A stretch of 64,000 bases of DNA from Oscillospiraceae bacterium (GTDB lineage Bacteria > Bacillota > Clostridia > Oscillospirales > Ruminococcaceae), in assembly GCA_021201235.1 (NCBI GenBank), contig JAJQFI010000016.1, positions 124,001 to 188,000 on the forward strand, in the 5' to 3' direction. Made by a program: the position numbers and the translations under genes. How positions within the stretch are numbered: position 1 is the stretch's first letter; each line of letters opens with the position of its first letter. The notes under the pieces are model-generated. The model made no database searches and was not told the DNA's origin. It was given only the letters and a program-made list of their open reading frames with translations. Of this stretch, positions 1-64,000 are shown one piece after another.

Positions 1-31
1 AAAATCCGATTTTTCGTTGAAATCAAGAAAA

Positions 32-63
32 ATGCACAGCACTTGTCGCCAAGCACTGTGCAT
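32..63 (-). terminator. Rho-independent terminator of pnp
   Basis: On the minus strand a fully paired 14-bp stem (ATGCACAGTGCTTG with CAAGTGCTGTGCAT, two G-U pairs) with a 4-nt loop is followed by a T run. It lies just past the pnp stop codon. Confidence 0.85.
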
Positions 64-73
64 TATTTTAATA

Positions 74-2215
74 TCAGTCTTTCTTCTGAGCTCTCTTTGC
101 GGCGAGGTCGATAAGTGCGTCCTTGCGGCTGAGGTTCAGTCTGCCCTGATCGTCGATTTCGATAACCTTGACGAGGATTTCATCGCCGATGGAAACAACG
201 TCCTCGACCTTGTTTACTCTCTGCATATCAAGCTTGGAGATGTGAACAAGACCGTCCTTGCCGGGAGCAATCTCGACAAATGCGCCGAAGTTCATAATTC
301 TTACAACCTTGCCCTTGTAGATAGAGCCGATTTCGGGGTCGAAGGCAATGGTATTGATGACGGAGATAGCCGCCTTTGCCTTGTCAAGGTCGAGACCGGA
401 GACGAATACGTTGCCGTCGTCGTTGATATCAATCTTGACGTCGTAATCGGCGGAAATCTTCTGGATGACCTTTCCGCCGGAGCCGATGACTTCACAAATC
501 TTGTCAACGGGAACCTTGGTGGTGAGCATCTTGGGAGCATACTTCGAAACCTGAGGTCTCGGAGCGTCGATAGCCTTTGCCATAATCTCATCAAGGATAT
601 AGTCTCTTGCCTTGTGAGTCTTAGCGAATGCTTCCTCGATAATCTCGTAAGTAAGACCGTCAACCTTGATATCTACCTGAATAGCGGTTATACCCTTGTG
701 GGTTCCGCCAACCTTGAAGTCCATATCGCCGAAGAAGTCCTCAAGACCCTGAATGTCCACCATAGTAGCGAATGAGCCGTCTTCCTTGGTGATAAGACCA
801 CAGGAGATACCGGCTACGGGAGCCTTTATCGGAACACCGGCATCCATAAGTGCCAGAGTAGAGCCGCAGATGGAACCCTGGGAAGTGGAGCCGTTGGAGG
901 AAAGAACCTCGGAAACAACTCTTATGGCATACGGGAATTCCTCAACGGAAGGAAGAACCGGAACGAGAGCCTTTTCAGCCAGAGCACCGTGACCGATTTC
1001 ACGACGTCCGGGTCCACGGGAAGCCTTGGTCTCGCCTACCGAGTAGGACGGGAAGTTGTACTGGTGCATATATCTCTTCTCGGTCTCTTCGTCAAGCCCG
1101 TCAAGTTTCTGGCACTCGCTTACGGGAGCCAGAGTTGCGATTGAGAGAACCTGAGTCTGCCCACGGGTGAAGAGTCCGGAGCCGTGAACTCTCGGGAGAA
1201 GACCAACCTCAGCCGCCAGAGGACGAATCTGGTCGAGGCTTCTTCCGTCGACACGCTTGCCCTCATAGAGCCAGTTGCGGACAATCTTCTTTTGGAGCTT
1301 ATAGATGCACTCGTCAATCATTGCAATCTGCTCGGGATACTGCTCGTCATACTTTTCGTGGATGGCATCCTTGATGGGCTGGAGTCTTGCTTCACGAACG
1401 TTCTTGTCGTCGGTGTCAAGAGCGACCTTTACGTCCTCAGCCGCCATCTCCTCGATAGCGTCAAAGAGGTCGTGGTCAACTTCCATGGACTCAAACTCGA
1501 ACTTCGGCTTGCCGATTTCAGCCTTGATTTCGTTGATGAACGCAACCATCTTCTGGATTTCCTTGTGTCCGGTCTTGATGGCGTTAAGCATAGTCTCGTC
1601 GTCGACCTCGTCGGCGCCGGCTTCAATCATAACGATTTTTTCCATGGTTCCGGCAACAGTGAGGTTAAGATGATTTCTTGAGCGCTGTTCAAGAGTCGGA
1701 TTGAGGACGATTTCTCCGTCAACAAGACCCACGCTGATACCTGCAATCGGTCCTGCCCACGGAATATCCGAGATGGAAAGAGCGATTGAGGTTGCGAGCA
1801 TGCCGGTGATTTCAGGCGAGCAATCGGGGTCAACCGACATAACGGTCATTACAACGGTTACGTCGTTACGCATGTCCTTCGGGAACAAAGGACGAATCGG
1901 GCGGTCAACCATTCTTGATGTAAGAATAGCCTTCTCGGAAGGCTTGCCTTCTCTCTTTGTGAAGGAGCCGGGGATTCTTCCTACCGAATAGAGCTTCTCC
2001 TCGTAATCAACGGAAAGCGGGAAGAAGTCGATGCCGTCTCTCGGCTTGACCGAGGCGGTTACGTTAGCCATGACTACGGTCTCACCGTAGGTGACCCAGC
2101 AGGAGCCGTTTGCTAATTCGCTGGTCTTGCCTGTCTCAACGGTGAGGGGGCGTCCGGCGAATGTGGTTTCGTACTTTCTGTACTTGTCAAACTTCTTGAG
2201 TTCTGACATTGCCAT
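74..2215 (-). CDS. pnp: Polyribonucleotide nucleotidyltransferase (PNPase)
   Basis: This is the phosphorolytic 3'-5' exoribonuclease of mRNA decay, cytoplasmic and trimeric in the family. The 713 residues match the usual length. Two RNase PH-like domains lie at about 15-145 and 320-530, with an all-alpha linker between them. A KH domain lies at about 555-615 (VIGSGGKVIQKI) and an S1 domain at about 620-695 (GSIYKGKVVRIMNFGAFVEI). An AGGAGG site lies 10 nt before the chosen ATG; a second ATG two codons later is possible. It follows rpsO on the same strand, the conserved rpsO-pnp order, with a long hairpin between them that could be a processing and autoregulation site. Confidence 0.97.
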   Translation of the reverse strand: MAMSELKKFDKYRKYETTFAGRPLTVETGKTSELANGSCWVTYGETVVMANVTASVKPRDGIDFFPLSVDYEEKLYSVGRIPGSFTKREGKPSEKAILTSRMVDRPIRPLFPKDMRNDVTVVMTVMSVDPDCSPEITGMLATSIALSISDIPWAGPIAGISVGLVDGEIVLNPTLEQRSRNHLNLTVAGTMEKIVMIEAGADEVDDETMLNAIKTGHKEIQKMVAFINEIKAEIGKPKFEFESMEVDHDLFDAIEEMAAEDVKVALDTDDKNVREARLQPIKDAIHEKYDEQYPEQIAMIDECIYKLQKKIVRNWLYEGKRVDGRSLDQIRPLAAEVGLLPRVHGSGLFTRGQTQVLSIATLAPVSECQKLDGLDEETEKRYMHQYNFPSYSVGETKASRGPGRREIGHGALAEKALVPVLPSVEEFPYAIRVVSEVLSSNGSTSQGSICGSTLALMDAGVPIKAPVAGISCGLITKEDGSFATMVDIQGLEDFFGDMDFKVGGTHKGITAIQVDIKVDGLTYEIIEEAFAKTHKARDYILDEIMAKAIDAPRPQVSKYAPKMLTTKVPVDKICEVIGSGGKVIQKISADYDVKIDINDDGNVFVSGLDLDKAKAAISVINTIAFDPEIGSIYKGKVVRIMNFGAFVEIAPGKDGLVHISKLDMQRVNKVEDVVSIGDEILVKVIEIDDQGRLNLSRKDALIDLAAKRAQKKD

Positions 2216-2260
2216 AGTGTAATATCCTCCTTAAAAATAGGTTTTTTATATTTTCAAGCG

Positions 2261-2324
2261 GATGTTTTAGCAATAAGTTAAGGCTTTTGTACTCCAAAGG
2301 GCTTAACTTATTACTAAAAAACAT
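2261..2324 (-). other. Long stem-loop between rpsO and pnp
   Basis: The arms 2261-2282 and 2302-2324 pair over about 20 bp, including an uninterrupted 11-bp core (AATAAGTTAAG with CTTAACTTATT), around a loop of about 19 nt. In the mRNA it lies 46-110 nt upstream of pnp. In E. coli the pnp leader hairpin is cut by RNase III and used for autoregulation. A similar role here is inference from position and shape. Confidence 0.6.
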
Positions 2325-2365
2325 CGCCTGTCAATACAATTTCATTTTTCTCAAGACTTATTCAA

Positions 2366-2402
2366 AGGGCAGTAAGCCGCTCGAGAAAGCCGCTACTGCC
2401 CT
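2366..2402 (-). terminator. Hairpin after rpsO, probable partial terminator
   Basis: AGGGCAGTA and TACTGCCCT pair around an inner GC-rich arm, 12 nt past the rpsO stop. There is no strong T run after it. It may therefore reduce rather than stop transcription into pnp, or act as a 3' stabiliser. Confidence 0.5.
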
Positions 2403-2414
2403 ATGAGTCGTGAT

Positions 2415-2681
2415 TTACTTTCTCAAGCCGAGCTTTTCAACGATTTCGCGGTAGCGGTTGACATCCTTCTTCTTGAGATAGTTGAGAAGGTTACGTCTCT
2501 TACCTACCATCTTGAGAAGTCCTCTTCTTGAGTGGTGGTCGTTCTTGTTCGCCTTGAGATGCTCGGTGAGGTCGGCGATTCTCTTGGTGAGAATTGCAAT
2601 CTGGACCTCGGGTGAGCCGGTGTCGTTCTCGGACAGTCTGTTAGCCTCAATAATTGCGGCTTTTTCTTCTTTTCTGAGCAT
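2415..2681 (-). CDS. rpsO: 30S ribosomal protein S15
   Basis: S15 is a primary 16S rRNA binder that nucleates the platform of the small subunit. The protein from [10 protein letters not shown] has 88 residues, the normal family length. It carries the S15 signature with TGSPEVQIA and the [19 protein letters not shown] segment. The frame stays open 12 codons further upstream, but the AAAGAGGT ribosome site lies just before this ATG. A structured leader that could mediate S15 autorepression lies directly upstream. Confidence 0.97.
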
Positions 2682-2717
2682 TTGTAATACCTCTTTCAAA
2701 ATTACTTCCGTCAGCAT

Positions 2718-2781
2718 GGACAGCGGCAGGTATCTCTCCCCTTTGGGGCTGAATCCGCTACCCGAGTCTGCGGTATTGTCC
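2718..2781 (-). promoter_or_regulatory. Probable S15 mRNA leader structure
   Basis: The ends GGACA and TGTCC close a multi-branched fold. Inside are a CCGC...GCGG arm and a CCCC-AAA-GGGG hairpin. It ends about 37 nt before the rpsO start and lies downstream of the promoter. Ribosomal protein S15 is known to repress itself through leader folds of several unrelated designs. That this fold binds S15 is inference. Confidence 0.5.
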
Positions 2782-2813
2782 GCACAGATTATTTCTCCTG
2801 CACAGACTGATAT

Positions 2814-2842
2814 ATGTTATCACAAAATTTCCGATTTGTAAA
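2814..2842 (-). promoter_or_regulatory. rpsO-pnp promoter
   Basis: TTTACA (2837-2842), 17-bp spacer, TAACAT (2814-2819), giving a leader of about 125 nt before rpsO. Confidence 0.6.
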
Positions 2843-2905
2843 GGGGTTTGGAGCGAGTTTTGAAAATTTTTTTGGGAACCGGAAGAAAGTTTTTTCAAAA
2901 AAGCC

Positions 2906-2934
2906 TTGACAAATCATCTTGGGTGTGTTATCAT
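2906..2934 (+). promoter_or_regulatory. tRNA-fMet promoter
   Basis: TTGACA (2906-2911), 17-bp spacer, TATCAT (2929-2934), about 38 bp before the tRNA 5' end. Confidence 0.75.
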
Positions 2935-2972
2935 AAATAACGCACTCGGGGCGAGAGCCCCTTGTGATATAT

Positions 2973-3048
<76 letters not shown>

Positions 3049-3054
3049 GAAAAA

Positions 3055-3087
3055 ATCCCGGATTGATTTAATCCGGGATTTTTTGTT
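3055..3087. terminator. tRNA-fMet terminator
   Basis: ATCCCGGATT and AATCCGGGAT form a 10-bp stem flanked by A and T runs, so it could work in both directions. Confidence 0.85.
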
Positions 3088-3149
3088 ATTCCCCGAGATT
3101 TTGATCTCGTAATATCAGGATAAATCAATATCCGTCTTTCTATCGGTCA

Positions 3150-3178
3150 TTGAATTTTGGCTCAGTATATAGTATAAT
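3150..3178 (+). promoter_or_regulatory. Promoter of the GH43 gene
   Basis: TTGAAT (3150-3155), 17-bp spacer, TATAAT (3173-3178), 32 bp before the start codon. Confidence 0.7.
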
Positions 3179-3209
3179 TTTACTATCACCTTTTGAAAGG
3201 AACATCAAA

Positions 3210-4781
3210 ATGAAGAAAAGGATAATCAGCCTTATGACAACAGCTACTATTCTCGGCGCAACACTTACCGGTTGCGGCAGTGCAACAGCATCTGACTTTA
3301 CTATCTCGAAAGACCTTGTCGACACCGAGGAGCTCGGCTACAGCGTCGGTGACACGTTGGCGGAAGCAAACAAGTATGTCGGCGAAAACAACCCGATTTC
3401 ATCGGTCATCTTCTTTGCCGACCCGACCTCCGTTGAGTATAACGGAAGGCTCTATGTCTATGGCACGAACGACAGCGAACAGCATGATGCAGGCACCGGA
3501 AACGACGAAAACACCTACGGCTCAATCGGTTCGCTTGTCTGCTACTCCACTGACGACATGGTGAGCTGGACGTATGAGTGCACTATCGAGGTTACAGAAA
3601 TCGCGACGTGGGCGGGATGCAGTTGGGCACCGTCGATTGTTTCGAGAGAAACTTCGAACGGCAAGACAGAATTCTTCCTCTACTTTGCGAACGGCGGAAG
3701 CGGCATAGGAGTTCTCAAGTCCGACTCCCCCACCGGTCCTTGGGAAGACCCTATCGGCGAGGCTCTGATAAGCCCGACTACAGGCGCACTCGCCGACGAC
3801 CCTGTTTACTGGTGCTTTGACCCGGGAGTCGTTATCGACGATGACGGTGTGGGATGGCTCGCATTCGGCGGTGGGAGCGCTATGCACGACGACGAGGACG
3901 GAATGTACACCGGCAACTGCCGGATTGTCAAGCTCGGCGAGGACATGGTTTCTCTCGACAGCGAGATAACAAAAGTAAACGCTGTATACCACTTCGAGGC
4001 AAACGAGCTGAACTATATCAACGGCACCTATGTATTGACCTACTGTTCTAACTATGAGGACAGGTACAAATGGGATTCATACGATTCAGACGAGGAGGCT
4101 CCGACCACCTGCTCGATGGTCTATATGACTTCGACCGATCCTCTTGACCCGGACAGTTGGGTTTACGGTGGCGAATACCTTTCGAATCCGTCGAAATACG
4201 GCTTCTCGTTCAGCAACAACCACTCGCATCTCCAGAAGTTCGGGGACACATACTATATCCTATATCAGACGGTAATGCTCCTTGACAATATGGGCTCATC
4301 CGCAAGCGGTTACAGGAGCATCGGGGTTGATGTTATTGAAGTCGACGAAGATACGGTCACCATCTCCCCAGCCACCATGACAAGAGAGGGCGTAAGCCAG
4401 CTCAAAGACTTGGACGCTTTTGATGTCAATCAGGCAGAGACTGCCGTCACTACTGCGGGAATCACATATTACACGAGTGAAGACAGGACGTTTATCACAA
4501 ATATCTCAGACGGCGACTGGTCGGCAGTTTCATCGGTCGATTTCGGAAACGGCGCCAATGCCTTTGCGGCTACCGTAAGAGGAAAAGGCATTATTGAAAT
4601 AAGGCTTGATTCCACGGATGGTGAAGTCGTCGGAAGCGTTCAGTTTGAGACCGGAAGCGACTTTGAGACGATTGTCTGCAATCTTGACAAGACCGTTTCA
4701 GGGACACACGATTTATACTTTGTTTTCGGAGGGAGCTTCGTGTTTGACGAATGGCAGTTTGCGTATATCGAAGCCAAATAA
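3210..4781 (+). CDS. Secreted GH43-family glycosidase lipoprotein with CBM6-like domain
   Basis: The 523-residue product starts at MKKRIISLMT after a GAAAGG site. Its lipoprotein signal ends at LTGC, so it is probably anchored outside the membrane. Residues about 50-400 look like a five-bladed GH43 propeller: FFADPTSVEYNGRLYVYGT holds the likely base Asp, and EANELNYINGTYVLTY holds the likely acid Glu. GH43 enzymes remove arabinose or xylose from plant polysaccharides. The last 130 residues resemble a CBM6 carbohydrate-binding domain. It stands alone between its own promoter and a shared terminator, with no transporter or regulator next to it. The exact substrate cannot be told from sequence. 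Confidence 0.85.
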   Translation: MKKRIISLMTTATILGATLTGCGSATASDFTISKDLVDTEELGYSVGDTLAEANKYVGENNPISSVIFFADPTSVEYNGRLYVYGTNDSEQHDAGTGNDENTYGSIGSLVCYSTDDMVSWTYECTIEVTEIATWAGCSWAPSIVSRETSNGKTEFFLYFANGGSGIGVLKSDSPTGPWEDPIGEALISPTTGALADDPVYWCFDPGVVIDDDGVGWLAFGGGSAMHDDEDGMYTGNCRIVKLGEDMVSLDSEITKVNAVYHFEANELNYINGTYVLTYCSNYEDRYKWDSYDSDEEAPTTCSMVYMTSTDPLDPDSWVYGGEYLSNPSKYGFSFSNNHSHLQKFGDTYYILYQTVMLLDNMGSSASGYRSIGVDVIEVDEDTVTISPATMTREGVSQLKDLDAFDVNQAETAVTTAGITYYTSEDRTFITNISDGDWSAVSSVDFGNGANAFAATVRGKGIIEIRLDSTDGEVVGSVQFETGSDFETIVCNLDKTVSGTHDLYFVFGGSFVFDEWQFAYIEAK

Positions 4782-4797
4782 TCTGCGCTAAAAAAGC

Positions 4798-4831
4798 AAG
4801 GGACACCGCACTATGCGATGTCCCTTTTATT
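4798..4831. terminator. Convergent terminator
   Basis: AAGGGACA and TGTCCCTT pair around a 14-nt loop with T and A runs on either side. It serves the GH43 gene and the opposing gene that ends at 4837. Confidence 0.8.
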
Positions 4832-4836
4832 ATGGC

Positions 4837-5622
4837 TTATTTCTTTTTATTGTCTTTCTTAGCTTTCTTTTTCTTCTGGTTCTGATAAGGATATGGGCTC
4901 ATCTGAGCTTTTTCTCTCTTGTCGTCAAGGATGAAGCCGTAAATCGTGAGAACAGCGAAGACGACAAATCCGATTCCCGCAGGAACAGCTACGCACCAAT
5001 AAGGAATGGTATCGGAGGCTTCGGGCAGAGCCTGAATCTTGAGTGTATAGCCAAGAGCCGTGCCGCTCAGACCCATCGCCGAAAGACCTTCGGTGAAGAG
5101 CTCCTCCTCGGAAGAGGTCATTGTCTTGAAGCGTCCCGTTATCTCAACGATACTGCCCTGATAGCCCGCATCCGGATCGGCGGCATATTTGAGATAGGCG
5201 TCTATAACCTCCTGAATCTCATCATCGCCGCGCTTGTCAGCCTGAACGAGAGTTGCGACCTGTTCTCCGTCGATATCGAGATACATTACATAGTAGTAAT
5301 AGGTTGCGGCATCCTCGGTTGCGGCTATATAGCCGATTTGCGCCAGGAACTTATAAGCACTGCCGGTTACATACTGGTCGGTAAGGTCGTATGTCAGCGT
5401 TACGTCCGAAAGGGATATAACGTTTTCTGCCGTCTTGACATTGCCATAGATAGTTCCGATGGTAGCCGCAGTCGGCAGGAATGCAACAAGGCATATGATA
5501 GCCGCAATCAGAAGTATATAGATTGTTTTGCCGGAGAGGAACCGCTTCAGCTTGGTGTCCTCGGTCGGGGCATATTTTTCTTTGACTTCGTAGGTTTCGT
5601 TATTTCCGTCTAAAATACTCAT
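4837..5622 (-). CDS. Hypothetical membrane protein, two transmembrane segments
   Basis: I do not recognise this family. The 261-residue protein starts at MSILDGNNET after a GGAGGA site; ten in-frame codons upstream are ignored. It has a short cytoplasmic N-terminus and a membrane helix at about 40-60. An external domain of about 140 residues with Tyr-rich stretches (TYYYYVMYLDI) follows, then a second helix at about 215-237. The tail is very basic and ends in many Lys. The gene has its own promoter, whose -35 overlaps the stop codon of the neighbouring exporter gene. Confidence 0.7.
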   Translation of the reverse strand: MSILDGNNETYEVKEKYAPTEDTKLKRFLSGKTIYILLIAAIICLVAFLPTAATIGTIYGNVKTAENVISLSDVTLTYDLTDQYVTGSAYKFLAQIGYIAATEDAATYYYYVMYLDIDGEQVATLVQADKRGDDEIQEVIDAYLKYAADPDAGYQGSIVEITGRFKTMTSSEEELFTEGLSAMGLSGTALGYTLKIQALPEASDTIPYWCVAVPAGIGFVVFAVLTIYGFILDDKREKAQMSPYPYQNQKKKKAKKDNKKK

Positions 5623-5675
5623 TTTATGTCCTCCATGACATGGGTTCCGCGGCAAGCCGCCAACAACTAACGAAA

Positions 5676-5704
5676 ATTATAGCACATTACTTCGTCCACG
5701 TCAA
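5676..5704 (-). promoter_or_regulatory. Promoter of the 4837-5622 gene
   Basis: TTGACG (5699-5704), 17-bp spacer, TATAAT (5676-5681). The -35 lies on the stop codon of the upstream ABC gene. Confidence 0.75.
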
Positions 5705-7590
5705 TTATTTTGTAAGAGGTTTTCTTTTTCAAACTGCAACATATAGAGCTCGTAATAGTGACCCTTGAGTGCAATGAGCTCGTCGTGGGTGCCGCTTTCG
5801 AGTATTTCACCGTGAGAAAGATAGATAATCCTGTCGGCTTTTCGGATGGTCGAAAGTCTGTGCGCAACTATGAGAAGCGTTCCGATATTCATCATCTTTT
5901 CGAGCGAATCCTGAATAAGGACTTCCGTTTCGGTGTCGATATTGGCGGTCGCTTCGTCAAGAATCATGACCTCGGGCTTGTGGATGATGGTCCGGGCAAA
6001 CGAAAGGAGCTGTCTCTGACCGGCAGAGAAGTTGTTGCCACGTTCCCTTACCTCTTCGTCGAGACCCTTATCAAGCTTTTCAATTATCTTGTCGGCATTG
6101 ACATAACGGCAGACGTCCATTATCTCCTCATCGGTGAAGCTGTCTTCACGAAGAACTATGTTGCTTCGGATAGTACCCGAGAAGAGGAAAACGTCCTGAA
6201 GCATCTGACCGAAGTGTCGACGGAGACTTGAGACAGTGTAGTGCTTGATATCTACACCGTCGATGAGAATCTGACCCTTCTGGATATCGTAGTTACGACA
6301 GATGAGGGAAAGTATCGTCGTCTTGCCGGAGCCGGTTGCTCCGACAAATGCAACCGTTTCGCCGGCATTGACCTTGAACGAAACGTCTTTCAAAACCCAC
6401 TCGCCTTCATTATAGGCAAACCAGACATTTCTGAATTCGATATCGCCCTTGCAGGTTTCGAAATCTACGGCGTCCGGCTCATCCTGAATTTCGGGAACCA
6501 TGTCGAAGATGGTGAAAATCTTCTCGGCGGAAGCGAATGCCGACTGAAGCCAGTTGAACTGCTCGGCAAGATTCTGAATCGGGTTATAGAACTTTGAGAT
6601 GTACATGTAGAAGGATACGACGGTACCGCTGGTGATAGTCTGCCCCAGGAAAACGGTTTCCTTTATGTATCCCCTGCCGCCGAGGTAGAAGAGGCAAAGT
6701 ATAGACGAGACATAGAGCATATAGACGAGAGGACGGAAGACCGCAAACGTGAATATCTGCTGAGTCTGTGCCTTCTCGAGCTTCTTGTTGCGCTCTTGGA
6801 ATTCGCCGAGCTTTCTGTCCTCACGGTTGAAAATCTGGATAATCTTCATGCCGGAAAGATGCTCGGATATGAACGTGTTTATTTCGGTTGTGCCGTCCTT
6901 GACACGTCTGTAAGCACGGCGGGAGAACTTTCTGAATATAACCGTGAAGAGAAGAATAAACGGCACAAAGCAAAGAACCATCAATGTGAGCTGATAGTTC
7001 AGCATCAGCATGGCAACGAGAACACCGACGATTACGAAGAAGTTCTTTATAAGGTTTACGAGAATGTTCGTGAACATTACCGAGATGGCGTTGGTGTCGT
7101 TTGTAACACGGGTTACGAGCTTTCCGACGGGGATGTTATTAAGTTGTGCATGAGACAGGCTCTCGATGTGCTTCATGAGGTCTTCACGGAGCGCCGAAAG
7201 TATCTTCTGACCGATTTTCTGGAGTACTATAGCCTGAACATAGGTGCATATCATCGAGATAATGAGGATGCTTGCATAGACTGCGATGTAGGCGAAAATT
7301 TCATTCATCTCGAAGTCGCCGACTATCATGTCCTCGATTTCGCCGATGATTAACGGGGATATGATATCGTAGGCAACCGATACCAGCATTACAAAGAGAA
7401 CGAAGATGAACTGTCCCAGATAGGGCTTGGCATACTTGAGGAGTCTCTTGAGAATCTCACCGTCGGACATGTTTCTGTCGAAGCCCATAGCTTCTTTTCT
7501 GTCCTTGACGGAGAGATAAGCGACTATAAATACGATTGAGACAACGCCGATTACAGCGCCGACCGCCAAAAGAGGATAAAACTCACGCAT
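5701..7590 (-). CDS. ABC exporter half-transporter, catalytically complete partner (BmrD-like)
   Basis: A 629-residue fusion of a six-helix exporter domain (about 1-340) and an ATPase domain (about 380-615). Visible motifs are Walker A GATGSGKTT, signature FSAGQRQL, Walker B VMILDEATANID with the catalytic Glu, and the H-loop VAHRL. Its start overlaps the stop of the preceding exporter gene by 8 nt (ATGCGTGA), which suggests coupled translation of a heterodimer. Sequence style and gene order resemble YheI/YheH (BmrC/BmrD), a multidrug exporter of Bacillus. The substrate is not predictable. Confidence 0.9.
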   Translation of the reverse strand: MREFYPLLAVGAVIGVVSIVFIVAYLSVKDRKEAMGFDRNMSDGEILKRLLKYAKPYLGQFIFVLFVMLVSVAYDIISPLIIGEIEDMIVGDFEMNEIFAYIAVYASILIISMICTYVQAIVLQKIGQKILSALREDLMKHIESLSHAQLNNIPVGKLVTRVTNDTNAISVMFTNILVNLIKNFFVIVGVLVAMLMLNYQLTLMVLCFVPFILLFTVIFRKFSRRAYRRVKDGTTEINTFISEHLSGMKIIQIFNREDRKLGEFQERNKKLEKAQTQQIFTFAVFRPLVYMLYVSSILCLFYLGGRGYIKETVFLGQTITSGTVVSFYMYISKFYNPIQNLAEQFNWLQSAFASAEKIFTIFDMVPEIQDEPDAVDFETCKGDIEFRNVWFAYNEGEWVLKDVSFKVNAGETVAFVGATGSGKTTILSLICRNYDIQKGQILIDGVDIKHYTVSSLRRHFGQMLQDVFLFSGTIRSNIVLREDSFTDEEIMDVCRYVNADKIIEKLDKGLDEEVRERGNNFSAGQRQLLSFARTIIHKPEVMILDEATANIDTETEVLIQDSLEKMMNIGTLLIVAHRLSTIRKADRIIYLSHGEILESGTHDELIALKGHYYELYMLQFEKENLLQNN

Positions 7591-9367
7591 TTACGACACC
7601 CCTTTCGTTTTCAAGACGCTGAAGATCGACCGTCAGCTTGTACTGCGGACAGCTCTTGTAGAGCTCTTCATGGTTGCCGACCGCAAGTATATTTCCGTCG
7701 TCAATGAAGATAATCTTGTCCATATGCTCGATGGTGGTGACTCTGTGGGCAATGAGAATCGTTGTCTTGCCCTTGCGTGAAGTCTTAAGACCGGAAAGGA
7801 TTTCCTTCTCGGTTTCGATATCTACCGCCGAAACGGAGTCATCCAGGATGAGAATAGAAGCATCCTTCATAAGTGCTCTTGCAATCGAGATTCTCTGCTT
7901 CTGTCCGCCGGAGACGGTCACGCCACGCTCGCCCAAGACTGTATCATAGCCTTCGGCAAATTCAACGATATTGTCGTCGACAGCAGAAAGCTTGGCTGCC
8001 TCAACGGCTTTTTCATGGCTGACATTATCGGTTGCAAATTCGATATTGTGCTCTATCGTGTCGCTGAACAGGAAGTTATCCTGCGGGACATAGGCACAGT
8101 ATTTTCTGAGAGATGCTATCGAGATTGAATTTACATCCTTGCCGTCGACGAATATCTTGCCGTCGGGGACGTTGTAGATTCTTAAAATCAGGTCGGCAAG
8201 GGTGGTCTTACCTGCTCCGGTTCTTCCGATTACGCCGACGCTTTCACCGGCATTTATCTTAAACGATGCATTCTTGAGGACGTCATACTCGCCGTCGGGG
8301 TATCTGAATGTAAGGTCTCTGAATTCGATGTCGCCCTTGACATCTTCGATATCCGTAACATCTTCCCTGTCTTTGACATCGACTTCGGCATCAAGGAGCT
8401 CGCTGACTCTCTTAAGCGACGCTGCGCCCTGAGAGTGCATGTTGATGAGCTCGGCGACTGCCATTACAGGCCAGACGATTGAGTTGAAGTAGCCCATGAA
8501 TTCGACAAGCTGTCCTGCGTTGAAGGTACCCTTATAAACAAGATAGCTTCCGTAGCCCAGGATAACGCAGATTACGGATTCCACAAGCAAGGTTACGAAA
8601 ATCGTCATAAGGGTTGAAAGACGGGTGTATTCGACGTTGGCGTCCTCATTCTCTTTATTGAGCTTGCGGAACGCCATGAGCTCTTTACTCTCTTTTACGA
8701 ACGCCTTGATTACGGCGATTCCCGAAAAGCTTTCCTGAGAAAAATCGGAGAGCTTCGAGAATGCCTCCTGACGGACTTCCCACTTCTTCTCCATGTACTG
8801 CATAAGCGTCAAGCCGACACCGAAAAGAAGGGCTATCGGAATCATGCAAAGAAGCGACATGAGCGCGTTCATTCTGAGCATCTTTATGAACGAAAGAATG
8901 CCAAGGAATGCGGCATCACAGGTCATCAGGACTCCGTTTGAATAGCAGTCGCGGATGGTTTCGAGGTCGTTTGTGAAGAGCGACATCAGATTGCCGACCT
9001 TGTTCTTCTGGTAATACTGCTGAGAAAGGTCCTTGCAGTGGTCGAACATACGGAATCTCAAATCCGCCGCAACCTTGTTTCCGCTTCCGTTGAAGCAGAC
9101 GCGCCAGAGAAATCTTCCGGTGACTATTCCGACGATGATGCCTATCATCGGCAGGCAAACTTCGTCAAGAAGATAGTCGATGTCAAACACCGCCGTTGTG
9201 CCGTCGTCAAGAGTGACATAGCCCTGATTCAGACCATTGATGACATCACGATAAAGCTCGGGAATGACAAGCTGTAGGTAGTCAACGAGAACCAGCGCGG
9301 CAATGCCGATTAATAAAAGATAGGCATATTTTATGTAGTAGCGATTTATGTGCTTTCCGAAAAGCAA
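7583..9367 (-). CDS. ABC exporter half-transporter, degenerate-site partner (BmrC-like)
   Basis: An exporter domain plus ATPase domain of about 594 residues. Walker A is GRTGAGKTT and the signature is VSGGQKQR. Walker B reads ILILDDSVSAVD, with Asp in place of the catalytic Glu, the hallmark of the degenerate site in asymmetric heterodimers such as BmrC/BmrD and TM287/288. The frame opens at a TTG at 9382. A run of seven G (9374-9380) is the only ribosome-site-like sequence and sits 6 nt before a second TTG at 9367, which I prefer. The promoter at 9404-9432 leaves only a short leader. Confidence 0.85.
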   Translation of the reverse strand: MLFGKHINRYYIKYAYLLLIGIAALVLVDYLQLVIPELYRDVINGLNQGYVTLDDGTTAVFDIDYLLDEVCLPMIGIIVGIVTGRFLWRVCFNGSGNKVAADLRFRMFDHCKDLSQQYYQKNKVGNLMSLFTNDLETIRDCYSNGVLMTCDAAFLGILSFIKMLRMNALMSLLCMIPIALLFGVGLTLMQYMEKKWEVRQEAFSKLSDFSQESFSGIAVIKAFVKESKELMAFRKLNKENEDANVEYTRLSTLMTIFVTLLVESVICVILGYGSYLVYKGTFNAGQLVEFMGYFNSIVWPVMAVAELINMHSQGAASLKRVSELLDAEVDVKDREDVTDIEDVKGDIEFRDLTFRYPDGEYDVLKNASFKINAGESVGVIGRTGAGKTTLADLILRIYNVPDGKIFVDGKDVNSISIASLRKYCAYVPQDNFLFSDTIEHNIEFATDNVSHEKAVEAAKLSAVDDNIVEFAEGYDTVLGERGVTVSGGQKQRISIARALMKDASILILDDSVSAVDIETEKEILSGLKTSRKGKTTILIAHRVTTIEHMDKIIFIDDGNILAVGNHEELYKSCPQYKLTVDLQRLENERGVVNA

Positions 9368-9403
9368 TATAATCCCCCCCAAAAATCACAAAATTCAAAG
9401 GCG

Positions 9404-9432
9404 ATTATAGCACATTGCACCGTTGAAATCAA
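9404..9432 (-). promoter_or_regulatory. Promoter of the BmrCD-like pair
   Basis: TTGATT (9427-9432), 17-bp spacer, TATAAT (9404-9409). Confidence 0.75.
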
Positions 9433-9480
9433 GAGGCAATTTCGCTATATTGTATTTCACCGAAAGACAATTTTTGGCAT

Positions 9481-9512
9481 GAAAAAGCCCCCGAGATAAT
9501 TCCCGGGGACTT
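9481..9512 (-). terminator. Terminator after the second exporter pair
   Basis: AGTCCCCG and CGGGGGCT pair on the minus strand, followed by TTTTTC, directly past the stop at 9516. Confidence 0.85.
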
Positions 9513-9515
9513 ATC

Positions 9516-11399
9516 TTACTGCTCTTCTTTTGTGTAATACTGAGCCTGTGCGTTCCAGAGTTCACTGTACTTGCCGGTTTCAGAGATAAGCTCGTCGTGG
9601 CTTTCCTTCTGTACGATGGAGCCGTGGTCGAAGACTGCGATTTCGTCACAGAAGCGACAGCTTGAAAGCCTATGGCTGATATAGATCGCGGTCTTGTCCC
9701 CTACTATGTCGTTGAACTTCGAGTATATCTCCGCTTCCGCCATAGGGTCGAGGGCGGCTGTCGGTTCGTCAAGGACTATGAACGGAGAATCTTTGTACAA
9801 TGCCCGAGCTAATGCTATCTTCTGAGCCTCGCCGCCGGAGACGTTTACGCCGTTCTGCTCTACTTCGGTATAAAGAGTGGTTTCGAGACCGGAAGGAAGC
9901 TCCTTCAGCCTGTCGCCGAAGCCGGTTTTTACGAGGCAGTCGGTGACTTTGTCGCCGTCATAGGTCATACTCGAGGCAACAACCTCGCCCAATTTAAATG
10001 CAGGGAGCTTGAAATCCTGAAATACTACTGAGAAGATATCGAGGTATTCACGATAGTTATACTTCGTGATGTTGATGCCATTGAGGAGAATTTCACCCTC
10101 GGTCGGGTCATAGAGACGGCAAAGCAGGAGTATGAATGTTGTCTTGCCGGAGCCGTTCTCACCGACGACTGCAAGGCGTTCGCCGACTCTGAACTTGACG
10201 TTTACATGCCTGAGAGCATAGTTGTCGCTTCCGGGGTATTTGAAGGACACGTCACGGAATTCTATCTCGTAATCCCTATCAAGTCTCTTTTCTACCGTCA
10301 GGGAGCCCTTGTACATGCTGTGAGGGATGTCGAGATATTCAAGGGACATTTCAAGGAACGGAGTGTTGGCTTTGAGCTGACCGAGAGTTGAGAGGGTCTG
10401 GGTTAGACCGCCTGAAACACTGGTGATTGCGGCGACATACTGTGTGACATAGCCGATTCCGAATGCACCGCCGAGAGCTTTCAGGCAGACATAGACATAG
10501 GCAAGCCCTGAGAACATTGTCGCAATTCCGCTTCCGAGAGCGCTGAAGGCTCCCATTCCTCTTCGTGCAAAGTGAGCAAACATGCCATCGGACAGGAATA
10601 TCCCCGTTTTGTCGCAGTTGTATTTCTTACTCATCTTGTGCTGATTGTACATTCTCACGTCGAGAGAATACTTTTCTTCGGTTCCTAAGAATGCGTGGTA
10701 AGTGCCGAGTCTGTTGGCTAAGTTGTGGTCACCGACATTTTTCGACCAATAGCTTGAAGCTTTGTTGGAACACATCGGTGCTAAAAGTGTAACGCCGAGC
10801 ATTACAGCAACGACAAGAATTATGCAGATAGGATTATTGAGAAACGCAAGGGATGAGCCATCGGGAACTCTCGTTGTAAAGAGAGTTACAGTCAGAGCCA
10901 CACCGCCTATGATTGTGAAAACGCCTTTGATGAGGTCTTCAACCCAGCTGAGAAGATACACAAGTCCCCAACCTCCGCTGCTGTTATATTGGTAGATTGT
11001 TGAGTAGATATCTTTTGTCTTCTGGTTGTCGGCGTCGGCGAAATCCATATCGAGCTGCTTCTTGGTGTAGTTGCCCATTCCCCAGTAGAAGTTTGCTAAG
11101 CCGCCGCCATAGGTGTTTTTGTACTTACCTAAGAATGCACTTATGAGCGCAACTGCTGCTGCCAGAGCAAGTGTTACCAGAACAAGCATTGTGAGACGGT
11201 CTCTGTCTCTGTTTCCAGAGAGCTCTGTTATGATGAGAGCCGACATATAGATTCCGATGTAGGGATTAAGAGCAGTCCAGATGGAATTTACTATAGTCGA
11301 GATAACCATGTGGGGACTGTTTTTATAGAGGATTTTGATACCCTGAATCGTCTTGGATGCCATCCGGCGATAGGTGATTTTGTCCTTGTTCTTACTCAT
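9516..11399 (-). CDS. ABC exporter half-transporter (pair 2, second gene)
   Basis: From MSKNKDKITY the product has 627 residues: a six-helix exporter domain and an ATPase domain with Walker A GENGSGKTT, signature VSGGEAQK and Walker B FIVLDEPTAALD with Glu intact. Twenty-seven in-frame codons upstream overlap the previous gene and are excluded; the chosen ATG overlaps that gene's stop by 8 nt after a GGGAGG site. It has no N-terminal peptidase domain, so it is not a double-glycine peptide processor by itself. It lies next to a LytTR/GHKL system and behind LytTR-like repeats, so an exported peptide or lipid-active compound is possible. No precursor gene is visible. Confidence 0.88.
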   Translation of the reverse strand: MSKNKDKITYRRMASKTIQGIKILYKNSPHMVISTIVNSIWTALNPYIGIYMSALIITELSGNRDRDRLTMLVLVTLALAAAVALISAFLGKYKNTYGGGLANFYWGMGNYTKKQLDMDFADADNQKTKDIYSTIYQYNSSGGWGLVYLLSWVEDLIKGVFTIIGGVALTVTLFTTRVPDGSSLAFLNNPICIILVVAVMLGVTLLAPMCSNKASSYWSKNVGDHNLANRLGTYHAFLGTEEKYSLDVRMYNQHKMSKKYNCDKTGIFLSDGMFAHFARRGMGAFSALGSGIATMFSGLAYVYVCLKALGGAFGIGYVTQYVAAITSVSGGLTQTLSTLGQLKANTPFLEMSLEYLDIPHSMYKGSLTVEKRLDRDYEIEFRDVSFKYPGSDNYALRHVNVKFRVGERLAVVGENGSGKTTFILLLCRLYDPTEGEILLNGINITKYNYREYLDIFSVVFQDFKLPAFKLGEVVASSMTYDGDKVTDCLVKTGFGDRLKELPSGLETTLYTEVEQNGVNVSGGEAQKIALARALYKDSPFIVLDEPTAALDPMAEAEIYSKFNDIVGDKTAIYISHRLSSCRFCDEIAVFDHGSIVQKESHDELISETGKYSELWNAQAQYYTKEEQ

Positions 11400-13227
11400 T
11401 GATGTCACCCTCCCTGTAGTATTTGCTCTGAACTTCGAATAGTTCTGCGTATTTCCCGCCTTGTTTAAGCAGTTGCTCATGTGTTCCCTCTTCCAGAATC
11501 TTATGGCCGCCTATCAGGATGATTCTGTCGCAGAATCTGGTCGAAGCGAGACGATGGGAGATATAAACGGAGGAACGCCCTGCGGTCATGTCATTATACT
11601 TGTTGTAAAGGTCGGCTTCGGCTATCGGGTCAAGAGCCGCTGTCGGCTCGTCAAGGACGATTACGGGAGCGTCTTTGTAGAGAGCACGGGCAAGCATCAG
11701 CCTCTGTGTCTGACCGCCGGAGAGGTTCACGGCGTCCTCGTAGACTTCACGGTTGAGCTTTTCCTCAAGACCGTCCTTGAAATTAGCCACCATTTCGGTA
11801 AGTCCCGCCTTTTCTATGCAGGAATTAACCTTATCATAGTCGATGCCGTGATCGGTCTGGGCGACGTTTTCGGCGACCGAGCCCGCCCAGAGGACACAGT
11901 TCTGGAATACAGCCGAGAAAACCTTGTAATATTCACGGCGGTTGAATTCACGGATGTCAACGCCGTTCAGGAGCACTCTCCCCTCTGTCGGGTCTTCCAT
12001 GCCGGTGATGAGCTTGACGAGGGTCGTCTTTCCTGCGCCGTTAAGTCCCACCACAGCGAGCTTTTCGCCTGCATGAAGTGTTAAGTTGATGTCTTCAAGA
12101 GTGTAGCTGTCGGAAGAAGGATACTTGAACCAGACATGGTCAAGAACTATCTCATATCTTTCGTCAGCGGGAACAGGAACATCGGAGCCATCTTCAAACT
12201 TGAACTGTTCGGGATAGTTGATAATTTCGATGACGTTTGAAAGCTCCAGGCACTGACGGTGCATGGTGGTGAGGTCTCCCAAAACTCCGGTTACCCAGTC
12301 GGTGAATCCGCCAACGGTTGAGAAGTAGAGGATGAACATCGAGACGTCGATTGAGCCGTCCAGAACGAGTGCTATGAAGTAGGCATAGGCTACAGCGTTT
12401 CTTAAGAAGCTCAGAACGAGGTCGGCGATTCTGCCCCAGATATAGACGTTCTCGCATTTGCGATGGAAGGCTTCAAGGAGGAGACACTGCTTGTCGTAAA
12501 GCTCGGTGAACCAGCTCTTGATGCCGAAGATTCGGACATCCTTTGCAAAGCTCGTTTCGGAGGCTGTTTTGCGGACATAGCTCAGAGTCTCATCAATCTT
12601 CGCTTCTTCCTCACGATGATTATAGCCGTAGCTGTTGAGCTTGTTTGTGATGAAATAGCCGACGAGAGCGGTCACCGTCACAAGAAGGAGTATCCAGACG
12701 TTTGCCGTCGAGAGTATTGCGGCATAGATGATGAGTCCCAAGAGATTGCTTAAGAATGAGCAAATTGTTTTCCAGATAGCCTCGCAAGCCGAAGAATTCG
12801 AGTATGTGGTTGGCAAAGCTTTATTGAGAATCGTCTGGAACTTTTCGTTGCCTAAATTCGGGTAGGAGGTTTCGGCACACTTTGTGTTGATGAGGTTTAT
12901 GATTTCCGAACGGGTTGTTATCCTGCCGTAGAGGATATTAGTGTCGATGTATTGCCTTGCCATGGCGAGGAACACAAGAATCAGTGTGAAGCCGATTATC
13001 GTGATGAGGAGCTCAGACACCGTTCCGTTTCGCTCGAGCACTGCAATTATCGAAGGCGAGATATAAAGTCCCGCAACACTCTGACCTGTCACGACGAGCG
13101 AGAAGAGGAGTCCTAAGATTACAACCTTTTTCTCACCGTTGGTCCAGGCGCATTTAATCATGAACCAGACACAGCTTAAGATGCCGTACTTTGGTTTTTC
13201 TTTAATTTTGTCTTTTGTTTCGGTCAT
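11392..13227 (-). CDS. ABC exporter half-transporter (pair 2, first gene)
   Basis: A 611-residue exporter with membrane helices in the first 320 residues and an ATPase domain with Walker A GLNGAGKTT, signature LSGGQTQR and Walker B VIVLDEPTAALD. Both proteins of this pair keep the catalytic Glu, unlike the pair at 5701-9367, so this dimer should have two working ATP sites. The first gene of its unit, it is preceded by a TATAAT with no good -35 and by two 9-bp direct repeats that look like an activator site (13287-13316). Confidence 0.88.
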   Translation of the reverse strand: MTETKDKIKEKPKYGILSCVWFMIKCAWTNGEKKVVILGLLFSLVVTGQSVAGLYISPSIIAVLERNGTVSELLITIIGFTLILVFLAMARQYIDTNILYGRITTRSEIINLINTKCAETSYPNLGNEKFQTILNKALPTTYSNSSACEAIWKTICSFLSNLLGLIIYAAILSTANVWILLLVTVTALVGYFITNKLNSYGYNHREEEAKIDETLSYVRKTASETSFAKDVRIFGIKSWFTELYDKQCLLLEAFHRKCENVYIWGRIADLVLSFLRNAVAYAYFIALVLDGSIDVSMFILYFSTVGGFTDWVTGVLGDLTTMHRQCLELSNVIEIINYPEQFKFEDGSDVPVPADERYEIVLDHVWFKYPSSDSYTLEDINLTLHAGEKLAVVGLNGAGKTTLVKLITGMEDPTEGRVLLNGVDIREFNRREYYKVFSAVFQNCVLWAGSVAENVAQTDHGIDYDKVNSCIEKAGLTEMVANFKDGLEEKLNREVYEDAVNLSGGQTQRLMLARALYKDAPVIVLDEPTAALDPIAEADLYNKYNDMTAGRSSVYISHRLASTRFCDRIILIGGHKILEEGTHEQLLKQGGKYAELFEVQSKYYREGDINE

Positions 13228-13253
13228 TTTTCAGCACCGCCTTTCATGATTCT

Positions 13254-13316
13254 ATTATAGCGGAAATTTTAAAGAGCGCACGTTTTGGGGACGAAACGCT
13301 CTCTGTGGGGGACGAA
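13254..13316 (-). promoter_or_regulatory. Probable activator-dependent promoter with LytTR-type direct repeats
   Basis: On the minus strand the 9-mer TTCGTCCCC occurs twice, at 13308-13316 and 13287-13295, exactly 21 bp apart (12 bp between copies). A perfect TATAAT (13254-13259) follows. At 17-bp spacing the -35 position reads CGTGCG, so there is no usable -35, and the downstream repeat ends about 4 bp from it. LytTR regulators bind pairs of about 9-bp direct repeats two helical turns apart. The match to the published AgrA-type consensus is only partial (core CGT). The adjacent LytTR regulator at 13987-14691 is the obvious candidate. Confidence 0.7.
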
Positions 13317-13329
13317 TTGCAGATTTTTG

Positions 13330-13977
13330 CTATTGCGGGAGGAGAATTTCGGTCGAAAAGGCTCCGTCCTCGCTGTTGCGGGAGACATAGCCGCCGTACT
13401 TCTTGACAAGAGAGTCAATACGGGCAAGCCCCAAGCCGTGACCTTCGCCTTTGGTGGTGTCGAAAATTAAACGCTTCTTGTCGGCGGTGAAATTGGTGAA
13501 GGAGATGTAAAACTGACTGTCTCGGACTGCCATATAGACGCGAATCATGCGCTTGTCTTCGGGGAGCTTCTTTGAAGCTTCAATGGCGTTATCAAAGAGA
13601 TTTCCGACTATTGAGCAGAGGTCTATATCGGAAACCGAGAGCTTCACGGGGATTTCGGCATCGGCTTTGACGGGGATTTTTGCCGCCTTGGCGAGGGAGA
13701 TCTTGCTGTTTAAAATAGCGTCGCACATGGCGTTGCCAGAGTGAATGACGGTGTCGACGGTGTTGAGGTCGGTTTCAAGCTCGTTCAAGTATGCCATGAC
13801 GGAATCCATATCGCCGGACATAACACGGGTCTTGAGAATCTGGATATGATTGCGATAGTCGTGGCGCCAGCCCCGGATCTGCCTGTACATGTTGTCAACC
13901 TCGGCATAGTGGGTCCTCAGGAGTTCCTGCTGATAGGCATCTATTTTCCTGTTCATTTTCTTTGAAAGCTTCGGCAT
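13330..13977 (-). CDS. GHKL sensor histidine kinase lacking an input domain
   Basis: A 215-residue cytoplasmic kinase of the HPK10/Agr type. The phosphoacceptor region is GWRHDYRNH with His39, the N box is NLFDNAIEASK, and the glycine box is GEGHGLGLARID. It lacks the N-terminal membrane sensor domain typical of AgrC-like proteins and starts with a short coiled-coil-like segment (about 1-35). The start ATG lies 9 nt after the response regulator stop codon, with AAGGAG embedded in that end, so the two genes are co-translated. It must receive its signal from another protein or from the cytoplasm. A lost sensor exon-like segment is not visible upstream because the regulator gene abuts it. Confidence 0.85.
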   Translation of the reverse strand: MPKLSKKMNRKIDAYQQELLRTHYAEVDNMYRQIRGWRHDYRNHIQILKTRVMSGDMDSVMAYLNELETDLNTVDTVIHSGNAMCDAILNSKISLAKAAKIPVKADAEIPVKLSVSDIDLCSIVGNLFDNAIEASKKLPEDKRMIRVYMAVRDSQFYISFTNFTADKKRLIFDTTKGEGHGLGLARIDSLVKKYGGYVSRNSEDGAFSTEILLPQ

Positions 13978-13986
13978 CGAAAGTGT

Positions 13987-14691
13987 TCACTCCTTCCCTA
14001 CTCTATGAATCAGTGCTCTGTTAAGCGGCTCATATTGTCCGCGGGGCAATGGAATTACGATATTGTCTTTCAGATGGATTTCGGTTTTGGTGACCTTGCG
14101 GACGTATCGGAGATTTACGATATATGAGCGCCCGGTGCGGTAGAAGTTTTCATCTAATAAACTCTCAAATTCGCCTAAAGTCTTTTTTACCGTGTAATCA
14201 TCGTCGGCGTGAACGGTGACGTAGTTTTTGATGACTTCAAGGTACTTTATTTCTATGAGGGGCACTTTGACGGTCTCATCAGCAAGCTCGAGGGTGAGCA
14301 TACGTTCACTTCGCGCGATTTTGACGACAGCTTTGTCTAAAACTTCAAAAAGCTTTTCTTCTTTCAAGGGCTTCATGAGATAATTCAGAGCATCGACATC
14401 GTAACCCTCGGCGATATAATCTGAGTAGCCGGTGATGAGTACAATCTGTACATAGCGGTTATCCTCACGGAGCTTCTTTGCGAGACTGACCCCGTCCATG
14501 CCGCCCATTTCTATGTCCAGAAGAAGTATGTCATAATCTCTGCTCTCGGAATACGAGAACAAGAAAGCCTCAGAAGAATCGAAAATATTGATTTCGGTTG
14601 TCAGGTCTCTGGCGGTCGCCCATTTTTGCGTGAGTTTGTGAACAAGATTCGTCATGTCCTGCGAATCATCACAGATTGCTATTTTATACAT
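13987..14691 (-). CDS. LytTR-family response regulator
   Basis: From MYKIAICDDS (ribosome site GGGGAGG) the protein has 234 residues. The receiver domain (about 1-120) has the acidic pair DD at 8-9, the phosphorylated Asp at about 59 in DILLLDIEMGG, and a conserved Lys in MKPL. The C-terminal LytTR DNA-binding domain (about 135-234) includes YRTGRSYIVNL. The first 21 codons of the longer open frame lie between promoter and ribosome site and are excluded. It is the first gene of the regulator-kinase unit. Its likely target is the repeat pair upstream of the exporter genes. Confidence 0.92.
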   Translation of the reverse strand: MYKIAICDDSQDMTNLVHKLTQKWATARDLTTEINIFDSSEAFLFSYSESRDYDILLLDIEMGGMDGVSLAKKLREDNRYVQIVLITGYSDYIAEGYDVDALNYLMKPLKEEKLFEVLDKAVVKIARSERMLTLELADETVKVPLIEIKYLEVIKNYVTVHADDDYTVKKTLGEFESLLDENFYRTGRSYIVNLRYVRKVTKTEIHLKDNIVIPLPRGQYEPLNRALIHRVGKE

Positions 14692-14722
14692 ATCGGTGCC
14701 TCCCCTCTTATAGTCCATATTC

Positions 14723-14751
14723 ATTTTATAACACTCAGGCTTAAAAGTCAA
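14723..14751 (-). promoter_or_regulatory. Promoter of the two-component genes
   Basis: TTGACT (14746-14751), 17-bp spacer, TAAAAT (14723-14728), about 32 nt before the regulator start. Confidence 0.7.
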
Positions 14752-14757
14752 CATAAC

Positions 14758-14784
14758 AAAAAGAGCCTGCCCGAAAGCAAGCCC
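14758..14784 (-). terminator. Terminator of rpsB-tsf
   Basis: GGGCTTGC and GCAGGCTC pair around a 6-nt loop on the minus strand and are followed by TTTTTG. Confidence 0.75.
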
Positions 14785-14801
14785 TTTCTACAGATTTTTG
14801 A

Positions 14802-15713
14802 TTACTTAATCATGGAAGCGATTTCTTCAGCGAAGTTCTCTTCCTTCTTGGCGATGCCCTCGCCTCTCTCATAACGGACGAACTGCTTGACTGCAATCTT
14901 GCCGCCGAGATCCTTGGCGCACTTCTCGACATACTTGCCGACGGTGTACTCATTATCCTTGACGAACTCCTGCTCTACGAGGCAGTTCTCAGTGTAGTAC
15001 TTGCCGAGCTTGCCCTCTGCAATCTTTGCAAGGACAGCCTCGGGCTTATTTGCCATCTTCGGGTCCTCAGCCATCTGAGCCATGACAATCTTCTTCTCGC
15101 CTTCGAGAACGTCAGCGGGAACGGAAGCTCTGTCGAGGTATGCGGGGCTCATAGCGGCAATCTGCAAAGCGCAGTCCTTGCCACAAGCATAAGCCTTGTC
15201 GCCGAGGTCGGTGTCGAGCTGGACGAGAACGCCGATTCTGCCTTCACCGTGAACATAGGAAACGAGGTCGCCCTCGAGACGGGTGAAGCGTCTGATCTGG
15301 ATGTTCTCTCTTATCTTTAAGAAGAGCTCCTGGAGCTCTTCCTGAACGGTCATTTCACTGCCAACAGCCTTGCAAGCCTTGAGGGCTTCGACATCTGCGG
15401 GATTCTCGGCAATAATGGTTTCGGCAACGGTCTTGACGAAAGCCTTGAACTGGTCGGTATTTGCAACGAAGTCGGTCTCGGAGTTGACTTCGACGACTAC
15501 GCCGACGCCATTCTCAACGAAAGCCTCAACCAATCCCTCGGCGGAAACTCTGCCAGCCTTCTTGGCCTGAGATGCGAGACCCTTTTCTCTTAAGATAACT
15601 ATTGCCTGCTCAAAATCGCCGTCAGCCTCTACGAGAGCCTTCTTGCAATCCATCATGCCGACGCCGGTTCTCTCTCTGAGAGATGCAACGTCCTTTGCGG
15701 TTATATTAGCCAT
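14802..15713 (-). CDS. tsf: Elongation factor Ts
   Basis: EF-Ts recycles EF-Tu by exchanging GDP. The 303 residues start MANITAKDVASLRERTGVGM, with the N-terminal UBA-like domain and the TDFVANTDQF segment that contacts EF-Tu. Length and order match the family, including the GEGRIGVLVQ region. It follows rpsB by 36 nt without a promoter between them, the conserved rpsB-tsf operon. Confidence 0.98.
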   Translation of the reverse strand: MANITAKDVASLRERTGVGMMDCKKALVEADGDFEQAIVILREKGLASQAKKAGRVSAEGLVEAFVENGVGVVVEVNSETDFVANTDQFKAFVKTVAETIIAENPADVEALKACKAVGSEMTVQEELQELFLKIRENIQIRRFTRLEGDLVSYVHGEGRIGVLVQLDTDLGDKAYACGKDCALQIAAMSPAYLDRASVPADVLEGEKKIVMAQMAEDPKMANKPEAVLAKIAEGKLGKYYTENCLVEQEFVKDNEYTVGKYVEKCAKDLGGKIAVKQFVRYERGEGIAKKEENFAEEIASMIK

Positions 15714-15749
15714 AGTAAAGATTCCTTTCTTGCTATCGTTATATCTAAA

Positions 15750-16514
15750 TTATGCTTCTACAGGAGCTTCCTCTGCGGGAGCTTCTTCAGCGGATGCGTC
15801 AGCCTCTGCCTCCTCAGCGGCGGCATTAGCCTCGCCCTGTCTGCCCTCGATGATGGCATCTGCCATTGCGCCGGAAATGAGCTTGACAGCTCTTATAGCG
15901 TCATCGTTGCCGGGGATTACATAATCAACCTCGTCGGGGTTGCAGTTGGTATCTACGATAGCAACTATCGGAATACCGAGCTTTCTTGCTTCGGAAACGG
16001 CAATCTTCTCGCGCTTCGGGTCAACGATGAAGAGCGCTGCGGGAAGCTTCTCCATGGTCTTGATACCGCCGAGATACTTCTCAAGCTTCTCGATTTCGAG
16101 AGTGAGCTTTGCAACTTCCTTCTTCGGGAGAAGCTCGAAGGTGCCGTCGGTCTCCATCTTGTGGAGCTGCTCGAGACGGGCGATTCTGGTCTTGATGGTC
16201 TCGAAGTTGGTCATCATACCGCCGAGCCAACGGGCATTAACATAGTGTGCACCGGCTCTTGTTGCCTCTTCCTTGATGGAATCGCCTGCCTGCTTCTTGG
16301 TTCCTACGAAGAGAACCTCGCCGCCGTTAGCGGATACGTCTCTCAAGAACATGTAAGCCTCATCGAGCTTCTTGACTGTCTTCTGAAGGTCGATGATATA
16401 GATTCCGTTTCTTTCTGTGAAGATGTAGGGAGCCATCTTCGGGTTCCATCTTCTTGTCTGGTGACCGAAATGTACACCGGCTTCAAGAAGCTGTTTCATT
16501 GATACTACTGACAT
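15750..16514 (-). CDS. rpsB: 30S ribosomal protein S2
   Basis: From [19 protein letters not shown] the protein has 254 residues; the AGGAGG site just upstream fixes this start, 14 codons inside the open frame. S2 hallmarks are [24 protein letters not shown] and the DPKRE segment. The last 28 residues are an Ala/Glu-rich acidic tail, a common lineage-specific extension. The leader is about 105 nt long and contains a CCCGGG hairpin. It is the first gene of the rpsB-tsf unit. Confidence 0.97.
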
Positions 16515-16623
16515 TGTAGTTCCTCCTAATTTGGTTTTTAATTTAATCCTCCGCACAGGTTACCTTGCCTTCACCCGGAACCCGGGAACCACAGCAAAAC
16601 CCATGCGTGCGAATTGCGGTAAT

Positions 16624-16652
16624 ATTATATCACGGGAATTATGAGATTGCAA
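16624..16652 (-). promoter_or_regulatory. rpsB-tsf promoter
   Basis: TTGCAA (16647-16652), 17-bp spacer, TATAAT (16624-16629). Confidence 0.8.
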
Positions 16653-16680
16653 GGGGTTTTGTAAAAAAAGTTTGCGGCGA

Positions 16681-16812
16681 AAACCCCTCCACCGGCTTCG
16701 CCGGTCCCCCTCCCCTTTCAGGTGAGGCTATTTGAATTCTCTCGTAAGTTTGTACAGGCGCAAAAAGGCTCCCCTGAAAGGGGAGCTGTCGCCGAAGGCA
16801 ACTGAGGGGTTT
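16681..16812. repeat. Palindromic REP/MITE-like element, 132 bp
   Basis: The ends are inverted (AAACCCCTC at 16681-16689, GAGGGGTTT at 16804-16812). Inside are four short hairpins with TTC or GAA loops, such as ACCGGC-TTC-GCCGGT and CTCCCCT-GAA-AGGGGAG. It has no coding capacity. From memory, similar elements are common in Clostridia genomes. Its right end reaches the stop codon of the surface-protein gene, and it could also work as a terminator between that gene and rpsB. Confidence 0.75.
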
Positions 16813-19800
16813 ACCCTCGCTTATTTGCCACAGTTGCCGCAAGGGCAACCGCCATCGGAAGCACTGCCAGTGCGATTCCCGTGGTCGGGTTCTGGTCCTC
16901 ATCGGTGTCATCAACTTCGATGTCGTCCGGTTCTGTTTCGGTGTTGGTGTCCTCTATCGGTTCGTTGATGGTGACCGTCTCCTCGGTGAGCTCAACCGCC
17001 TTGAGGTTCGCTATCGCCGTCTCTATTGCCTCGGCATAGCCGTTGACCGTCGACTGGTTCAAAACGTTTAAGTTCCACTGCACCGCATTTATCGCCGCCG
17101 TGACATCCGCAAAGTTCGAATAGTCGCTCGCATTCAGGGCATTAGCCTTCGAAATCGCGTTATTTACGGAGGTGTAATCCGCCATGATGGTCAGCAGGCT
17201 TCTGCCGGCAGTCTTGGTCGCCGTATAAGTCTCGTTTTCAAACTCGACCTTCGCCGTATAGGTGACCACCCCAAGGAAGTTCTTTGACGTAACCGTTGCG
17301 TCAACCGTCTGGGTATCGCCGCAGGAGCAGGTGAACGTCGCCGTGCAAGTGTTGCCGTTCCAGGTGAACACAGGCTTGCCATAGGTATGCCCCGAAGCCG
17401 TTACAACCGTATCGGCTAAGTCGATTTCCGTCGTTGCGTTCTCATCGCTGAAATACTTCTTGCAAGTCTCGCAGTACCAATATTCGGTATTGCCATCAGC
17501 AGTGCAAGTGGCGGCAACATCCCCGACATGAGTCAGATTATGTCCCAGAGCCCCTATAGTAATAGTGCTCGTATCGGTAATTTCATTGTTGCCGTCCTCA
17601 TCGCTGAAATACTTGTCGCAATTCGCACAGTGCCAATACTCGATATTTCCTTCCTCGGTGCAAGTGGCATCCTTGGATTCGACATGAGTCATACTGTGAC
17701 CGGTTGCGCCAATAACTATGATGCTTGTTTCCTGCTTGACACCGTTGACCTCTATATAGAACCGACTGCAGGTATCGCAATACCAGTATTCATAATAACC
17801 ATATTCCGTACAAGTCGGGTCTACTGCTTCGTGATGCTCGGTAAAGTTATGCTCAACCTTATCCCCCGTCACCGCCGACTTTGTCTCGTCGCAAGTGTAA
17901 GTAGTTCCGTTGAATGTTACCGATGCGGTGTAATATGTGACCTGAACAGTGACACAAGAATCTACAACCCTTGTGGCAATATCACAATCCACCGTCTCTA
18001 CATGTTTGCTGTCATTATCACAAGTAAATGTGGCGGTACAGGTGTAATCGCTCTCCCAAGTGAAAACAGGTGTGCCGTAGCTATGCCCGGTTGCAAAAAT
18101 CGCTTCGGTGTAACTGTCGCCACATACCGTGCATGTGTAAGTCATCTCACCCTCTTCGGTGCATGTAGCTTCTTTGGTAACAGTGCCGGCATCGTAAGTA
18201 TGATTGCCCGTCGCCGCTATTACCGTTCCGACTGTTATAGTCTCCCCGCAGACGGTGCAGACCTCATCACCAGTATAACCTTCCTCGCCGCAAGTAGCAT
18301 CCTTGGCGTTCTGGATTTCGGTGGTATGCCCCGTAGCCTGAATCGCCACCGTCTGGGTAGCTGTGTACTCAGTGTTTTCAAAAGTAACCGTAGCCGTATA
18401 AACCGTCTTGCCATCAGTGGTGCACTTGGCATCAGTTGTCACGCTCGAAACCGTCGCCGTCAAAACCTCTGTATGACTGCTGTCATTATCACAGGTAAAC
18501 GTAGCCGTCGCCCCACTGTAATCGCTCTCCCAAGTGAACACAGGCTCGCCGTAGCTATGCCCCGTAGCCGGAATCACTTCGGTGTAGCTGTCGCCACAAA
18601 CCGTGCAAGTATAAGTTATCACGCCGTCTTCGGTGCAAGTTGCTTCTTTGGTGACAGTGCCGGTATCGTAGGTATGATTGCGCGTCGCCGGAATTGCAAT
18701 GGTGGTCGTATCAGTAATTTCCACTGAAGCCGCAGAATCACTGAAATACTTTCCGCAGTCAGAGCAGTACCAATACTCAATATTACCGTCTTCGGCGCAA
18801 GTAGGAGCTTTAGCCGCGTAGTAAACGAGATTAGAATGCGAACTTGAGGCGCCAACATTATTATAGGAAGCCACTGTGCCAATGCAGGAAGTGGAAGCAT
18901 AAACTGTTCCATGAGTGCTGTCAAATATCGGATAGCTGTCCGCACCTATAGTCTGATACCAAGGTGATCCTCCGGATATACTGCCATTGAGCAAGTAAGC
19001 CACTTCGCCAGAAGCAAATTCTTCAGCGGTCTTGGAAACAGGACTGCCTGAACCCACTCTACCGACTCCTACACTTGCAGATGTAGATAGATAGTAAACA
19101 TTTGCGCCTATCGAGCCTGTTGAATTAGAACCATTGCCAACAACCCCGCCGACATAGGCTGTTGTGTTACCTGAGCCAGAAACTGTGCCAACGTTATGGC
19201 TATACGTTATGCTTGAATAATTACTTCCAACCAAACCACCAACAGACACAGATGAGCCTGCTGTGCCTGAAACATTGCCAGCGTTGTAAGTATAGCTGAT
19301 CGTAACGCCGCCTTGATTATCACCTACAAGTCCTCCAGCAAAAGCCAATGTCTTAGCTACAGCAGTAACTGAGCCTGTATTATAGCAATTAGTAATGGTG
19401 CTTGTGGTGGCTGTCTGACCAAACAATCCGCCTGCATATACACTTGAAGCTGATGATAAATCAGCAGTTATGCTTCCAGTATTGTAGGAATTGCTGACAG
19501 TCAGGCTCGACATTCCACCCGTTAAGCCACCAGCATAGGCAAAACTACCACTATAACTTAAGATGGTAACATTGCCAGCGTTAATGCTTGAACTAATAGC
19601 TCCACTTGAAATATATCCTGCTAAACCGCCAATCCATATTTGACCGCTACCACTATTGGAGGCTGTTACGGAAGCATTGTTTACGCATTCGATTATAGAA
19701 GTACTGTTACCATTTCCAACAATGCCACCAACCCGGCATACGCTTGTTGAATTTTGTACGCAGGCAACACTTCCACTAACAGTACAGCCTCGAACTACAG

Positions 19801-20284
19801 AAGAATCGGAATAACCGACAATGCCACCAGCGTATATGGCACCGGTAATATTGCAATTTGACAGAGTTACACTTTTAATTGTAGCACCACTCGTCATTCC
19901 AAACAAACCGCCGAAGCCGGTAGTAGACACGTAAAGATTAGATATGGTGTGCCCAGCACCATCAAATACGCCTTTGAAATATTTTGAGCCACCATTACCT
20001 ATCGGTGTCCAACTGCGACCACCGAGGTCAATGTCCGCAGTCAGGACATAGTAACTGCTACAATAGGTCGAGTTTGATGAGCCGTTAATCAGAGATGCAA
20101 AATAAGCAAGCTGTGCTCCCGTAGCTATCTGGTATGGATCGGATTCAGTTCCTGAACCGCCTGCAAACTCTGTGGCTACAGAGCCGTCCCAAGTTTCAGC
20201 AGACGCCGTCAAGGTCATTCCTGCCATAGTGCCCACGAGTAAGCATAGGCTCAAAATCATGGCTAATAATCTTTTCTTCTTCAT
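16811..20284 (-). CDS. Large cell-wall-anchored surface protein with GLUG-type and CxxC repeats
   Basis: The 1157-residue protein has a signal peptide (MKKKRLLAMILSLCLLVG, cleavage near ASAE). At about 100-400 there are GLUG-like repeats of the form AGGLVG-x-N separated by NTGSV-type strands, probably a beta-helix. At about 470-985 there are alternating modules with paired Cys (YWYCSDCGKYFSD and YTCTVCGDSYTE), each ending in ATGH, which look like small metal-binding or disulphide knuckles. A helical FIVAR-like segment follows at about 1000-1080, then an acidic linker. The C-terminus is a sorting signal: NPTTG, a hydrophobic stretch, then NKRG. A class B sortase from 37-39 kb could attach it. 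Function is unknown; adhesion is plausible. Translation may be controlled by the leader fold at 20294-20346. Confidence 0.88.
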   Translation of the reverse strand: MKKKRLLAMILSLCLLVGTMAGMTLTASAETWDGSVATEFAGGSGTESDPYQIATGAQLAYFASLINGSSNSTYCSSYYVLTADIDLGGRSWTPIGNGGSKYFKGVFDGAGHTISNLYVSTTGFGGLFGMTSGATIKSVTLSNCNITGAIYAGGIVGYSDSSVVRGCTVSGSVACVQNSTSVCRVGGIVGNGNSTSIIECVNNASVTASNSGSGQIWIGGLAGYISSGAISSSINAGNVTILSYSGSFAYAGGLTGGMSSLTVSNSYNTGSITADLSSASSVYAGGLFGQTATTSTITNCYNTGSVTAVAKTLAFAGGLVGDNQGGVTISYTYNAGNVSGTAGSSVSVGGLVGSNYSSITYSHNVGTVSGSGNTTAYVGGVVGNGSNSTGSIGANVYYLSTSASVGVGRVGSGSPVSKTAEEFASGEVAYLLNGSISGGSPWYQTIGADSYPIFDSTHGTVYASTSCIGTVASYNNVGASSSHSNLVYYAAKAPTCAEDGNIEYWYCSDCGKYFSDSAASVEITDTTTIAIPATRNHTYDTGTVTKEATCTEDGVITYTCTVCGDSYTEVIPATGHSYGEPVFTWESDYSGATATFTCDNDSSHTEVLTATVSSVTTDAKCTTDGKTVYTATVTFENTEYTATQTVAIQATGHTTEIQNAKDATCGEEGYTGDEVCTVCGETITVGTVIAATGNHTYDAGTVTKEATCTEEGEMTYTCTVCGDSYTEAIFATGHSYGTPVFTWESDYTCTATFTCDNDSKHVETVDCDIATRVVDSCVTVQVTYYTASVTFNGTTYTCDETKSAVTGDKVEHNFTEHHEAVDPTCTEYGYYEYWYCDTCSRFYIEVNGVKQETSIIVIGATGHSMTHVESKDATCTEEGNIEYWHCANCDKYFSDEDGNNEITDTSTITIGALGHNLTHVGDVAATCTADGNTEYWYCETCKKYFSDENATTEIDLADTVVTASGHTYGKPVFTWNGNTCTATFTCSCGDTQTVDATVTSKNFLGVVTYTAKVEFENETYTATKTAGRSLLTIMADYTSVNNAISKANALNASDYSNFADVTAAINAVQWNLNVLNQSTVNGYAEAIETAIANLKAVELTEETVTINEPIEDTNTETEPDDIEVDDTDEDQNPTTGIALAVLPMAVALAATVANKRG

Positions 20285-20293
20285 ACAAAAATA

Positions 20294-20346
20294 CCTCCTT
20301 ACTTTTCGTGAAGGAGGAATTGTTCTGGGTCGCCTCCAAGCACGAA
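20294..20346 (-). promoter_or_regulatory. Bistable mRNA leader that can hide the ribosome site
   Basis: In the mRNA the ribosome site AAGGAGG (20300-20294, 9 nt before ATG) is perfectly complementary to CCTCCTT (20317-20311), with a 10-nt loop: an off state. An alternative helix uses the same CCTCC: TTCGTG (20346-20341) pairs with CACGAA (20310-20305), and GGAGG (20337-20333) with CCTCC (20317-20313). That gives 11 pairs with a 3/2 internal loop and frees the ribosome site. The two folds exclude each other. What shifts the balance is not visible. Confidence 0.65.
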
Positions 20347-20392
20347 GCTTTTGTTGGGTGGATGGGGGTTGGCTCGGGTGGTTGTTGGAATT

Positions 20393-20421
20393 ATTGTAAC
20401 ATACAAAAGCATGTTTGCCAA
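20393..20421 (-). promoter_or_regulatory. Promoter of the surface-protein gene
   Basis: TTGGCA (20416-20421), 17-bp spacer, TACAAT (20393-20398). It predicts a leader of about 105 nt containing the bistable fold. Confidence 0.75.
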
Positions 20422-20476
20422 GCGGTTTTTGGACGGATTTGCAATTTTTTTGAAAAAATCTGTTTATTAGCCTGCG

Positions 20477-21622
20477 CTAATTAGCTTCGCTAACAAGTTT
20501 GAGCTTCGGGAGATTCGTGTCCTCGGCGAAGTTCTGGGCGTTGTAGAGGATGAGGACGGCGTCGTAGTCGGAGAGGTCGCCGATGGAGGCGGTGGGGTTG
20601 GTGAGGTAGCGGAGGTCAAGGACGGTGATGTCGGAGTAGTTTTCGGCAAGGAACGGGACGAAGCAGTTGGCATAGGAGTCCTTGATGACGAGGAGCTTGC
20701 CGCCGGTCGCGTCGGAGACGACTTCTGTCTTTCCGACGTTCTCGCCGAGGTAGCAGAGATATTTGTCTTTTCTTGAGAGATAGCTTTCGTCGAAGACGCT
20801 TGAATAAACGATGTTCCCCTCTTCGTCTGCGGAGACTTTCGAAACCGTGCGGGCGTTGCTCAGGTAGAACTCGATGGTGTCGGCTTCGATGCCGTCATAG
20901 AGGACGCTCGAGTGGAGCGAGCCGTAAAAGCTGTGCGAGGCATAACGGACGTCGAACTTGTCGAGCGTCGAGGTGGTGTAGCCCATGACGTCGGCGGCGG
21001 AGATGTAGGCAAGATATGCCCCTGTCGAGGTCCAGTGGTGGTCGGTGCGGTAGTAGATGTACTCTTCGCGGGAGGAATAGAGGACGCTGTAGACGTCAAT
21101 CGGCTCGGCGGAGGAGTTCTCGGAGAGATAGGAGTAGGCATAGCTGATGAGCTCCCGCTGACTGACTTTTTTCTCGGTGTAGTCGACCTCGTCCGAATAG
21201 ATTTCTGCGGCGGTCGGAACAATCATGACATAAACGGGGGTGTCGGAGAGGTTGCTGAGATACGATATAGCCTCGAGGGAATTGTCGACGACGTCATAGT
21301 CGATTTCGTCGGTGAGCTCAAGGAGGCGGTCGTCGGCGATATAGATGCCGTTGACCTCGCTTCTCCCTTGGAAGAGCTCGAGGCTTGTGTGAAGCGAAAT
21401 CCACTTTGTGCGCATGGCGAAGTGGTCGTCAATCCAGTCGGTCAGGTCTTCTGCGTAGTCCCCCGAGAACCAGTCGGAGGCGGAGAAGTCGGGCATGTCC
21501 GCAAGGTAGCGGTTTTCCGTTTCGGAGAAGTCGTCCTCGGGCACAACCAATGAAACCACGGCAAGGACTATTAAGAAGCCGAGGAAAACGACGATATTGA
21601 TGATTTGTATAGCTTTTTTCAT
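20477..21622 (-). CDS. DHHW-family protein (AlgX/AlgJ-like O-acetylation partner)
   Basis: The 381-residue protein starts at MKKAIQIINI (GGAGG 11 nt upstream; an ATG six codons earlier is possible). It has one N-terminal membrane helix (about 5-27) and an external SGNH-hydrolase-like domain with the signature YYRTDHHWTSTGAYLAY. Proteins of this type act with an MBOAT acyltransferase to O-acetylate an extracellular or wall polysaccharide. The MBOAT gene lies 22 bp upstream in the same unit, which fits. The polysaccharide itself is unknown, and no polysaccharide synthesis genes lie nearby. Confidence 0.85.
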   Translation of the reverse strand: MKKAIQIINIVVFLGFLIVLAVVSLVVPEDDFSETENRYLADMPDFSASDWFSGDYAEDLTDWIDDHFAMRTKWISLHTSLELFQGRSEVNGIYIADDRLLELTDEIDYDVVDNSLEAISYLSNLSDTPVYVMIVPTAAEIYSDEVDYTEKKVSQRELISYAYSYLSENSSAEPIDVYSVLYSSREEYIYYRTDHHWTSTGAYLAYISAADVMGYTTSTLDKFDVRYASHSFYGSLHSSVLYDGIEADTIEFYLSNARTVSKVSADEEGNIVYSSVFDESYLSRKDKYLCYLGENVGKTEVVSDATGGKLLVIKDSYANCFVPFLAENYSDITVLDLRYLTNPTASIGDLSDYDAVLILYNAQNFAEDTNLPKLKLVSEAN

Positions 21623-21644
21623 CGTAAGTTGCGCCTCCATTTCA

Positions 21645-23039
21645 TCAGAAGTTGAAGTATAGGAACGGATTGTAGCTCGAGTTGACGAGATAAGCGGTGC
21701 AGGCTATGAGAAGAGCGGCGGTCAGGACGGGGGTGATAGCCATAACTACCTTCGAATCCTTGCCGCCGAGCCGGGAGATATAGTTGCCCGTCGCTCCCGA
21801 CGAGAAGAAGAGGCAGAATGCGAGCGGTATTGCCGCCTCGGAGAGGAGCGCTGTCGCCTGCGAGGTGATGAAGCTTCCGCCCGCGCCGAACATGGCGCCG
21901 AGGTACTGCACACCGAGGGCGAGGGAATCCGTATCGAAGAACACCCAGCCGATGACCACGGCGAGCATGGTGTAGAGCCAGGAAACCGGCTTCGGGAGCT
22001 TCTTAAGAATCTTCGAGAAGCCGAGGTGTTCGATGACGATAAGCACGCCGAACCATAAGCCCCAGAGGACGAAGTTCCAGCTTGCGCCGTGCCAGAGTCC
22101 CGTAAGAAGCCAGACGATGAGGAGGTTGCGGACGGTCTTGAAGGTCCCTTCCCTGCTCCCGCCGAGGGGGAAATAGACATATTCGCGGAACCACGAGCCG
22201 AGGCTGATGTGCCACCTGCGCCAGAACTCGGAAACGGATTTCGAGAGGTACGGGAGGTTGAAGTTCTCCATAAAGTCAAAGCCGAGCATCTTGCCCAAGC
22301 CTATTGCCATGTCCGAATAGCCGGAGAAGTCGAAGTAAATCTGGAACGTGAAGGAAATGATGCCGACCCACGCCGTGAGCACCGGCATTTCTGAATAGTC
22401 CACAGCCTTGACCTGTGACCAGATGGTGCCGATGTTGTTGGCAAGGAGAACCTTCTTTGCAAGACCGATAACGAAGATTGTCACGCCCTCAGAGAACTTC
22501 GAAAGGGTTACGGTGCGCTGATTAAGCTGTCCCTCAACGTCCTGATACTTGACGATGGGACCCGCCACTATCTGCGGGAACATGGCGATATAGGCGAAGA
22601 AGCTGACGAAATTGTGCTGAGGCTTGCTTATGCCACGATAGACGTCAATAGTGTAGGACATGCTCTGGAATGTGAAGAACGAGATGCCTATCGGTAGTGG
22701 AAGTCCCGGGTCGGGTATGAACAGGCTGAAAACAGAATTAATAGTCGTTACTGCAAAAGATGTGTATTTGAACATGAAAAGAATCGCCAAATCAAGGATT
22801 ATCGAAAGAACGAGGACGAGCTTGCGCTTCCCCGGAAGCTTCGACATCAGAAGACCGGCGACATAGTTGATTATAGAGGTTATTATCAGGACGACGACAT
22901 AAACCGGCTCTCCCCACGCATAGAAAACAAGCCCCGTGAGTGCGAGCATGGGGTTCTTGAACTTCATCGGTACGGCGCAACAGAGAAGAATTGCCACCGG
23001 CAAAAAGTAAAAAAGAAATTCTACGCTTGAGAATACCAT
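21645..23039 (-). CDS. MBOAT-family membrane O-acyltransferase (AlgI-like)
   Basis: A 464-residue integral membrane protein with about ten helices. The MBOAT core is clear: the YFDFSGYSDMAIG segment, the EFWRRWHISLGSWFREYVYFP motif, and the presumed catalytic His in GLWHGASWNF. It moves an acyl group across the membrane for transfer to a sugar polymer, here probably via the DHHW protein downstream. An AAAGGA site precedes the ATG and the preceding TOPRIM gene ends 6 bp away, so it is part of the holA transcription unit. Confidence 0.92.
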   Translation of the reverse strand: MVFSSVEFLFYFLPVAILLCCAVPMKFKNPMLALTGLVFYAWGEPVYVVVLIITSIINYVAGLLMSKLPGKRKLVLVLSIILDLAILFMFKYTSFAVTTINSVFSLFIPDPGLPLPIGISFFTFQSMSYTIDVYRGISKPQHNFVSFFAYIAMFPQIVAGPIVKYQDVEGQLNQRTVTLSKFSEGVTIFVIGLAKKVLLANNIGTIWSQVKAVDYSEMPVLTAWVGIISFTFQIYFDFSGYSDMAIGLGKMLGFDFMENFNLPYLSKSVSEFWRRWHISLGSWFREYVYFPLGGSREGTFKTVRNLLIVWLLTGLWHGASWNFVLWGLWFGVLIVIEHLGFSKILKKLPKPVSWLYTMLAVVIGWVFFDTDSLALGVQYLGAMFGAGGSFITSQATALLSEAAIPLAFCLFFSSGATGNYISRLGGKDSKVVMAITPVLTAALLIACTAYLVNSSYNPFLYFNF

Positions 23040-23045
23040 TTTCGG

Positions 23046-23633
23046 TTACTGTCCTTTGTTAATTTCGTCCGCTGTTTCACGGTATTTTTCACAGCCGACG
23101 GTGCGGTTGATTGCCTCGAGGAGCGAATTTACGTTGAGCCTTTTTGGGAGATTAAGCCTGTGCTTGAGCTCATCCCGACGTGAAGAAGAATCCGGTCGAC
23201 CGGTGAAGCCGTCTTCATAGAAATCCATTTTTGTGACGAGGCGATTGCCTGACGATTCCTGCTCTTCAGAAAATGGCTTCAAGACTTCAAGTAGCACGCT
23301 GTCGGGCATGCCTTCGACACCCAATTTACCCTCGGCGGACGGCGCAGGCTTACGCTTTTCCTTGCCGTAGATATCGGGAATGTAGGCACAGCGGACGTTG
23401 CCGTTTTTGATGATGCCTTTTATGTGCCCACGAATTCGGAATCCCGCCGAGTCGCTGTCGGTCAGGATTATGAGACCGCCGTTTTCGGAGTAGTATCTCA
23501 ATAGCTTTACCGTCTCATTGTCTTTGAAAACCCCAAAGCCGTTCACAACAACTATCGGGCAGTCGACAAGGCGTGCGACTTTAGCCTTGTCATACTTGCC
23601 CTCGACTACTATTGCGCCATTTATGTGGAGCAT
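23046..23633 (-). CDS. TOPRIM-domain protein, RNase M5-like
   Basis: A 195-residue protein with an N-terminal TOPRIM fold: the Glu motif IVVEGKYDK, the DxD motif LTDSDSAG, and the LGVEGM segment seen in RNase M5 relatives. The C-terminal 80 residues (RRDELKHRLNLPKRLNVNSLLEAINR) look like the helical tail of the DUF4093-type clostridial branch. RNase M5 matures 5S rRNA; whether this branch does so is uncertain. The ribosome site AGGAGG is formed by the last codons of holA, whose stop lies 2 nt upstream. Confidence 0.8.
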   Translation of the reverse strand: MLHINGAIVVEGKYDKAKVARLVDCPIVVVNGFGVFKDNETVKLLRYYSENGGLIILTDSDSAGFRIRGHIKGIIKNGNVRCAYIPDIYGKEKRKPAPSAEGKLGVEGMPDSVLLEVLKPFSEEQESSGNRLVTKMDFYEDGFTGRPDSSSRRDELKHRLNLPKRLNVNSLLEAINRTVGCEKYRETADEINKGQ

Positions 23634-23635
23634 AT

Positions 23636-24688
23636 TTACCTCCTGTAGGAGAGAATTTTGCTGATGGCTTCTTCAAGAAGAATCTTCGGGTCGGTGCGCT
23701 TCGACTTCATGTCGATATCGCACAGAGAGAGAATTCCCAAGCCGTAACGAATCTTCTCGAGAGGAATATTCATGCAGTCACGGAAAGCGTTTTTTACAGC
23801 GAATTCCCTGCCTCGGTATGCAAAGTCACTCACAACATCGCTCTGTGAACGGTTGCCTATAACTGCTGTTTTGGCACGGTATAAATCCATGAACGAGCCG
23901 GAAATCACGGACAGGAGCACAATAGGCTCAGCTTGCCGTGAATACAGCTTGTCAAGGGTTTTGAAGGCTTCACTTCCCTTCCCTGACAGGACGGCACGGG
24001 AGAGCTTATAGGCATCCGTTTCGAGCTGGTCGGAGACGAGAAGGTCTATCATTTCTTTAGTTATCTCGCCCGAGCCTGCATATGCCGAAAGCTTGTCGAG
24101 CTCGTTGTCTATCATTAAGATGCTACAGTTCTGCAGGCTTGCGAGATATTCGGCATTCTTTGGGGACATAAAACAGCCGACGGGGGTGAGCCGGGACTGA
24201 ATATGATTTACAAGCTCGTTCGGCTTCTTCTGCTGAAACTCGGTGACTATGCCGCCGAGCTTTGAAATATGGTCGCAGAGCTTTTTGTTTTTCGGAGTCA
24301 ATGCCTTCTTCCCGGCGGCGAGGTCGACACCGGTTGTGTAAAAGATGAATGTAGTGGTTTCGGAGTCGAGGTCGGAGATGACTTTCATAAGCGTGTCCTG
24401 CTCGTCTTTTTTGAGATTGTCGGCGTTGAGGTCATTGATGAGAGTTACGGTTCTGTCGGCGAATACCGGCAGTGCCTCGGCGATATCGGAAAGCTCGGAC
24501 GCCGAAAAGTCCGCACCGGTTATAAAGTGATAGTTAAGGTCTCTCTGCTCTTTCGGCAGGAGCTTGTCGCAGAGCTTCTTTGCGATGCTTTCGGACGAGG
24601 CGACATCCTTGCCCCAGAAGAAATATACTCCCCGGATATCTCCCTTTCTTATTGACTTTATGAGTTCAGTATCGGATAAATAAGGCAC
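23636..24688 (-). CDS. holA: DNA polymerase III subunit delta
   Basis: Delta opens the sliding clamp within the clamp loader. From the GTG at 24688 (VPYLSDTELIKSIRKGDIRG) the protein has 350 residues, and YFFWGKD begins the AAA-like fold. The open frame extends to an ATG at 24730, but the -10 of its own promoter lies at 24719-24724, so that ATG is not transcribed; GTG after TGGGGG is the best start. The KALTPKNKKL and SVISGSFMDLYRAK regions fit the family. It leads a unit with the TOPRIM, MBOAT and DHHW genes. Confidence 0.9.
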   Translation of the reverse strand: MPYLSDTELIKSIRKGDIRGVYFFWGKDVASSESIAKKLCDKLLPKEQRDLNYHFITGADFSASELSDIAEALPVFADRTVTLINDLNADNLKKDEQDTLMKVISDLDSETTTFIFYTTGVDLAAGKKALTPKNKKLCDHISKLGGIVTEFQQKKPNELVNHIQSRLTPVGCFMSPKNAEYLASLQNCSILMIDNELDKLSAYAGSGEITKEMIDLLVSDQLETDAYKLSRAVLSGKGSEAFKTLDKLYSRQAEPIVLLSVISGSFMDLYRAKTAVIGNRSQSDVVSDFAYRGREFAVKNAFRDCMNIPLEKIRYGLGILSLCDIDMKSKRTDPKILLEEAISKILSYRR

Positions 24689-24718
24689 ACAGAAGCCCCC
24701 AATCTCATTGATGCAACC

Positions 24719-24747
24719 ATTATAATACATTATCGCCCGATTTGCAA
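24719..24747 (-). promoter_or_regulatory. holA promoter
   Basis: TTGCAA (24742-24747), 17-bp spacer, TATAAT (24719-24724). Its -35 lies one base from the -35 of the divergent lipoprotein promoter, so the two may compete. Confidence 0.8.
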
Positions 24748-24748
24748 G

Positions 24749-24777
24749 TTGACTTTATCGCAAAAGCGGATTATAAT
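24749..24777 (+). promoter_or_regulatory. Promoter of the 24820 lipoprotein
   Basis: TTGACT (24749-24754), 17-bp spacer, TATAAT (24772-24777), back to back with the holA promoter. Confidence 0.85.
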
Positions 24778-24819
24778 GGTATGTAGCGCAACTTTTTATA
24801 GCAAGGATTTGAAAACACA

Positions 24820-25824
24820 ATGAAAATTAAAAATATACTTATCATGATTACGGCGATGGTTCTCGGGCTGTCGCTCTGCGGGTGCTCGATGACAAGCAAC
24901 ATAAGCACAGACGCAAATATGGACTTTGACCAGTATGGCGAGGGCTATCCCCAGATTGCGGATGGCGACGACGCTTACTACTATGCTGACGGCGAAAATA
25001 TCTTCACCTACTATACCGACACGGAAGAAACGGCAATCTATTGCGAAGGTTTCGGAAGCATAGACTATCTTGGCTACTATGACGGCAGGGTTTATGCCAT
25101 CAGCGACAACACGCTTTATTCCGTCTCCGAGAACATCAAGGTAAAGCAGTTTGAGATTTCCGAAGCCGGGAATCTCAGCGGCAAGCAGTATGTCATGCAC
25201 TCGGGCTGGCTTATAGTCTGCGGTATTTCGGATGAAGCGAATGCAGAAGTGCTGACATATTCTCTCGAATCGGGAGAATGCGAGACGGTCTATGAGCTTG
25301 CGGAGGCTGACTACGTCAAGCTCTGCCCTTATTCGGACGTTTTGTACATACTCTCCGGCAATTCCGGGATTACCGAGCTCTGCGGATATGATTTGGAATC
25401 TTCGGAGACGAGCGTACTCTACAGCTCCGGAGATTGCGTGTTTACAAACCCATTCTTCAGGGCGACCGTTGAGGCGGCATACATGAGCGAAGGCGGAGCG
25501 ATATATGCTTATGACGTAACGACCGGCGAGATTGCGATATCGTTTGATTTTAACTCAGATGAGACCACAGCTTATGAGATAGGCGGAATTGCCGAGTATT
25601 ACGTCTTCGCAGGGTACAGCGACAACAGCGGGTATCACCTCTATGTCAAAGACATCTACGGAAACGACAAGATTGTAACCGACATCGCGCTTTCGAGCGA
25701 GATTGAAGCCGTTATCTGCGGAAATGACAGTCAGAGAGTATTTGTCTGGGTAAATCCCGGTTCAAGCGACGGCTCAGTCATCGCCGTGAACTTCCTTAAC
25801 GGCGACTTCCAGACTCTGTGGTAA
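24820..25824 (+). CDS. Hypothetical lipoprotein with propeller-like repeats
   Basis: I do not recognise a named family. The 334-residue product has a lipoprotein signal ending LSLCGC, then an acidic, Tyr-rich mature part. Recurring strands (DAYYYADGENIFTYYTD, YDGRVYAISDNTLYSVS, YSDVLYILSGNSGITEL, GGAIYAYDVTTGEIAIS) suggest a beta-propeller, as in surface-exposed DUF5050-like proteins. It is alone in its unit, with its own strong promoter. A role at the cell surface is all that can be said. Confidence 0.7.
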   Translation: MKIKNILIMITAMVLGLSLCGCSMTSNISTDANMDFDQYGEGYPQIADGDDAYYYADGENIFTYYTDTEETAIYCEGFGSIDYLGYYDGRVYAISDNTLYSVSENIKVKQFEISEAGNLSGKQYVMHSGWLIVCGISDEANAEVLTYSLESGECETVYELAEADYVKLCPYSDVLYILSGNSGITELCGYDLESSETSVLYSSGDCVFTNPFFRATVEAAYMSEGGAIYAYDVTTGEIAISFDFNSDETTAYEIGGIAEYYVFAGYSDNSGYHLYVKDIYGNDKIVTDIALSSEIEAVICGNDSQRVFVWVNPGSSDGSVIAVNFLNGDFQTLW

Positions 25825-25854
25825 CCGCGCCGGCGGGAAATGTTGAAATATCCC

Positions 25855-25883
25855 TTGAAATAAGTGCGAAGATATGATACAAT
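25855..25883 (+). promoter_or_regulatory. prfB promoter
   Basis: TTGAAA (25855-25860), 17-bp spacer, TACAAT (25878-25883). Confidence 0.75.
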
Positions 25884-25924
25884 AGCGCACGGACAAATTA
25901 TACTAAAATACCACGGAGGAAAAT

Positions 25925-27043
25925 ATGCTTTTGATAGATGAACTCAGCCGCAGGCTGAACGAATACCGCCCGAAGCTTTCGGAGCTCCACAAGGCTCTCA
26001 ACATCGAGGCGGCAAAGGAAGAAATTGAACAGTTACACAACAAGGCGGCAGAGCCCGGCTTCTGGGACGACATGGAGAAGTCACAGAAGATTCTGCAGAG
26101 GACGAAATCGCTTGAGAATGCAGTCGAGAACGACCGCAAACTCTTCTCTCAGGCGGACGACATCGAGACCATGATTGAAATGTACACCGAGGACGGCGAC
26201 GAGGAGCTTCTCACGGAAATCGAATCGGAGCTTGACGAGTTTGAGAGTAAGATAGATCAGCTGACGCTCTCCACCCTTCTTACCGGCGAATACGACCACT
26301 CGAACGCAATTCTTAATTTCCATGCGGGAGCCGGAGGAACCGAAGCTCAGGACTGGACGGAGATGTTACTCAGAATGTACACCCGCTGGGGCGAGGCACA
26401 CGGTTACAAAGTGTCGGTTCTCGACGTACTTGATGGCACCGATGCGGGAATCAAGAGTGCTTCGGTCATTATTGAGGGTGAAAATGCTTATGGATACCTC
26501 AAGAGCGAGGCGGGAGTTCATAGGCTTGTCAGAATATCGCCGTTTGATGCAGCGGGAGCCCGGCACACGTCCTTCTCGGCAGTCGAGGTCATGCCGGAAA
26601 TCAACGACGACATGAGCGTTGAGATCAGACCCGAAGACATCAAGATGGACGTCTTCCGCTCGAGCGGCGCAGGCGGTCAGCACATCAACAAGACGAGCTC
26701 GGCAGTCAGACTGACGCACATCCCCACCGGAATTGTAACATCCTGCCAGACCCAGAGAAGTCAGGTTCAGAACCGCGACTACGCCATGAGGATGCTCGTT
26801 GCGAAGTTGGTTGAAATCAAGGAGCGCGAGCACCTCGCCAAAATCGAGGACATCAAGGGCGTCCAGAAGGAAATCGCCTGGGGCTCGCAGATTCGTTCCT
26901 ACGTCTTCATGCCCTACACCCTCGTCAAAGACCACCGCACCGGCTACGAAAACGGCAACGTTCAGGCGGTCATGGACGGAGAGCTTGACGGGTTCATAAA
27001 CGCTTATCTTAAAGCTCTTTCGAGCGGGACGCTTGAAAAATAA
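25925..27043 (+). CDS. prfB: Peptide chain release factor 2
   Basis: RF2 ends translation at UAA and UGA. The 372-residue protein carries the RF2-type tripeptide SPF (in LVRISPFDAAG) and the catalytic GGQ in SSGAGGQHINKT. The reading frame is uninterrupted, so the programmed +1 frameshift at an early UGA that regulates prfB in many bacteria is absent here. Start ATG follows GGAGGAAAAT. Single gene with its own promoter and a hairpin terminator shared with the opposing gene. Confidence 0.97.
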   Translation: MLLIDELSRRLNEYRPKLSELHKALNIEAAKEEIEQLHNKAAEPGFWDDMEKSQKILQRTKSLENAVENDRKLFSQADDIETMIEMYTEDGDEELLTEIESELDEFESKIDQLTLSTLLTGEYDHSNAILNFHAGAGGTEAQDWTEMLLRMYTRWGEAHGYKVSVLDVLDGTDAGIKSASVIIEGENAYGYLKSEAGVHRLVRISPFDAAGARHTSFSAVEVMPEINDDMSVEIRPEDIKMDVFRSSGAGGQHINKTSSAVRLTHIPTGIVTSCQTQRSQVQNRDYAMRMLVAKLVEIKEREHLAKIEDIKGVQKEIAWGSQIRSYVFMPYTLVKDHRTGYENGNVQAVMDGELDGFINAYLKALSSGTLEK

Positions 27044-27055
27044 TTCGGACATAAC

Positions 27056-27092
27056 AAAAGCACGGCAGAGTTTCGGCTCACCGTGCTTTTTT
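27056..27092. terminator. Convergent terminator after prfB
   Basis: AAAAGCACGG and CCGTGCTTTT form a 10-bp stem with a T run (plus) and an A run (minus side), between prfB and the serine hydrolase gene. Confidence 0.9.
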
Positions 27093-27102
27093 ATTGCTTG
27101 TA

Positions 27103-28281
27103 TTACAGATCCAAATCACTTCTGACAGCATTGATGAGCTTGCGGGTCAAGCCGCAGGTGCCGCAGTCTACTCTTTGCATGCCGATGAGGATTGTCAGAC
27201 CGCTTTCGGGGCTGTTTGAGAAGTAGGGTCCGAGCCAGCCGTCCCAGCCGTATTCGCCTTTTTCGGCGAAGATGAGAGCCTGACCGGGGTCGACGCAGTT
27301 GCGCATGAGGTTGCCGTAGCTGTAACCTCTGAGCCCGCCCCAGTGCTCGCTTAGGTCCTTCTGTTGCCAAGGCATGAGGCTTGCGGACGTCATGTATTTA
27401 ACGGCGGCTTTTGAGAGAATTCTGTGTCCGTTGTATTCGCCGCCGTTCTGGAGCATGGTGGCAAACTTAGCGTAATCGTCGAGGGTCGAGACGAGTCCCG
27501 CTCCGCCCGATTCGAACTCAGGCGGCTTGACCATCGAGTATCTGATGCCGAGGTGGTTGCGGTCCTTGTCCTCTTCCTCTATGCACCATTTTTCGTAGTT
27601 GGTGCGGTATATCTTCGAGAGTCTCGGCTGTTTCTCCGGCGGGACCCAGAAGCCGGTGTCGATCATGCCGAGAGACTCAAAAATCTCTTTTTCAAGGAAT
27701 TCGCCGAATTTCATGCCGGAAATAAGCTCGACTACGGCGCCTAAGATATCGGCGGATGAACCATACATGAACTTCTCACCGGGATCAAAGCTGAGGTCAC
27801 ACTCAGCGATTCTGCTTGCAAATTCCATAGTCGTCATCGGGTTGTCGCCGGCGATGCGCTGACCGAGCTCCCAGAAGACCTCCGAGACCTGTTGCTCGGC
27901 GATGCCCTCTCCGGGATAAGGGATTCCCGAGGTCATGTTCAGCAAATCTTTAACCATAATCTCGTTCTGAGTCTTTACGCGCTTGCCGTCCTTATAGGTA
28001 TAGGCGGGGTTGAAGCCCGGGAAGAACCAGCAGAGACAGTTCGAGATGTCAAGGAGTCCCCTGTCCGCTAAAATCATGACTGCGGCGGCAGTTATCGGCT
28101 TGCTCATTGAGTAGAGGCGCATTATTGTGTCTCTCGAGAACGGCACCTTGTTTTCCATGTCCCTGTAGCCGAAATCTTCGTAGATAAGCTCCTTGCCGTT
28201 TTGCAGGACAAGCATATTCACGCCGGCGGTGAAGCGGTTGTCCTCGCACTCCTGACGCATTATTTCTTTATAATTATTCAT
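27103..28281 (-). CDS. Serine hydrolase, class C beta-lactamase/esterase family
   Basis: A 392-residue protein with no signal peptide, so probably cytoplasmic and more likely an esterase or peptidase-like hydrolase than a resistance enzyme. The nucleophile motif S-x-x-K is in RLYSMSKPITAAAVM. The family's KFGEFLEKEIFESLGM and GGAGLVSTLDDYAKFATM segments are clear. It has a perfect-consensus promoter and a GGGAGGT site and is transcribed alone. The natural substrate is unknown. Confidence 0.85.
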   Translation of the reverse strand: MNNYKEIMRQECEDNRFTAGVNMLVLQNGKELIYEDFGYRDMENKVPFSRDTIMRLYSMSKPITAAAVMILADRGLLDISNCLCWFFPGFNPAYTYKDGKRVKTQNEIMVKDLLNMTSGIPYPGEGIAEQQVSEVFWELGQRIAGDNPMTTMEFASRIAECDLSFDPGEKFMYGSSADILGAVVELISGMKFGEFLEKEIFESLGMIDTGFWVPPEKQPRLSKIYRTNYEKWCIEEEDKDRNHLGIRYSMVKPPEFESGGAGLVSTLDDYAKFATMLQNGGEYNGHRILSKAAVKYMTSASLMPWQQKDLSEHWGGLRGYSYGNLMRNCVDPGQALIFAEKGEYGWDGWLGPYFSNSPESGLTILIGMQRVDCGTCGLTRKLINAVRSDLDL

Positions 28282-28315
28282 TCTTTGACCTCCCGGAAGT
28301 ATTTAAGCTGTTTCA

Positions 28316-28344
28316 ATTATATACCTGTGGGAGGTTGATGTCAA
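28316..28344 (-). promoter_or_regulatory. Promoter of the serine hydrolase gene
   Basis: TTGACA (28339-28344), 17-bp spacer, TATAAT (28316-28321): both hexamers perfect. Confidence 0.88.
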
Positions 28345-28363
28345 CGAAATTCTCTTAAAATAC

Positions 28364-28392
28364 TTGAACTTGGGGATAATTTAGAGTACAAT
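28364..28392 (+). promoter_or_regulatory. Promoter of rnhA and cysteine desulfurase
   Basis: TTGAAC (28364-28369), 17-bp spacer, TACAAT (28387-28392). Confidence 0.72.
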
Positions 28393-28418
28393 AGCTCTTA
28401 TGAAATGGCGGTGACAAT

Positions 28419-28874
28419 TTGAAAACTGTTAAGATATATACCGACGGAGCTTGCTCGGGGAATCCGGGAGCCGGCGGTTGGGGCGCGATACTCGACTATA
28501 AAGGAATAAAAAAAGAGATGAGCGGCGCGGAGGAATCCACAACCAATAATCGCATGGAGCTTTCGGCGGCGGTTTATGCCTTGGAAGCGTTGAATGAGCC
28601 GTGCAAGGTTATTCTGACGACCGATTCGCAATATCTCGTGAACGGCATGACAAAGGGTTGGGCGAAGTCGTGGAAGAAGAACGGTTGGATTAAATCCGAT
28701 AAAAAGCCCGCCCTCAATTCCGACCTGTGGGAGAAGCTTCTTGAGTTAGATGGGATTCATGATATAAAATTCGTCTGGGTGAAGGGGCATGCCGGGCACC
28801 CGGAAAACGAAAGGTGCGACCGACTGGCGGTCGGAGCATACACCAAGCTGAAAGAAGGGCTCAAGAATGGATAA
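28419..28874 (+). CDS. rnhA: Ribonuclease HI
   Basis: RNase HI cuts the RNA strand of RNA-DNA hybrids. The 151 residues contain the four metal-binding acids: Asp in [12 protein letters not shown], Glu in NNRMELSA, Asp in TTDSQYLV and Asp in ENERCDRLA. The [12 protein letters not shown] handle region is present. It starts with TTG after GGCGGTGA; no better start is in frame. Its end overlaps the start of the cysteine desulfurase by 8 nt. Confidence 0.95.
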
Positions 28875-30033
28875 GCGATATATCTATGCCGACAACGCCG
28901 CGACGACAAGGGTTTCGGACAGCGTTCTGAATGCGATGATGCCATATTTTCAGGAGAACTTTGCGAATCCGTCGGGGCTCTACTCCCCCGCTACCGCTTC
29001 CGCAAAAGCCATAAGACAGGCAAGAGCGGATATTGCGAAGTGCTTGGGTGCCGAACCGGGCGAGGTGTTCTTCACCTCCTGCGGAACCGAGGCGGACAAC
29101 TGGGCGATCAAGTCGGCTGTTGAGCTCACGGGCAAGAAAAGAATAATCACCTCAAAGCTTGAACACCATGCGGTATTGAAGACATGCGAATATCTGAAAG
29201 CCAAGGGCTGTGAGATTACATATCTCCCCTGCCCCGAGAACGGCATTATCGAGCCTGAGGATTTGAAGAAGGCTATCGGAAATGACGTTGCCGTCGTGAG
29301 CATCATGCTTGCGAACAACGAAATCGGGACGATTCAGAAGGTTTCCGAGATGGCGGAAATCTGCCACGAATATGGCGTCCTCATTCACACCGATGCGGTG
29401 CAGGCTGTCGGGAATATCCCCGTTGATTTCAAGGCTCTGGGCGTGGACATGCTCTCCCTTTCGGGGCACAAGATTCATGCTCCCAAGGGCATCGGGGCGC
29501 TGATTGTCAGAAAGGGCATCAATCTGCCGTCGTTTATTCACGGCGGGAAGCAGGAGGTCGGCAAGCGCGCCGGAACGGAGAACGTCCCCTACATAATGGG
29601 ACTTCGTCAGGCAATCTTGGATGCAACTACGAATATACAGAAGCGTTCGGAGTATGTTCTGTCTCTCAGAGAAAGGCTCATCGACGGGCTTCTTAGGATT
29701 GAGAAGACACGGCTCAACGGCGACAGAAGCAACCGACTTCCCGGAAATGCAAATATCTCGTTCTATGGGATTGAGGGCGAAAGCCTCGCACTGCTTCTTG
29801 ACATGAAAGGCATCTGCGTATCTTCAGGTTCTGCCTGCACTACGGGTGACACCGAACCGTCGCATGTTCTCAAGGCAATCGGTCTGACGGACGAATGGGC
29901 GAAGGGTGCGCTCAGGATTACGCTTTCGGAAGACAACACCATAGAAGATGTCGACTATATTGTCGAGATGATTGCTGAGATAGTGGAGAAGCTGAGAGCT
30001 TCGAGCACACTCTGGAAGAAAACAGCCCTGTAA
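28867..30033 (+). CDS. Cysteine desulfurase, NifS/IscS family (copy 1)
   Basis: This PLP enzyme takes sulfur from cysteine for Fe-S clusters or thiolation. The 388 residues show ADNAATT at the N-terminus, HTDAVQAVG, the PLP-lysine site [12 protein letters not shown], and the active Cys in SSGSACTTG with a short group I-type loop. It is translationally coupled to rnhA. A second copy lies at 34186-35346 next to thiI; this copy has no scaffold gene beside it, so its acceptor is not evident. Confidence 0.93.
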
Positions 30034-30037
30034 CTTT

Positions 30038-30070
30038 TAAAGCCCCTGCATTTTCATGCAAGGGCTTTTT
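30038..30070. terminator. Convergent terminator
   Basis: AAAGCCC and GGGCTTT plus inner TGCA/TGCA pairs, followed by TTTTT, between the cysteine desulfurase and the opposing ABC exporter. Confidence 0.82.
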
Positions 30071-30087
30071 GCTACCGAATTATCATT

Positions 30088-31803
30088 TTATGTATTTGAA
30101 AGAGTATACAAAGAGTAAAACAGTCCGTTTTCCTGCATGAGGGAGGCGAAGTCGCCCTGCTCTTCGATTCTGCCTTCACGGAGGACGAAGATTTCGTCAT
30201 AGAGCTTCAGGATGCTTTCTTCGAGCCTGTGAGTAACTGTTACGCTGGTGACGTCATCAAGATTAAGTATAGACTCATTGACGCTCTTGGCGGTTTCGGC
30301 GTCGAGAGCGGCGGTGGCTTCGTCGACGAGAAGAACCGGAGTGCCTTTGAGGAGACATCTCGCAATCGAGATTCTCTGGCGTTCACCACCGGAGAGACCG
30401 TTGCCGTTTTCGCCGCAGATATAGTCGTAGCCCTTTTCTGAAATAAGCTTGTCGAGACCTGCACGCTCGGCGGCTGTCTTAGCATCTTTCTCGGGGAAAT
30501 CGCCGAACATGGTTATATTATTCTTGATGGTGTCGTTGAAGCAGAAGACATCCTGACCGATAAGGCTCATGACATCATAAAGGCTGTCGGCGTTGATGTC
30601 CCGGAGCTCGGTGCCGTCAATGGTGATTGAGCCGCTGTAATTTGAATTTGCGCCCATAAGGAGATTCAATAGCGTCGACTTACCGCTTCCGGACATTCCG
30701 ACAATGGCATATCTGCCGCCTTTCCTGAGATTCAGGCTGATGCCATTGAGGATAGTGTCCTCACCATAGCCGAAAGAGACGTCTTTGAGGGCGATTTCAT
30801 TTTTGAGGTCAGCTTCTATCTTCAAGCCGTCATTGCGGACGTTCTCCTCGGCGACCTCGGACATCTTTACTACAAGAGCTCTGGCGGATTTAATTCCAGC
30901 GAAGAGCTGAGGGAGTTCCCTTATCGGACTGACGAGGTAGTTCGCACCGTTTGCGAATATGAGAACCGTACCGACGGTAATGTTGCCTCTGAGTGCCAGA
31001 AAAGTTGCGACTGCAAAAAGTCCCAACTGCATGAAAAGCGATGCGGCAGATGCAGAGACATACATAAGTCTTTGGTACCAGCGGCGAGAAAATTTCTTAT
31101 CTTCAAGCTGTTCGTTCTCGTTTGAAAATACAGTTTTAACTCTCGATTCAGCCTTGAAGCTCTTGATTACCGAGAAACCTCGGAGTAAATCCTGAAGCGA
31201 GCCGACAAACTTCTCGTTCTGCTCACTGACGGCTTTTTCGTTTTCAGCCATCTTCCCTCCCATCGAGATTGCGACTACGAGCGGAAGTATGCAAAGAACA
31301 ATGGAAACCACCGTCAGAACAGGGCTATAATACATCAGCAGGCAAAGCGTTGCGACGAAAAGAAACAGGTCAAAGACGACATCGAAGATATTGGCGAGAT
31401 ATTTGTCCTCGATTGCGGTTACGTCGTTTGTAAGAACGGACAAATATCTGCCGGTGTTTTCTTTCGAGAACGCCGAAATTGCTTTTGCGGTGAGCTTGCC
31501 ATAGCAGAAATTGCGATAGTTCCTGACGGCTTTCTGGATGAAACGGGCTTTCAGTCTTCCCTCTAAAACGCCAAGGATGAAGTAAGCTGCTATTGCGACA
31601 AGAATCAGAAGCGCTACCCTGATAAGCTGGGCTTCGGTTCCGTCAGTGATTATGTCCAAGAGCTGTCCTATAAGAACGGTTATTGAAAGATATGCGGCAG
31701 TCAGAAATGGCGTTATCAGCAAAACTGCGACGAATAGCAGTTTATTACCCTTGTAGAATGAGCGAAAGTAGTCTTTACTCTTGGAATTTAGTTTATTTTT
31801 CAT
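30088..31803 (-). CDS. ABC exporter half-transporter (single gene)
   Basis: A 571-residue exporter-ATPase fusion with Walker A GMSGSGKST, signature LSGGERQR, Walker B VLLVDEATAALD and H-loop VTHRL. The membrane part (about 20-310) has five to six helices. Being alone, it probably forms a homodimer. The XRE regulator gene lies 66 bp upstream on the same strand and behind the same promoter, which suggests the regulator controls export of whatever it senses. Confidence 0.88.
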   Translation of the reverse strand: MKNKLNSKSKDYFRSFYKGNKLLFVAVLLITPFLTAAYLSITVLIGQLLDIITDGTEAQLIRVALLILVAIAAYFILGVLEGRLKARFIQKAVRNYRNFCYGKLTAKAISAFSKENTGRYLSVLTNDVTAIEDKYLANIFDVVFDLFLFVATLCLLMYYSPVLTVVSIVLCILPLVVAISMGGKMAENEKAVSEQNEKFVGSLQDLLRGFSVIKSFKAESRVKTVFSNENEQLEDKKFSRRWYQRLMYVSASAASLFMQLGLFAVATFLALRGNITVGTVLIFANGANYLVSPIRELPQLFAGIKSARALVVKMSEVAEENVRNDGLKIEADLKNEIALKDVSFGYGEDTILNGISLNLRKGGRYAIVGMSGSGKSTLLNLLMGANSNYSGSITIDGTELRDINADSLYDVMSLIGQDVFCFNDTIKNNITMFGDFPEKDAKTAAERAGLDKLISEKGYDYICGENGNGLSGGERQRISIARCLLKGTPVLLVDEATAALDAETAKSVNESILNLDDVTSVTVTHRLEESILKLYDEIFVLREGRIEEQGDFASLMQENGLFYSLYTLSNT

Positions 31804-31869
31804 TGTGAAGTCTCCTTAAATTCGAGGTACGGCTTTTTGCGGTTGCAGATGACACAGTACATGGCACTG

Positions 31870-32688
31870 TTACGAAGCAAAATCCATCTGGCTAAGTAGA
31901 AACGGCACGAGACCGCAATAATCATTCAAAGAATAAGCCCAGATTGTTTTTGATTCGTACCCAATGTTCATTGCGCCTAACAGTCCGGCGGATTCGAGGT
32001 CAGAAAGAATTTCTTCGGCTTCGTCCTGAGAAATCCCTACTCCCTGCGAAACGGTTGAAGCATGGATATAGTTGCCACCAACGGAATCACCCGAAGCGAG
32101 CCAGAGAACCACCTTCATGGCGTTCTTTCTGCCGAGTGCCGCAAAAAGCTTGGTGTATTCCTCCTCAGTGTCAAGATTATGCTTGTAACCGCACTCAGGC
32201 TCCGGCAGAATCAAGGTCATCGGGCAATCCTCTGCGAAGACGGAAAGCATGATGCCGCTATCGTCCGCAACGACTGTGCGGAGCCATGAAATATCGTCGC
32301 CGAAGCCCACATTGGCATAGGCTGACGGACGAATCTGGAAGACGGTTTTGTCGGCATCGTCTATAAAGTTTGCCATCGGTTCAAGTCCCGAAAACATTGC
32401 CAGAGAGAGCGAAAACAGCTCGTAAAGCCGCTTGTCGCCGGGAATACTTGAAAGATAGTCCTTTATGGTGTCTGACATGGGTTTTGAATCGTGGGCACTT
32501 CTGCCGAAGAGCTCGTCGATGGTGACGCCGAGCTTGTCCGCCAAAATCGGCAGGAGCATAACATCAGGCGTACCGCCATTCTCCCACTTGCTCACAGCCT
32601 GCGCCGAAACGCCGACAGCGTCGCCGAGCTGTTCCTGAGTGAGTCCTCTGTTTCGCCTTAAATCCGAAATCCTTTCGCCTATTGTCAT
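31870..32688 (-). CDS. XRE-family transcriptional regulator with C-terminal sensing domain
   Basis: A 272-residue protein with an N-terminal helix-turn-helix (about 5-60: LTQEQLGDAVGVSAQAVSKWE). A domain of about 200 residues follows, of a type often seen in clostridial regulators beside transporters. Near the C-terminus the pattern DEAEEILSDLESAGLLGA looks like a winged-helix segment. Start ATG follows AAAGGCGG. It is first in a unit with the ABC exporter. Two abutting palindromes between the promoter and the start are likely self-binding sites. Confidence 0.85.
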   Translation of the reverse strand: MTIGERISDLRRNRGLTQEQLGDAVGVSAQAVSKWENGGTPDVMLLPILADKLGVTIDELFGRSAHDSKPMSDTIKDYLSSIPGDKRLYELFSLSLAMFSGLEPMANFIDDADKTVFQIRPSAYANVGFGDDISWLRTVVADDSGIMLSVFAEDCPMTLILPEPECGYKHNLDTEEEYTKLFAALGRKNAMKVVLWLASGDSVGGNYIHASTVSQGVGISQDEAEEILSDLESAGLLGAMNIGYESKTIWAYSLNDYCGLVPFLLSQMDFAS

Positions 32689-32710
32689 GATTGTAGCCGC
32701 CTTTCATGTT

Positions 32711-32788
32711 ACGCATTTGTGCGTGTGCATTTATGCACATGTTATCTCGAGATGGTTGTATTATATCACAATCGTTGGTTGAGCGCAA
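32711..32788 (-). promoter_or_regulatory. Promoter with twin palindromic operators of the XRE-ABC unit
   Basis: TTGCGC (32783-32788), 17-bp spacer, TATAAT (32760-32765). Downstream in the 5' UTR are two abutting palindromes: TGTGCATTTATGCACA (32724-32739) and ACGCATTTGTGCGT (32711-32724). They fall at roughly +14 to +42, a position suited to repression. The XRE protein encoded next is the likely binder. Confidence 0.7.
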
Positions 32789-32836
32789 CGGAGCTGATTT
32801 TGCGTTAATTCAACTGTTGGTTGTACTCATGCAAAC

Positions 32837-32865
32837 AAAAATCCCCGCCACTTCGGCAGGGATTT
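32837..32865 (-). terminator. hemW terminator
   Basis: AAATCCCTGCC and GGCGGGGATTT pair (11 bp, one G-U) on the minus strand, followed by TTTTTG. Confidence 0.85.
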
Positions 32866-32868
32866 CAT

Positions 32869-33981
32869 TCACTCGCCTGTTGCGGCGGAGTAGAGCTCAA
32901 ATATTATGCTGTTCGACACGAGTGCGCCCTTGTCAGTGAGGGTGATGCGGTTGTCGGTGAGGCTGAGGAATCCGGCATCGGCATAGGGCTTGGCTTTTTC
33001 GGTTACGGCGTATGCGTTGCCGCCGAGATCATTTACTCTTTCGAGGGACATGCCGTCGCTCAGCCGAAGCGAAAGCATGATGTATTCTTCGAGACGGTCG
33101 GGTTCGGCGTCCTCAATAAGCTCCGGTTGAGCTTCGGAAGAGATATAGGCTTTCAGGTCGCTATTGACATAGAAGCGTTTGCCTTGGGAGAAGGAGTGCG
33201 CCGAGGAGCCGAAGCCGAGGTAATCCTCGCCTGTCCAGTATTTCATGTTGTGACGGGAGCGGAGCCCGTTCTTCGCGAAGTTCGAGATTTCGTAGCGTTC
33301 GTAGCCCATCGTCCTCAGTTCGTCGCAGAGGGCGAGGTACATATCGCAGACGATATCGTCATCGGCGACCGACTCACGGATTTCGTCTGAGTCGTAGGGC
33401 GTGCCATCCTCAATTTTAAGCATATATGAGGAAATATGCGGGATGCTGAGGCTTGTCAGTTGCCAGCAGAAATTAAGAAGGCTGTCTGTAGTCTGGTAGG
33501 GCGTGCCTATCATCAGGTCGCAGGAGATGTTTTCAAAGCCGGCTGTTCGCGCCATGTCTATTGCGTTCAGGGCGGTTTTTGCGTCGTGGAGCCTCCCGAG
33601 AGCTCTGAGCTCGTTGTCATTAAGAGACTGCACGCCGAAGGAAAGGCGATTTACTCCCACTCTGTAGTAGCCGGAAAGGCTGTCCGCTGTTACCGAGCAT
33701 GGATTCGCTTCCATGGTGATTTCGCTTGACGGAGAGAGGTTGAAGCTCGAACGGATTGCTTCCATAACGGTATTTACGTCTCCGGGAGTCAGAAGCGAGG
33801 GAGTTCCGCCGCCGAAATAGACGGTGTCGCACGGCAGACGCATGTCGGAATATCTGCGGATGTTTCTCGCAATAGCGTTGACGTAATCGTCTTTGAGGCT
33901 TTCGCTGTAGGTTACCGAATAGAAAGCGCAATATGGGCACTTTCTGAGGCAAAAAGGAACATGGATATAAATTCCGAGCAT
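32869..33981 (-). CDS. hemW: Radical SAM protein HemW (heme chaperone)
   Basis: From MLGIYIHVPF the protein has 370 residues. The radical SAM cluster motif CxxxCxxC is in FCLRKCPYC, and YFGGGTPSLL follows. Proteins of this family are often labelled oxygen-independent coproporphyrinogen oxidase, but HemW works as a heme insertion factor. The missing fourth Cys of HemN fits HemW. The open frame extends to 34053, but the -35 of its promoter covers that position, so the internal ATG is the start. It diverges from the cysteine desulfurase-thiI unit. Confidence 0.92.
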   Translation of the reverse strand: MLGIYIHVPFCLRKCPYCAFYSVTYSESLKDDYVNAIARNIRRYSDMRLPCDTVYFGGGTPSLLTPGDVNTVMEAIRSSFNLSPSSEITMEANPCSVTADSLSGYYRVGVNRLSFGVQSLNDNELRALGRLHDAKTALNAIDMARTAGFENISCDLMIGTPYQTTDSLLNFCWQLTSLSIPHISSYMLKIEDGTPYDSDEIRESVADDDIVCDMYLALCDELRTMGYERYEISNFAKNGLRSRHNMKYWTGEDYLGFGSSAHSFSQGKRFYVNSDLKAYISSEAQPELIEDAEPDRLEEYIMLSLRLSDGMSLERVNDLGGNAYAVTEKAKPYADAGFLSLTDNRITLTDKGALVSNSIIFELYSAATGE

Positions 33982-34024
33982 GTCTTCCCTCCTTTCCAGA
34001 GTCATTCCGGGGTTCTTTATGACG

Positions 34025-34053
34025 ATTTTAGCACAACACCCGGGATTAATCAA
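34025..34053 (-). promoter_or_regulatory. hemW promoter
   Basis: TTGATT (34048-34053), 17-bp spacer, TAAAAT (34025-34030). Confidence 0.7.
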
Positions 34054-34093
34054 GCAACAAGTAGATGGTTTTGTGAAACTTCAGCATCAGGAA

Positions 34094-34122
34094 TTGATTT
34101 TTTTTGCAAGATGCGTTATAAT
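34094..34122 (+). promoter_or_regulatory. Promoter of the cysteine desulfurase-thiI unit
   Basis: TTGATT (34094-34099), 17-bp spacer, TATAAT (34117-34122). Confidence 0.78.
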
Positions 34123-34185
34123 ACAAAAAGCTATGGATTTTTTGCGACTCCATGCAATAATTTGGGGGTTCAGATTGTATTACAT

Positions 34186-35346
34186 ATGAGTATGAGTGAT
34201 AACAGATGTATTTATCTTGACAACGCCGCCACTACGAAGGTAATGGATGAAGTGAGCGAGGCGGCAGCATATGCGATGACGGAGGTTTACGGAAATCCGT
34301 CAAGCCTGCACCGCTTGGGAATTGATGCGGAGCGGCTTATTGCTTACTCGAAAAAGCAAATCATGTCGGCTCTCGGAGTTACTTCCGAGCAGGGCGAGAT
34401 TATATTCACCTCAGGTGCAACCGAGGGCAACAACACGGCTATCTTCGGAATCGCCGAGACCTACGGTAAGCGCAAAAAAAGGGTTGTAACGACCACCGTC
34501 GAGCACCCTTCGGTCGAGAAAGCTTTCGACAGGCTCGAAGAGAAGGGCTTCGAAGTGGTTCGCGTCAGCCCCGACGAGAATGGCGAGATTACGGCTGAGT
34601 CGCTCGTGGAAGCCGTCAACGAAAATACCTGCCTGATAAGCGCAATGCTTGTCAATAATGAAAACGGATATGTGCTTCCGATTGGTGAGGCGTTCCAGAG
34701 AATCAAGAAGCGTTATCCCGACTGCCTCACCCACTGCGACTGTGTTCAAGGGTTCGAGAAGCTGCCGCTTTCGCAGAAGAAGCTGAACGCCGACATAATC
34801 ACAGTGAGCGGACACAAGATTCACGCTCCCAAGGGCATCGGAGCGATGTTTATAAGAAAAGGCGTCCGCCTGAGTCCCCTGATGGTCGGCGGCGGACAGC
34901 AGAAGGGCATCCGTTCGGGAACAGAGCCGGTGCCGATGATTTACGCCTTCGGCAAGGCGATTGAAATTCTGAATGTAAATCTTGCCGAAAGATATAATCA
35001 CGCCGCCGAAATCAACAATTACGCAAGAGAAAAGCTTTCAGGGATAGGTGCTGTGATTCTCTCAAAAGAGACTGCCAGTCCGTATGTATTAAGCATTGCT
35101 GCGCCGGACATCAAGAGCGAGACGATGCTTCATTTCCTCGAAGAAAAGAATATCCTCGTTTCAAGCGGGTCTGCCTGCTCCAAGGGAAAAACGAGCGATG
35201 TGCCGACGAAGTTCAGAGTTCCGGAAAAGTATCTTGACAGCATCATAAGACTGAGCTTTTCCTACGAAACGAGCGAAAACGACATCGACACTCTTGCGGA
35301 AGCCGTATCTGACGGCATGAAAAATCTTGCAAAAATAAGGAAGTAA
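34186..35346 (+). CDS. Cysteine desulfurase, NifS/IscS family (copy 2, next to thiI)
   Basis: 386 residues from MSMSDNRCIYLDNAATT; a second ATG two codons later is also possible. Motifs are HCDCVQGFEK, the PLP-lysine site [12 protein letters not shown] and the active Cys in SSGSACSKG. The frame is open 75 codons further upstream, but those codons include the promoter. It ends 4 bp before thiI, so it most likely feeds persulfide sulfur to ThiI for 4-thiouridine in tRNA, as NifZ-type desulfurases do in Bacillus. Confidence 0.93.
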   Translation: MSMSDNRCIYLDNAATTKVMDEVSEAAAYAMTEVYGNPSSLHRLGIDAERLIAYSKKQIMSALGVTSEQGEIIFTSGATEGNNTAIFGIAETYGKRKKRVVTTTVEHPSVEKAFDRLEEKGFEVVRVSPDENGEITAESLVEAVNENTCLISAMLVNNENGYVLPIGEAFQRIKKRYPDCLTHCDCVQGFEKLPLSQKKLNADIITVSGHKIHAPKGIGAMFIRKGVRLSPLMVGGGQQKGIRSGTEPVPMIYAFGKAIEILNVNLAERYNHAAEINNYAREKLSGIGAVILSKETASPYVLSIAAPDIKSETMLHFLEEKNILVSSGSACSKGKTSDVPTKFRVPEKYLDSIIRLSFSYETSENDIDTLAEAVSDGMKNLAKIRK

Positions 35347-35350
35347 AAAT

Positions 35351-37102
35351 ATGCAGAAGATTATACTGTGCAAATACGGCGAAATAGTTCTGAAGGGCTT
35401 GAACCGCCAGGCATTCGAGCAGACACTGATGAGAAACGTTAAAAGAAGGCTTGCGCCACTCGGTGAGTTCGAATGTCGGCAGATTCAGTCGACGCTGTTC
35501 ATCGAGCCAAAGAGCGACGACATCGACTTTGACGAGGCTTTTGACAGGATAAGAAAAGTCTACGGCTTCTCAAAGATTTGCGTGGCGATTCCGGCGGAGA
35601 AGAACCTTGATGCCATATTCATGGCTGTAGAAGAAAATCTGTCGGACGAGCTCATGGGAGCAAAAACCTTCAAGGTCATAGCGAAACGTTCGGACAAGAG
35701 CTTCCCGATGAACTCGATGCAGATTATGGCGGAGCTTGGCGGGATGATTCTTGAGAAGTTCCCGCATCTCAAGGTCGACGTAAAGAACCCGGAGCTCACT
35801 GTTATATGCGAGATAAGGGACAGAGCGGCTTATGTCCATCTTCCCGACATTGACGCCGCAGGAGGACTGCCGGTCGGGACCTCCGGAAGGGCATTACTGC
35901 TTCTTTCGGGAGGGATTGACTCCCCTATTGCGGGAATCATGATGGCGAAGCGTGGCGTCGTTATCGGAGGAATCCACTTCCAGTCGCCGCCTTATACATC
36001 CGAAAGAGCACTCATAAAAGTAAAGAGACTTGCCTGCAAAATGACGGAATACTGCGGAACCATGTCGGTGTTCGTCGTGCCGTTTACGAAGATTCAGGAG
36101 GCTATCAGAGACAACTGCCCCGAGGAGCTTTTCACTATCATTATGCGAAGGATCATGATGGAGATAGCGCAGAGAGTTGCCGAAAAGTACGAGTATCAGG
36201 CGCTTGTTACCGGCGAGAGCATCGGTCAGGTTGCCTCACAGACGACCGCCGCTATGGTCACAACCGACGCCGTTTGCAGGATGCCGGTCTTCCGCCCCTG
36301 TATCGGGCTTGACAAACAGGAGATTATCGACAGGGCTTACAAAGCAGACACCTTCGATATTTCGATAGAACCCTATGAGGACTGTTGCACAATCTTCACT
36401 CCGAAGCATCCGAAGACCAAGCCGGTTCTTAAAGATGTTGAAGAGGCGCAGAACGCTTTTGACTTTGAACCGCTGATTGAGGAAGCGGTCGAGGGCATCA
36501 CAGTTGAAACCTACAAGCCATATATTGAGTACGATTTTTTAGGCGAAAAGAGTATGCTTTCATGTGAATTAAGACGAATTTCCGGGCTTAACCCTGCCGA
36601 AATTCCGACATATATTGACAAAGCGGCACAAAATGTAGTACAATATTATATTGCGAACAAGCTTCATGTCGCTACGGCGGAAAGCTGTACGGGCGGAATG
36701 CTAGCGAGCGCTATCACTTCCGTTTCGGGAGCCTCCGAGATGTTCGAATGCGGGCTTATAACCTATTCGGAGAGAATCAAGTCGGAGCTGCTTGGCATCC
36801 CTATGAACTTAATCACCGAATATGGCGTTGTTTCAAAGGAAGTTGCCCTTGCGATGGCGAAAGGCGTCCTTCTGAAGTACGGAGCGGACGTCGGAGTCGG
36901 GATAACCGGAATTGCGGGACCGACCGGCGGCACAAAAGAGCAACCCGTCGGGACCATATATGTTTCCGTCGTTACAAAAGACAAAGAAATCACCGAAAAT
37001 CTTGCCTTAAGCGAGCCTGCGGCAGACGTGGATGTAAGGCTCAGAAACCGCCTTATGGCTGTTCTGTATTCGCTCGAAACGGCTGTTGAAATTCTGAAAT
37101 AG
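35351..37102 (+). CDS. thiI: ThiI tRNA 4-thiouridine synthetase fused to CinA C-terminal (PncC) domain
   Basis: A 583-residue fusion. Residues 1-392 are ThiI: N-terminal ferredoxin-like part, THUMP domain (about 60-165), and the adenylating PP-loop SGGIDSP (186-192). There is no rhodanese domain, as usual in Firmicutes. Residues about 423-583 are a complete CinA C-terminal domain, the nicotinamide-nucleotide amidase PncC: ATAESCTGGMLASAIT, GITGIAGPTGG and PVGTIYVSV. The linker (about 393-422) is AT-rich in DNA and contains a promoter-like TTGACA-18-TACAAT (36615-36644). I see no stop or frameshift between the parts. Ribosome site AAGGAAG; the preceding cysteine desulfurase ends 4 bp upstream. 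Confidence 0.9.
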   Translation: MQKIILCKYGEIVLKGLNRQAFEQTLMRNVKRRLAPLGEFECRQIQSTLFIEPKSDDIDFDEAFDRIRKVYGFSKICVAIPAEKNLDAIFMAVEENLSDELMGAKTFKVIAKRSDKSFPMNSMQIMAELGGMILEKFPHLKVDVKNPELTVICEIRDRAAYVHLPDIDAAGGLPVGTSGRALLLLSGGIDSPIAGIMMAKRGVVIGGIHFQSPPYTSERALIKVKRLACKMTEYCGTMSVFVVPFTKIQEAIRDNCPEELFTIIMRRIMMEIAQRVAEKYEYQALVTGESIGQVASQTTAAMVTTDAVCRMPVFRPCIGLDKQEIIDRAYKADTFDISIEPYEDCCTIFTPKHPKTKPVLKDVEEAQNAFDFEPLIEEAVEGITVETYKPYIEYDFLGEKSMLSCELRRISGLNPAEIPTYIDKAAQNVVQYYIANKLHVATAESCTGGMLASAITSVSGASEMFECGLITYSERIKSELLGIPMNLITEYGVVSKEVALAMAKGVLLKYGADVGVGITGIAGPTGGTKEQPVGTIYVSVVTKDKEITENLALSEPAADVDVRLRNRLMAVLYSLETAVEILK

Positions 37103-37142
37103 CTTATCCGGGCACGTCTCTTAAAAGGAGAATCGAATTATA

Positions 37143-38258
37143 ATGTCAATGCTCAACGAGGTTCGCCCTGCCGAAGCGCAGGAACGGGACCGTTCCTTCA
37201 AGGGAAGAATCAAAGAGCTTCTTCCGTGGAAGGGCGACAGCATTAAAGAAATAATAAGAAAAGTCGTGTACTTAGGCTCAGTCTGTGCGCTTATTTATTG
37301 CGGCTATACCGTCTATGTCTATGAGTTCGGAACAAGCGACATGTATGAGAATCAGGAGTATCTTTCAAACCTCTATCACTCTTCCGACACCACTGAAGAG
37401 ACCGAGAGTACCGATGACACCCTGACCTCGGACGTGACTGTTGACGTCACAGACGATACGAGCACCGACAGCGACACCACAGCCACCGTCTCGAAGTACC
37501 CTGAGGGGATGCTTTCGAGCTTTGAGGCTATATACGATATAAACCCGGACGTTGTAGGCTGGCTTTCAATCGACACGCTGACCGACAGCGACGGAAACGC
37601 ATATATAGACTACCCTGTCATGCAGACGACCGACAACGACTATTATCTCACCCACGATGTTTTCGGAAGTGAGGCAACCTACGGCGCACTCTTCGTCGAC
37701 TATAACGAGGAAATCACCGCAGAAGGCAATTCGCAGAACATCATCATCTACGGGCACAGCATGGCGAGCGGAACATATTTCAGGCACCTGCTGGACTATA
37801 AAGAAAGCATTTCGACTGTTTCCAACAACAGGGTTATCACCTTCTCAACTTTGTATGAAGAGAGCCAGTACATCGTGGTTGCCTGCTTCATAATCGGCAT
37901 CTACGATTATCAGGACGACAATCCCCTGTTTGCTTATCACACAATATACGATTTCGATACAATCGAGGATTTCGACTATTGGTATCAGAATATCCTCTAT
38001 CGCAACTACTACACCATCGATATCGAGTGCACGATGGATGATGAGTATATCACCCTCTCCACCTGCTCCTACGAGATTTCGGATTTGCGTTGCGTAATTG
38101 TTGTGAGAAAGCTTCACGACGGCGAAGACCCGAGCGTTTACACCTACAAATCAAATCCGAACGCCAGAATGCCGGCGGCTTACTACATTGCATATGGCAT
38201 GAGCGTGCCGGATGACGACGGACCGGACTATCAATATTACACGGAAGACGACGAATAA
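37143..38258 (+). CDS. Class B sortase (membrane-anchored)
   Basis: A 371-residue transpeptidase that joins surface proteins to the cell wall. It has one membrane helix (about 41-62), a Thr/Asp-rich linker (about 80-115), and a class B sortase domain from about 120. The catalytic His is in IIYGHSMASGTYFRHL, the Cys in ITLSTCSYE and the Arg in SDLRCVIVVRK. Start ATG follows AAAAGGAG. It begins a surface-protein block and lies only 40 bp after thiI with no visible terminator, so it may be co-transcribed with it. Confidence 0.9.
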   Translation: MSMLNEVRPAEAQERDRSFKGRIKELLPWKGDSIKEIIRKVVYLGSVCALIYCGYTVYVYEFGTSDMYENQEYLSNLYHSSDTTEETESTDDTLTSDVTVDVTDDTSTDSDTTATVSKYPEGMLSSFEAIYDINPDVVGWLSIDTLTDSDGNAYIDYPVMQTTDNDYYLTHDVFGSEATYGALFVDYNEEITAEGNSQNIIIYGHSMASGTYFRHLLDYKESISTVSNNRVITFSTLYEESQYIVVACFIIGIYDYQDDNPLFAYHTIYDFDTIEDFDYWYQNILYRNYYTIDIECTMDDEYITLSTCSYEISDLRCVIVVRKLHDGEDPSVYTYKSNPNARMPAAYYIAYGMSVPDDDGPDYQYYTEDDE

Positions 38259-38285
38259 ATCACAACCCATAAGGAGTATAATTGA

Positions 38286-39170
38286 ATGAATCAGGCAAAA
38301 CCAATCAACAAGACAGCACTTTTTCTTGCCGCAGTGATGGCAATCAGCATCTTTACAGGGTGCTCAAAGCAGATTGAAGAGCCGGAGGTCACCGAAGGGA
38401 CAACCACCGCTGTCACCGAGGTCACCACCGTTCCGACAACCACTACGGAGGCTACCACCGAGCCGGAGCCCGAGCCCGAAATGCTCGAAAAATACGTTGA
38501 GTACTATGAGACTAACGACGACTTCGTTGGTTGGATTTGCATCCCGACACTGACCGATTCGAGCGGAGACCCGTACATAGATTACCCCGTCGTTCAGGCG
38601 GACGACAATTCGGAATATCTTGAGCTTTCGTTTGAGCGGACAAAGTCCTTCGCCGGCTGTATTTATGCAGACTATAAGGTTCCGATAACCGCCACGAGCC
38701 ACGCGGACAACATCACTCTTTATGGGCACAGCATGGCGAACGGCACATTCTTCCGTCATCTGCTCGACTATAAAGACGGTGTAAGCGTCGTTCAGAACAA
38801 CTACGTCATCAATTTCGACACACTCTGGGAAGAAAACGAGTATGTCATCGTCGCCTGCTTCCTTATCGGCATTTATGAGTGGCAGGACAGCGAGCCACTA
38901 TTCGAATACTACAAGTGCCGCAATTTCGATTCGGAAGAAGATTACAACTACTTCTATGAAAACATCATGCTCAGAACCTACTACACAAGCAATATCGAAT
39001 GTGAGTATGGCGATGAGTTCCTGACCCTCTCTACATGCGCTTATGACTTCGATGATTCCCGCTGGGTTGTCGTTGCCAGAAAGGTTCGTGACGGCGAGGA
39101 TATTTCCGGCTATACATATGAGAAGAACTCTTCAAGACACAAGCCGGACAGCGTAAGCTACAACTATTGA
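38286..39170 (+). CDS. Class B sortase with lipoprotein-type signal
   Basis: A 294-residue paralogue of the preceding gene. Instead of a plain anchor it has a signal ending IFTGC at Cys26, so it is probably a lipid-anchored sortase, which is unusual. A Thr/Glu/Pro linker follows (about 35-65), then the sortase domain with His in TLYGHSMANGTFFRHL, Cys in LTLSTCAYD and Arg in DDSRWVVVARK. It is 27 bp from the first sortase and clearly arose by duplication. Confidence 0.88.
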   Translation: MNQAKPINKTALFLAAVMAISIFTGCSKQIEEPEVTEGTTTAVTEVTTVPTTTTEATTEPEPEPEMLEKYVEYYETNDDFVGWICIPTLTDSSGDPYIDYPVVQADDNSEYLELSFERTKSFAGCIYADYKVPITATSHADNITLYGHSMANGTFFRHLLDYKDGVSVVQNNYVINFDTLWEENEYVIVACFLIGIYEWQDSEPLFEYYKCRNFDSEEDYNYFYENIMLRTYYTSNIECEYGDEFLTLSTCAYDFDDSRWVVVARKVRDGEDISGYTYEKNSSRHKPDSVSYNY

Positions 39171-39227
39171 TCCTGAATAAACACGGAAATTATTGGCAAG
39201 AATCTTTGACAGAAAGGAGCTGACGCT

Positions 39228-40619
39228 TTGAAGAAAAGATTTACTCTTAAACGGGTCATAATCATACTTAGCTTGGTACTCGTTTATTCCGCCGCTTTGA
39301 ACTATATAAGAGTCCTGGCTGAGAGCACAGTCTTAAACGACATAACGTTCGACAGCGATTCCGCTTCGGCGCTGTCAGATGAAGCGGAAGACGTGGCTGA
39401 AGCCGAAAACTTGACGGAAGAAGTCGCAGAAGTCGTCAAATACTACGACTCCCAGATACAGAAAGCGGACATAGACTCATACGAGATATTTGCGCCGGTA
39501 ACAACAGAGGTAACCGCAGTTACAACGGTTTCCGAAACAACCGAGGTCACCACGACAACGGCTCCCGAGGAAACATCAGCCACGACAGCCGGTACTACCA
39601 CAACTACAACAGCGGCAACCACTACGGTCACTACCACAACCGAGGAAACCACCACGGAGGAAGACATTGATATCGACGAAGATGTTGACCTTGACGAGGA
39701 TGTCGATGTTGACGAAGACGAGGAATCCACCGACAGCGACTCATCAAGCAATATCTGGTATGTTTCTTCGGGCTCTACAAGCAGTTATGCAAACGACAAT
39801 CTGAATAACGGCAAGAGCTACAAGGACGACATCGTCACCGTATATGACAGTAGCTCGGGAAGATACGTCACCGACAACGCCTTTGACATCGTATGTCAGG
39901 TAACCTACAGTGAAGTCGGAACCTCAATGGAGGAAGAGACGATAAAGGCTCAGGCGATCGCCGTCTACACCTACATCAAGTATTATGAGGCGAAGGGCGA
40001 ATATGCTTCTGTTCCCCTTAAATCAGGTGTACCCGACAAGGTTATCCAATGCGTAGAGGCTGTCGACGGACTGGCTATGTACTATGACGGCGAATATATC
40101 CTGTCGGTTTACTGTGCCGCTACCGCAGGTGTCACCTGCTCAAGCGAAAACGTCTGGGACGGAGACAGAGAGTATCTCCAGTCGGTCGTGAGTGAATATG
40201 ATTTCCTTGACACCGACAACTACGGAAGAGTCACCACCTACACCGCGGAAGAGCTTAAGAAGAAGATTGAATCGAAAACAAACATCACTCTTTCGGACAA
40301 TTACGAAAACTGGATTCAGATTCTCAGTTATACCGACGGCGGATATGTCGGAAATATAGCGATTGACGGTCACACGACAGCTGTCGTTTCGGGAACGGAA
40401 AGGACTCTGACAGCGTATGTATTCAGAACCTACATTCTGAATATCCGCTCGGCTTGCTTTACCGTCAGCTATTCGAACGGTGTGTTCACCTTCGTCACCT
40501 ACGGCTACGGTCACGGAGTCGGAATGTCTCAGGAAGGAGCAAATCTTTATGCCATCTATGCAGGGTACAGCTTCGACCAGATTCTGCACCACTACTATAC
40601 CGGCATAACGATTGCATAA
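39228..40619 (+). CDS. SpoIID/LytB-domain cell-wall protein
   Basis: A 463-residue protein starting with TTG after AAAGGAG. It has an N-terminal membrane helix (about 7-27), a long Thr-rich then Asp/Glu-rich linker (about 90-170), and a C-terminal SpoIID domain (about 205-463) with YSEVGTSMEEETIKAQAIA and YGYGHGVGMSQEGAN. SpoIID is a peptidoglycan lytic transglycosylase or its amidase-stimulating relative LytB. The linker suggests wall spanning, so a vegetative wall-remodelling role beside the sortases is more likely than sporulation. Confidence 0.88.
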   Translation: MKKRFTLKRVIIILSLVLVYSAALNYIRVLAESTVLNDITFDSDSASALSDEAEDVAEAENLTEEVAEVVKYYDSQIQKADIDSYEIFAPVTTEVTAVTTVSETTEVTTTTAPEETSATTAGTTTTTTAATTTVTTTTEETTTEEDIDIDEDVDLDEDVDVDEDEESTDSDSSSNIWYVSSGSTSSYANDNLNNGKSYKDDIVTVYDSSSGRYVTDNAFDIVCQVTYSEVGTSMEEETIKAQAIAVYTYIKYYEAKGEYASVPLKSGVPDKVIQCVEAVDGLAMYYDGEYILSVYCAATAGVTCSSENVWDGDREYLQSVVSEYDFLDTDNYGRVTTYTAEELKKKIESKTNITLSDNYENWIQILSYTDGGYVGNIAIDGHTTAVVSGTERTLTAYVFRTYILNIRSACFTVSYSNGVFTFVTYGYGHGVGMSQEGANLYAIYAGYSFDQILHHYYTGITIA

Positions 40620-40623
40620 AATT

Positions 40624-41559
40624 ATGAAAAGAATTATTGCAATACTGCTCGTCTCGGCTGTCTCACTCTCGATATTCACATCCTGCGGAGAAGAAAACGC
40701 TTTTGCGGGCGTCACCACCGACGTGGCGAGTTACACCTACTCTTCGGAAGAGACCGAAGAAGAGCCGGAAGAGAGCACGGAAAAGTCGGAAAGCGAATCC
40801 GGAATTTATGACAACACCGCTGTTGTCGAAGCCTATAAAACCGGCGATACGAGCGCACTTTCAAGCGATGACCTGCTTATTTTACAGGCGGCTTCGGACG
40901 CTATAACCGTATTCTACACCGACGGGATGAGCGACTACGAGATTATCCTGGCGGCTCATGACTATATCACGACACACGTCACCTACGACCTCGACGAGCT
41001 CAACCTCATCGGCTCTGCAAAATCGGATTCAAGCACACCGTTCGGCGCGCTTATCTATGGCGAAGCAATCTGCATGGGTTACACGACCACATTTCAGCTC
41101 ATGATGGACATGCTCGGAATTGAGTCGATAATCGTCAGCGGCTCCTCAGACGGCGAGGACCACGCATGGAATATGGTCTGCATTGATGACAAGTGGTATC
41201 ACGTCGACTGCACATGGGACGACTTTGTCCCCGATTATGAAGGAAGAAGAGCGTTTCACACCTATTTCATGGTGACCGACGGCGTTATGGCTATCGACCA
41301 TGTATGGGATATGGATTCCACTCCCGTAGCGGATTCGGAAGACTGCGTCTATTTCTTCACACAAGGTCTGTATGCCGAGACAATCGAAGAACTGAAAGCG
41401 ATTATCGAAAGCGAAACAGCCTCGGGAGACCTAAGAGCGGAGGCGGCGGTTCCTCTCGGCAAAGATCTCGGGATTCCCTCTTTGGAAAACGCGTCTATCT
41501 ATGCCTACTGGCAGAACGATTTCGACACATATTCGGTGGTTATCTACTATCTTGAATAG
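40624..41559 (+). CDS. Transglutaminase-like lipoprotein
   Basis: 311 residues from MKRIIAILLV; a TTG four codons earlier overlaps the previous gene's stop. The signal ends FTSC, so it is a probable lipoprotein. The Cys-His-Asp triad is visible: Cys in GEAICMGYT, His in DHAWNMV, Asp in HVDCTWDD. Bacterial members act as proteases or cross-linkers outside the cell. It is the last gene of the sortase-SpoIID run and is followed by a terminator. It has no obvious ribosome site, so translation is probably coupled to the gene before it. Confidence 0.82.
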   Translation: MKRIIAILLVSAVSLSIFTSCGEENAFAGVTTDVASYTYSSEETEEEPEESTEKSESESGIYDNTAVVEAYKTGDTSALSSDDLLILQAASDAITVFYTDGMSDYEIILAAHDYITTHVTYDLDELNLIGSAKSDSSTPFGALIYGEAICMGYTTTFQLMMDMLGIESIIVSGSSDGEDHAWNMVCIDDKWYHVDCTWDDFVPDYEGRRAFHTYFMVTDGVMAIDHVWDMDSTPVADSEDCVYFFTQGLYAETIEELKAIIESETASGDLRAEAAVPLGKDLGIPSLENASIYAYWQNDFDTYSVVIYYLE

Positions 41560-41567
41560 CAACCTCA

Positions 41568-41592
41568 AGCGGTGCAATGTTGCGCCGTTTTT
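41568..41592 (+). terminator. Terminator of the sortase-transglutaminase unit
   Basis: CGGTGCAA and TTGCGCCG pair with a tight loop and are followed by TTTTTC. Confidence 0.7.
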
Positions 41593-41597
41593 CATAC

Positions 41598-41626
41598 TTG
41601 CAAACCGTGAGTAAATACGTTATAAT
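41598..41626 (+). promoter_or_regulatory. Promoter of the SDR-acpS unit
   Basis: TTGCAA (41598-41603), 17-bp spacer, TATAAT (41621-41626). Confidence 0.82.
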
Positions 41627-41645
41627 AATATGAAGAGGTGATTGG

Positions 41646-42374
41646 ATGAAGGTAGCTCTTATTACAGGTGGCTCAAGAGGCATCGGTGCAGCGGCGTCCG
41701 TGGAGCTTGCAAAGCTCGGATATGCCGTGGCTGTGAATTATAAATCAAACAGCGAAGCGGCTGAGAAAGTTTGCGAAGAGATACAAGGCTTCGGCGGAGT
41801 TGCACAGGCTTTTCAAGCCGATATTTCGGATTCGGACGCACTTGATAAGATGTTTTCGGATATCCACTCATCCTTGGGCGAGATCTCGGTGCTCGTGAAT
41901 AACGCAGGTGTGGCTTATATCGGGCTGTTGCAGGACATGAGCGACGAGGAAATCAGGAATTTAAGCGACGTGAACCTCCTGGGAGCGATGCTTTGCACCA
42001 AGCGCGCAGTGCCCGATATGATCAGACGGCACGACGGCGTGATTATAAATATCGCCTCGATGTGGGGCGAGGTCGGAGCCTCGTGTGAAGTTGTGTACTC
42101 CGCCTGCAAGGCAGGAATTATCGGGTTCACCAAGGCTCTTGCGAAGGAGCTGGGTCCAAGTGGAATCAGGGTTAACTGCGTTTCACCAGGGGTTATAGAT
42201 ACTGACATGAACTCAGAGCTTACCGACGAAACAATAAGCGAGCTATGCGAGGAGACTCCCCTGCTCCGGATTGGCAAGCCATCGGACGTGGGAAAAACGA
42301 TAGCATTTTTAGCGAGCGATAAAGCCGGATTCATCACGGGACAGGTTATCTCGGTGAACGGCGGCATAATTTGA
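41646..42374 (+). CDS. Short-chain dehydrogenase/reductase, FabG-like
   Basis: A 242-residue Rossmann oxidoreductase: nucleotide motif GGSRGIG, NNAG, the catalytic Ser in INIASMWG and Tyr/Lys in YSACK, and PGVIDTDMNSEL. Length and ending (GQVISVNGGI) match 3-oxoacyl-ACP reductases. The Trp after SM and the absence of other fatty-acid genes except acpS leave its substrate open; a separate FabG in a fab cluster is likely. Ribosome site GAGGTGATTGG. First of a five-gene unit. Confidence 0.88.
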   Translation: MKVALITGGSRGIGAAASVELAKLGYAVAVNYKSNSEAAEKVCEEIQGFGGVAQAFQADISDSDALDKMFSDIHSSLGEISVLVNNAGVAYIGLLQDMSDEEIRNLSDVNLLGAMLCTKRAVPDMIRRHDGVIINIASMWGEVGASCEVVYSACKAGIIGFTKALAKELGPSGIRVNCVSPGVIDTDMNSELTDETISELCEETPLLRIGKPSDVGKTIAFLASDKAGFITGQVISVNGGII

Positions 42375-42388
42375 AAGGACTATAAACT

Positions 42389-42895
42389 ATGGAAACTATA
42401 AGAGAGCAGTTGGTTTCAAGACCATTCACAAAATCGGACAGAACAAAACAGTATCTGATTACCATCCTCTCGTTTGTATTGGGGCTGGCAGTGCTGTTAC
42501 TTATGATAAACATATTCACCAGTGTATATTTTCTTGTCGGGCTTGTGTTGGGAATCCTTCTGGCTGTGGGCATAATCTATCTTGGGTATTATCTCATCGG
42601 CAGGCTCAACGTTGAGTATGAATATTGCGTTGCCGGAACCAATATCTCTGTCGACAAGATTGTTGATCGAAAGAAGAGAAAATCTCTTTGCAGCTTTGAT
42701 CTGAGGGACGCCACCGGCTTCTATCATTCAAGAAAAGATCAGGGCGATGCTGTTGCCTATAGCGTTGAGGGCGACGAGGGCGATGTTTACACAATCGAAT
42801 TCAGCGACCCACAAAGCGGCAAGGTCTTCCTCTATTTCACACCCGATGAGAAAACCCTTCAGATGATTTCCGTCTATCTTCCGAGGCTGTCATGA
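42389..42895 (+). CDS. Small membrane protein of unknown function
   Basis: A 168-residue protein with two adjacent membrane helices (about 25-48 and 50-72), followed by a cytosolic beta-rich domain of about 95 residues resembling a PH-like fold (YCVAGTNISVDKIVDRKKRK). The family is not recognised with certainty. Its last 4 nt overlap the start of acpS (ATGA), so the two are co-translated. Confidence 0.78.
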   Translation: METIREQLVSRPFTKSDRTKQYLITILSFVLGLAVLLLMINIFTSVYFLVGLVLGILLAVGIIYLGYYLIGRLNVEYEYCVAGTNISVDKIVDRKKRKSLCSFDLRDATGFYHSRKDQGDAVAYSVEGDEGDVYTIEFSDPQSGKVFLYFTPDEKTLQMISVYLPRLS

Positions 42896-43242
42896 AGGTA
42901 GGAATTGATTGCATAGACATCTCACGGATTGAGAAAAGCATCGGGATTCCGACATTTCTTGAGAGAATCTTCTCGGAAAGCGAGCTTGCGATGTTTGCTA
43001 AAAAGAAGATGAACCCCCAGACGATTGCCGGAAACTTCGCCGCAAAAGAGGCGTTTTCGAAGTCTTTGGGAACAGGCATAAGAGGATTCAAACTGAAGGA
43101 AGTTTCTGTTTTAAGAGATGATTTAGGTGCTCCCTACATAGAGCTTACCGGCAAGGCGGCTGAACTGGCGGGAGACACGCAGTTCACCGTCAGCATCACC
43201 CACACCGACACCGTAGCGACCGCGATTGTTATCGCATACTGA
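42892..43242 (+). CDS. acpS: Holo-[acyl-carrier-protein] synthase
   Basis: AcpS transfers 4'-phosphopantetheine from CoA to acyl carrier protein. The 116 residues match the family: metal-binding Asp in VGIDCIDISRIEK, FLERIFSESEL, and the Glu/Lys motif FAAKEAFSKSLGTG. C-terminal SITHTDTVATAIV also fits. It lies directly upstream of nnrD, a frequent arrangement. Confidence 0.95.
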   Translation: MKVGIDCIDISRIEKSIGIPTFLERIFSESELAMFAKKKMNPQTIAGNFAAKEAFSKSLGTGIRGFKLKEVSVLRDDLGAPYIELTGKAAELAGDTQFTVSITHTDTVATAIVIAY

Positions 43243-43245
43243 ATT

Positions 43246-44244
43246 ATGAACACTACCTCAACAATTTCATGGGAAGCCCTATACAACGCCGAGCTTGCCG
43301 CACAAGAAAATAATGTCCACATCTCTGCCGTTTTGGAACCTGACGTCGGGGATATTAAAGTTGTCGATAAGTATGTCGCCGAGGCTTTGGTGCGTGAGAA
43401 TATCGGGAGCCGTCCCGTGAACTCCCATAAGGGCACTTTCGGAAGACTTCTTTCGATAGTAGGTTCGGACAGATACCCCGGAGCGGCGGCTATTTCGACC
43501 ATGTCGGCTCTTCGTTCCGGCGTCGGGCTTCTGAGTGTCTGCACGACGGAGCGGTCGGCGATTTCGCTTGCTTCGAACGTCATGGAGTGCACCCTGTTCC
43601 CCTGCCATTCGGATGAGGACGGGTTCATTAAGCCCACCGGGCATGAGCTTGAGGGAATTCTTGAATTACTCAAGGCTTCCGATGCTGTTTTAATCGGCTG
43701 TGGGCTCGGGCAATCCGAGAGCACAATGGCTGTCCTCGAAGCTGTTATCGAAAATGCAAATTGTCCCATAATTATAGACGCCGATGGCATAAACCTTGTC
43801 TCAAGAAGCATAGAATGCCTTAGAAAAGCAAAGACAGATGTCATCCTGACGCCCCACCCTGCGGAGCTTTCAAGGCTCGCCGGGGTCGACACAAGGACCG
43901 CCGTCAAAGACCGCTATGCTATTGCTAAGAGACTGGCTAAGGACTATGGCGTGACCGTCGTCTCGAAATCCTGCTCGACTTTGATTGTCAATTCGGAAGA
44001 ATCGTATGTCACGATGTTCGGAAACAACGGGCTTTCAAAAGGCGGGAGCGGAGACTTGCTGGCGGGGCTCATCGCTTCGTTCACGGCTCAGGGGAAATCC
44101 CCCGTTACCGCCGGAATACTCGGAGCATACGCCATGGGAGCTTCCTGCGAGGAGGTCTCGAAGCGGCTATCAAGAACAGGGATGCTTGCAAGCGACATTA
44201 TTTCCTATCTGCCTGAGCTTTTCAAGAACTTCGAGAGGGCTTGA
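43246..44244 (+). CDS. nnrD: ADP-dependent NAD(P)H-hydrate dehydratase
   Basis: Repairs hydrated NAD(P)H. The 332-residue protein has the ribokinase-like CARKD domain from about 60: HKGTFGRLLSIVGSDRYPGAA, HPAELSRL and the catalytic GGSGDLLAG. The epimerase domain NnrE that often precedes it is missing. The first 60 residues end in VLEPDVGDIKVVDKYV, which looks like the junction strand of bifunctional NnrE-NnrD proteins and may be a remnant. The start is 3 nt after acpS. Confidence 0.9.
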   Translation: MNTTSTISWEALYNAELAAQENNVHISAVLEPDVGDIKVVDKYVAEALVRENIGSRPVNSHKGTFGRLLSIVGSDRYPGAAAISTMSALRSGVGLLSVCTTERSAISLASNVMECTLFPCHSDEDGFIKPTGHELEGILELLKASDAVLIGCGLGQSESTMAVLEAVIENANCPIIIDADGINLVSRSIECLRKAKTDVILTPHPAELSRLAGVDTRTAVKDRYAIAKRLAKDYGVTVVSKSCSTLIVNSEESYVTMFGNNGLSKGGSGDLLAGLIASFTAQGKSPVTAGILGAYAMGASCEEVSKRLSRTGMLASDIISYLPELFKNFERA

Positions 44245-44859
44245 TTGAGTTTGAGGCAAAATCTAAGAAAAATAACTGTAGTATTTTTATCGGTAATTCT
44301 GGTGATGGGGCTGAGCGGATGCTCGCTTAAGTCGGTCGTGACAAACGAGAAATCGCTTCCGACCGCCTTCACGGCGACCGCTGAGGTCGACTTTGACGAC
44401 ACCATTTATGAAATGCTCCTGACTCGTTGGAGCGACGGTTGGTGGAATATTGAGCTCACCTCCCCTGCCATAGTCAGCGGACTTATCTTTGACGTCAAGG
44501 GAGAGGAAACGACCATTTCCTTCAAGGGGCTGAACTTCACCTTTGACAGCTCAAAGTTCCCTGTCGGCTCGGTTGTGGCGCTCGTGACAAAGTCATTCGA
44601 CAAGCTTGTGCCGCTTGAGCTTGACGTCACCGAGGGCACGGAGTCCGACTACTGCTCCGGAGAGACGAACGGCACCGTCTATACGCTGACGTTCTCTAAA
44701 ACCGGAATCCCGCAAATCCTGGAGCTCGGCGATAGCGACGACGAAAACTACATGCGGATTACGTTCGTTGATTTTGAGCTTATCACCTCTGAAAGCGAAG
44801 GTGAAAACGAAACTACGGAAGAGACTACCGAGTATGATATAATTATCAAAGAAGAATAA
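44245..44859 (+). CDS. Hypothetical lipoprotein
   Basis: 204 residues, starting with TTG directly after the nnrD stop. The lipoprotein signal ends LSGC. The mature part is beta-rich with paired WSDGWWNIELTSP and ISFKGLNFTFDSSKFP strands, suggesting a LolA-like half-barrel, and ends in a Glu/Thr-rich tail. No named family is recognised. It is the last gene of the unit and is followed by a terminator. Confidence 0.72.
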   Translation: MSLRQNLRKITVVFLSVILVMGLSGCSLKSVVTNEKSLPTAFTATAEVDFDDTIYEMLLTRWSDGWWNIELTSPAIVSGLIFDVKGEETTISFKGLNFTFDSSKFPVGSVVALVTKSFDKLVPLELDVTEGTESDYCSGETNGTVYTLTFSKTGIPQILELGDSDDENYMRITFVDFELITSESEGENETTEETTEYDIIIKEE

Positions 44860-44864
44860 GATTA

Positions 44865-44895
44865 ATGCCCTGCCGAGTGCGGGGCATTTTTATAT
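44865..44895 (+). terminator. Terminator of the SDR-nnrD unit
   Basis: ATGCCCTGC and GCGGGGCAT pair with a 5-nt loop, followed by TTTTTAT. Confidence 0.88.
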
Positions 44896-44933
44896 TCAGG
44901 CGAAATCTTAATAAAATCTTAAGAATTGAACTG

Positions 44934-44962
44934 TTGACTTGAGGCTTAATCGGCGTTAAAAT
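44934..44962 (+). promoter_or_regulatory. Promoter of the C39-like protease pair
   Basis: TTGACT (44934-44939), 17-bp spacer, TAAAAT (44957-44962). Confidence 0.75.
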
Positions 44963-44984
44963 TATATTAATGGAGATGAGACCT

Positions 44985-45677
44985 ATGGCAACAGTTAAGA
45001 AAAAACATCTACTCAGGAATTTATTTATACTTGTCGTAGTTATCTTGGCGGGAGTGTATATCTACGAGAATACGAAGCCGCAGAATATGATATATCTCGA
45101 CGTTATAGACTACAATCAGCATCCCGACTACCCGACCGGGTGTGAAAGCGCATCGCTTTACATACTTCTGCAATACTACGGCGTTGATGTGACTATGGAG
45201 GAGATAGTCGAAGCCCTGCCGAAGGGTCCGACACCATACGAGGTCGACGGCGTTCTTTACGGAGCTAACCCCGAGCGGGAGTTTTTCGGCGACCCAAGAG
45301 ATTCGAGCTCATACGGCGTATTCAACGAGCCGATAAGGGAAACCGCCGAGCAGTTCAAGTCGGGTGCCATTGCCAAGAGCGGCGCGACTCTTGAAGACAT
45401 CAAGGAGATTATCGCAAACGGCAACCCGGTTGAAGCGTGGTACACCACCAACATCGAAGGCGGCATCCAGTATCGCCGTGAATGGATTGACTACGAAACC
45501 GGAGAAACCGTCCGCTGGCCTGCCTATGAGCACGCCGTCGTCATCTACGGCTTCGACGACTACAACAACGTCCTCTATAAAGACCCGAACACCGGAAGCT
45601 CTCATGCTATGGGATGGGATACTTTCAAAGAGGCGTTTGAGGAACTGGGCGGGATGATTGTTTATTATGAGGGATGA
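44985..45677 (+). CDS. Membrane-anchored C39-like cysteine peptidase (copy 1)
   Basis: 230 residues from MATVKKKHLL (ribosome site GGAG; an ATG five codons earlier is less likely). There is an N-terminal membrane anchor (about 11-27) and an external peptidase_C39_2-type domain. The likely nucleophile is Cys53 in YPTGCESASLYILLQYYG, the His is in YEHAVVIYGFD and the Asp in LYKDPNTGS. Substrate unknown. It overlaps the ribosome-site region of its paralogue and shares a promoter with it. Confidence 0.85.
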   Translation: MATVKKKHLLRNLFILVVVILAGVYIYENTKPQNMIYLDVIDYNQHPDYPTGCESASLYILLQYYGVDVTMEEIVEALPKGPTPYEVDGVLYGANPEREFFGDPRDSSSYGVFNEPIRETAEQFKSGAIAKSGATLEDIKEIIANGNPVEAWYTTNIEGGIQYRREWIDYETGETVRWPAYEHAVVIYGFDDYNNVLYKDPNTGSSHAMGWDTFKEAFEELGGMIVYYEG

Positions 45678-45681
45678 AAAA

Positions 45682-46503
45682 ATGCCAAAGAAAAGGAAAA
45701 GGAAAAGAAAAAGAAGAATAAGATACGACCGACTGTTTGCAATATTTATGGTTCTTGCTTTGATGATCGCAGGAGTTTATGCTTTCGCACATAAAGATAA
45801 GTTGGATATTTCAGATGACGAAACCGAAAGCGAAGACACGAGCGAGCTTGAGGCTCTCGAAGAAGATATGCAGGAGTACATTGAAACTCAAAGCGATGAA
45901 ACAGCATATGTATGTCTCAACGACGTTATTGAATACAGCCAATATCCCGACTATCCGACAGGTTGTGAAGTTACTGCACTTTACATACTGCTCAACTATT
46001 ACAACATCGATGCTACAATGGAAGAATTGGTTGAGGCTCTGCCGAAGGGTCCTATTCCCTGGTATGATGCAGACGGCGTGCGCTATGGAGCAAACCCCGC
46101 AAGGCAATTTGTCGGCGACCCAAGGTATTCGGATTCCTACGGAGTGTTTAACGAACCTATCAGGGAGACTGCCGAGGAGTTCAAAACCGGTGCAATCGCC
46201 AAAACAGGTGCTACCCTTGACGACATCAAGGAGATTATCTCATCCGGCAATCCCGTTATCGCCTGGTACACAATCAACATCGAAGCAGGAATTGAATATC
46301 GGCAGGAATGGCTCGACTATGATACCGGTGAGACGGTCACATGGCCTGCATATGAACATGCGGTGGTCATATACGGCTTTGACGAATCCAATAACATTAT
46401 GTACAGGGACCCAAGTACCGGCAGTTCAGCCGCCGTTGGTTTGGACACCTTCAAGGAAGCGTTTGAGGAACTTGGCGGGATGATTGTTTACTACAACGAA
46501 TAA
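45682..46503 (+). CDS. Membrane-anchored C39-like cysteine peptidase (copy 2)
   Basis: 273 residues from MPKKRKRKRK (GGGATGA upstream). The cytosolic leader is almost pure Lys/Arg, followed by a membrane helix (about 18-36) and an acidic spacer (about 45-75). The peptidase domain has Cys95 in YPTGCEVTALYILLNYY and His in YEHAVVIYGFD. The domain is very similar to copy 1, so this is a tandem duplication with a new N-terminus. Copy 2 keeps the same NEPIRETAE and TGAIAKTGATL blocks. No partner gene beyond copy 1 is apparent. Confidence 0.85.
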   Translation: MPKKRKRKRKRRIRYDRLFAIFMVLALMIAGVYAFAHKDKLDISDDETESEDTSELEALEEDMQEYIETQSDETAYVCLNDVIEYSQYPDYPTGCEVTALYILLNYYNIDATMEELVEALPKGPIPWYDADGVRYGANPARQFVGDPRYSDSYGVFNEPIRETAEEFKTGAIAKTGATLDDIKEIISSGNPVIAWYTINIEAGIEYRQEWLDYDTGETVTWPAYEHAVVIYGFDESNNIMYRDPSTGSSAAVGLDTFKEAFEELGGMIVYYNE

Positions 46504-46508
46504 AAAAG

Positions 46509-46542
46509 CGGCTCGGTGGGGTTCCACTGAGCCGGTATTTTT
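46509..46542. terminator. Terminator between C39-like genes and asnB
   Basis: CGGCTCGGTGG and CCACTGAGCCG form an 11-bp stem with one G-U, followed by TATTTTTAT. It lies between convergent genes. Confidence 0.85.
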
Positions 46543-46549
46543 ATGCTTA

Positions 46550-48130
46550 TTACTCACCACTTGCGCCATAGTTCGAGAGGACTCGGGCGGAGGGGTCGTT
46601 GACGTTGCAGCCTTCCCACTCCTTGTTGGGCATCCAGAAGTCTACGACCATTTCGGCGTTGCCAGGGTAGTACTTCTCGAAGATTTCACGGTAGAGAAGC
46701 GACTCTTTCGTGAAGGGCTTTGCAAACGTGTACTTGGAGCTGAGAGCTTCAAACTCTTCATCCGAATAGGTCTCCTCGGCGTATTCCTTGAGATAGTCGA
46801 CCATCGAGTGACCGACGGCGTCGGAGAATGCGGCTTTTTCGCGGTAGAGGATGTCGTGCGGGAGATAGTCGCCCTCGAAAGCGTGGCGAAGAAGATACTT
46901 GCCCTTGCCGTAGGTGTTGAGCTTCATTTCCGGGTCAACCGCCATGACATACTTGACGAAGTCGAGGTCGCCGAACGGAACTCTTGCCTCAAGAGAGTTT
47001 ACGGAGATACACCTGTCGGCTCTCAGAACGTCATACATGTGGAGCTCGTGGACACGCTTCTCGGCTTCCTTCTGGAAGGCTTCAGCGTCGGGAGCAAAGT
47101 CGGTATACTTATAGCCGAAGAGCTCATCCGAAATCTCGCCGGTGAGAAGGACACGGATATCGGTGTTCTCGTGAATCCACTTGCAGAGAAGGTACATGCC
47201 CATGCTAGCACGGATTGTTGTTATGTCGTAGGTGCCGAGTATCTCAATAACGGTCTCAAGAGAACTCAGGACGATGTCCTTGTTGATGATGACTTCCGTG
47301 TGGTCGCTGTGGATATAGTCGGCAACCTGCTTCGCATACTTTAGGTCGATTGCGTCCTCACTCATGCCGATGGCGAAGGTGCGAATCGGCTTATCAGAGT
47401 ATCTCTGGGCGACAGCGCAAACAAAGGACGAGTCAAGCCCTCCCGACAGGAGGAAGCCCACCTTTGCATCTGCTACAAGCCTCTTCTTGATCCCCTTTGT
47501 TAATTTGTCGTGGATGTTTTGGCAAACCTCATCGAGGTCAGCCTTTATAACACCCTCAGGCTTGGATATGTCGCAGTAGCTGATGAACTCCCCTGTCTTA
47601 TAGTAGCACCCCGGCGGGAAGGGCATGACTCTTTCGCATATGGGCACGAGATTTTTCGGTTCACTTGCGAAAACTATTTTATCATCACGGTCATAGCCAT
47701 AATAAAGCGGACGGATACCGATTGGGTCTCTGGCGGCGATGAACTCTTTTGTCCTGCCGTCAAAGATAATCATTGCGAATTCGGCATCGAGCATTGAAAA
47801 CATGTCGGTTCCGTATTCAAAATATAACGGAAGAATTATCTCGCAGTCAGAGCCACTCTTGAATTTGTAGCCTTGATCTATCAGCTCATCCTTGAGCTTC
47901 TCAAAGCCGTAGAGCTCGCCGTTGCAGACAACATTTGATCCGTCCAATTCGAACGGTTGCATGCCCTCGGGCGTAAGACCCATAATGGCGAGGCGGTGGA
48001 ATCCGAGAAGCCCCGAGCCCGTATCAATAATTCTTGAATCATCGGGTCCACGGGAAATTGTCCTGTCGAACCCCTTTTTAAACTCCGAAAAAGAGACACC
48101 GCTTTTGCAGTAACCCATAATCGAACACAT
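46550..48130 (-). CDS. asnB: Asparagine synthetase, glutamine-hydrolysing
   Basis: Makes asparagine from aspartate with glutamine nitrogen and ATP. From MCSIMGYCKS the protein has 526 residues, with Cys2 as the glutaminase nucleophile; 14 in-frame codons upstream are leader. Glutaminase domain about 1-200 (RGPDDSR, CNGELYGFE), synthetase domain with the ATP motif LLSGGLDSSF. A T-box leader (48139-48442) with Asn specifier AAC and a discriminator-matching UGGC ties expression to uncharged tRNA-Asn. It lies downstream of the Amt-PII and glnN genes on the same strand. Confidence 0.96.
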   Translation of the reverse strand: MCSIMGYCKSGVSFSEFKKGFDRTISRGPDDSRIIDTGSGLLGFHRLAIMGLTPEGMQPFELDGSNVVCNGELYGFEKLKDELIDQGYKFKSGSDCEIILPLYFEYGTDMFSMLDAEFAMIIFDGRTKEFIAARDPIGIRPLYYGYDRDDKIVFASEPKNLVPICERVMPFPPGCYYKTGEFISYCDISKPEGVIKADLDEVCQNIHDKLTKGIKKRLVADAKVGFLLSGGLDSSFVCAVAQRYSDKPIRTFAIGMSEDAIDLKYAKQVADYIHSDHTEVIINKDIVLSSLETVIEILGTYDITTIRASMGMYLLCKWIHENTDIRVLLTGEISDELFGYKYTDFAPDAEAFQKEAEKRVHELHMYDVLRADRCISVNSLEARVPFGDLDFVKYVMAVDPEMKLNTYGKGKYLLRHAFEGDYLPHDILYREKAAFSDAVGHSMVDYLKEYAEETYSDEEFEALSSKYTFAKPFTKESLLYREIFEKYYPGNAEMVVDFWMPNKEWEGCNVNDPSARVLSNYGASGE

Positions 48131-48138
48131 AAGTGCAT

Positions 48139-48442
48139 CTCTCCTATACTGTTTCAGCATTCGATAGGGCAAGTGCTGTTACTCGCGGTGCCACCTATCT
48201 TTTCAGTCTACAAACCTTGGTCAAGGCTTGTATCTTCCTCCGGGCTTCAGCCAAAGCCCTTCCCTGTAACGCAGGGACTACGGCGCACCTACTGGGATTA
48301 TGAATCCGTTCAGATTGCAACTTACTCGGGGTTACCACTGCGGCACATATCTATGCACTCTCAGCTCGGTTTCGTAAAAACCGTGTGCAGCTCTCTTTGA
48401 AACTGTGTGCCGCAGGGCATATCCGAGTTCAAACGCTTTTAG
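48139..48442 (-). promoter_or_regulatory. T-box riboswitch for asparagine, apparently translational
   Basis: The leader contains the T-box sequence TAGGTGGCACCGCG (minus, around 48184-48197). The base of stem I is ACTCGG (48428-48423) with CCGAGT (48329-48324), followed by a 10-bp helix. The specifier loop carries AAC at 48333-48331 (Asn), one base before the base helix, the position seen in known T-boxes. UGGC matches a GCCA tRNA end, as in tRNA-Asn. GATAGG (48199-48194) pairs with CCTATC (48168-48163); the latter can instead pair with ATAGG (48147-48143), part of the ribosome site. No T run is present, so control is probably on translation. A TATAAT lies at 48449-48454 with a weak -35. Confidence 0.85.
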
Positions 48443-48477
48443 GATTTTATTATATCAGGGATAAATTGCGATAGTTT

Positions 48478-50211
48478 TTATTCAACGTCCTGAAGGGCAT
48501 CGAAGCCTTCCTCGCCGGTTCTGACCTTGACGACGTTCTCAACATCATAGACGAATATCTTGCCGTCGCCGATATGACCGGTGTAAAGAACCTTCTTTGC
48601 TGTTTCGATGACGTGACGAACAGGAATCTTAGATACTACGATATCAACCTGAACCTTCGGGAGAAGGTTGGTCTCAACGGCAACGCCTCTATAGTACTCG
48701 GGCTTGCCACCCTGCTGACCACAGCCCAAGACGTGGGTAACAGTCATGCCGGTGATTCCTAAGCTCATCATAGCGTGCTTGAGCTCATCAAACTTCGACT
48801 CCTTGCAGATAATCTCGACCTTGGTGAACTTGGGCGTCTCGCCGTCCTCCGCAAATGTGGGAACCTTCTTGACAGGGATAGCTTCGGCAACCGGTACATC
48901 GGATGTTACAGCCACAATTCCGTCGGCAGGAGCGTATGAGGAATACTTGCTGACAGCAGGAACAAAGTCGGGATATGCGCTGGGAAGACCATGCTCGCTG
49001 ATATCGAGACCGGCGACTTCGTCCTCCGCAGAAGCTCTTAAACCGTGGAACTTTTTAATAAGTGCAAAAGTTATTACCATCATAACCACGGCATAGAAGG
49101 CTACTGAAACAACGCCGAGAAGTTGGAGCCCGAACTGTTTGAACGAACCGGTGTAGAAGAGACCCGAAAGTCCCGCAGGAGCGTCAGGGTTCGCCAGAAG
49201 TCCTACAGCCAATGTTCCCCATACGCCGTTTGCCATATGTACGCCTACGGCGCCGACGGGATCGTCGATGTGAAGCTTTAAGTCGAGGAGCTCGACTACG
49301 AATACAACGAGGAAGCCGGAGACAACGCCCACAACTACAGCACCGAATGCATCGAGAGCATCACATCCTGCCGTGATTCCGACGAGTCCTGCCAGAGAGG
49401 CATTGAGACACATCGAGACATCAGGCTTTCCGTTCTTGACCCATGTGAATATCATGGTCGTAACAGTCGCCACTGAGGGTGCAATGGTGGTGGTGAGGAA
49501 GATGGAGGAAAGTTCGGATGCAGAAGTTGCAGCCGCTCCGTTGAATCCATACCAACCAAGCCAGAGAATGAACACGCCCAGCGCGCCGAGGGTTATTGAG
49601 TGTCCGGGAATGGCGTTTACCTTGGTAACCTTGCCGTTCTCGTCCTTGACATATTTGCCGATACGGGGACCGAGGAAGATTGCGCCAACAAGTGCGGCAA
49701 TACCGCCGACCATATGAATAGCGCAGGAGCCTGCATAGTCGTGGAAGCCTAAGCTTGAAAGCCAGCCGCCGCCCCAAATCCAGTGTGCCTCAATCGGGTA
49801 AACGAATAACGAAATTACTGCCGAATAGATGCAGTATGCCGAGAACTTGGTTCTCTCCGCCATGGCACCCGAAACGATGGTTGCGGTTGTGGCACAGAAA
49901 ACGAGGTTGAATACGAATGTGGATGCTCCGGTGAAGCTTCCGTCAGCAGGCGAAGCGATAAATTCCTTAAAGTTCGTCCACAAGTCCATGTTCGGAAGTC
50001 CGATAAGTCCGAAGAGTGTGTCCTCGCCCATCATGAGCGTGTAGCCCAGAAGCGAGAATACAACGGTGCCGATGCAGAAGTCCATCAGGTTCTTCATGAT
50101 GATGTTGCCGGCGTTCTTTGCCCTCGTAAAGCCGGTTTCTACCATCGCGAAGCCCGCCTGCATCCAGAATACCAAAGCAGCTCCGATCAAAAACCAAAAT
50201 TCTACTGTCAT
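48478..50211 (-). CDS. Ammonium transporter fused to a P-II signalling domain
   Basis: 577 residues. The Amt channel spans about 1-420 with eleven helices: MVETGFTRAKNAGN, HWIWGGGWLSSLGFHDYAG and HMANGVWGTLAVG carry the pore features. A linker of about 45 residues leads to a complete P-II (GlnB/GlnK) domain at about 470-577, with T-loop GCGQQGGKPEYYRGV, LPKVQVDIVV and TGHIGDGKIFVYDVENVV. The Tyr that is uridylylated in enteric P-II is replaced (RGVAVET), so that modification is unlikely. The fusion puts the ammonium gate and its nitrogen/energy sensor in one chain. It is 89 bp after glnN. Confidence 0.93.
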   Translation of the reverse strand: MTVEFWFLIGAALVFWMQAGFAMVETGFTRAKNAGNIIMKNLMDFCIGTVVFSLLGYTLMMGEDTLFGLIGLPNMDLWTNFKEFIASPADGSFTGASTFVFNLVFCATTATIVSGAMAERTKFSAYCIYSAVISLFVYPIEAHWIWGGGWLSSLGFHDYAGSCAIHMVGGIAALVGAIFLGPRIGKYVKDENGKVTKVNAIPGHSITLGALGVFILWLGWYGFNGAAATSASELSSIFLTTTIAPSVATVTTMIFTWVKNGKPDVSMCLNASLAGLVGITAGCDALDAFGAVVVGVVSGFLVVFVVELLDLKLHIDDPVGAVGVHMANGVWGTLAVGLLANPDAPAGLSGLFYTGSFKQFGLQLLGVVSVAFYAVVMMVITFALIKKFHGLRASAEDEVAGLDISEHGLPSAYPDFVPAVSKYSSYAPADGIVAVTSDVPVAEAIPVKKVPTFAEDGETPKFTKVEIICKESKFDELKHAMMSLGITGMTVTHVLGCGQQGGKPEYYRGVAVETNLLPKVQVDIVVSKIPVRHVIETAKKVLYTGHIGDGKIFVYDVENVVKVRTGEEGFDALQDVE

Positions 50212-50300
50212 AATCTTTCCTCCTTGTTGAATTAGGTTTCGCTTAAGGCTCAGACGGGTATATCCGAGCCTGTGGCGTTACCTTCAAAGAAAAGTATAAT

Positions 50301-52397
50301 TTATCTCACCCCGAACAGAAGATCTCCGTAGGTCGGGAATGGCCAATAACTCTTGGCGGTTACGGTTTCCGCCTCATCACAAGGTGCTCTCAGTGTGTCC
50401 ATCTTCGGGATTACAGAATCCTTGATGCACATTGCCGCCTCGGTGACGTCGTCTAACTTCTTGTACTCAGCAACTGCCCCTTCGAGAGCATCCGCCGCCG
50501 CATCAATCTTGTCTTCGAGATCTGCGAGCTTGGAGATAAGCTTTGTCTCATATCCGCAAGCGGCATCGGGAGCGGCTGTCTTCTTAGCATTCAAAGCCTT
50601 TGCAAGGTCAGCCTCATAAGCGCTTACTGCGGGCATAATCTCTTTACGAGCCATGTTGAGCATGGTCTCGGCCTCGATATGTACGGTCTTGTGGTAGTTC
50701 TCAAGAAGAATCTCATAACGGGACTCGAGCTCAGGTCTTGAATATACCTTATGACGTGTGAGCATATCCACATTCTTCTCGTCAAGAAGCTTCGGCATTG
50801 CATCGGGAGTAGTCTTGAGGTTCGAAAGTCCTCTTACCTCGGTAGCTTCCTTGATCCAGGCGTCGTCATAGCCGTTGCCGTTGAAGATGATTCTCTTGTG
50901 ATCCTTGATGGTCTTCTTGATCATCTCGTGGAGAGTGGTCTCGAAGTCCTCTGCTCCCTCAAGTCTGTCAGCGTAAATCTTGAGAGATTCAGCGACTGCG
51001 GAGTTGAGCATGATGTTCGCACAAGCGATACTGTTGGAAGAGCCGAGCATTCTGAACTCGAACTTATTGCCGGTAAAAGCGAACGGTGAGGTTCTGTTAC
51101 GGTCGGTGGTGTCACGGAAGAACTTAGGAAGTACATGTACGCCAAGCTTCATGACGGTCTTCTCTGTTCCGTTATAAGGAGTATCGTTCTCGATAGCATC
51201 AAGGACTGCGGTGAGCTCGTCGCCGAGGAACATCGAGATGACTGCCGGAGGAGCCTCGTTGGCACCGAGTCTGTGGTCGTTGCCGGCGGTTGCTACGGAA
51301 AGTCTCAGGAGATCCTGATAATCATCGACTGCCTTGATTACAGCGCAAAGGAAGAGGAGGAACTGAGCGTTCTCATAAGGAGTTTCGCCGGGAGTGAGAA
51401 GGTTGACGCCGGTATCGGTTGCAAGCGACCAGTTGTTGTGCTTTCCGGAACCGTTGACGCCAGCAAAAGGCTTCTCATGAAGGAGACAAACAAGACCGTG
51501 TCTGTCTGCAACCTTCTGCATAATCTCCATTGTGAGCTGGTTGTTATCGGTTGCTATATTGGTTGTAGAGTAAACAGGTGCGAGCTCATGCTGAGCGGGT
51601 GCAACCTCGTTATGTTCAGTCTTTGCAAGGATTCCAAGCTTCCAGAGCTCCTCGTTCAGGTCTTCCATATAAGCGGCAACTCTCGGCTTGATAACTCCAA
51701 AGTAGTGGTCGTCGAGCTCCTGACCCTTGGGTGCCGGTGCACCGAAGAGGGTTCTGCCGGTGAAGATGAGGTCCTTGCGCTTGTTGTACATTTCCTTGTC
51801 AATAAGGAAGTATTCCTGCTCGGGTCCGACGGAGGTCTTTACGCACTTTACATCGTCATTGCCGAAGAGCTTGAGGATTCTCAGTGCCTGCTTGTTGAGA
51901 GCCTGCATGGATCTCAGAAGAGGTGTCTTCTTGTCGAGTGCTTCGCCGCCGTAGGAGCAGAAAGCAGTCGGAATGCAGAGCGTCTTGCCCTTGATGAAGG
52001 CGTATGAAGTAGGATCCCAAGCGGTATAGCCTCTTGCCTCGAACGTAGCTCTCAAGCCACCGGACGGGAAGGAAGAAGCATCAGGCTCGCCTTTGATGAG
52101 CTCCTTGCCGGAAAACTCCATCAAAACCCCTCCGTCGGGTGCGGGAGAAATGAATGAGTCGTGCTTTTCGGCGGTGATGCCGGTCAGCGGCTGGAACCAG
52201 TGAGTGTAGTGGGTTGCACCGTTCTCAACTGCCCAGTCCTTCATTGCCTGCGCTACGGCATCGGCGACCTCAATGTCAAGTCTTGCATTCTCGACGATGG
52301 TCTTGTTCAGGGAATTGTAGACCTTTGACGAGAGTCTTGCCTTCATCTCGCGGTCATCAAATACCATACATCCAAAATACTCGGGTATCTTTTTCAT
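50301..52397 (-). CDS. glnN: Glutamine synthetase type III
   Basis: Joins ammonium and glutamate to glutamine. The 698-residue length and N-terminus ([22 protein letters not shown]) are typical of the GSIII branch, larger than GSI. Catalytic blocks visible are [42 protein letters not shown] and [19 protein letters not shown]. The C-terminal about 150 residues form the helical GSIII extension. Ribosome site AAAAGGAG. It has a perfect promoter and a leader with a terminator-like hairpin, and begins the glnN-amt-asnB block. Confidence 0.96.
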
Positions 52398-52462
52398 ATG
52401 AAACGCTCCTTTTAGATATTTTCGGGATACAATACTGATGGTTGCATCGGGTCCCGATTAAC

Positions 52463-52519
52463 AAAAAAGGCGTCCTTGGGAACATCCCAATACGGGGTTC
52501 TCAAAGACGTCTTTGCCTT
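52463..52519 (-). promoter_or_regulatory. Terminator-like attenuator in the glnN leader
   Basis: GTCTTTGAGAAC and GTTCCCAAGGAC pair 11 of 12 positions around a CCC-GTATT-GGG hairpin. GCC and TTTTTT follow immediately, all inside the glnN 5' UTR. A competing palindrome CAAAGACGTCTTTG covers the 5' arm. The design fits transcription attenuation. I see no match to the known glutamine riboswitches or to ANTAR hexaloops. Confidence 0.6.
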
Positions 52520-52528
52520 ATGCGTTAC

Positions 52529-52556
52529 ATTATACTCATAAAAATCTTTTTGTCAA
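52529..52556 (-). promoter_or_regulatory. glnN promoter
   Basis: TTGACA (52551-52556), 16-bp spacer, TATAAT (52529-52534): both hexamers perfect. Confidence 0.88.
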
Positions 52557-52640
52557 CGCTTTTTTGAATTTTCGCCCTTTAGACGAAAGAAAGCGAGTTT
52601 TGTTAGTCATCATTGGGGCGATTTGCATAAAAAGCTTAGC

Positions 52641-53303
52641 TCAGATTTTCACTTGGTGATCGACATGAGCGTTTTCGGAGATTTCAAGACTTTCTGAGTA
52701 TTCAACTTTTCCAATCTCACAACCGTCGCCTATCGTTACATTAGCACCACGGACTACATCAGCCTTGACAAGCTCAAGTCTTATCTCATCGCCCTCGATA
52801 GTGCCGATTTCTGAACGCTTTATTTTCTTTTTGCCGAACCAATATGCTTTCTTTTCTTTTTTGGGAGCTATTTTGATAGTTCCACCACCGATTTCATTGG
52901 CTTTGACACCATCACCATCAAACGCGATTCTTATTTCGTCGCCGTTAATAAGCCCATTGACGTTTGCCACACCATCGATAGTGACTTTCTCGCCCGAAAC
53001 ATTGCCGTCTGCAATGACTGAACCTGCGAACCACAATTCTCCATTAGCTTCTATGCTTTTAACTTTTGCGGAACCGGCAAGATGACAGCTTCCGCATTTT
53101 ATGTCGCCGTCAACCCGACCAGAACCAGCGATTTTGAATTCGCCTGAACATTCTACAGAACCCGCAATATGCACCGAGCCGGCACTCTTGAGACTCTGGC
53201 ACTTGACATCTGATGTCACCTCGCCTGAACCGCTTATGCTTATGTTTTTATACTCTCCTCCGCCGACATTGCCGGCGCCACTGATACGTACTGAATCTGC
53301 CAT
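52641..53303 (-). CDS. Bactofilin-like polymer-forming protein
   Basis: A 220-residue, almost all-beta protein with repeating short strands (SISGSGEVTSDVKCQSLKSA, HIAGSVECSGEFKIAGSG), as in the right-handed beta-helix bactofilin family of cytoskeletal polymers. A Lys-rich insertion (KKEKKAYWFGKKKIKR) interrupts it at about 150-165. It resembles YhbE/YhbF of Bacillus. The gene upstream is a YhbD-type regulator, the same partner as in Bacillus, 4 bp away. Ribosome site AGGAG. Confidence 0.85.
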   Translation of the reverse strand: MADSVRISGAGNVGGGEYKNISISGSGEVTSDVKCQSLKSAGSVHIAGSVECSGEFKIAGSGRVDGDIKCGSCHLAGSAKVKSIEANGELWFAGSVIADGNVSGEKVTIDGVANVNGLINGDEIRIAFDGDGVKANEIGGGTIKIAPKKEKKAYWFGKKKIKRSEIGTIEGDEIRLELVKADVVRGANVTIGDGCEIGKVEYSESLEISENAHVDHQVKI

Positions 53304-53307
53304 TATA

Positions 53308-53709
53308 TTATTTCTCCTGAGATTTATTTATTACTGTGTTGTTGCCTGAGATAATTTCCGTCAGGTCCCTCTCATCGTCGCCTATCTTAACGATGACCGA
53401 AACTAAATCGGATATATTTATCTCCTTTGTCCAATGCTTTGAATTGATGATGAGCTTCGCCTCATGCTCGGTTTTGCCCTGAAGCTCACGCGCAATCTGT
53501 TCAAGCGGAACCTGATCCTTGCGGGCGATTATCGCCTCGATACGCTCACAGATTTGCTCCTCATCGAAGAATGTCTCCTGCCCTGTGTAGGTGGACTTCT
53601 TGACAAGCCAGTCATCAGGGATAAGACCCATCCGCTTCCAGCGGTAAAGGGTGCCGTATGAGATGTTGTACTTATTCAGAAGCTCTTTTTTGGAAATCAA
53701 AACGCTCAA
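53308..53709 (-). CDS. YhbD-family (DUF4004-like) MerR-type HTH regulator
   Basis: 133 residues starting with TTG after GAGGT. The N-terminal MerR-like helix-turn-helix is SKKELLNKYNISYGTLYRWK, followed by GLIPDDWLVKKSTYTGQETFF, typical of the YhbD/DUF4004 family. The C-terminal half carries a KIGDDERDLTEIISG segment. It heads a two-gene unit with the bactofilin and is probably the protein that binds the large palindrome covering its own promoter. Confidence 0.83.
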   Translation of the reverse strand: MSVLISKKELLNKYNISYGTLYRWKRMGLIPDDWLVKKSTYTGQETFFDEEQICERIEAIIARKDQVPLEQIARELQGKTEHEAKLIINSKHWTKEINISDLVSVIVKIGDDERDLTEIISGNNTVINKSQEK

Positions 53710-53806
53710 GATATCACTACCTCTCTTTATTACCTGAGAAGCCTAAGCCGCCAAGTGGTAAAAGCGGCTTTAAGCTTCCAAGGCTTCGGATGAAACGGTG
53801 CTTTTT

Positions 53807-53860
53807 CGTAACAATGTTATGTTACGATTAGATTGTAACATAACATTGTTACGTTGTCAA
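53807..53860 (-). promoter_or_regulatory. Promoter with twin operators of the YhbD-bactofilin unit
   Basis: TTGACA (53855-53860), 17-bp spacer, TACAAT (53832-53837). A perfect 19-bp inverted repeat (53807-53825 and 53835-53853, 9-bp centre) covers the spacer, the -10 flank and the start point. Each arm is itself dyadic (GTAACA-6-TGTTAC), so there are two operator sites. MerR-type regulators often bind a dyad inside the spacer. Confidence 0.85.
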
Positions 53861-53896
53861 TAGGCAAATGCAGATTTTTGAAAAAATTTTTCGGGC

Positions 53897-53927
53897 ACAA
53901 AAAACGGGCAGATTTCTCCGCCCGTTA
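53897..53927 (-). terminator. Terminator of metQNI
   Basis: AACGGGC and GCCCGTT pair on the minus strand and are followed by TTTTTTG. Confidence 0.85.
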
Positions 53928-53946
53928 ATTACGAATTACGAATTGA

Positions 53947-54654
53947 TTATGATGTCCTGTCTCTTGGTCTTCGGTCAAGTCTCGTCGAAAGGTGTGTACC
54001 TACCGTCTGGATTATCTGAACTAAAAGAATCAGGAAGATTACGGCTAACAGCATTACCAAGTAGCGATAACGATAGTAGCCGTAGTTGATGGCTATCTTG
54101 CCGAGACCGCCGCCGCCGATGATGCCGCTCATTGCGGAATAGCCGAGGATTGTGGTCATCGCAGTGGTGAGATTTGAAAGAAGTGAAGGGATGCTTTCGG
54201 GAATCATTACTTTGATGATAATCTGAATCGGTTTTGCACCCATGCTCTGCGCCATTTCGATGATGTTCGGGTCGAGCTCCCTCAGGCTCGTCTCAACAAG
54301 TCTTGCGATAAACGGAAATGCGGCGATTACGAGAGGAACAATGGATGCGACGGTTCCTACTACAGTTCCCACAATCAGTCTTGTCAACGGGAATACCATT
54401 ATCATAAGAATCAAAAACGGGATTGAGCGCAACAGATTTATTATTACGTTCAGGACGTGGAGGAAACCGGAAGGGATTTTCAGAATCTTCTTGTCCCCTG
54501 CCACGAGGATTACTCCGAGAGGCAGACCGATCAGAACCGCAAAGAAGGTTGAAATGACGGTGACATATACCGTCTCCCAGATTGCCATCGGGAACTCGTT
54601 GACGAATATTTCAATAGTCTTCTGGACTTCCTCTGAGCTGAAAAATTCAAGCAT
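53947..54654 (-). CDS. metI: Methionine ABC transporter permease
   Basis: A 235-residue permease with five to six helices and the EAA-type motif ELDPNIIEMAQSMGAKPIQII. It pairs with MetN to move D- or L-methionine, or related compounds, across the membrane. The ATG overlaps the metN stop by 8 nt. Length and ending are normal for MetI. Last gene of metQNI. Confidence 0.94.
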   Translation of the reverse strand: MLEFFSSEEVQKTIEIFVNEFPMAIWETVYVTVISTFFAVLIGLPLGVILVAGDKKILKIPSGFLHVLNVIINLLRSIPFLILMIMVFPLTRLIVGTVVGTVASIVPLVIAAFPFIARLVETSLRELDPNIIEMAQSMGAKPIQIIIKVMIPESIPSLLSNLTTAMTTILGYSAMSGIIGGGGLGKIAINYGYYRYRYLVMLLAVIFLILLVQIIQTVGTHLSTRLDRRPRDRTS

Positions 54655-55657
54655 TTGGTCTTACCTCCTCTGCGATAATGTCGGGAATTTCTCTTAGGTA
54701 GCTGATGGCTTCGTTTGCAAGGGCTTCGTCGCCGGTGACGCTTAAGAGCATATTGCCATAGGCTTTGCCGCCGATGCTTCGGGTGGAAGCGGAACGGATG
54801 CTTGCCGGGATGTTTCTGTCCATTGCCATCTGGGCAATAAGAGGCGTCTTGCTGACCTCTGCACCGTTATAGACGACACGGATAAAGTGCTCGCCGGGAG
54901 TAGGAGCCAAAGTCTCGGAATAGCTGTCCGGGTAAACCAAACGCTTGGCGGCTTCCGACTTCGGAGCCGAGAAGACCTCGTTTACGGGTCCCTCCTCGGC
55001 GACTTCTCCGCCGTTGAGAATTGCGACTCTGCCGCAGATTTCTTCAACTACGCTCATCTGGTGGGTTATGACTATGACCGTTAAGCCGAGCTTGTCCCTT
55101 ACGTCGCGGATGAGCGAAAGAATCGAGTGGGTTGTCTGGGGGTCGAGGGCGCTCGTAGCCTCATCGCAAAGAAGAATCTTCGGATGGGTTGCCAAAGCTC
55201 TCGCGATTGCAACACGCTGTTGCTGACCGCCGGAAAGCTGTGCGGGATAGTTCTTGGCCTTGTCGGCAAGACCGACGATATCAAGAAGCTCGGTGGCTCT
55301 TGCGACGGCTTCCGACTTCTTCACTCCCGCCAGTTCAAGCGGAAAGCAGACGTTTTTCAGGCAATTACGTTGCATAAGAAGGTTGAAATCCTGAAAAATC
55401 ATCGTTATCTTCTGGCGCTCCTGCCTGAGCTGAGCCTCGGAAAGCTCACTGAGATTTACGCCGTCAATAAGGACGCTTCCCTCGGTCGGGCGTTCGAGCA
55501 TGTTTATACATCGGACGAGGGTGCTTTTTCCCGCACCGCTCATGCCAATGATTCCGTAGATTTCGCCGTCGGGAATGGTGAGGGAGATGTTTTTGAGTGC
55601 CTCGACATCGCCCGATTTCGTGGTAAATGTCTTCGACAGATTCTTGATTTCTATCAT
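54647..55657 (-). CDS. metN: Methionine ABC transporter ATP-binding protein
   Basis: A 336-residue ATPase: Walker A GMSGAGKST, signature LSGGQQQRVAIARAL, Walker B ILLCDEATSALDP, then the C-terminal NIL domain (about 265-336, FIRVVYNGAEVSKTPLI), which binds methionine and causes transinhibition in E. coli. The ATG follows a weak AAGGAG-like site. A stable hairpin lies between it and metQ and may lower its expression relative to the binding protein. Confidence 0.95.
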   Translation of the reverse strand: MIEIKNLSKTFTTKSGDVEALKNISLTIPDGEIYGIIGMSGAGKSTLVRCINMLERPTEGSVLIDGVNLSELSEAQLRQERQKITMIFQDFNLLMQRNCLKNVCFPLELAGVKKSEAVARATELLDIVGLADKAKNYPAQLSGGQQQRVAIARALATHPKILLCDEATSALDPQTTHSILSLIRDVRDKLGLTVIVITHQMSVVEEICGRVAILNGGEVAEEGPVNEVFSAPKSEAAKRLVYPDSYSETLAPTPGEHFIRVVYNGAEVSKTPLIAQMAMDRNIPASIRSASTRSIGGKAYGNMLLSVTGDEALANEAISYLREIPDIIAEEVRPNA

Positions 55658-55693
55658 TTTATCTCCTTATAGGATTAATAGATACAACCCGAA

Positions 55694-55720
55694 AATACGC
55701 CGAGTATTCTTCGGCGTATT
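55694..55720 (-). terminator. Hairpin between metQ and metN
   Basis: AATACGCCGA and TCGGCGTATT form a perfect 10-bp stem with a 7-nt loop and a short T run. Probably a partial terminator or an mRNA stabiliser giving more MetQ than MetN and MetI. Confidence 0.65.
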
Positions 55721-55747
55721 CTCTGGGGTTTAAGTTAGGTATAGATA

Positions 55748-56605
55748 TTACTCAGTGATGGCATCGAGAGAATCCTGCTTGCCACCGTAGAGACCCATCG
55801 GCTCAACGTGTACGACAGATACGGAAACGATGTGAGTGCCGTTCTGCTCGTTGAAGTCGTCGAGGTAAGGAGTGTGCTGGAAGTAGTTGGCGTCAACTTC
55901 GCCGCTCTCAACAACGTTGTTCGGCTGAACATAGTCGGTGAATTCGATGATGTCGAGGGTGATGTCCTTCTCGGCGAGGATTTCCTTTGCTACTGCAAGG
56001 ATTTCAGCATGAGGAGTAGGAGATGCGGCGACGGTGATGGTGGTACCAGCAAGCGCGTCGTAATCGACGGTATCATCATAGCCGTCGCCGGGGTTTTCAA
56101 CGGTGCTTACAACAGCTCCGTCATAGCTTGAAGCGATGAAATCAGCAACCTGCTGACTTTCGAGAGCCGCCTTGAGAGCCTTGATCTTGTCGGTGTCTTC
56201 GTTGCCTTCCTTTACTGCTAAGATGTTGCCGTAAGCGGAGGATGAGCCTTCGATTGCGAGAGAATCCTCAACCGGGTTGAGACCGGCTTCAATTGCATAA
56301 TTGGAGTTGATGATTGCATAGTCAACGTCCTGCAAAACATTCGGGAGCTGTGCGGCTTCAACCTCGCTGAACTCGATGCCGTAGGGGTTGTCCTCGATGT
56401 CGGCAACGGTTGCAGTGATTCCCGCACCATCCTTGAGGGTTATGTATCCGAGCTCTTCAAGAAGAAGAAGTGCTCTTGCCTCGTTGGTGGTGTCGTTCGG
56501 GACTGCGATGGTTATAACGTCATCGGTGTCGCCGCAAGCGGTCAGAAGTGTGAGCGAGAGAACTGCGCACAAAAGAAGCGATATAAATCTCTTGAAATTT
56601 TTCAT
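55748..56605 (-). CDS. metQ: MetQ/NlpA-family methionine-binding lipoprotein, circularly permuted
   Basis: A 285-residue lipoprotein (signal ends LTAC, Cys24). Every MetQ block is present but in rotated order. Residues 30-168 match the second half of ordinary MetQ (ITIAVPNDTTNEARALLLLE, EVEAAQLPN, YAIINSNYAIEAGL, YGNILAVKEG, YDGAVV). Residues 187-283 match the first half (TVAASPTPHAEILAVAKEIL, EFTDYVQPNN, EVDANYFQHTPYL, VHVEPMGLY, DSLDAI). A linker of about 18 residues (about 169-186, GDGYDDTVDYDALAG) joins the old C- and N-termini. The cut falls where a normal protein runs from SLDEL into VAVPND. The lipid anchor therefore attaches at a different place. It leads metQNI and has its own promoter and a LysR box. 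Confidence 0.9.
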   Translation of the reverse strand: MKNFKRFISLLLCAVLSLTLLTACGDTDDVITIAVPNDTTNEARALLLLEELGYITLKDGAGITATVADIEDNPYGIEFSEVEAAQLPNVLQDVDYAIINSNYAIEAGLNPVEDSLAIEGSSSAYGNILAVKEGNEDTDKIKALKAALESQQVADFIASSYDGAVVSTVENPGDGYDDTVDYDALAGTTITVAASPTPHAEILAVAKEILAEKDITLDIIEFTDYVQPNNVVESGEVDANYFQHTPYLDDFNEQNGTHIVSVSVVHVEPMGLYGGKQDSLDAITE

Positions 56606-56665
56606 AGTGTGTGATTTCCTTTCTATACGAATTAACCTTGTGTTAATTCGGTTTTGATGTTCCCT

Positions 56666-56694
56666 ATTCTACATCCTCCCGACAGATTTGTCCA
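56666..56694 (-). promoter_or_regulatory. metQNI promoter
   Basis: TGGACA (56689-56694), 17-bp spacer, TAGAAT (56666-56671). The leader contains a perfect 9-bp hairpin CGAATTAAC/GTTAATTCG (56628-56650). No S-box or Met T-box was seen. Confidence 0.65.
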
Positions 56695-56717
56695 ATACGT
56701 CGTTTTGATAGTTGGTT

Positions 56718-56732
56718 ATAGATTTTACCTAT
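56718..56732 (-). promoter_or_regulatory. LysR-type binding site before metQ
   Basis: ATAGGTAAAATCTAT on the minus strand is a dyad with the T-N11-A pattern of LysR regulators. Its centre lies about 66 bp before the predicted metQ start point, the classical position. The LysR gene ends at 56739, right beside it. Confidence 0.65.
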
Positions 56733-56738
56733 AGGATT

Positions 56739-57665
56739 TTATTTTCCACCGTGATTTTGTCCGAGATAATTTTGTATCTCATCAATATATCTCTGACCGA
56801 CAGAGCTCAACTGAATATTCTTCTTGGTGATATAGCCTATCTCCATGCGGCTTCCCGATTCGTCTTCGGTTCTGAACGGAATCGCCATATAGTCGCTTCC
56901 GTTGAGCTCTTCGCAGATTATGCCGCTACAGAGGGTATAACCGTTTAAGCCGACCATTAAATTAAGCATGGTTGCACGGTCATTGGTTTTTATCGTGTAG
57001 GCATATTCCGAAGTACTGAGGATTTCCTCGGCAAAGTAGAAGGAGCCGGTGTCGCCCTGCTCAAAGGAAAGGCAGGGATAGCTCTTAAGCTCCTCGAAGC
57101 CGATTGACTCGTTTTTTGCGAGAGGATGCCCCTTCCAGAGATAGACATAAGGGGCGCACTCGATGAGATGGTGAAATTCGAGATTGTTGCTCTTAAGAAT
57201 CTTGCCGATTGCGGCGCGATTGAAGTCACATAAGTAGAGGATTCCTATCTCACTCTTCATGGTGGTGACATCGGAGATAACGTCCCTCGTCTTGGTCTCA
57301 CGGATAGCGAACTCGTATTCTGCGGAGTCGTAGTGCTTGACGAGCTCGACAAAGGCTTTTACGGCGAAAGAATAATGCTGAGTGGAAACCCCGAACTTCT
57401 TTTTATAGCTCTGATTGCCGTACTTCTCGATAAGGGATTCATACTGGTTATAGAGCTGTCTGGCATAAGGAAGAAACTCCGCGCCGTCGTTTGTGAGGCT
57501 TACTCCCCTGCCTGAGCGATAGAAAATAGTGATGCCGAGCTCCTTCTCGAGCTCCTGCATCGAGCTTGTCAGAGACGGTTGGGCGATGTATAAAACCTCA
57601 GCCGCCTTATTGAAAGAGCCGGTTTCGGAAATTGTGATTGCATACTTAAGTTGTTGGATTGTCAT
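56739..57665 (-). CDS. LysR-family transcriptional regulator
   Basis: 308 residues from MTIQQLKYAI (GAAGGGATG site); 36 open codons upstream overlap the previous gene and are excluded. N-terminal winged helix (about 1-60: GSFNKAAEVLYIAQPSLTSSM) and a two-lobed effector domain. It lies directly upstream of metQNI on the same strand with a T-N11-A box between them, so it probably senses methionine or a sulfur intermediate and controls the transporter. It is 4 bp after the 57670 gene. Confidence 0.9.
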   Translation of the reverse strand: MTIQQLKYAITISETGSFNKAAEVLYIAQPSLTSSMQELEKELGITIFYRSGRGVSLTNDGAEFLPYARQLYNQYESLIEKYGNQSYKKKFGVSTQHYSFAVKAFVELVKHYDSAEYEFAIRETKTRDVISDVTTMKSEIGILYLCDFNRAAIGKILKSNNLEFHHLIECAPYVYLWKGHPLAKNESIGFEELKSYPCLSFEQGDTGSFYFAEEILSTSEYAYTIKTNDRATMLNLMVGLNGYTLCSGIICEELNGSDYMAIPFRTEDESGSRMEIGYITKKNIQLSSVGQRYIDEIQNYLGQNHGGK

Positions 57666-57669
57666 GTTA

Positions 57670-58416
57670 TCATCCCTTCGTATAGATAAATTTGTTGCCT
57701 TCTTTGCCCTTAAAATTGATGAGCCCCATCTCTTCAAGCATCTTGAGTGCTCCGTAAAGTGCCAAGCCGTCAAGCCTCGTAAGCTTTGAATAGTCCTTGC
57801 GAGTGAATGTATCCGGCAAAGCTTCCGGCAGGAAAATGCGATAGTCGGAGGGCTCGCTTAAAAAAATCTCGTCATAGAGCTCGAGCGGCATGCGGTCGTT
57901 GCGGGTGGCACGGTGCTTTTTTCCTCTGCCGTAGCCGTCTTGGTTCTTTATATCCCAAACGTCTATCAGCTCGAGAATCACCTGCACCTTGCCGCTCGTG
58001 AGATAATCTTTTATATTGTAGAGCTCATAGATGCAATCAAAAGCCGTGCCTGTTTTCGGAGAGCGGCGTTTCGGGGTGAGCTCACCGGTTTTCGGGTCGA
58101 GCCACGAAATCCACTTTTTATGTGGAATCGGATAGACGACGGTGGTATAATAGCCCTCGGAGATGTAATACTCAAGCTTTTCCCGAAGGCGTTTCAGAGC
58201 CCGGGTCTGGATTTCGATTATGTCCTTGTCGCGGCAGATGTCAGCAGTGAATTTGCCGATACCCACCTCGTGATAGTCGGGGTCGGGCTCATGATAATAT
58301 TTCAGGACCGCGTGGAGATACTTTTCGGAAAGGGTTCCGACACCTGCGGACACAAGAAGCTCTTCACGAGGTCTCTCCAAGAGCTCCGAAAATCGCTTTT
58401 TCTCGGATTCTGTCAC
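57670..58416 (-). CDS. Protein of unknown function with nuclease-like D-ExQ pattern and C-terminal winged-helix segment
   Basis: I do not recognise the family. From GTG (VTESEKKRFSELL, after GGGGGACAGG) the product has 248 residues. At about 45-80 the pattern KFTADICRDKDIIEIQTRAL recalls the D...E-x-Q core of PD-(D/E)xK nucleases such as CoiA-type proteins, followed by VVYPIPHKKWISWLD. The middle is rich in Lys and Arg (GYGRGKKHRATRNDR). The end (LDGLALYGALKMLEEMGLINFKG) looks like a winged-helix wing. Upstream codons of the longer frame overlap the promoter. It is co-transcribed with the LysR gene. Confidence 0.65.
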   Translation of the reverse strand: MTESEKKRFSELLERPREELLVSAGVGTLSEKYLHAVLKYYHEPDPDYHEVGIGKFTADICRDKDIIEIQTRALKRLREKLEYYISEGYYTTVVYPIPHKKWISWLDPKTGELTPKRRSPKTGTAFDCIYELYNIKDYLTSGKVQVILELIDVWDIKNQDGYGRGKKHRATRNDRMPLELYDEIFLSEPSDYRIFLPEALPDTFTRKDYSKLTRLDGLALYGALKMLEEMGLINFKGKEGNKFIYTKG

Positions 58417-58450
58417 ATGCCTGTCCCCCTTTCGCACTGAAATTAAATAC

Positions 58451-58479
58451 AGTATAGCACAAATCAGCGAAAGTTTCCA
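58451..58479 (-). promoter_or_regulatory. Promoter of the 57670-lysR unit
   Basis: TGGAAA (58474-58479), 17-bp spacer, TATACT (58451-58456). Confidence 0.6.
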
Positions 58480-58510
58480 CTGTAAAATCGAATTATTTGA
58501 CCGCCGCGGC

Positions 58511-58539
58511 TTGCTTTTAGACACGAAAAGGTGTATAAT
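58511..58539 (+). promoter_or_regulatory. Promoter of the M16 protease gene
   Basis: TTGCTT (58511-58516), 17-bp spacer, TATAAT (58534-58539). Confidence 0.75.
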
Positions 58540-58595
58540 CGTTATTGGTAAATTTTTAAAGCCTACAATAACGATTACATATAGGAGGTTAATAA

Positions 58596-61466
58596 ATGTC
58601 AGAATTATTCCACGGCTTTGCCGAAACGAGAGTCAGAGAGCTCTCCGAAATCGATGCGAAGCTCCACGAAATGAAGCACGTTAAGTCGGGCGCACGACTT
58701 ATCTGGATTGAGCGCGAGGACGACAACAAGACCTTTGGCATCGCCTTCAAGACCCTGCCGGAGAACGACACCGGTGTGTTCCACATTCTTGAGCACTCGG
58801 TTCTCAACGGTTCCGACCGTTACCCCGTCAAGGAGCCGTTTGTCGAGCTTCTTAAAAACTCGATGAACACCTTCCTCAACGCCATGACCTTCTCAGACAA
58901 GACGGTCTATCCTGTTTCGAGCAAGAACAATCAGGACTTCATCAATCTGATGAGGGTTTATCTCGATGCCGTTTTCCATCCGCTTATCTACTCAAAGCCG
59001 GAAATTTTCTATCAGGAGGGCTGGCACCACGAATTTGCCGAGGACGGCACCGTCAGCTATAAGGGCGTTGTCTTCAACGAGATGAAGGGCGCGACTTCCG
59101 ACCCGGACGACATTCTTGAAGAAGCTGTCATGCAGGGGCTCTTCCCCGACAACTGCTATAAGCACAATTCTGGCGGCGCACCGGCGAGCATTCCCGACCT
59201 CACTTATGAGATGTTCATAGCGAACCACAAGAAGTATTACGACCCGTCGAATTCCTATATCTTCATCGACGGCAGTGTCGACATCGACACGACTCTCGGC
59301 ATCATCGACGACGAGTATCTCAGTCACTACAATGCCGCTCCCGAGATTCCTCCGATAGATATGCAGAAGCCGATTGACGGCGGCGTTATCGAGTATGAGT
59401 ATGGTCTTTCGCCTTCCGAAGAACTCGAAGGTCACACAAGGCTCGCCTATGGCAACGTTATCGGAACCTACGACGAATACGAGAAGCTCATCGCTATGGA
59501 TGTTCTGGCGGAAGTTCTTGCGGGAACAAACCACTCGCCCTTGAGCAGAGCGATTCTCTCGGAAGGTCTTGCCGAGGACGTTATATTCAGAATCTCCGAC
59601 GGAATTTTACAGCCTTATGCAGTTATTGAAATAAGAAATCTTAAGGATGAGAATAAAGACAAGGTCGAGAAGCTTGTCCGTGACACTCTTACCGGTATTG
59701 CCGATAACGGCGTTGACCGCGAACAGCTTGAGTCCTCGATGGCGAACCTTGAATTCAAGCTCCGTGAGAAGAACTACGGACCGAAGGGTCTTGTATTCGG
59801 GCTCACCGCTCTTGACACATGGCTCTATGGCGGCGACCCGGCAACAAAGCTTGTTGTCGGCGACATGTTCGAGGATCTGAAGAAAAAGGCTGACGAAGGC
59901 TACTTCGAACAGCTCATCCGAGACGTTCTCCTTGACAACAAGCACACCTGCAAGGTTGTCCTTAGGCCCTCGCACACCTATGCCGAAACAACCGCTGAAA
60001 AGGAACAGGCAAGACTTAAGAGAGAAGAAGAATCATGGACTCCCGAAGAGCGCGAGACTCTTATCGAAAAGCAGAAGAAACTTGAGGCTTGGCAACACAG
60101 TGAGGACACTCCTGAGAATCTGGCAACGCTTCCGATGCTTAAGCTCTCGGATCTCCCCGATGAGCCTGAGAAGTTCCCGATGGAAGAGGCTGAAAACGGT
60201 GGCATGAAGGTGCTTTTGCACAAGCTGAATACTTCCGGAATCGTCTATACAAATCTCTATTTCGATGCTACCGACCTCAGCGAAAAAGAGCTCTCTGCGG
60301 CTTCGCTTCTTTGCTCGTTACTCGGAAAGCTCGACACCAAGTCACACTCAGCCGAAAAGCTCCAGACGCTTCTTAATTTCTATTGCGGAAGCTTCGGTGC
60401 GAAGGTTTCGGCTTATCCGTCTGCCGACAATTATGACGTCAAGTTTGTCGTTTCCTTCTCGGCTCTTGAGACAAAGCTTGAAAACGCTACGAAGCTCGTC
60501 TGCGAGATTCTTTCGGAAACCAAGCTCGATAATGAGACCTCCGTTATGGAGATTCTCAGGCAGGAGAAGACCGACGTCTTCCAGAGCATTCTTATGAGAG
60601 GAAACTCGGTGGCTTTGGGCAGAGTCAACGCTCAGATTTCACCCGCAGGCGTTGTCGGCGAGTACACCTCCGGTATCAGCTACTACAAGACCCTCGGCGA
60701 GTTTGAAAGCGAGAGCAAGTCACTTCTCTCTGCTCTTGAAAGCGTCAAGAATAAGGTTCTCGGCTCCGATAGAGCCATTGTGAGCATCACCGGTGAGATG
60801 GCAAATGCCGCTAAGACAGTTGTTGACTGCGTCAGCTCCACCCTCCCCGCTGTCGGAAAGCCCGACGGCAAGGCAGACTTGAAGCCGTTCGGCATCAAGA
60901 AAGAGGGCATTGCGGTTCCCACTGAAATCGCCTTTGCGGCTATGGGAAGCAGTGTTACGGATCTCGGCGAGAAGGTCACCGGAGAATACAGCGTTGCGGC
61001 AAGAATCCTGACATATGGCTACCTCTGGAACGTCATCAGAGTTCAGGGCGGCGCATACGGCACCGGCTTCGTCGTAAGGGATTCGGGATATATCACCTGC
61101 CACTCCTATCGTGACCCGAGCGCAAACCGTTCGCTTGGCTACTTCAAGAAGAGCGGCGAGTTCTTAAGAGACTTCCTGAAGAATAACGACGACCTCACAG
61201 GCTTCATCATCGGAAGTGTTTCTGACATGTTCCAACTCACCACTCCGAGCACGAAGGGCGTTATCTCCGACAACAGATACTTCACGGGCATTACTCCCGA
61301 GCGTGTCAATGAGAAGTACCACGAACTCATCGGTGCAACACCCGAGAAGCTCACGGAGCTTTCATACAACGTAGATAAAGTCATCTGCGACGGCGGCATC
61401 TGCATCGTCGGCTCGAAGAAACAGCTTGACGAATGCGAAGAGCTCGACAGCGTCGAAACCCTTTAA
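58596..61466 (+). CDS. M16C-family zinc metallopeptidase (presequence-protease-like)
   Basis: A 956-residue peptidase of the insulinase superfamily, in the PreP/Cym1 branch with both halves in one chain. The inverted zinc motif HxxEH is in VFHILEHSVLNG, and the distal Glu lies in GVVFNEMKGA. The inactive second half begins after a charged hinge (about 450-530, rich in Lys and Glu). There is no signal peptide, so it acts in the cytoplasm on small peptides. Ribosome site AGGAGG. Single gene with its own promoter and terminator. Confidence 0.93.
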   Translation: MSELFHGFAETRVRELSEIDAKLHEMKHVKSGARLIWIEREDDNKTFGIAFKTLPENDTGVFHILEHSVLNGSDRYPVKEPFVELLKNSMNTFLNAMTFSDKTVYPVSSKNNQDFINLMRVYLDAVFHPLIYSKPEIFYQEGWHHEFAEDGTVSYKGVVFNEMKGATSDPDDILEEAVMQGLFPDNCYKHNSGGAPASIPDLTYEMFIANHKKYYDPSNSYIFIDGSVDIDTTLGIIDDEYLSHYNAAPEIPPIDMQKPIDGGVIEYEYGLSPSEELEGHTRLAYGNVIGTYDEYEKLIAMDVLAEVLAGTNHSPLSRAILSEGLAEDVIFRISDGILQPYAVIEIRNLKDENKDKVEKLVRDTLTGIADNGVDREQLESSMANLEFKLREKNYGPKGLVFGLTALDTWLYGGDPATKLVVGDMFEDLKKKADEGYFEQLIRDVLLDNKHTCKVVLRPSHTYAETTAEKEQARLKREEESWTPEERETLIEKQKKLEAWQHSEDTPENLATLPMLKLSDLPDEPEKFPMEEAENGGMKVLLHKLNTSGIVYTNLYFDATDLSEKELSAASLLCSLLGKLDTKSHSAEKLQTLLNFYCGSFGAKVSAYPSADNYDVKFVVSFSALETKLENATKLVCEILSETKLDNETSVMEILRQEKTDVFQSILMRGNSVALGRVNAQISPAGVVGEYTSGISYYKTLGEFESESKSLLSALESVKNKVLGSDRAIVSITGEMANAAKTVVDCVSSTLPAVGKPDGKADLKPFGIKKEGIAVPTEIAFAAMGSSVTDLGEKVTGEYSVAARILTYGYLWNVIRVQGGAYGTGFVVRDSGYITCHSYRDPSANRSLGYFKKSGEFLRDFLKNNDDLTGFIIGSVSDMFQLTTPSTKGVISDNRYFTGITPERVNEKYHELIGATPEKLTELSYNVDKVICDGGICIVGSKKQLDECEELDSVETL

Positions 61467-61477
61467 TCCCACATAAA

Positions 61478-61511
61478 ATAAATCAGCCGGTTTGTGCCGG
61501 CTGATTTTTTA
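61478..61511. terminator. Convergent terminator after the M16 gene
   Basis: AATCAGCCGG and CCGGCTGATT form a 10-bp stem, followed by TTTTTT. It overlaps the stop of the opposing NUDIX gene. Confidence 0.88.
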
Positions 61512-62036
61512 TGCTAATTCGTCCATTATTTCTTTGGCATACCTGAGAATCGGGAGTTCCCTTGCCGAGACAAGCCTTCCGAGCTGGTGTTCTTCGGCTT
61601 TCTCATACTCGCATACCGCTTCATCAAAAGTGAGCTTTGCGGTAGTGAGATGAAAATCGTTTATCTCGTCGGGCATGAGATGCTTTTCGCCGAAAGAGGT
61701 TATCTTGCAGAGAAAGTAATTATTGATATTGTGGCGGTGGATGAGGTTATAGTAGTCGCTGACTGTGCCGAGCTTACAGACTATCTCAACAGTCACGCCG
61801 AGCTCTTCGCTCAGTTCACGCTTGATTGCCTCTTCGAGGTCTTCTCCCTGCTCCACTCCTCCGCCAGAGGTTTCTATGTATGAGCACTTACCAAAGGCAT
61901 CGTCACGGCTCGTCTTCACGAAATAGAATTTGCCCTCATCGTCAAAGACTATTGCCCGGGCAATATTTCTGTCGTGGTCGGTGTAGGTGTATTCCCACTC
62001 GGTGTCCCGGAGCTCGATATTCAAGGGTTCGTGCAT
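61509..62036 (-). CDS. NUDIX hydrolase
   Basis: 175 residues from MHEPLNIELR. The NUDIX box is GGVEQGEDLEEAIKRELSEE with the expected Glu pair. The fold starts IARAIVFDDEGKFYFVKT. It cleaves a nucleoside diphosphate linked to some other moiety; substrate unknown. The start overlaps the end of the membrane regulator gene by 16 nt, so the two are coupled. Confidence 0.9.
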   Translation of the reverse strand: MHEPLNIELRDTEWEYTYTDHDRNIARAIVFDDEGKFYFVKTSRDDAFGKCSYIETSGGGVEQGEDLEEAIKRELSEELGVTVEIVCKLGTVSDYYNLIHRHNINNYFLCKITSFGEKHLMPDEINDFHLTTAKLTFDEAVCEYEKAEEHQLGRLVSARELPILRYAKEIMDELA

Positions 62037-62680
62037 TTCATTCTCTTCTTTCTTATGTGTCTTCTGACCAAAGTCCCGATTCCGAGACCGGCGAGGGAGA
62101 TTATAGCACCGATGAGCCACAATGTCAAGTTCGGGAGATTGAAGTTGCCGAATGCGATGGTGTTGGCGAGCTTGAAGGTGGCGTATTCGGCGAGGGTGTA
62201 CATGATGCCGAAGATGACTGCCGACAACCATTTCCACCTGCCCCAATAGTCGTTTATGCCGATGAGAATGGAGAGCACGAAAGTAGTGACTGGCAGGACA
62301 AGACCGATAACAATCAGATAGTATCCCATAGCATCCGAACCGCTGATTATGCACCAGAAGAGTATCATTGCGATTGCGTAAATCACCAAGCATGTTGCGA
62401 TGATTATGAGCTTGCCGATATTACGCTTGCTTTTTACGGTGTCGGTGCTTTCTTCGAGGTATTCGAGGTATTCAGTCACAGGAGATTCCTCCTTTAAAAG
62501 ATGGTCGAGGGTGACGTGATAGAGGTCACTCATTTTGACAACACTTATTATGTCGGGGTAGGTTTTCCCGTTCTCCCAGTTTGAGACGGTCTGCCTGCTG
62601 ACGCCAAGGGCTCCCGCCGCTTGCTCCTGAGTAAGTCCCGCCGCCAGTCTTGCGTTTTTGATTTTTGTACCGATGTCCAT
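62021..62680 (-). CDS. XRE-family regulator with membrane domain
   Basis: 219 residues. The N-terminal helix-turn-helix (about 5-60: LTQEQAAGALGVSRQTVSNWE) is followed by a linker and four membrane helices (about 88-205). This is the common Firmicutes layout of a membrane-tethered DNA-binding protein. It ends in a basic tail (RRHIRKKRMKC). It may sense membrane state and is first in a unit with the NUDIX gene. Confidence 0.88.
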   Translation of the reverse strand: MDIGTKIKNARLAAGLTQEQAAGALGVSRQTVSNWENGKTYPDIISVVKMSDLYHVTLDHLLKEESPVTEYLEYLEESTDTVKSKRNIGKLIIIATCLVIYAIAMILFWCIISGSDAMGYYLIVIGLVLPVTTFVLSILIGINDYWGRWKWLSAVIFGIMYTLAEYATFKLANTIAFGNFNLPNLTLWLIGAIISLAGLGIGTLVRRHIRKKRMKCTNP

Positions 62681-62705
62681 GCGAGCACTCCCTTTCTATA
62701 GGCTT

Positions 62706-62734
62706 ATTATAAGCGATTTTCGGGACTTTGTCTA
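62706..62734 (-). promoter_or_regulatory. Promoter of the XRE-NUDIX unit
   Basis: TAGACA (62729-62734), 17-bp spacer, TATAAT (62706-62711). The -10 lies inside GCTTATAATAAGC, a small dyad that could be an operator. Confidence 0.7.
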
Positions 62735-62800
62735 TCAATTTGTCTTTACTTTCGGGATTTTTCGGTGTCAAAATGGTTTGACATGGAGGAGTTATATGTC

Positions 62801-62929
62801 TGCGTCCACGGACGCGCATCCACAGGACGCGCCAACAAAAAAACGCCTTTCGGCGTTCGACTTTGTGGCTGCATCCACGGACGCGCATGAAAAAAGCACC
62901 TATTCAGGTGCTTTTTTCATGGCGCGTCC
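62801..62929. repeat. tRNA-Arg-end-like repeats
   Basis: TGCGTCCACGGACGCGCAT (62801-62819) and TGCATCCACGGACGCGCAT (62870-62888) differ at one base. Between them AGGACGCGCCA occurs. These echo the acceptor ends of the tRNA-Arg gene next door (GCGTCC and GGACGCGCCA). The stretch 62879-62900 is a near-perfect mirror of 62907-62929, which includes the tRNA 3' end and its terminator, with one extra base. Confidence 0.7.
62887..62919 (-). terminator. Terminator of the tRNA-Gly/tRNA-Arg unit
   Basis: GAAAAAAGCACC and GGTGCTTTTTTC form a perfect 12-bp stem with a 6-nt loop, directly after the tRNA-Arg CCA end. Confidence 0.9.
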
Positions 62930-62996
62930 TACAGGATTCGAACCTGTGGCCTACGGCTTAGAAGGCAGTTGCTCTATCCAGCTGAGCTAAGGACGC
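62920..62996 (-). tRNA. tRNA-Arg (TCT)
   Basis: A 77-nt cloverleaf with GCGTCCT/AGGACGC acceptor stem, anticodon loop CTTCTAA, T loop TTCGAAT and encoded CCA. Reads AGA. It lies 7 nt downstream of tRNA-Gly in the same transcript. Confidence 0.97.
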
Positions 62997-63003
62997 ATAA
63001 AAA

Positions 63004-63077
<74 letters not shown>

Positions 63078-63098
63078 AGGTTATCCGTCGCCGGGAAC

Positions 63099-63881
63099 TC
63101 ACTTCTCAGCAACGAACGATATTATAGCATAAGAAAAGGCAAATGTCAAGCGTTTTCTTCGGGACTTTTTCAAATTCAGACGTCTTCTTTTTTTGCGCCT
63201 GAGCTTGTCGATTATTTTGTCCTTGAAGATTATCCCCACCAGTCCCAGAACCGCCACAACTGCGAACAATATAATCGCCGCGATAAGGTTGCCGTCGCTA
63301 AGGCTTGCACCGAAAACAGTCGAGAGAATTATCGCAGGAGTCCTTGCGAGCATCGAGAGGAAGAAGAACCGGGACGGCTTTATCTTCGTGAGTGGCACGA
63401 TATAGGTCAGAGCGTCCTTGGGCATGCCCGGAATCAGGAAGAGGATAAAGACGGTCGCCTCAAGCTTCTTATCGTCGTTTAAGAATTCGAACCGCTTGAT
63501 GCCCTTGCCGTCGACGAAGGCTTCAACCACCGGCATGCCGAATTTTCTCACGGTCATGAATACAACAACTGAGCCTAAGAACACTCCCAAAAAGCAGAGA
63601 ACCGTTCCCCAGAAGTTTCCGAAGAGGACTCCGCCGAGGATCTGGATAACTCCGCCCGGGATGAGGGCGACGACGACCTGGAGCATCTGCAAAAGAAGGT
63701 AAACAATAACGCCCAGGACGACATTGCGGTCAACTATAGCCTGAAGGGCTTCCCTGCCCTCGTCGGTTGAAAGCAATTTGACAAGCGGGATTCCGGCTAT
63801 TGTCAGACCCACCATAACTATGACGAGTATGACAACAGCCGCAATTTTGATTGCCTTTTTGTTTTGAAAGATGTTTTTCAT
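63099..63881 (-). CDS. VTT-domain (TVP38/TMEM64, DedA-like) membrane protein
   Basis: 260 residues with an N-terminal helix (about 10-32) and a VTT/SNARE-associated domain at about 50-215: IPGGVIQILGGVLFGNFWGT and FLIPGMPKDALTYIVPL. Bacterial relatives are linked to lipid flipping and envelope homeostasis. The tail is very basic, and the last 17 residues (from about LTFAFSYAI) are encoded by DNA that also forms the tRNA promoter, so the end may be a late extension. It starts 8 bp after the truncated upstream gene. Confidence 0.88.
   Translation of the reverse strand: MKNIFQNKKAIKIAAVVILVIVMVGLTIAGIPLVKLLSTDEGREALQAIVDRNVVLGVIVYLLLQMLQVVVALIPGGVIQILGGVLFGNFWGTVLCFLGVFLGSVVVFMTVRKFGMPVVEAFVDGKGIKRFEFLNDDKKLEATVFILFLIPGMPKDALTYIVPLTKIKPSRFFFLSMLARTPAIILSTVFGASLSDGNLIAAIILFAVVAVLGLVGIIFKDKIIDKLRRKKRRRLNLKKSRRKRLTFAFSYAIISFVAEK
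63121..63149 (-). promoter_or_regulatory. tRNA promoter inside the VTT coding region
   Basis: TTGACA (63144-63149), 17-bp spacer, TATAAT (63121-63126): both hexamers perfect, about 45 bp before tRNA-Gly. Confidence 0.88.
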
Positions 63882-63889
63882 AGAAAATC

Positions 63890-64000
63890 CTACCGCCGTT
63901 TTCCGTGTCCGAAAAGCTTGTGCCTCAGCTTCTTCTCATAGATATAGAGAAGCCGGTCAAGGAGTATATCGAACATCGCAAATACAACATTACCTACTGC
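63890..64000 (-). CDS. C-terminal end of an unidentified gene, cut by the window edge
   Basis: Thirty-six codons before a TAG (stop at 63890-63892) are open to the window edge. The peptide contains FAMFDILLDRLLYIYEKKLR and ends HGKRR. A hydrophobic stretch followed by a basic tail suggests the end of a membrane protein; some ABC permeases end like this, but the assignment is weak. It lies 8 bp before the VTT gene and probably shares its transcript. Confidence 0.6.
   Translation of the reverse strand, partial: AVGNVVFAMFDILLDRLLYIYEKKLRHKLFGHGKRR

Follow-up and report, generated by a model that had tools for sequence, protein, structure and literature searches.

The window, a 64,000-nucleotide stretch of DNA from an Oscillospiraceae bacterium, contains the genes metQ, metN and metI, in that order and on one strand. 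The genes and features of the locus are as follows (positions are those of the window).

53903..53926, minus strand: terminator-like hairpin downstream of metI, with a 10-bp stem and a T run (consensus match only)
53947..54654, minus strand: metI, permease (Pfam BPD_transp_1)
54647..55657, minus strand: metN, ATPase with a NIL domain (Pfam ABC_tran and NIL)
55748..56605, minus strand: permuted metQ, encoding a lipoprotein of 285 amino acids with PF03180 in swapped order (ORF, Pfam and phmmer)
55757..56044, minus strand: block A of metQ, residues 188-283, the N-terminal part of ordinary MetQ (about residues 32-127 of E. coli MetQ)
56045..56104, minus strand: new linker, residues 168-187 (20 residues)
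56105..56515, minus strand: block B of metQ, residues 31-167, the C-terminal part of ordinary MetQ (about residues 132-268 of E. coli MetQ)
56534-56536, minus strand: codon of Cys24, the putative lipid-accepting residue of the lipobox LTAC (read from the sequence)
56537..56605, minus strand: signal peptide, residues 1-23 (read from the sequence)
56666..56694, minus strand: promoter-like site TGGACA-17-TAGAAT, 10/12 matches (consensus match only)
56739..57665, minus strand: LysR-type regulator gene upstream of metQ (Pfam HTH_1 and LysR_substrate)

A MetN-like ATPase with a NIL domain and a MetI-like permease adjoin metQ, as in a MetNIQ system. The top NCBIfam models were TIGR02314 (MetN) for the metN product, at 365.9 bits and under its cut-off of 499.7, and PRK10782 (MetI) for the metI product, at 195.5 bits and under its cut-off of 212. 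As the original prediction stated, metN and metI lie downstream of metQ on the same strand, and a signal peptide, a lipobox and a ribosome site can be read from the sequence, the last as a Shine-Dalgarno-like AAAGGAAA ahead of the metQ ATG. A promoter had been proposed as well. The sigma-70-like site exists (56694-56666), but a lone site of this kind is weak evidence because the 3.1-kb scan yielded 10 of them where 3.6 were expected.

The LysR-type gene, with its start taken as the ATG ahead of the helix-turn-helix domain, possibly encodes a regulator of the metQNI operon; a LysR-type gene is found upstream of metQ in some relatives too. In a search for a riboswitch, no Rfam family reached the gathering threshold within 53000-58600. 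A gene for a DUF4004 protein also lies beside metQNI (53308-53709, minus strand). Its product has a helix-turn-helix match below threshold, and the gene has a promoter-like site of its own (53860-53832, 11/12 matches).

The two blocks of MetQ are in swapped order

We found that the metQ product matched PF03180 at 278.6 bits (cut-off 27), in two stretches. The better of these aligned protein residues 32-167 with profile positions 99-234. The family cut-off is thus passed, but the ordinary N-to-C order of the profile is not followed, and on this evidence the protein is a PF03180 homologue with a permuted topology and no ordinary member of the family. We obtained the same picture when the whole draft genome that contains the window (32 contigs) was searched with the profile. 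The stretch with profile positions 99-234 came first and the stretch starting at profile position 1 lay downstream, both within metQ, with E-values of 1.5e-48 and 6.6e-35. The second stretch (profile 1-145) overran the metQ stop codon, through three TAA codons. This search found no further PF03180 match in the genome.

Proteins of known structure gave a similar result. All 22 PDB sequences matched by phmmer did so in two stretches, and the swap was visible in all three printed alignments. In 4ib2, for example, residues 33-166 of the window protein corresponded to residues 112-249, and residues 188-285 to residues 11-108. None of the 22 was a single full-length colinear match, as a solved structure of a permutant would be. 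The NCBIfam model for MetQ itself, TIGR00363, also matched in two stretches, at 163.3 bits. This is below its whole-protein cut-off of 228.85; a linear profile penalizes a swapped order. When its blocks were put back in ordinary order, the identity of the window protein was 37% with E. coli MetQ and reached 62% with ordinary relatives. Block by block, identity to the closest ordinary MetQ was approximately 50-60%.

The rotated block order that had been predicted was therefore borne out by the PF03180 stretches, by the matches to PDB sequences and by colinear homologues (see below). The block that is normally in the middle follows the lipobox (residues 31-167), and the block that is normally N-terminal comes last (residues 188-285). 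Aligned to E. coli MetQ, as had been proposed, the two blocks corresponded to residues 132-268 and then 32-127. A new linker (residues 168-187) joins the old ends. The cut had been placed between two adjacent residues of the ordinary chain. This is nearly right, but the E. coli MetQ blocks, 32-127 and 132-268, leave a junction loop of approximately 4 residues unmatched. Chance can be excluded, given the E-values of the two stretches and the conservation of the order in other species. These comparisons confirm, at the level of sequence, that the window gene encodes a circularly permuted MetQ.

The permuted metQ is under purifying selection and its methionine pocket is conserved

We compared the window gene with nine of its ten orthologues from the genus, leaving out a copy with an internal stop. 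The values of dN/dS were 0.03-0.07, and the permuted metQ is under strong purifying selection. The linker was as conserved as the rest of the protein. In an alignment of 29 homologues (the window protein and 28 chosen loci, a subset of the permutants), the mean majority fraction was 0.77 for the linker and 0.78 for the core, and the linker columns were free of gaps.

According to excerpts of the paper on N. meningitidis MetQ (PMC6739813), methionine is contacted by Y81, F98, H100 and Y103 on one lobe and by R156, N213 and N238 on the other. We took these residues from that text and mapped them by motif through E. coli MetQ. The window protein has all seven, and so does every row of its family (65 of 65). 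Together with the purifying selection and the metNI neighbours, this supports the prediction that the gene is functional. That the protein is a MetQ by function, binding and transporting methionine, is a well-founded hypothesis.

It is also conceivable that the protein no longer transports methionine and has another role, with a different ligand or without transport. In a MetQ family permuted at a different cut (described below), Thr replaces the pocket His in 5 of 5 proteins, and the ligand may differ there; among ordinary rows, 14 of 69 have this Thr. The window family, in contrast, retains the complete pocket, and the gene is adjacent to metNI, with a MetN that carries a NIL domain. We therefore consider a loss of methionine transport highly improbable and favor a role in methionine uptake.

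Predicted structure of the permuted protein

We predicted the structure of the window protein with AlphaFold2, using an alignment of 29 natural permutants and no templates. The resulting model was confident (pLDDT 94.2, pTM 0.87), which supports the earlier suggestion that the fold could be kept. In a sequential structure comparison, MetQ chains were top-ranked. They aligned mainly to model residues 1-140, and the aligned portion of the PDB chains was their C-terminal part; one row, 1p99, extended to model residue 222. Coverage of about one half is what a permutation predicts for aligners that work sequentially. The model matched 6CVA, a substrate-free open form, at 1.7 Å over 140 residues and the other MetQ chains listed at 3.1-4.4 Å. 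These values fit with the model being open and with block B extending across the two lobes. Matches to OpuAC, HisG, LAO and GlnP domains (model residues 1..256, rmsd 3.6-7.1 Å) were read as lobe pseudo-symmetry and were not used.

The cut separates the two sets of contact residues, as expected for the first crossover between the lobes. It presumably lies where the ordinary chain passes from lobe 1 into lobe 2, and the permuted chain would keep one covalent crossover. New ends at this place would put the lipid anchor at the start of lobe 2. It is reasonable, as had been suggested, that the moved anchor may alter docking of the protein on MetNI.

The swapped order is widespread and is not an assembly artifact

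We looked for the same order in related genomes, as had been recommended, and found it in samples of the genus, the order and the class. Of 31 genomes of the genus, 14 had a match at 1e-6. Eleven of these were full-length colinear permutants, the window's own included, and three were distant proteins in ordinary order. The permutants were 90-100% identical to the window protein, and 10 of the 30 other genomes had a full-length colinear copy. One of the 11 copies (L012/L043) had an in-frame TAG, which reflects either a decayed copy or a sequencing error. A scan of genome contigs covered 45 loci: 34 had the window's cut (including those of Faecalibacterium sp. An121 and An122), one had another cut (L068), and 10 were ordinary.

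In the order sample (394 genomes, 122 with a match at 1e-10), 31 genomes had a single full-length colinear match with E < 1e-82, and these fell across 9 family codes. One genome of this sample, G541, contained a further, divergent permutant. In the class sample of 341 genomes, 16 full-length matches (own included) were found among the 144 genomes with a match at 1e-20. Full-length permutants ranked first in both samples. The permuted order thus extends to many Bacillota beyond the genus and Faecalibacterium. A search of 319 genomes of the phylum for divergent same-cut permutants gave three matches and no new permutant of this kind: the window, a locus of the window's family (L218) and a tandem pair (L217). 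Among 35 genomes with permuted loci, 31 showed nothing beyond the pair of half-matches that a single permuted gene gives, G079 had an ordinary MetQ besides the permuted one, and G069, G087 and G089 had two permuted copies each (block order in multi-copy genomes was checked for the copies fetched).

These data bear on the possibility that a misassembly or a chimeric contig created the swapped order. The genome assembly is a draft, in 32 contigs, and by their titles many of the related records are metagenome assemblies. However, the same order and linker are present in 10 other genomes of the genus, in Faecalibacterium genomes that are not labelled metagenomic and in G550, a genome with a contig of 2.55 Mb. 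Independent assemblies of different species thus share it, and we regard the probability of an artifact as negligible.

The partner genes were usually found alongside. Of 45 non-redundant same-cut loci with at least 2 kb of downstream sequence, 40 had metN and metI on the same strand, and at the other 5 the two were not both found nearby. Among the remaining loci that passed the same filter, 12 of the 23 with ordinary order had both genes, as did the divergent same-cut loci (4/4) and the one different-cut locus (1/1).

Several variants of the protein were seen. At L062 and L064, the permuted MetQ has a signal peptide without a lipobox, and neither metN nor metI was found alongside; each of these genomes also carries a divergent permutant with metNI. 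The permuted MetQ of Faecalibacterium and of some others has a Tat-type RRxFL signal ahead of the lipobox (L057-L061, L066, L067, L077, L168 and L176). L061, the only one of these scanned, was over the cut-off of TIGR01409. In L182 (1483-3198, minus strand), G244 and G361, ordinary MetQ blocks are part of ORFs of 572-581 amino acids with extra N- and C-terminal parts; by eye, the extra N-terminal part of L182 resembles another substrate-binding protein.

MetQ has been permuted repeatedly

We put the blocks of 143 non-identical MetQ proteins into a common order and thinned the set by identity, from 143 to 119 to 107 rows. On a maximum-likelihood tree of these 107 rows, three changes of order were needed. 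The window's family, group (a), formed one group of 36 rows (support 94/49). Group (b) has the same cut and comprises L134, L143 and L181, which formed a clade (100/100). It joined the ordinary rows L018, L021 and L081 in a quick tree (100) and belongs to another MetQ subfamily. In group (b), the matched blocks are 39-48 residues apart; this distance counts in the first residues of block A. The divergent same-cut permutants with longer linkers are L134, L143, L144 and L181, and the signal peptides of L143 and L144 have no lipobox.

Group (c) has a different cut, inside the second block, and its order is B2-A-B1. Its loci are in Erysipelotrichaceae-type genomes:

L068:5710-6780, L111-L114, L135-L138 and L219-L224: group (c), different-cut permutants

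L068 is labelled as a metagenome-assembled Solobacterium sp.; Solobacterium is a genus of the Erysipelotrichaceae. Within the family of L068, group (c) was seen in at least 5 of 145 genomes, and the sample of the order to which L068 belongs contained it in 11 of 196 (block order was checked for the loci fetched). The AlphaFold model of this group, based on 5 sequences, was poor (pLDDT 48.8), and a kept fold is accordingly tentative here. It was nested among ordinary rows of the same family sample (clade support 100/99), and its ordinary kin, like group (c) itself, have the change from the pocket His to Thr. Of the 145 family genomes, at least 7 had the window's cut, one of them with a member of group (b).

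A tree of the MetI partners agreed with the MetQ tree on groups (a) and (b). The partners of group (a), apart from L179/L180, formed one group (SH-aLRT 94), and those of group (b) joined the partners of ordinary L018 and L021 (SH-aLRT 99). The MetQ tree weakly supports a place for L179/L180 within group (a). They have a different linker of 16-17 residues and an upstream metI, and their MetI partners are outside the main group. Possibly, L179/L180 represent a fourth permutation event.

The same-cut groups share the site at which the chain is opened, and this might indicate that all same-cut permutants had a single origin, with the ordinary relatives that intervene being reversions or errors of the tree. 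Some ordinary rows near the divergent group are long-branched, which lowers trust in the tree. A single origin of groups (a) and (b) was nevertheless rejected (p-AU 0.0063), and 0% of 200 bootstrap trees united the same-cut permutants. The divergent group's MetI partners join those of ordinary MetQ, as noted above, and the linkers differ between groups. The re-ordered window protein was 62% identical to ordinary L184/L185 but 33-35% identical to the four divergent permutants. Moreover, any return to ordinary order would amount to a second permutation, and the different-cut family would still require an event of its own. We consider a single origin unlikely. That MetQ was permuted at least three times is well supported by the trees. 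The results thus go beyond the original prediction in two respects: the permuted gene belongs to a widespread family, and MetQ has been permuted repeatedly.

A possible route to the permuted gene

The linker of L068, of group (c), is TSFIDADGKPVSGGEIPQAGDDK. Its start resembles the C-terminal tail of ordinary relatives (SF[IV]D-type tails were in 6 of the 8 ordinary rows printed), and its end resembles their N-terminus after the lipobox. A linker made of the parental C-terminal tail and N-terminus is a mark of tandem duplication, fusion and trimming. In the linker of the window's family, no parental tail was seen in comparison with 11 ordinary rows, so for this family the duplication route is drawn by analogy; we suggest that it is the most likely one. 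In L217 (1078-2769, minus strand; genome G1136 of the phylum), a single stop separates two tandem ordinary metQ genes that share a reading frame. This pair is a candidate for an intermediate-like arrangement.

We propose that metQ would have undergone an in-frame tandem duplication, followed by fusion of the copies and trimming of the outer halves. The conserved 20-residue linker would join the old ends, and the new ends would lie at the crossover between the two lobes, so that the lipid anchor is attached where lobe 2 begins. Fold and methionine pocket would be kept, and the protein would serve the adjacent MetNI. An independent event at the same cut would have occurred in another MetQ subfamily, and another, at a different cut, in Erysipelotrichaceae relatives. 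Taken as a whole, it is very probable that the window gene encodes a working, anchored, permuted MetQ that keeps its fold and pocket and feeds MetNI, and that MetQ underwent at least two further independent events.

Why permuted forms persist is a separate matter. We see an even chance that the permutation is neutral: MetQ would tolerate it, tandem copies would be frequent, and permuted forms would have drifted to fixation and spread by descent and lateral transfer. The tandem ordinary metQ genes of G1136, the three close block matches in G718 and two in G833, and the unchanged pocket residues are in keeping with this. On the other hand, the new ends have without exception been opened within the R156-bearing lobe or where it begins, and linker length is almost constant in the main family; both observations hint at constraint without proving an advantage. 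In groups (a), (b) and (c), the part with R156, N213 and N238 is the one that follows the N-terminus, whereas the other lobe comes first in ordinary MetQ. A bolder reading, which we regard as rather doubtful, is that MetQ is a permutation hot spot in Bacillota, with at least three, possibly four, independent duplication-born events at two cuts that moved the anchor from lobe 1 to lobe 2 and were favored because anchored MetQ would then reach MetNI, or work on it, better. Repeated origin is its well-supported part; a shared selective reason for relocating the anchor to lobe 2 is hypothetical.

Relation to known proteins

The original prediction knew of no described permuted MetQ, and this claim survived our search of the open-access literature in PMC, in which no report of one was found among the matches listed. 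There is a precedent for the phenomenon in print, the permuted substrate-binding lipoprotein TpMglB-2 (Tp0684). In excerpts of its description (PMC4990184), it is a circularly permuted glucose-binding lipoprotein for which a "Type Ic / Cluster Bc" was proposed; it has relatives in Gram-positive gut bacteria, it retains ligand binding and conformational change, and its authors, too, raise anchoring as a possible driver of the change. Like the window MetQ, it is a natural permuted substrate-binding lipoprotein. It differs in belonging to another family and fold class (Type I, sugar) and in its cut, which is inside the N lobe and adds a fourth crossover (same excerpts), whereas that of the window protein corresponds to E. 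coli MetQ 127/132. The permuted part of TpMglB-2 is given there as 13% identical to MglB, far from the block identities of the window protein to ordinary MetQ. The window protein has PF03180 as its only Pfam match, and thus lacks the MglB-type homology of Type Ic/Cluster Bc. Permutation has likewise been applied to a substrate-binding fold to study evolution, in halves of ribose-binding protein (PMC9815098, in part); those permutants are designed single halves, whereas the window MetQ is a natural whole protein.

The closest relatives are the ordinary members of the MetQ/NlpA family (PF03180), such as MetQ of E. coli and N. meningitidis, which share with the window protein both blocks, the ligand-contact residues, the lipobox and the metNI partners. 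Compared with these, the window protein has the order swapped and the old ends linked anew, and its anchor, on lobe 1 in ordinary MetQ, would be attached where lobe 2 begins, with one of the two lobe crossovers opened. The window MetQ is made of ordinary parts in a permuted chain and is notable for the repeated origin of this arrangement.

Natural circular permutations are mostly known through the comparison of distant families. In this case, a single bacterial order contains both ordinary and permuted MetQ, which are approximately 60% identical. With these coexisting forms, a linker made of parental ends and a tandem pair, the route by duplication, fusion and trimming is directly testable. 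The permuted MetQ is also a natural experiment on the position of the lipid tether in an ABC importer; in Neisseria, the MetQ lipid is needed for full stimulation of MetNI, according to excerpts of PMC8416018. All three NCBIfam models that matched the window protein scored under their cut-offs, and permuted members of the family may therefore be misnamed or missed.
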